Notes under the pieces: generated by a model | Told to the model about the DNA's origin: nothing | Databases searched by the model: none | Seen by the model: only the letters and a program-made list of their open reading frames with translations | Shown here: positions 1 through 10,448 of the stretch, one piece after another | Position numbering within the stretch: the first letter of the stretch is position 1 | Layout: every line of letters starts with the position of its first letter | NCBI GenBank assembly: GCA_002728035.1 | Contig: PBUZ01000042.1 | Span: 13,009 to 23,456, forward strand | Direction: 5' to 3' | DNA length: 10,448 bases | Source: Methanobacteriota archaeon | Lineage (GTDB): Archaea; Thermoplasmatota; Poseidoniia; Poseidoniales; Poseidoniaceae | Made by a program: the position numbers and the translations under genes

Positions 1-2327
1 ACGTGAGAATAACAAATCGTGAAACGATTGTTGTTTCCATTTTCATCGCATGTGTTGGTATCGGACCAAGCGATGTGCGCGCCGCTGCCAAGGTCATTGG
101 CGAAAGCCGGAGGCATACCGATGCTTGGTTGACGGCCGCTGTTGGGCCCGAGTTTGTTGGAGTTCCAAGAGGTGACAGGTACCGCTTCCCATGGGTCGAG
201 AGCGATTTCGCCGTCTCCGGTCAAATCGGTTTGGTTCAAGCGAACATAGAGAATTTCTTCGTTCGCCGAAATGTTACCTGAATCAACCCAAGCGATATGC
301 ACGTTGTTTTGATCGTCGGTCAACAACGAAGGGAACACCGAGTTTCCGGCGTAGGGCGAAGCGGGTGGTAGGCCGCCGTTGCCTTCGACGTTAGAAATGG
401 GTGTGTCGTTGATCTTCTTGATGGCGTAGGTGGACAGTCCTTGGTCTGCGCCGTCCCAAGCCCCTGCGCCTTGCAGTCGGAGTTTGGTGTAGTAGACCTC
501 GTAATTGGTGTCCTTCTCAAAGCCATAATCACGGCCATCCATCCATGCGATGTGGGTGTTGCCCTGCATGTCAACGCCGATGGAGGGGTGGAAGGAGTAG
601 GCGTCATCGATGGTCACGCGAGTGTCGTTCACGACCACGAGGTGCCCGTCTGCTCCTGCCCCGGTGTCTTCGGTGTAGGAGCCGCCAGAAGCGGTCGTTC
701 CGCGGACGCCTGGTGTGAAGGAGGGGTCGTTGTTCATCTTCCCGTAGGGGTCGAGTACAGACATGTAGATTTCACGGGAGTTGTTGGTCGAAATGTAGAC
801 CATGGCTTCAACGAGGAGGGCCATTTGGTTGGTTCCACTGCCGGACGGGAACTCGTAAGCCTGACCACCTGCGTCGGAGTTAGCAAGGGTGTTGCCCGGG
901 CAGTTTCGAGTTTGGGTCGAAACGATACCGTTTGGACATTGGACGAGATCCATGAAGTGGGATTGGATGTTTCCTGCACCGCCGTAGCCTTGACCGTACA
1001 AACCAACAGGGATGACGCCCGCAAGCAGACAGTTGTCGTGGGCTTCAATAATGGCGGTCTTGTCGTCAGCCTGCTGAGAAGGGTCACCGTCTTTGGGTCC
1101 TTCATCGGATACGGGAATCACGATCTTGGTGGCGTTGGGGTTCCAACGGTGGTCAGATTGCGTGGGCGGGTTGCCCGGAACATTGCCTGCAGCGTCCTTC
1201 CACGAGAGACATGCCCAGTTGGATCCTGGGCCCCAGTCCTCGCCCGAGTAACCCGAGTAGGTGTTGCCGTTGTAGATGGTCCCTGGGAGTTTACGGATAC
1301 CGCCAGAGTCGTCGCCGGGCGTTTGCCCAAGAGGTGTGGTTCGGGGGCCGGTATTCTTGTTGTAACCTTGACAGTTACCGGAGCTTGCTGCGCCCGGAAG
1401 GGTGTTTCCGAGACCGTAAATCGTCTCGTACACCGTCATGTTGGCGTTTTCAAGCATGGGTTTGATGCCTTGGAAATTGCCGCCCGATGCAAAGTTACCA
1501 CCGTAGATGACCGTACAGATGTCGGCCCACTCGGAGTACATGGACCCTGATGTGTCGACGATGAAGGCCAATTCGACCTTGCCACCACGGGTGTCGTCCC
1601 AAGCGATTTGGACGTAATCGTTGGCATCGACCACGACATCAGGGTGGCCCTTGTGCCCGATGATGGGCGTCAGCAGGCTGTCGTCAAAGAGCGTGACCGT
1701 AGCACCGTTGCTGATGTCAGGTTGAATCATCGAGTAGTAGATTTGGGGTTGGTTGAAGAATTTTCCAAGTTCGTCATAGTTGTCCTGCCAAACGATGTGA
1801 ACGTTGTTCTGGCTGTCGATGTCGATGGCTGGCCAATCTCGGTTTTGTGAACGGCGTTCAATGATGGTGTCGTCGATCGCCGTGATGGTTCCGTCATCGG
1901 AAGCCATGCCGTCCATCGGTGCGTTCCAAGGGGAAAGAGCGCTGTACATGATGGCGTGTTGGCCGGCTTTGTCGGCCCATACAACGTGGATTCGGTCAAA
2001 CTCGTCAACCGCAACATCAGGGTGCCAAATCTTGTGAAGTCCAGAATTGGTGATTTTGGTAGCATCGATGAGTGTCTCTCCACGAGGAGACAGCATCGAG
2101 TAGTAGAGGTGGAGGTTGTTCCGAGTCCAAACAACGTGAACGTTGCCCGAACTATCAGCAACAACTGCAGTTTGGGAATCGGATGCTGTTCCACCGTCCA
2201 CAATTTGAACGGCTTCAGTAATCACGACGGTGCTGGCGCTCACGGTGACGCTGGCGATCATCAACGATGAAAGCACGGAAAGCACCATGAGGGATGCAAG
2301 GCTAACGGATTTCATTTTCTGTTTCAT
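1..2327 (-). CDS. Large secreted repeat protein with inserted vWA domain (3' end cut by window edge)
   Basis: At least 775 codons are open, running off the left edge without a stop. The protein starts with a signal peptide: basic MKQKMK, a hydrophobic stretch to about residue 29, and a likely cleavage site near SAS (30-32). It then carries about seven repeats with a core like VHVVW (residues 64-68, 113-117, 176-180, 239-243, 591-595, 676-680, 750-754), usually preceded by HPDVAVD-like text and followed by a YYS/YVR strand. This is the look of sialidase/BNR-like beta-propeller blades. Residues about 250-515 form a vWA domain with an intact MIDAS (D258, S260, S262 in VDTSGSM; D408 in PVSDEG) and several cysteines. 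The start ATG has AGGGGT six bases upstream. I infer an extracellular or surface protein that binds a partner through a metal-dependent adhesion site; the ligand is unknown. C-terminal anchoring lies outside the window. Confidence 0.88.
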   Translation of the reverse strand, partial: MKQKMKSVSLASLMVLSVLSSLMIASVTVSASTVVITEAVQIVDGGTASDSQTAVVADSSGNVHVVWTRNNLHLYYSMLSPRGETLIDATKITNSGLHKIWHPDVAVDEFDRIHVVWADKAGQHAIMYSALSPWNAPMDGMASDDGTITAIDDTIIERRSQNRDWPAIDIDSQNNVHIVWQDNYDELGKFFNQPQIYYSMIQPDISNGATVTLFDDSLLTPIIGHKGHPDVVVDANDYVQIAWDDTRGGKVELAFIVDTSGSMYSEWADICTVIYGGNFASGGNFQGIKPMLENANMTVYETIYGLGNTLPGAASSGNCQGYNKNTGPRTTPLGQTPGDDSGGIRKLPGTIYNGNTYSGYSGEDWGPGSNWACLSWKDAAGNVPGNPPTQSDHRWNPNATKIVIPVSDEGPKDGDPSQQADDKTAIIEAHDNCLLAGVIPVGLYGQGYGGAGNIQSHFMDLVQCPNGIVSTQTRNCPGNTLANSDAGGQAYEFPSGSGTNQMALLVEAMVYISTNNSREIYMSVLDPYGKMNNDPSFTPGVRGTTASGGSYTEDTGAGADGHLVVVNDTRVTIDDAYSFHPSIGVDMQGNTHIAWMDGRDYGFEKDTNYEVYYTKLRLQGAGAWDGADQGLSTYAIKKINDTPISNVEGNGGLPPASPYAGNSVFPSLLTDDQNNVHIAWVDSGNISANEEILYVRLNQTDLTGDGEIALDPWEAVPVTSWNSNKLGPNSGRQPSIGMPPAFANDLGSGAHIAWSDTNTCDENGNNNRFTICYSH

Positions 2328-2333
2328 AGGAAT

Positions 2334-2339
2334 ACCCCT
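2334..2339 (-). promoter_or_regulatory. Shine-Dalgarno site of the secreted vWA protein
   Basis: AGGGGT lies six bases before the ATG at 2327 on the minus strand. This spacing is suitable for 16S pairing and fixes the start just before the basic MKQKMK leader of the signal peptide. Confidence 0.55.
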
Positions 2340-2370
2340 GTCTTCACTGATTTTTTTTCACACTTTTCTC

Positions 2371-2378
2371 ATACTTAA
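2371..2378 (-). promoter_or_regulatory. Possible TATA-like box for the secreted vWA protein
   Basis: Within the 140-base gap between 2328 and 2467 the minus strand reads TTAAGTAT, 44 bases upstream of the ATG and preceded by a G/C-rich GCGCGG stretch that could act as a BRE. An archaeal TATA box sets initiation about 25 bases downstream, which would give a leader of roughly 20 bases including the Shine-Dalgarno. This is weak consensus evidence only, but this is the longest gap in the window and the natural place for a promoter. Confidence 0.35.
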
Positions 2379-2445
2379 CCGCGCTCCCTATCGGTCATTT
2401 CATGACGAAGGGGGGGCATGAGTGTGGCCCACATTCTTGAAGGGC

Positions 2446-2450
2446 AAAAA
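2446..2450 (-). terminator. Possible oligo-T terminator after the DUF2299-like gene
   Basis: The minus strand has a T5 run about 18 bases after the TAA stop at 2468, with an A5 run shortly before it and GCCCG between them. Archaeal termination often uses short T-runs without strong hairpins. A single T5 is weak evidence. Confidence 0.25.
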
Positions 2451-2467
2451 CGGGCTTTTTGGGGCGA

Positions 2468-3103
2468 TTAAGCCCATTCTGAAGGGTCAAAGCCTGACCC
2501 AAACGACATCTTCTCGTCAAATTCAATTTCGGCTGTCGGTGCGGCCTCTGGCTCCGGATGGTTACCACTGGGTTGTGTCTTTGATTTTGCCCAGTCATCC
2601 ACTGGTCCTGGTTTACCGACGCCTGGGCCATAGGAATACTTGATTTCGTGAATCACCGCGAGTTTTGCGAGCCAAAGACGACGAAGGCTGTTCATGAACT
2701 CGTGTTTGGTCAAACCGTCAAACCAAATAGGAAGACTGACATTGAAGGCTTGGAGTGGTCCTGGTTTTTTGTCGCCTTCGTGACCCATATGGATGACCCA
2801 ATCAACGCCGGTTCGAATGAGGTGGAGGCGGCTTTCATGCACCCATTCGGCCCAGTCACCCCCCTCGTCCTTCATGTGTTCACTCATCTCTTTCTGCTGC
2901 CCCTCATCAACACGTGTCATGCTTGATACTGCGACGAGATCGCGTCCTTTGGGCACCACGATCGCAAACATGTGTCCTTGTTTTCCGCTGGGATAGCGAA
3001 CGAGGAAATGGGCATGCGCCCGAGGGTCGTTTTGCGCCTTGGCCGACAATCGCTCTTCGGTCAGCCACTGCTTTAGCAAATTGACCGTTTCGTCGGCTGT
3101 CAT
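2468..3103 (-). CDS. DUF2299-like small protein, function unknown
   Basis: This encodes 211 residues beginning MTADETVNLLKQWL. The pattern of an N-terminal helix with a KQWL motif, then DPRAHAHFLVRYP (27-38) and IVVPKGRDLVAVSSM (48-62), resembles the archaeal DUF2299/YbjN-like alpha-beta fold. That match is from memory and approximate. Residues about 168-211 form a Pro/Glu-rich, probably disordered acidic tail ending in a short hydrophobic/aromatic segment. No signal peptide or membrane segment is seen, so it is probably cytosolic. The frame stays open upstream, but that part overlaps the acyltransferase gene in another frame. I chose the ATG at 3103, 40 bases after the acyltransferase stop. 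GGGAGGAG lies 14 bases upstream, rather far for a Shine-Dalgarno. It is probably the last gene of the operon. Confidence 0.75.
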   Translation of the reverse strand: MTADETVNLLKQWLTEERLSAKAQNDPRAHAHFLVRYPSGKQGHMFAIVVPKGRDLVAVSSMTRVDEGQQKEMSEHMKDEGGDWAEWVHESRLHLIRTGVDWVIHMGHEGDKKPGPLQAFNVSLPIWFDGLTKHEFMNSLRRLWLAKLAVIHEIKYSYGPGVGKPGPVDDWAKSKTQPSGNHPEPEAAPTAEIEFDEKMSFGSGFDPSEWA

Positions 3104-3143
3104 GGTATGGCGAGGTTCTCCTCCCGTTTGAATTGCACCCTTT

Positions 3144-4718
3144 TCAGACGAGTTCGCGAAGGAGCGTCTGAAGACGGGTTCGTTCTTCCCTGTTGAGGAA
3201 TCGTCGCTTCCATGCCTTCCGTGTGTCCACCCATGCATCCCACGCCCAAGCGAAGGTTTTGCCACTGGCCCAAAACAACGGGAAGCAGAGGAAGTACACC
3301 ACAAATGGACCTCCTGCATCGGCCAACCATGTGCTTGAGAGGCTGAACATGTCCGCAATGGAGGCTTGATTCAACCACAAGGTCACAGTCCACAATAGGG
3401 CGACGATTGGCCACACCAGAAGGGAGCCAAAGAACGCCGCTAAGAACTGATAACTCGTGCGTGCGTCAAGTCCCTCATCGGTTGAATCGCCCAGCAAACG
3501 TCCGAGAGCAATTTGCAAACCGAGAGAGGATACTGAAAGCGGGAGGAGCGCGAGGAACAGGAGTGTTTGGGCAAGCGCAAGCGGTGCGCGCAAGAGGTTC
3601 GCTCGACGAAGTCCTCTACCGCTTTGGTTGAGATCGCGCCCGTCCAAGCCGTGACGTTCGAGGATTTCCGCTGCTTCGCTGGCGTTCTCGTATCGTTCTC
3701 CTGAGAGCGGTTCTGGAGGGAACGATGCGTTTCGCTCCGGCCATGTATCCCGAACGGTTCGTGCGGCATGGACTTCTTTTTGCCACGTGTCAAGGGGTGT
3801 TCCGTTGGTGCGAGCGTTCAAATGAGCCACAAGGTGCACGGCTCGGTGTTCTTTCCACGTAGCGGCGTTTGGCGTCATGTCGGGAAGGATGGTCTGTAGG
3901 CGATCTCGAATTTCGTGAACCGTTTCTGATGACGGTTCGACCCAGCCGCCCTCTCGTACGGCATCGACCATGGCCTCGGAGACCATGCTGTCCTCAAGCA
4001 CGATCGGTTCGCCGAATTCAACGTATTGATCGGTTCGGAAATGCTCCCGGCGGCGGAAGTGCAGACCCACGGGCACAAGATGGGGGAGGGGGAGATCGTT
4101 GGCCTTGGCCAACGCTGCAGCAGCAAGAACGGTTCGGATCGGCCCCGTCCTGAAACGAATCATGTGGGATTTGTCGTGACTTGTGCCCTCTGGAAACAGG
4201 ACACAACCAAAGCCATGGGCGATGCCGTTTGCCAGTGCCAACAACGAGCGCCCGTTGAGGTGTTGTGCTTCTTCTTCGGTGCATCCACCTCGCAAAAGTT
4301 CTGCTTTACGAACCACCGGTTGTACAGCCAGACGTCGCGTCCACCATCCAAGGAGAGGACGCGTGACCAGGTCATGGCGTGCGCCAACCACGAATTCCTT
4401 GGGGTGTTGGAGAAAAATGCCCAGCGGGTCCATCAGTCCGTTGGTGTGCCACCCACAACACATGGCGCCCGCTCCATCTCGCTGCAGCTGGGTCTTCGAA
4501 GTGGTGGACACGGTACGAAATTGCACGCTTGATACCCGTCTGCACATCCAAAACGCCACGTTGGTCCAAAGATACGAACCTGGGACGGAAGAGGTGTAGG
4601 TTGGAAGTGGTGCTGCCAGCAGTTTGTCGATTTGCATGTTCTTGGCCGAAGCAGACAGGATGGGTAGGGCTTCGCCGTTGTGCGTCATTTCCTCTTCTTC
4701 TGTGACGATGGTCGCCAT
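3144..4718 (-). CDS. GPAT/PlsC-like phospholipid acyltransferase with C-terminal membrane segments
   Basis: The protein has 524 residues. The acyltransferase motifs are clear: GWHTNGLMDPLGI (H91 and D97, the HPNGLxDPL form of the HX4-5D catalytic motif), FPEGTS at 175-180, an Arg at 190 with TG after it, and VPVGLHF at 216-221. The HxNGLxDP spacing is typical of the glycerol-3-phosphate acyltransferase-like branch rather than classical PlsC. After a soluble middle part, hydrophobic stretches at about 378-410, 424-450 and 468-492 suggest two to four membrane passes, followed by a basic tail. The likely reaction is acyl transfer to glycerol-3-phosphate or lysophosphatidate at the membrane. The ATG at 4718 overlaps the HIT stop as TGATG; a GTG one codon earlier is the alternative. 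An ester-lipid acyltransferase is unusual for an archaeon, though reported in Marine Group II gene surveys. The substrate is not determined by sequence. Confidence 0.85.
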   Translation of the reverse strand: MATIVTEEEEMTHNGEALPILSASAKNMQIDKLLAAPLPTYTSSVPGSYLWTNVAFWMCRRVSSVQFRTVSTTSKTQLQRDGAGAMCCGWHTNGLMDPLGIFLQHPKEFVVGARHDLVTRPLLGWWTRRLAVQPVVRKAELLRGGCTEEEAQHLNGRSLLALANGIAHGFGCVLFPEGTSHDKSHMIRFRTGPIRTVLAAAALAKANDLPLPHLVPVGLHFRRREHFRTDQYVEFGEPIVLEDSMVSEAMVDAVREGGWVEPSSETVHEIRDRLQTILPDMTPNAATWKEHRAVHLVAHLNARTNGTPLDTWQKEVHAARTVRDTWPERNASFPPEPLSGERYENASEAAEILERHGLDGRDLNQSGRGLRRANLLRAPLALAQTLLFLALLPLSVSSLGLQIALGRLLGDSTDEGLDARTSYQFLAAFFGSLLVWPIVALLWTVTLWLNQASIADMFSLSSTWLADAGGPFVVYFLCFPLFWASGKTFAWAWDAWVDTRKAWKRRFLNREERTRLQTLLRELV

Positions 4719-5173
4719 CACTTCACATCCTGAAGAAGCAAGGCCAGCGCGCCGAGTCGTTCGTGGTCGGGTTCCCGCCTACCTGGGGGCCACATGGACA
4801 TCAACGTGCCACCGCCATCGTCAACCGTGCGCGGCAGAACATGAACATGGACGTGAGGGACTTCTTGACCTGCAAGCGGCCCGTCGTGGACACATACGGT
4901 GAAATCGGTGGTTTGGAAATGTGCGCTTAACCTCGCTTGAACCGAGATGACGCCTTGCATCAAGGCAGCATGTTCGTGTTGCTCCAAGTCGGCCAACCGT
5001 TGAACGGGACGAACGGGGATGACCAGTGTATGGCCTTCCCTTCGGGGAAAGATGTCGAGAAATGCGTACCAACCTTCGCCGCTTGCCACGCGATGGGAGG
5101 GTATGTCGCCGCTGAGAATCTGCTCGAACAGGGTCGCCATGACCGTCAACGAACGAACGATGTCCTTCTTCAT
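4718..5173 (-). CDS. HIT-family nucleotide hydrolase/transferase
   Basis: The 151-residue protein carries the histidine triad as HVHVHVLPR (H107, H109, H111), with the conserved AGQEVPH just before it and FLDIFPRREGHTLVIPVRP (39-57), the usual Hint/Fhit-type core. Family members hydrolyse or transfer nucleoside phosphates such as Ap4A or AMP-amidates, using the middle histidine as nucleophile. The N-terminal CxxC zinc pair common in Hint proteins is missing (ATLFEQIL replaces CIFCKII). The start at 5173 forms an ATGA overlap with the flavoprotein stop. The ATG at 5140 (MATLFEQILSGDIPS) looks more like a normal HIT N-terminus and is a real alternative, but has no Shine-Dalgarno. The stop overlaps the acyltransferase start. 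The specific substrate is unknown. Confidence 0.9.
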   Translation of the reverse strand: MKKDIVRSLTVMATLFEQILSGDIPSHRVASGEGWYAFLDIFPRREGHTLVIPVRPVQRLADLEQHEHAALMQGVISVQARLSAHFQTTDFTVCVHDGPLAGQEVPHVHVHVLPRTVDDGGGTLMSMWPPGRREPDHERLGALALLLQDVK

Positions 5174-6789
5174 TGTGGAGGCAAGACCCAGTGTCCACCT
5201 GCACCTTTCTTGACGGCGAGTTTGTCGATCTTGCCGTTCAGGTCTACCGTACTGTGATGAAGGAAGTCATCGTTTGATTCGGGATAGTCTTCTCGAACGA
5301 AGGAGCCGCGAGATTCTTGGCGTGCCAAGCCGCTTTGGAGAGATGCTGTGACCATGCGGACGGCTGCTTGTGTTCGTAGAATCTCCAACAAGTTGGTGTT
5401 GGCAATGAGTGAATGCTGGTCGAGGTGGAGCGATTCAGCCGTTAACGAGACGCCTTCAAGTTTGGTCAGCAAGGCTTCCATGGACGCTTCACTGAACGTC
5501 GTGGTCGAGGCCAATGCCGTTTGGAGGTTGGTCATGACCGTTCCACAACGAACGACGTGGGTGTGCTCGTTGTCTTCCATCATCGTTGACAGGTCTGCTT
5601 CGGCCTCGGCAAGTGCTGCTTCCAAAGAGTGCGCTGTGCTGAACTTGCGTTCTGCGACCCATGCAGCAGCGGACCGTCCTGCGGATGTGCCCGATGTAAG
5701 CGCATCAAGCAAACGGTTGCCAGCAAGAGCCGCGGCCCCGTGCAATCCCGTGCAGGCAGCATCGCCGGCGGCGTACAGGCCGGTAAACCAACGAGACCAT
5801 GTTCCAACAACACAACGGCCCTCGCCATCGACGGCGAGTCCACCAATGGTGTGCCCGACGGCTGGTGCAAGAGGGACTGTTTGGCGTTTCATGTCAATAC
5901 CGGTACGCTGAGCGACCGTTCTGAAGAGCGAGCCCCACCACGACTCGGCTTGGCCCAATTGGCGTGCGTCAAGAACAGGTTGAACGGCTGCCAAGATGGC
6001 TTCGGTGACTTCGATGGAAGATTTGCCAGCCGTCTCAATGGGTGCCCCAGAGGCTTCGTGCAGTTGGGCACCGTCGTTGAGCAAGCCTGTGGGCAAGTAG
6101 ATGTTGGTTCCTTTAATGACAAGGGGGTGATGGGTCATGAACTCCATGTCCCGAAGCGCGAGGCCTGCTCGGAAAGCCATGTCCATTCCGAGGCCAACGA
6201 CGCCGGTGGTGAAGGCGCCCTCAAAGCCTTCGTCAGCGATGATGAGGGCCTTGCATTGTATGCCGATGATTCGCCCGTTGACCATGTCAAGCACAACGAT
6301 GCCGTCAACCGATTGATTGGTGTGAACCAAGGTAAGGGGGACTTGGTCACCTCGGCGAACAACGCCGTGCCGCATGCATTGTTCTTCAGCCACCTGTTGC
6401 AGACCGATGGCGGTTGCACTTCCTGCATCGGAGGTCCGAGGTTGGGCGTGACCCAAGGCTTTGCGGACCATGGGCAACCCTTGTTGATCGCGGCGGAAAT
6501 TGAGGCCGCGGCGCTCGAGAAGGTCGACATGTTTGTTGGCTCCCGAAGTCGTTTCCGCAACGATGTCTTGGTCACAGAGGAAGGCCCCGCAGCGGATGGT
6601 GTCCTCTCGATGACTGCGGTTGTTTGTTTCCTGCAACGATGAAGAGAGACCGTCCAGTGACGCCATGCCAGGATTTCCAAGGCCGGTTGCCGACATCATG
6701 AGGGTGCTGGCACCACCTTTGGCGGCTTCAGCAGCGGCGTACAATGCAGCGGGCCCGTCTCCGAGTACTACGACATCCCATGCTTCCAT
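5170..6789 (-). CDS. FAD-dependent oxidoreductase of the SdhA/FrdA/NadB family, divergent active site
   Basis: The protein has 539 residues. The N-terminus is a Rossmann FAD site (VVVLGDGPAALYAAAEA, 6-22). SdhA-family landmarks follow in order: LNFRRDQQG (96-104), MEFMTHHPLVIKG (215-227), VGHTIGG (311-317), TGLYAAGDAACTGLHGAAALAGNRLLDAL (336-364) and a C-terminal SRGSFVREDYPE. These establish the succinate dehydrogenase/fumarate reductase/L-aspartate oxidase family. By eye several expected active-site features are absent: the covalent-FAD His before AQGG, the catalytic Arg in the GRDVVSR region (GKSSIEVTEAI here), and the His of HYTMGG is shifted one place. No iron-sulfur or membrane-anchor subunit is nearby. 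I therefore do not call it sdhA. The start is the ATG at 6789, preceded by GGGGAG at 7-base spacing; a longer frame upstream lacks family similarity. It is coupled to the HIT gene by ATGA. Confidence 0.85.
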   Translation of the reverse strand: MEAWDVVVLGDGPAALYAAAEAAKGGASTLMMSATGLGNPGMASLDGLSSSLQETNNRSHREDTIRCGAFLCDQDIVAETTSGANKHVDLLERRGLNFRRDQQGLPMVRKALGHAQPRTSDAGSATAIGLQQVAEEQCMRHGVVRRGDQVPLTLVHTNQSVDGIVVLDMVNGRIIGIQCKALIIADEGFEGAFTTGVVGLGMDMAFRAGLALRDMEFMTHHPLVIKGTNIYLPTGLLNDGAQLHEASGAPIETAGKSSIEVTEAILAAVQPVLDARQLGQAESWWGSLFRTVAQRTGIDMKRQTVPLAPAVGHTIGGLAVDGEGRCVVGTWSRWFTGLYAAGDAACTGLHGAAALAGNRLLDALTSGTSAGRSAAAWVAERKFSTAHSLEAALAEAEADLSTMMEDNEHTHVVRCGTVMTNLQTALASTTTFSEASMEALLTKLEGVSLTAESLHLDQHSLIANTNLLEILRTQAAVRMVTASLQSGLARQESRGSFVREDYPESNDDFLHHSTVDLNGKIDKLAVKKGAGGHWVLPPQ

Positions 6790-6796
6790 CTTCAGT

Positions 6797-6802
6797 CTCC
6801 CC
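6797..6802 (-). promoter_or_regulatory. Shine-Dalgarno site deciding the flavoprotein start
   Basis: GGGGAG stands seven bases before the ATG at 6789. It supports that ATG over the in-frame extension reaching 6852. The rest of the 99-base gap to the upstream gene holds a T5 run on the minus strand shortly after that gene's stop and no convincing TATA box. Confidence 0.55.
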
Positions 6803-6888
6803 TGTTGCTGGCGAGGCAGAGGACTGCCATAAGGTGCGCGCTCAAGCCACACGAAGGAGGGGGTCGAAAAACAGGCGCGAACACTGCT

Positions 6889-8400
6889 TCAGAGGTCGGG
6901 CAGGGGGCGAGTTGCCCACGTTCGTGCACGCTCCAAATTTTTGTTCTTCTTTCGAGAATGAGTGCTGGTCCGCCGCTTGACCACCGTCCTCAACACACGG
7001 GATTCAATGACGATGCCTTCTTCGTCTCGCAAGATGACCTGAACATAGCGGTCACCTTCTTCGCGCTCAGGCCATGCGACGCCAAGCCACAGAACGACAC
7101 CTTGCTGAAGGTATCTTGGCACCCAATCAAGGGCATCATCCTCGCCTTCTGCATTGAGTTGGACTGCTTGCCGAGGAGGAGGGCATGCTTTGAGTTCAAA
7201 TCGATGATCGCGGGCGAACGGTTCACCGCCGGGGCAAACCACTTCGATTCGTGCAACGGTTTGTTCAAAGGACTGATTGTTCAATGCAATGAACAAATGA
7301 CCCGTCCCCTCGTCACATTCTGGGTCGATGGCGACATCCATGCGCCAAGGAGAACGGAGCATCATTGGAGCGCCTGAGAGTAGGTCCAATTGAAGGCGTT
7401 CAAGCAGGCGGAATGCACTGGGTTGCCAAACTCGCGCGTGGGCAAGAAGTCGTTGGAGTGACCGCCAGTTGAATTTCGCTTCGGGGTCAAGAAGTACCTC
7501 ACCGATCGCATCTGGCCGAATAAACTCGTTGAGCTCGCCCTTCGCTACTTCATCGCTAAGGTCGCCTTTTGCATTGAGGTGAAGGATGTAGAGGACGCGC
7601 TCCCACGACTGATCTTTGTCGTAACCTGGGAGGATACTCTTTCGGAAGGTTGTAAGCCAGTCAAGCCAATCCAAGTACAGGTCTGGATCCAAGTGGAGAA
7701 TGATAAGTTCACCAAGGATAGAGCCGAGTTGCGTGGGATGGTGAGTGGGGGCATGGTGAACCAAACATGGCATCTTGTCACCCATTTGACGAACGGTGTC
7801 GGATGTGAAAAATGAATGAAACGTGTGGCCAAAGCCAAAGGTCATGGCGACCAAAAACGAGAGGTTCCATACCAAGGAATCCTCTTCGATGACCGTGCCG
7901 AGCCCCAGTAAAAACACAGCGCTCATGGCTAAAATGACGTTCACGGTGTTGTATCTGCGCACATCGATAAGACCCTCGAGAATACGGTCCATTCCTGGTT
8001 GTGAGCGAAGTGACAATTTTCCAGCCGATGCTTTGTCATCAATTTCCCGCAACGAAATCCTTGCTTGAATGGACTGCCACATCGACTCACCGGCCAAGAG
8101 TGGAGGGATGGTGCCAAGCATGAACGGAACGATCCAGAAAAGAATGACGTAGCCCGGGTTTGGAGGTGCGAATGTCGGTACCAACACAGAAAGCAACGCC
8201 ACGATAGCAACGCTTGCTCCGAACAACAAACGGACAGCGATCATCAATGGGTGCCGGGCGAGAAGGCCAAAACGGAGACGGAGTTGCTCTTGCTGCCGCC
8301 ATTTTTCAATCGTACGCTCCACGGGATTTTCCGCACGAACGAACCCGTGACCGTACGGGTCCGGTAGGGTGTTGGCGGTCGCTTTGTCATCCTTCGCCAT
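6889..8400 (-). CDS. Membrane protein of unknown function, four predicted TM segments
   Basis: I do not recognise this 503-residue protein. A charged cytosolic N-terminus (1-48) is followed by hydrophobic stretches at about 50-77 and 82-103, a charged loop (105-150), then hydrophobic stretches at 151-171 and 176-198. Immediately after comes a His-rich stretch, CLVHHAPTHHP (about 211-221), which could bind metal. The remaining 280 residues look soluble, with acidic DLYLDWLDWL-type helices, then a beta-rich part with IEVVCPGGEPF and YVQVILRDEEG, and a very basic end (VVKRRTSTHSRKKNKN). The ATG at 8400 has GGGGGA close upstream. It sits between a tRNA gene and the flavoprotein operon, with a 99-base gap downstream. 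The even hydrophobicity and codon use suggest a real, probably clade-restricted gene; no function can be inferred. Confidence 0.8.
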   Translation of the reverse strand: MAKDDKATANTLPDPYGHGFVRAENPVERTIEKWRQQEQLRLRFGLLARHPLMIAVRLLFGASVAIVALLSVLVPTFAPPNPGYVILFWIVPFMLGTIPPLLAGESMWQSIQARISLREIDDKASAGKLSLRSQPGMDRILEGLIDVRRYNTVNVILAMSAVFLLGLGTVIEEDSLVWNLSFLVAMTFGFGHTFHSFFTSDTVRQMGDKMPCLVHHAPTHHPTQLGSILGELIILHLDPDLYLDWLDWLTTFRKSILPGYDKDQSWERVLYILHLNAKGDLSDEVAKGELNEFIRPDAIGEVLLDPEAKFNWRSLQRLLAHARVWQPSAFRLLERLQLDLLSGAPMMLRSPWRMDVAIDPECDEGTGHLFIALNNQSFEQTVARIEVVCPGGEPFARDHRFELKACPPPRQAVQLNAEGEDDALDWVPRYLQQGVVLWLGVAWPEREEGDRYVQVILRDEEGIVIESRVLRTVVKRRTSTHSRKKNKNLERARTWATRPLPDL

Positions 8401-8431
8401 GTCATCCCCCGTTCATGCGTGGGTGCTCGCA

Positions 8432-8452
8432 AATATGGCTCTTGTCCATATT
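8432..8452. promoter_or_regulatory. Perfect 7-base inverted repeat between the tRNA and the membrane-protein gene
   Basis: AATATGG, a seven-base spacer, then CCATATT. It begins four bases after the encoded CCA end of the tRNA on the minus strand and ends about 31 bases before the ATG at 8400. It could be a hairpin ending or bounding the tRNA transcript, or an operator/TATA region for the membrane-protein gene. The sequence alone does not decide. Confidence 0.4.
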
Positions 8453-8455
8453 AAT

Positions 8456-8532
8456 TGGCGGGCGTGGCAGGATTCGAACCCGCGATCTCCGGCTTAGGAG
8501 GCCGGTGCATTATCCAGCTGTGCTACACGCCC
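8456..8532 (-). tRNA. tRNA-Arg, anticodon CCT, with encoded CCA
   Basis: Read on the minus strand, acceptor GGGCGTG pairs with CACGCCC. The D arm is GCA...TGC, the anticodon stem CCGGC/GCCGG encloses CTCCTAA (anticodon CCT, decoding AGG), and the T arm GCGGG/CCTGC with one G-U pair encloses TTCGAAT. The discriminator is G, followed directly by CCA in the genome. No intron is seen. It starts 32 bases after the RFC-like gene stop and probably shares its transcript or has its own unseen promoter. Confidence 0.95.
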
Positions 8533-8564
8533 GTCGGTGGCTGTTGTGCAACCTTACATGACGG

Positions 8565-9710
8565 TTACGACAGCAAGGAAACATGTTTCTTACCAATCTC
8601 TGCGACACGATGAAGCAGTTCTTCGAGTTGAATTCTTGATTGTGCCGATCGCTGCAATCGAACATCGCATATCGAGAGTGCTTCAAGAAGGTCGTTGAGC
8701 AACGCATCGGGATAATGGGTTCGGCCGGCGACGAGGAAATGGTGAAGGCGGTCAACAACACCTCGCCCGTCCAAATCATGCAGCGTCATCAATTGGTCCA
8801 GAGAGCCCATCGCGCCTTTCAGCACCCTTGCGTTTTTCTTGCCCTGCACTTCCCACTTCCAATCGTGCACTCTGCCTCGAAGGGCTTCTTCAAGCACCAA
8901 CTGAACTTCGCGTCGTGTGCTGTTTGACATCAACAATTGGACGTTGCTGCGTTGGTCCAATAGTTGGCGTTCCGAAAGCAATTGAAACATGAAGATGGAT
9001 TTTCGAAGATTGCCGTTGGACACATGAGCGATATCTCCCAAAACACCTTGGGTGGGTTGAATGCCTTCAGCGGTGGCGATGGTGTCGAGGCGTTGTTCGA
9101 TCATCAGCCGCGAAAGGGTCGGCATGCGCAAGTGTTGGGTTCGACTGCGCAGGGCCTCAATAATGCGAGACGGGGTATGCGTTGTGAAAATGAAACGGGC
9201 GCTTCGACTGCTTTCTTCCATCATTCGGCGCAGGTAGGATTGGCGGGCGTGCCCGAGGTAGTCGGCATCTTCGATGACAATGATACGGGATACGGGGGCG
9301 ATGGCTCCCACGGCAGGGGCGGGAGATTCTTCGCCCGCTGGCGGTGGTGAATGCTCGGCTGCGGCACTGATGTTGTGGTCGAAGGCGTCCAGACTTGTTC
9401 GACCTGCGAGGGTGTCGGCGGAGCCTGCGCCTTCTGGACGAAGGAATTCTTCGAATTTTGCCATGGCGCCTGCTGTTTTCGCAAGATCTCGTGCTTGCAG
9501 CACGTGGGTGGTTGCGCGCCATGACGGGCCCAGAACTTGTCGGCAAACGAGTTGATGGGCGGCGGTTTTCCCGCATCCGGTCGGCCCGGACAACAACAAA
9601 TGCGGCGGATTGGCTTGCAGGGAAAGATGCGTGAGTGAATCGATAACGCTGTCAGAGGTGAGCAGTTCATCGAAGCGTTGCGGCCTGTAAGATTCAAGCC
9701 ACATCGTCAT
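8565..9710 (-). CDS. Divergent RFC small-subunit-like clamp-loader AAA+ ATPase
   Basis: The 381-residue protein opens with MTMWLESYRPQRFDELL, matching the RFC box 'W.EKYRP...DE'. It has Walker A GPTGCGKT (42-49), Walker B IIVIEDAD (143-150), a sensor-1 region RFIFTTHTPSRIIEALRSRT (172-191) and the NGNLRKSI sensor-2-like helix. RFC loads the PCNA clamp during replication. Differences from ordinary archaeal RfcS (about 320 residues) are a Ser/Pro/Ala-rich insert at about 93-140, ED instead of DE in Walker B, no Asn in sensor 1 (TTHTPS for SCNYSS), and SRT instead of the SRC arginine-finger motif, with the Arg kept. This looks like a second, specialised RFC subunit rather than the main one. The ATG at 9710 or at 9704 could be the start; no strong Shine-Dalgarno is seen. 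It follows rpoP by 51 bases. Confidence 0.85.
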   Translation of the reverse strand: MTMWLESYRPQRFDELLTSDSVIDSLTHLSLQANPPHLLLSGPTGCGKTAAHQLVCRQVLGPSWRATTHVLQARDLAKTAGAMAKFEEFLRPEGAGSADTLAGRTSLDAFDHNISAAAEHSPPPAGEESPAPAVGAIAPVSRIIVIEDADYLGHARQSYLRRMMEESSRSARFIFTTHTPSRIIEALRSRTQHLRMPTLSRLMIEQRLDTIATAEGIQPTQGVLGDIAHVSNGNLRKSIFMFQLLSERQLLDQRSNVQLLMSNSTRREVQLVLEEALRGRVHDWKWEVQGKKNARVLKGAMGSLDQLMTLHDLDGRGVVDRLHHFLVAGRTHYPDALLNDLLEALSICDVRLQRSAQSRIQLEELLHRVAEIGKKHVSLLS

Positions 9711-9761
9711 GGAGGTGGACTTCCGCCCAAGGTCTTTGAACTCTGCGAGTAGGGTATACCA

Positions 9762-9911
9762 TCACTCTGCGTTCATTCGCTTGGTTCCGTGACGACGGAG
9801 TTTCATGAAGATGCGTGAGCCGCATCCTTTGCAGCTGATCCCGTTACGTTCACGGTGGAAGGATTCGAGGCTACCGCAGTTGGCGCATTTGTAATCAACG
9901 AGTTCAACCAT
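9762..9911 (-). CDS. rpoP: DNA-directed RNA polymerase subunit P (Rpb12/RPABC4 homologue)
   Basis: The 49-residue protein matches archaeal RpoP: YKCANC (C9, C12) and ISCKGCGSRIFMK (C27, C30) form the single zinc ribbon, followed by the conserved basic tail ending MNAE. It is a small structural subunit of archaeal RNA polymerase. The ATG at 9911 has GGAGAG six bases upstream. The frame is open further upstream but that part is not family-like. The gene lies between a Myb-like protein and an RFC subunit, suggesting an information-processing transcript. Confidence 0.93.
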   Translation of the reverse strand: MVELVDYKCANCGSLESFHRERNGISCKGCGSRIFMKLRRHGTKRMNAE

Positions 9912-9917
9912 ATTGTT

Positions 9918-9923
9918 CTCTCC
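9918..9923 (-). promoter_or_regulatory. Shine-Dalgarno site of rpoP
   Basis: GGAGAG at six-base spacing before the ATG at 9911 settles the start against the upstream in-frame ATG at 9983, which lies inside the preceding gene. Confidence 0.65.
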
Positions 9924-9958
9924 ATTCACCGCGACCCTGCATCCCGTTTTGAATCTGT

Positions 9959-10162
9959 TTATTGAAGCGTACGCTCCATCCAAGCCTTGAGCGTGGCGGT
10001 CGCAAGAATGATCAAATCACCACGTAGGGACAATTCAACCACTTTCATCGCCACATCTTCGGGTGTTCGCTGAGTAAACTCAGCAATGGACAAAAGATCG
10101 TACCCCGATTCAAGATTCTCGACGAGAAGGTCTTCCTCGTTCGTCGTCCAGTCACCAGACAT
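9959..10162 (-). CDS. Small Myb/SANT-like helix-turn-helix protein
   Basis: The protein has 67 residues. Residues 5-46 follow the Myb/SANT spacing: W5-T-x-x-E-E-D-x-L-L, then Gly20, IAEF (26-29), QRTPEDV (31-37) and a final helix KVVELSL. In Myb repeats the last helix contacts DNA or, in SANT domains, a protein. The remaining 20 residues are mostly hydrophobic with LKAWMERTL at the end. I infer DNA or chromatin binding from this pattern alone; no family assignment was possible. The ATG at 10162 is four bases after the stop of the polyubiquitin-like gene, so translation is probably coupled. An ATG at 10186 would add eight residues and overlap that gene. rpoP follows after 47 bases. Confidence 0.7.
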   Translation of the reverse strand: MSGDWTTNEEDLLVENLESGYDLLSIAEFTQRTPEDVAMKVVELSLRGDLIILATATLKAWMERTLQ

Positions 10163-10166
10163 GGAT

Positions 10167-10448
10167 TCAGCAATGACCACCGACAAGGCCGGGCATCAAG
10201 CGAATGCGGCTGTTGGCCTCGAGGTTCATCTCGGCCACGTCGGCTGCATTGACCAGCTGGTCGTTCACGAAGACCCAGGAGCCCTGGGATTGTGAGGCGG
10301 TGCTGGCAATCTCGGCTTGGGTCATCACGGCTTCGGTGTGACCTTCGGCGCTGGCAATCTCCACCACGAAGGTGGGGGCGTCTTGACCACCGACAAGGCC
10401 GGGCATCAAGCGAATGCGGCTGTTGGCCTCGAGGTTCATCTCGGCCAC
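10167..10448 (-). CDS. Tandem ubiquitin-like (polyubiquitin-like) protein, 5' part beyond window
   Basis: The frame is open from the right edge to a TGA at 10167. It contains one full 70-residue unit (starting QDAPTFVVEI, ending PGLVGG) and the last 23 complete residues of the unit before it. The final Gly-Gly is followed by His-Cys and the stop. The last 34 residues of the unit align without gaps to human ubiquitin 43-76, from WVFVNDQL against LIFAGKQL to the terminal GG, with nine identities and about six conservative changes. The first strand (TFVVEI) matches ubiquitin QIFVKTL. This gives a beta-grasp fold and a conjugation-type tail, so units are presumably released by cleavage after GG. 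The unit has no lysine, so internal Lys-linked chains are excluded. It heads a cluster with the Myb-like protein and rpoP. Conjugation is inferred; activating enzymes and peptidases are not in the window. Confidence 0.82.
   Translation of the reverse strand: MAEMNLEANSRIRLMPGLVGGQDAPTFVVEIASAEGHTEAVMTQAEIASTASQSQGSWVFVNDQLVNAADVAEMNLEANSRIRLMPGLVGGHC
10174..10238 (-). repeat. Direct repeat copy 1, polyubiquitin-like unit
   Basis: These 65 bases encode the C-terminal part of the last unit, from VAEMN through LVGG and into the next codon. They are identical base for base to 10384-10448, at a period of 210 bases, including all synonymous positions. Confidence 0.95.
10384..10448 (-). repeat. Direct repeat copy 2, truncated by window end
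   Basis: This is the same 65 bases as 10174-10238. The window stops inside this copy, so the true extent of identity and the number of units cannot be seen. A contig breaking here is what a homogenised tandem array would cause in short-read assembly. Confidence 0.95.

What the first reader, a model, noticed from the sequence alone, without database searches (positions are those of the whole stretch)
10167..10448. Archaeal polyubiquitin-like precursor gene
Head-to-tail 70-residue units each end in LVGG, and 34 gapless residues match ubiquitin 43-76 (F45, Q49, L50, N60, S65, L69, L73, G75 and G76 identical). Two extra residues (His-Cys) follow the last GG, mimicking the extra C-terminal residues of eukaryotic polyubiquitin. 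Known archaeal ubiquitin-like modifiers (SAMP, Urm1, the Caldiarchaeum ubiquitin) are single units; multi-ubiquitin proteins are known from some bacteria. I know of no polyubiquitin described for Marine Group II-like archaea.
Basis: partly seen in the sequence, partly recalled or inferred. Interest (0 to 1): 0.95.

Follow-up and report, generated by a model that had tools for sequence, protein, structure and literature searches.

The report
Archaeal polyubiquitin-like precursor gene
A common group of ocean archaea carries a gene made of head-to-tail units that are predicted to fold like ubiquitin, each ending in a conserved glycine and the last one capped by a few extra residues; it is found together with an E1-like activating enzyme and a JAMM-type protease that are predicted to cut the units apart and attach them to other proteins, which would be an archaeal counterpart of the polyubiquitin genes of eukaryotes.

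Summary
The gene runs off the contig, so the window shows one complete 70-residue unit plus the last 21 residues of a unit before it. A metagenomic protein 99% identical to it supplies the rest: two units, then His-Cys. In my searches relatives fall in the order Poseidoniales (Marine Group II). In the named loci, 52 of 67 unit-bearing ORFs have 2-4 units; internal junctions are GG in 60 of 67 and AG in 7, and the 7 AG genes have AG at the terminal junction too. None of 62 parsed tails ends at the glycine.

The unit is predicted to be beta-grasp. It comes with partners: a small E1-like enzyme (SCQ in 120 of 120 listed homologues) followed by a JAMM protease. Ubl and JAMM co-occur in 87 of 193 genomes; 5 have only Ubl, 9 only JAMM, 92 neither. 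Natural fusions (Ubl-Ubl-E1; E1-JAMM) and Ubl-E1-JAMM operons tie the three together. I infer that JAMM cuts after each Gly and that E1 activates units for protein conjugation. No E2 was found, but that search had no positive control. I found no paper on an archaeal polyubiquitin-like gene. Uncut-tag and sulfur-carrier roles remain open.

The parts
10167..10448 (-). 3' part of a polyubiquitin-like precursor gene (open at the contig end)
   Evidence: Open frame, stop TGA at 10167-10169; contig ends at 10448; complete 138-aa homologue P0001, 99% identical
10176..10385 (-). one complete 70-residue unit ending MPGLVGG, predicted ubiquitin-like
   Evidence: Unit search hit G000:C42:23184-23393; predicted beta-grasp fold, pLDDT 84.3, pTM 0.67
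10386..10448 (-). last 21 residues (...RIRLMPGLVGG) of the preceding unit
   Evidence: G000:C42:23394-23456; the missing part is seen in P0001
10170..10175 (-). two-residue C-terminal cap His-Cys after the last Gly-Gly
   Evidence: 62 parsed tails of homologues, none empty
10384..10448 (-). 65-nt copy identical to 10174-10238 (C-terminal part of a unit)
   Evidence: C-terminal halves of units also tend to be alike within genes of relatives
10174..10238 (-). 65-nt copy identical to 10384-10448
9959..10162 (-). small 67-aa ORF whose ATG lies 4 nt after the stop codon; context only, function unknown
   Evidence: Eight loci have a small ORF at a median 20 nt downstream; the window's own ORF did not cluster with them at E<=1e-10, the resemblance is by eye
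8565..9710 (-). RFC-like AAA+ clamp-loader gene; conserved chromosomal neighbour
   Evidence: Pfam AAA, RFC lid, Rep_fac_C; its cluster lies downstream on the same strand in 59 of 65 loci

Best explanation
The gene encodes head-to-tail units, predicted to be ubiquitin-like, with a short C-terminal cap, and it is likely a polyubiquitin-style precursor that a co-occurring JAMM protease would cut after each terminal Gly, after which a co-occurring small E1-like enzyme would activate the freed units for attachment to proteins. Shown by sequence: tandem units, conserved Gly ends at internal and terminal junctions, the cap, and co-occurrence, operons and natural fusions of Ubl, E1 and JAMM genes. 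Predicted: the beta-grasp fold of the unit and the JAMM fold of the protease. Inferred: cleavage between units, adenylation and thioester formation on the SCQ cysteine, conjugation to lysines without a classical E2, and removal by the same JAMM. Single-unit versions in the sister family suggest that tandem copies were added in the window's family, likely to raise the supply of modifier per message, as in eukaryotic polyubiquitin genes.
For: Tandem units: 52 of 67 unit-bearing ORFs in 66 named loci have 2-4 units. Junctions: internal GG 60 of 67 and AG 7; terminal GG 58 of 65 and AG 7; the 7 AG genes have AG at both sites; in 30 loci found by homology alone, internal GG 35 of 35 and terminal GG 29 of 29. 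Caps: 62 parsed tails, none empty; none of the 120 listed of 164 homologues ends at GG. Fold: E-E-H-E-E-h-E order, pLDDT 84.3; structural neighbours mostly Ub/SUMO/ThiS/MoaD/TtuB/CsUb; hhalign to ubiquitin E=0.0032 for the single comparison, probability only 9.9%. E1: own copy Pfam ThiF E=3.4e-16; a relative's copy is nearest in PDB to Cap2, Uba4, NEDD8 E1 and ubiquitin E1; SCQ in 120 of 120 listed of 296 homologues. JAMM: core motif in 115 and full motif in 112 of 120 listed homologues; model pLDDT 91.4; best structural matches are JAMM/MPN proteins, PfJAMM1 first. JAMM next to E1 in 36 of 37 distinct E1 ORFs then held (33, 3 more). Co-occurrence: Ubl/E1 both 61, Ubl only 5, E1 only 8, neither 41 of 115, p=1.3e-17; Ubl/JAMM 87, 5, 9, 92 of 193, p=1.5e-37. 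Fusions: Ubl-Ubl-E1 in G001, G005, G015 and, across a run of unknown bases, G012; E1-JAMM in G208, G145, G149, G213, G161, G126, G182, G222. The single-unit CsUb precursor is cut exactly after Gly-Gly by a JAMM (PMC6043591, passages).
Confidence: 0.6

Rival explanations
1. The tandem protein is not cut between units: only the cap is trimmed, and the whole linear array is conjugated as one pre-made linear chain.
For: Only the last unit needs a free Gly; one JAMM cut would suffice. Two-unit arrays (38 of 67 ORFs) recall ISG15/FAT10 (recalled).
Against: Internal Gly ends are kept as strictly as terminal ones (GG 60 of 67 against 58 of 65) and AG appears at both sites in 7 of 7 genes. Unit number varies from 1 to 4 among the named loci.
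Confidence: 0.17
2. The units are sulfur carriers: the E1 activates the Gly tail, a thiocarboxylate forms, and sulfur goes to a tRNA or metabolite; tandem copies only raise the dose.
For: MoaD/ThiS-like tail (recalled) and JGI's automatic name 'sulfur carrier protein ThiS'; structural matches to MoaD, ThiS and TtuB. Ubl-E1-JAB operons linked to sulfur metabolism exist in bacteria (PMC1779556, passages).
Against: The own E1 matches only the ThiF Pfam model, with no rhodanese hit. The eight window genes given to Pfam on this strand (RFC-like, zinc-ribbon, FAD-binding/succinate-dehydrogenase-like, HIT, acyltransferase, DUF2299, BNR-like, and one of 503 aa without a hit) name no thiamine, MoCo or sulfur gene. 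The own genome has a separate ThiS-family hit and a second, long ThiF protein. Tandem arrays are unusual for sulfur carriers (recalled).
Confidence: 0.15
3. The repeat is an assembly artefact at a contig end.
For: The two 65-nt copies are identical and the second lies exactly at the contig end. A 68-aa single-unit form of nearly the same protein exists on 11 contigs (P0104).
Against: Complete two-unit protein in other contigs (P0001); multi-unit genes with diverged units in many assemblies, including a single-contig genome (G011; CM001443.1).
Confidence: 0.01

Closest known systems
Eukaryotic polyubiquitin genes (UBB/UBC/UBI4; names recalled)
   Same: Head-to-tail units with Gly-Gly junctions (PMC11354881 passages); short extra residues after the last unit and homogenised units (recalled)
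   Different: Units are only distantly like ubiquitin (9 of 34 identities in the best stretch); PGLVGG tail; 1-4 units; partnered with a minimal E1 and a JAMM; no E2 found
Bacterial PolyUbl operons (Iyer et al. 2006 type 6e)
   Same: Proteins with one to three Ub-like domains, with E1-like and JAB proteins (PMC1779556, passages)
   Different: Those are sporadic and include E2/RWD-like genes; here the gene has a conserved chromosomal neighbour in archaea and no E2-like gene was found
SAMP / UbaA / HvJAMM1 of Haloferax
   Same: Ubl with a JAMM (PMC4443979, start of the abstract in the listing) and conjugation without E2/E3 (PMC11354881 passages)
   Different: SAMPs are single units (recalled); here there are multi-unit capped precursors and a dedicated small E1 with an adjacent JAMM
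Caldiarchaeum ubiquitin (CsUb) with CsRpn11
   Same: Archaeal Ub-like precursor cut after Gly-Gly by a JAMM (PMC6043591, passages); similar folds
   Different: CsUb is one 87-aa precursor unit; its gene cluster has E2 and RING genes (PMC11354881 passages)
Archaeal Jab-E1 and Ubl-E1 fusions (Makarova & Koonin 2010)
   Same: Same fusion logic: Jab-E1 in methanogen RC1, Ubl-E1-TBP in Thaumarchaeota (PMC2948915, passages)
   Different: [quoted passage not shown] the passages I saw (12 of 16 places) do not mention tandem Ubl units

Membership tests
Polyubiquitin-type precursor | Two or more head-to-tail Ub-like units in one frame | tested here: met
   52 of 67 ORFs in named loci; own gene completed by P0001
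Polyubiquitin-type precursor | Gly-Gly (or processable Gly) at every junction | tested here: met
   GG 118 of 132, AG 14 of 132 junctions; profile built without the two Gly columns; GG 64 of 64 in loci found by homology alone
Polyubiquitin-type precursor | Extra residues after the last Gly | tested here: met
   62 parsed tails, none empty, in the named loci (2 of them on broken contigs); in the second set 1 of 14 empty, an ORF with an FG end
Polyubiquitin-type precursor | Proteolytic release of single units | not testable with these tools
   Needs protein chemistry
Ubiquitin-like beta-grasp protein | Beta-grasp fold | tested here: met
   [not shown]
Ubiquitin family proper (PF00240) | Match to the curated family model | tested here: not met
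   hmmscan of the window protein and of one unit against Pfam-A gave no ubiquitin family up to E=1
ThiS/MoaD sulfur carriers (PF02597) | Match to the curated family model | tested here: not met
   No hit; the own genome's only PF02597 hit is elsewhere, at C64
Bacterial multi-ubiquitin (Pfam Multi_ubiq; name recalled) | Match to the curated family model | tested here: not met
   No hit
Ubl conjugation system | Dedicated E1-like enzyme with a conserved cysteine | tested here: met
   Own copy G000:C79; ThiF E=3.4e-16; SCQ in 120 of 120 listed homologues; that this is the catalytic cysteine is inferred
Ubl conjugation system | Dedicated JAMM isopeptidase | tested here: met
   Own copy on G000:C79 beside the E1; core motif in 115 of 120 listed homologues; predicted fold matches JAMM proteins; activity not testable here
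Ubl conjugation system | E2 enzyme | tested here: inconclusive
   PF00179: 0 of 115, but no control genome rang either
Ubl conjugation system | Protein adducts | not testable with these tools
   Needs proteomics

The most novel reading that the evidence does not exclude
Marine Group II archaea evolved their own polyubiquitin: a tandem, capped ubiquitin-like precursor cut by a dedicated JAMM and loaded by a minimal E1, forming a complete E2-less protein-tagging pathway in a widespread group of ocean archaea.
Probability: 0.55. Interest if true: 0.9.

Novelty: new variant of a known kind. Interest (0 to 1): 0.8.

Why it matters
Tandem ubiquitin precursors are usually treated as a eukaryotic hallmark, with loosely similar proteins in some bacteria. 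An archaeal case with a conserved chromosomal neighbour, its own E1 and JAMM, and single-unit relatives in the sister family would be an independent origin of the polyubiquitin layout. It would also give a small three-gene system in which the making of tandem modifiers can be tested directly, and it suggests that a widespread group of marine archaea tags proteins.

Tried and rejected
Assembly artefact: rejected (P0001; multi-unit genes elsewhere).

Bacterial-type mobile operon: not supported for this gene. It has a conserved RFC-like neighbour in 59 of 65 loci (64 of the 66 named loci plus the window; L065 and L081 were not included).

Searches that led nowhere: PF00240 in the own genome and PF00179 in 115 genomes gave nothing, but their controls also gave nothing. 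Pfam gave no convincing name to the third small gene, to the zinc-motif proteins or to the extra domains fused to Ubl in G114 and G004. The fusion alignments A4-A7 were meant for a model of Ubl-Ubl-E1; MAFFT misplaced parts, and since the tool returns no coordinates I used the second structure job on the JAMM instead. My first JAMM pattern missed E1-JAMM fusions of the second family, because their motif is one residue shorter; one search found them by profile. In one search my unit pattern missed 7 of 66 loci (those with AG ends); one search replaced it with a profile.

Selection to keep in mind: alignment A3 (30 rows) was made of JAMM frames picked by the HxHP....YWS..D motif (42 frames), so only its invariant Glu is independent of the choice. 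Alignment A8 holds 48 of the 120 listed JAMM homologues plus two locus frames; none of the five homologues without the core motif is among them. The unselected counts are 115 (core) and 112 (full) of 120. The named loci were found with two short patterns, one of which contains GG.

Rows dropped before counts: two ORFs ran off a contig and three had more than 40 residues after the last unit, so 62 tails were parsed from 67 ORFs; 2 of the 62 (34 and 8 residues) belong to broken contigs. One frame of the second set was left unresolved.

Results against the reading: 5 of 66 Ubl genomes lack the E1 and 8 of 69 E1 genomes lack Ubl, some perhaps because assemblies are incomplete; hhalign's probability for ubiquitin is 9.9%.

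Full report
THE OBSERVATION. The minus-strand frame 10448..10167 is real and runs off the contig. It holds one complete 70-aa unit (10176-10385), the last 21 aa of a preceding unit, and a His-Cys cap before TGA. The 65-nt copies are identical. With a family profile the same stretch aligns to ubiquitin at E=0.0032 for that single comparison, though hhalign's probability is only 9.9%.

IT IS NOT AN ARTEFACT. P0001, a 138-aa protein 99% identical over the window's 93 aa, gives the whole gene: unit 1 starting MFEVEVADASGHS, unit 2, HC. A unit search finds relatives in 66 of 115 genomes of the same family. A scan of the named genome collection gave 66 loci, all from records titled Euryarchaeota, Poseidonia, Poseidoniaceae or Poseidoniales, plus one Thermoplasmatota-titled isolate (short patterns, so close relatives only). 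In these loci 67 ORFs carry units: 15 with one, 38 with two, 13 with three, one with four. At phylum scale 66 of 389 genomes have it, and every positive belongs to the same order. At order scale 92 of 193 have it. In the sister family 24 of 26 positives show one unit match, and the other two have their two matches in separate places. I take the window's family to be Poseidoniaceae from the record titles; calling the sister family Marine Group IIb is recall.

WHAT THE ANATOMY SAYS. I built a unit profile without the two Gly columns and read what follows each unit. Internal junctions: GG 60 of 67, AG 7. Terminal junctions: GG 58 of 65, AG 7. The seven AG genes have AG at both junctions. Since one of the two patterns that found these loci contains GG, I repeated the reading on the 30 loci found by homology alone: internal GG 35 of 35, terminal GG 29 of 29. 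Of 62 parsed tails none is empty; typical caps are Q, F, RAC, SVC, NHC, MASEVC. So the last Gly is masked, which requires trimming if it is to be used, and internal junctions are kept like terminal ones. The C-terminal halves of units within a gene are more alike than the N-terminal halves: the nearest unit is in the same gene for 29 of 93 units by C-half and 8 of 93 by N-half, a sign of homogenisation.

FUSIONS AND OPERONS. Ubl-Ubl-E1 is one protein in G001, G005 and G015, and in G012 across a run of unknown bases. Ubl, E1 and JAMM genes are adjacent in G024, G114 and G004 and G187. In the sister family a single Ubl precedes an E1-JAMM fusion in G208, G145 and G149; in G213, G161 and G126 the unit was placed and the E1-JAMM ORF was read; G182 and G222 also have E1-JAMM ORFs. 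The simplest history, inferred, is a compact single-Ubl operon, with the Ubl gene later detached and multiplied in the window's family.

MECHANISM (inferred). The precursor is made; JAMM cuts after each terminal Gly, as CsRpn11 does for the single-unit CsUb precursor (PMC6043591, passages read); the E1 activates the unit; the unit goes onto target proteins without a classical E2, as in SAMP systems (PMC11354881, passages); JAMM reverses it. Against: E2 absence is inconclusive; N-x-GHQ replaces the usual NLQRQ (recalled) in the E1; the window's complete unit has no lysine.

RIVALS. Uncut linear tag; sulfur carrier. The first is weakened by equal conservation of internal junctions. The second is weakened by the lack of a rhodanese hit in the E1, by window neighbours without a named sulfur or cofactor gene and by a separate ThiS-family hit in the own genome. 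Neither is excluded.

NOVELTY. Bacterial PolyUbl operons and archaeal Jab-E1 fusions are in print (PMC1779556, passages; PMC2948915, passages). A Marine Group II single cell was reported with UCH and RING genes (PMC4327156, passage). Searches for Poseidoniales, Marine Group II, marine euryarchaeota, Thermoplasmatota, polyUbl and archaeal polyubiquitin with JAMM listed no paper on an archaeal polyubiquitin-like gene. Listings were complete, but showed 20 of 33 papers, 8 of 2,215 and 12 of 33; subscription papers and preprints are not in that library. Hence: new variant of a known kind.

Noticed in passing
L134 (G113:C4:34000-50000), 3753-12230; L135 (G094:C53): A second, different Ub-like locus in Poseidonia relatives: a 581-aa protein with two GG-like ends then a JAB domain, two 500-518-aa ThiF proteins, a CDC48-like AAA protein and further proteins with the same N-terminus. 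Looks like a separate Ubl pathway with an unfoldase; in G094 I saw only two similar ThiF genes.
   Followed up: partly
L096:5472-7109, L123, L185:178-1473, L186:1228-2415 (upstream of Ubl); L131, L200 (downstream of JAMM): Proteins with paired-Cys, zinc-motif-like stretches followed by a Trp near the Ubl/E1/JAMM genes in several genera; a possible ligase-like or target-recognition partner. Pfam gave no convincing family for the three tested.
   Followed up: partly
L139:5764-6039, L188:4356-4640 and others: A third gene of about 79 aa follows the JAMM in most loci; unknown function, no convincing Pfam match for the one tested.
   Followed up: partly
P0104 (68 aa, 11 contigs): A single-unit form with the start of unit 1 of nearly the same protein and the HC cap. 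Either assembly collapse across the identical repeat or a natural loss of one unit; strains may vary in unit number.
   Followed up: no
P0185, P0190, P0213, P0178: Versions of the small E1 with about 140 extra N-terminal residues of unknown kind.
   Followed up: no
L185:1563-3014, L125:5759-6841: Ubl units fused to about 300 residues of unknown domain directly upstream of E1 and JAMM.
   Followed up: partly
G000:C9 and 98 of 115 family genomes: A second JAMM-like protein is present even in genomes without the Ubl (mostly below Pfam's cut-off), perhaps serving the ordinary SAMP/MoaD-type protein.
   Followed up: no
9959-10162: Small ORF right after the polyUbl gene begins MSGDWTTNEEDLL, reminiscent (recall) of SANT/Myb-like DNA-binding starts; Pfam gave no such hit for the longer frame.
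   Followed up: partly
7163-8542 of L061, minus strand: In relatives a 459-aa protein with a Pro-rich, low-complexity N-terminal part lies upstream of the polyUbl gene (its cluster in 45 of 65 loci); function not examined.
   Followed up: no
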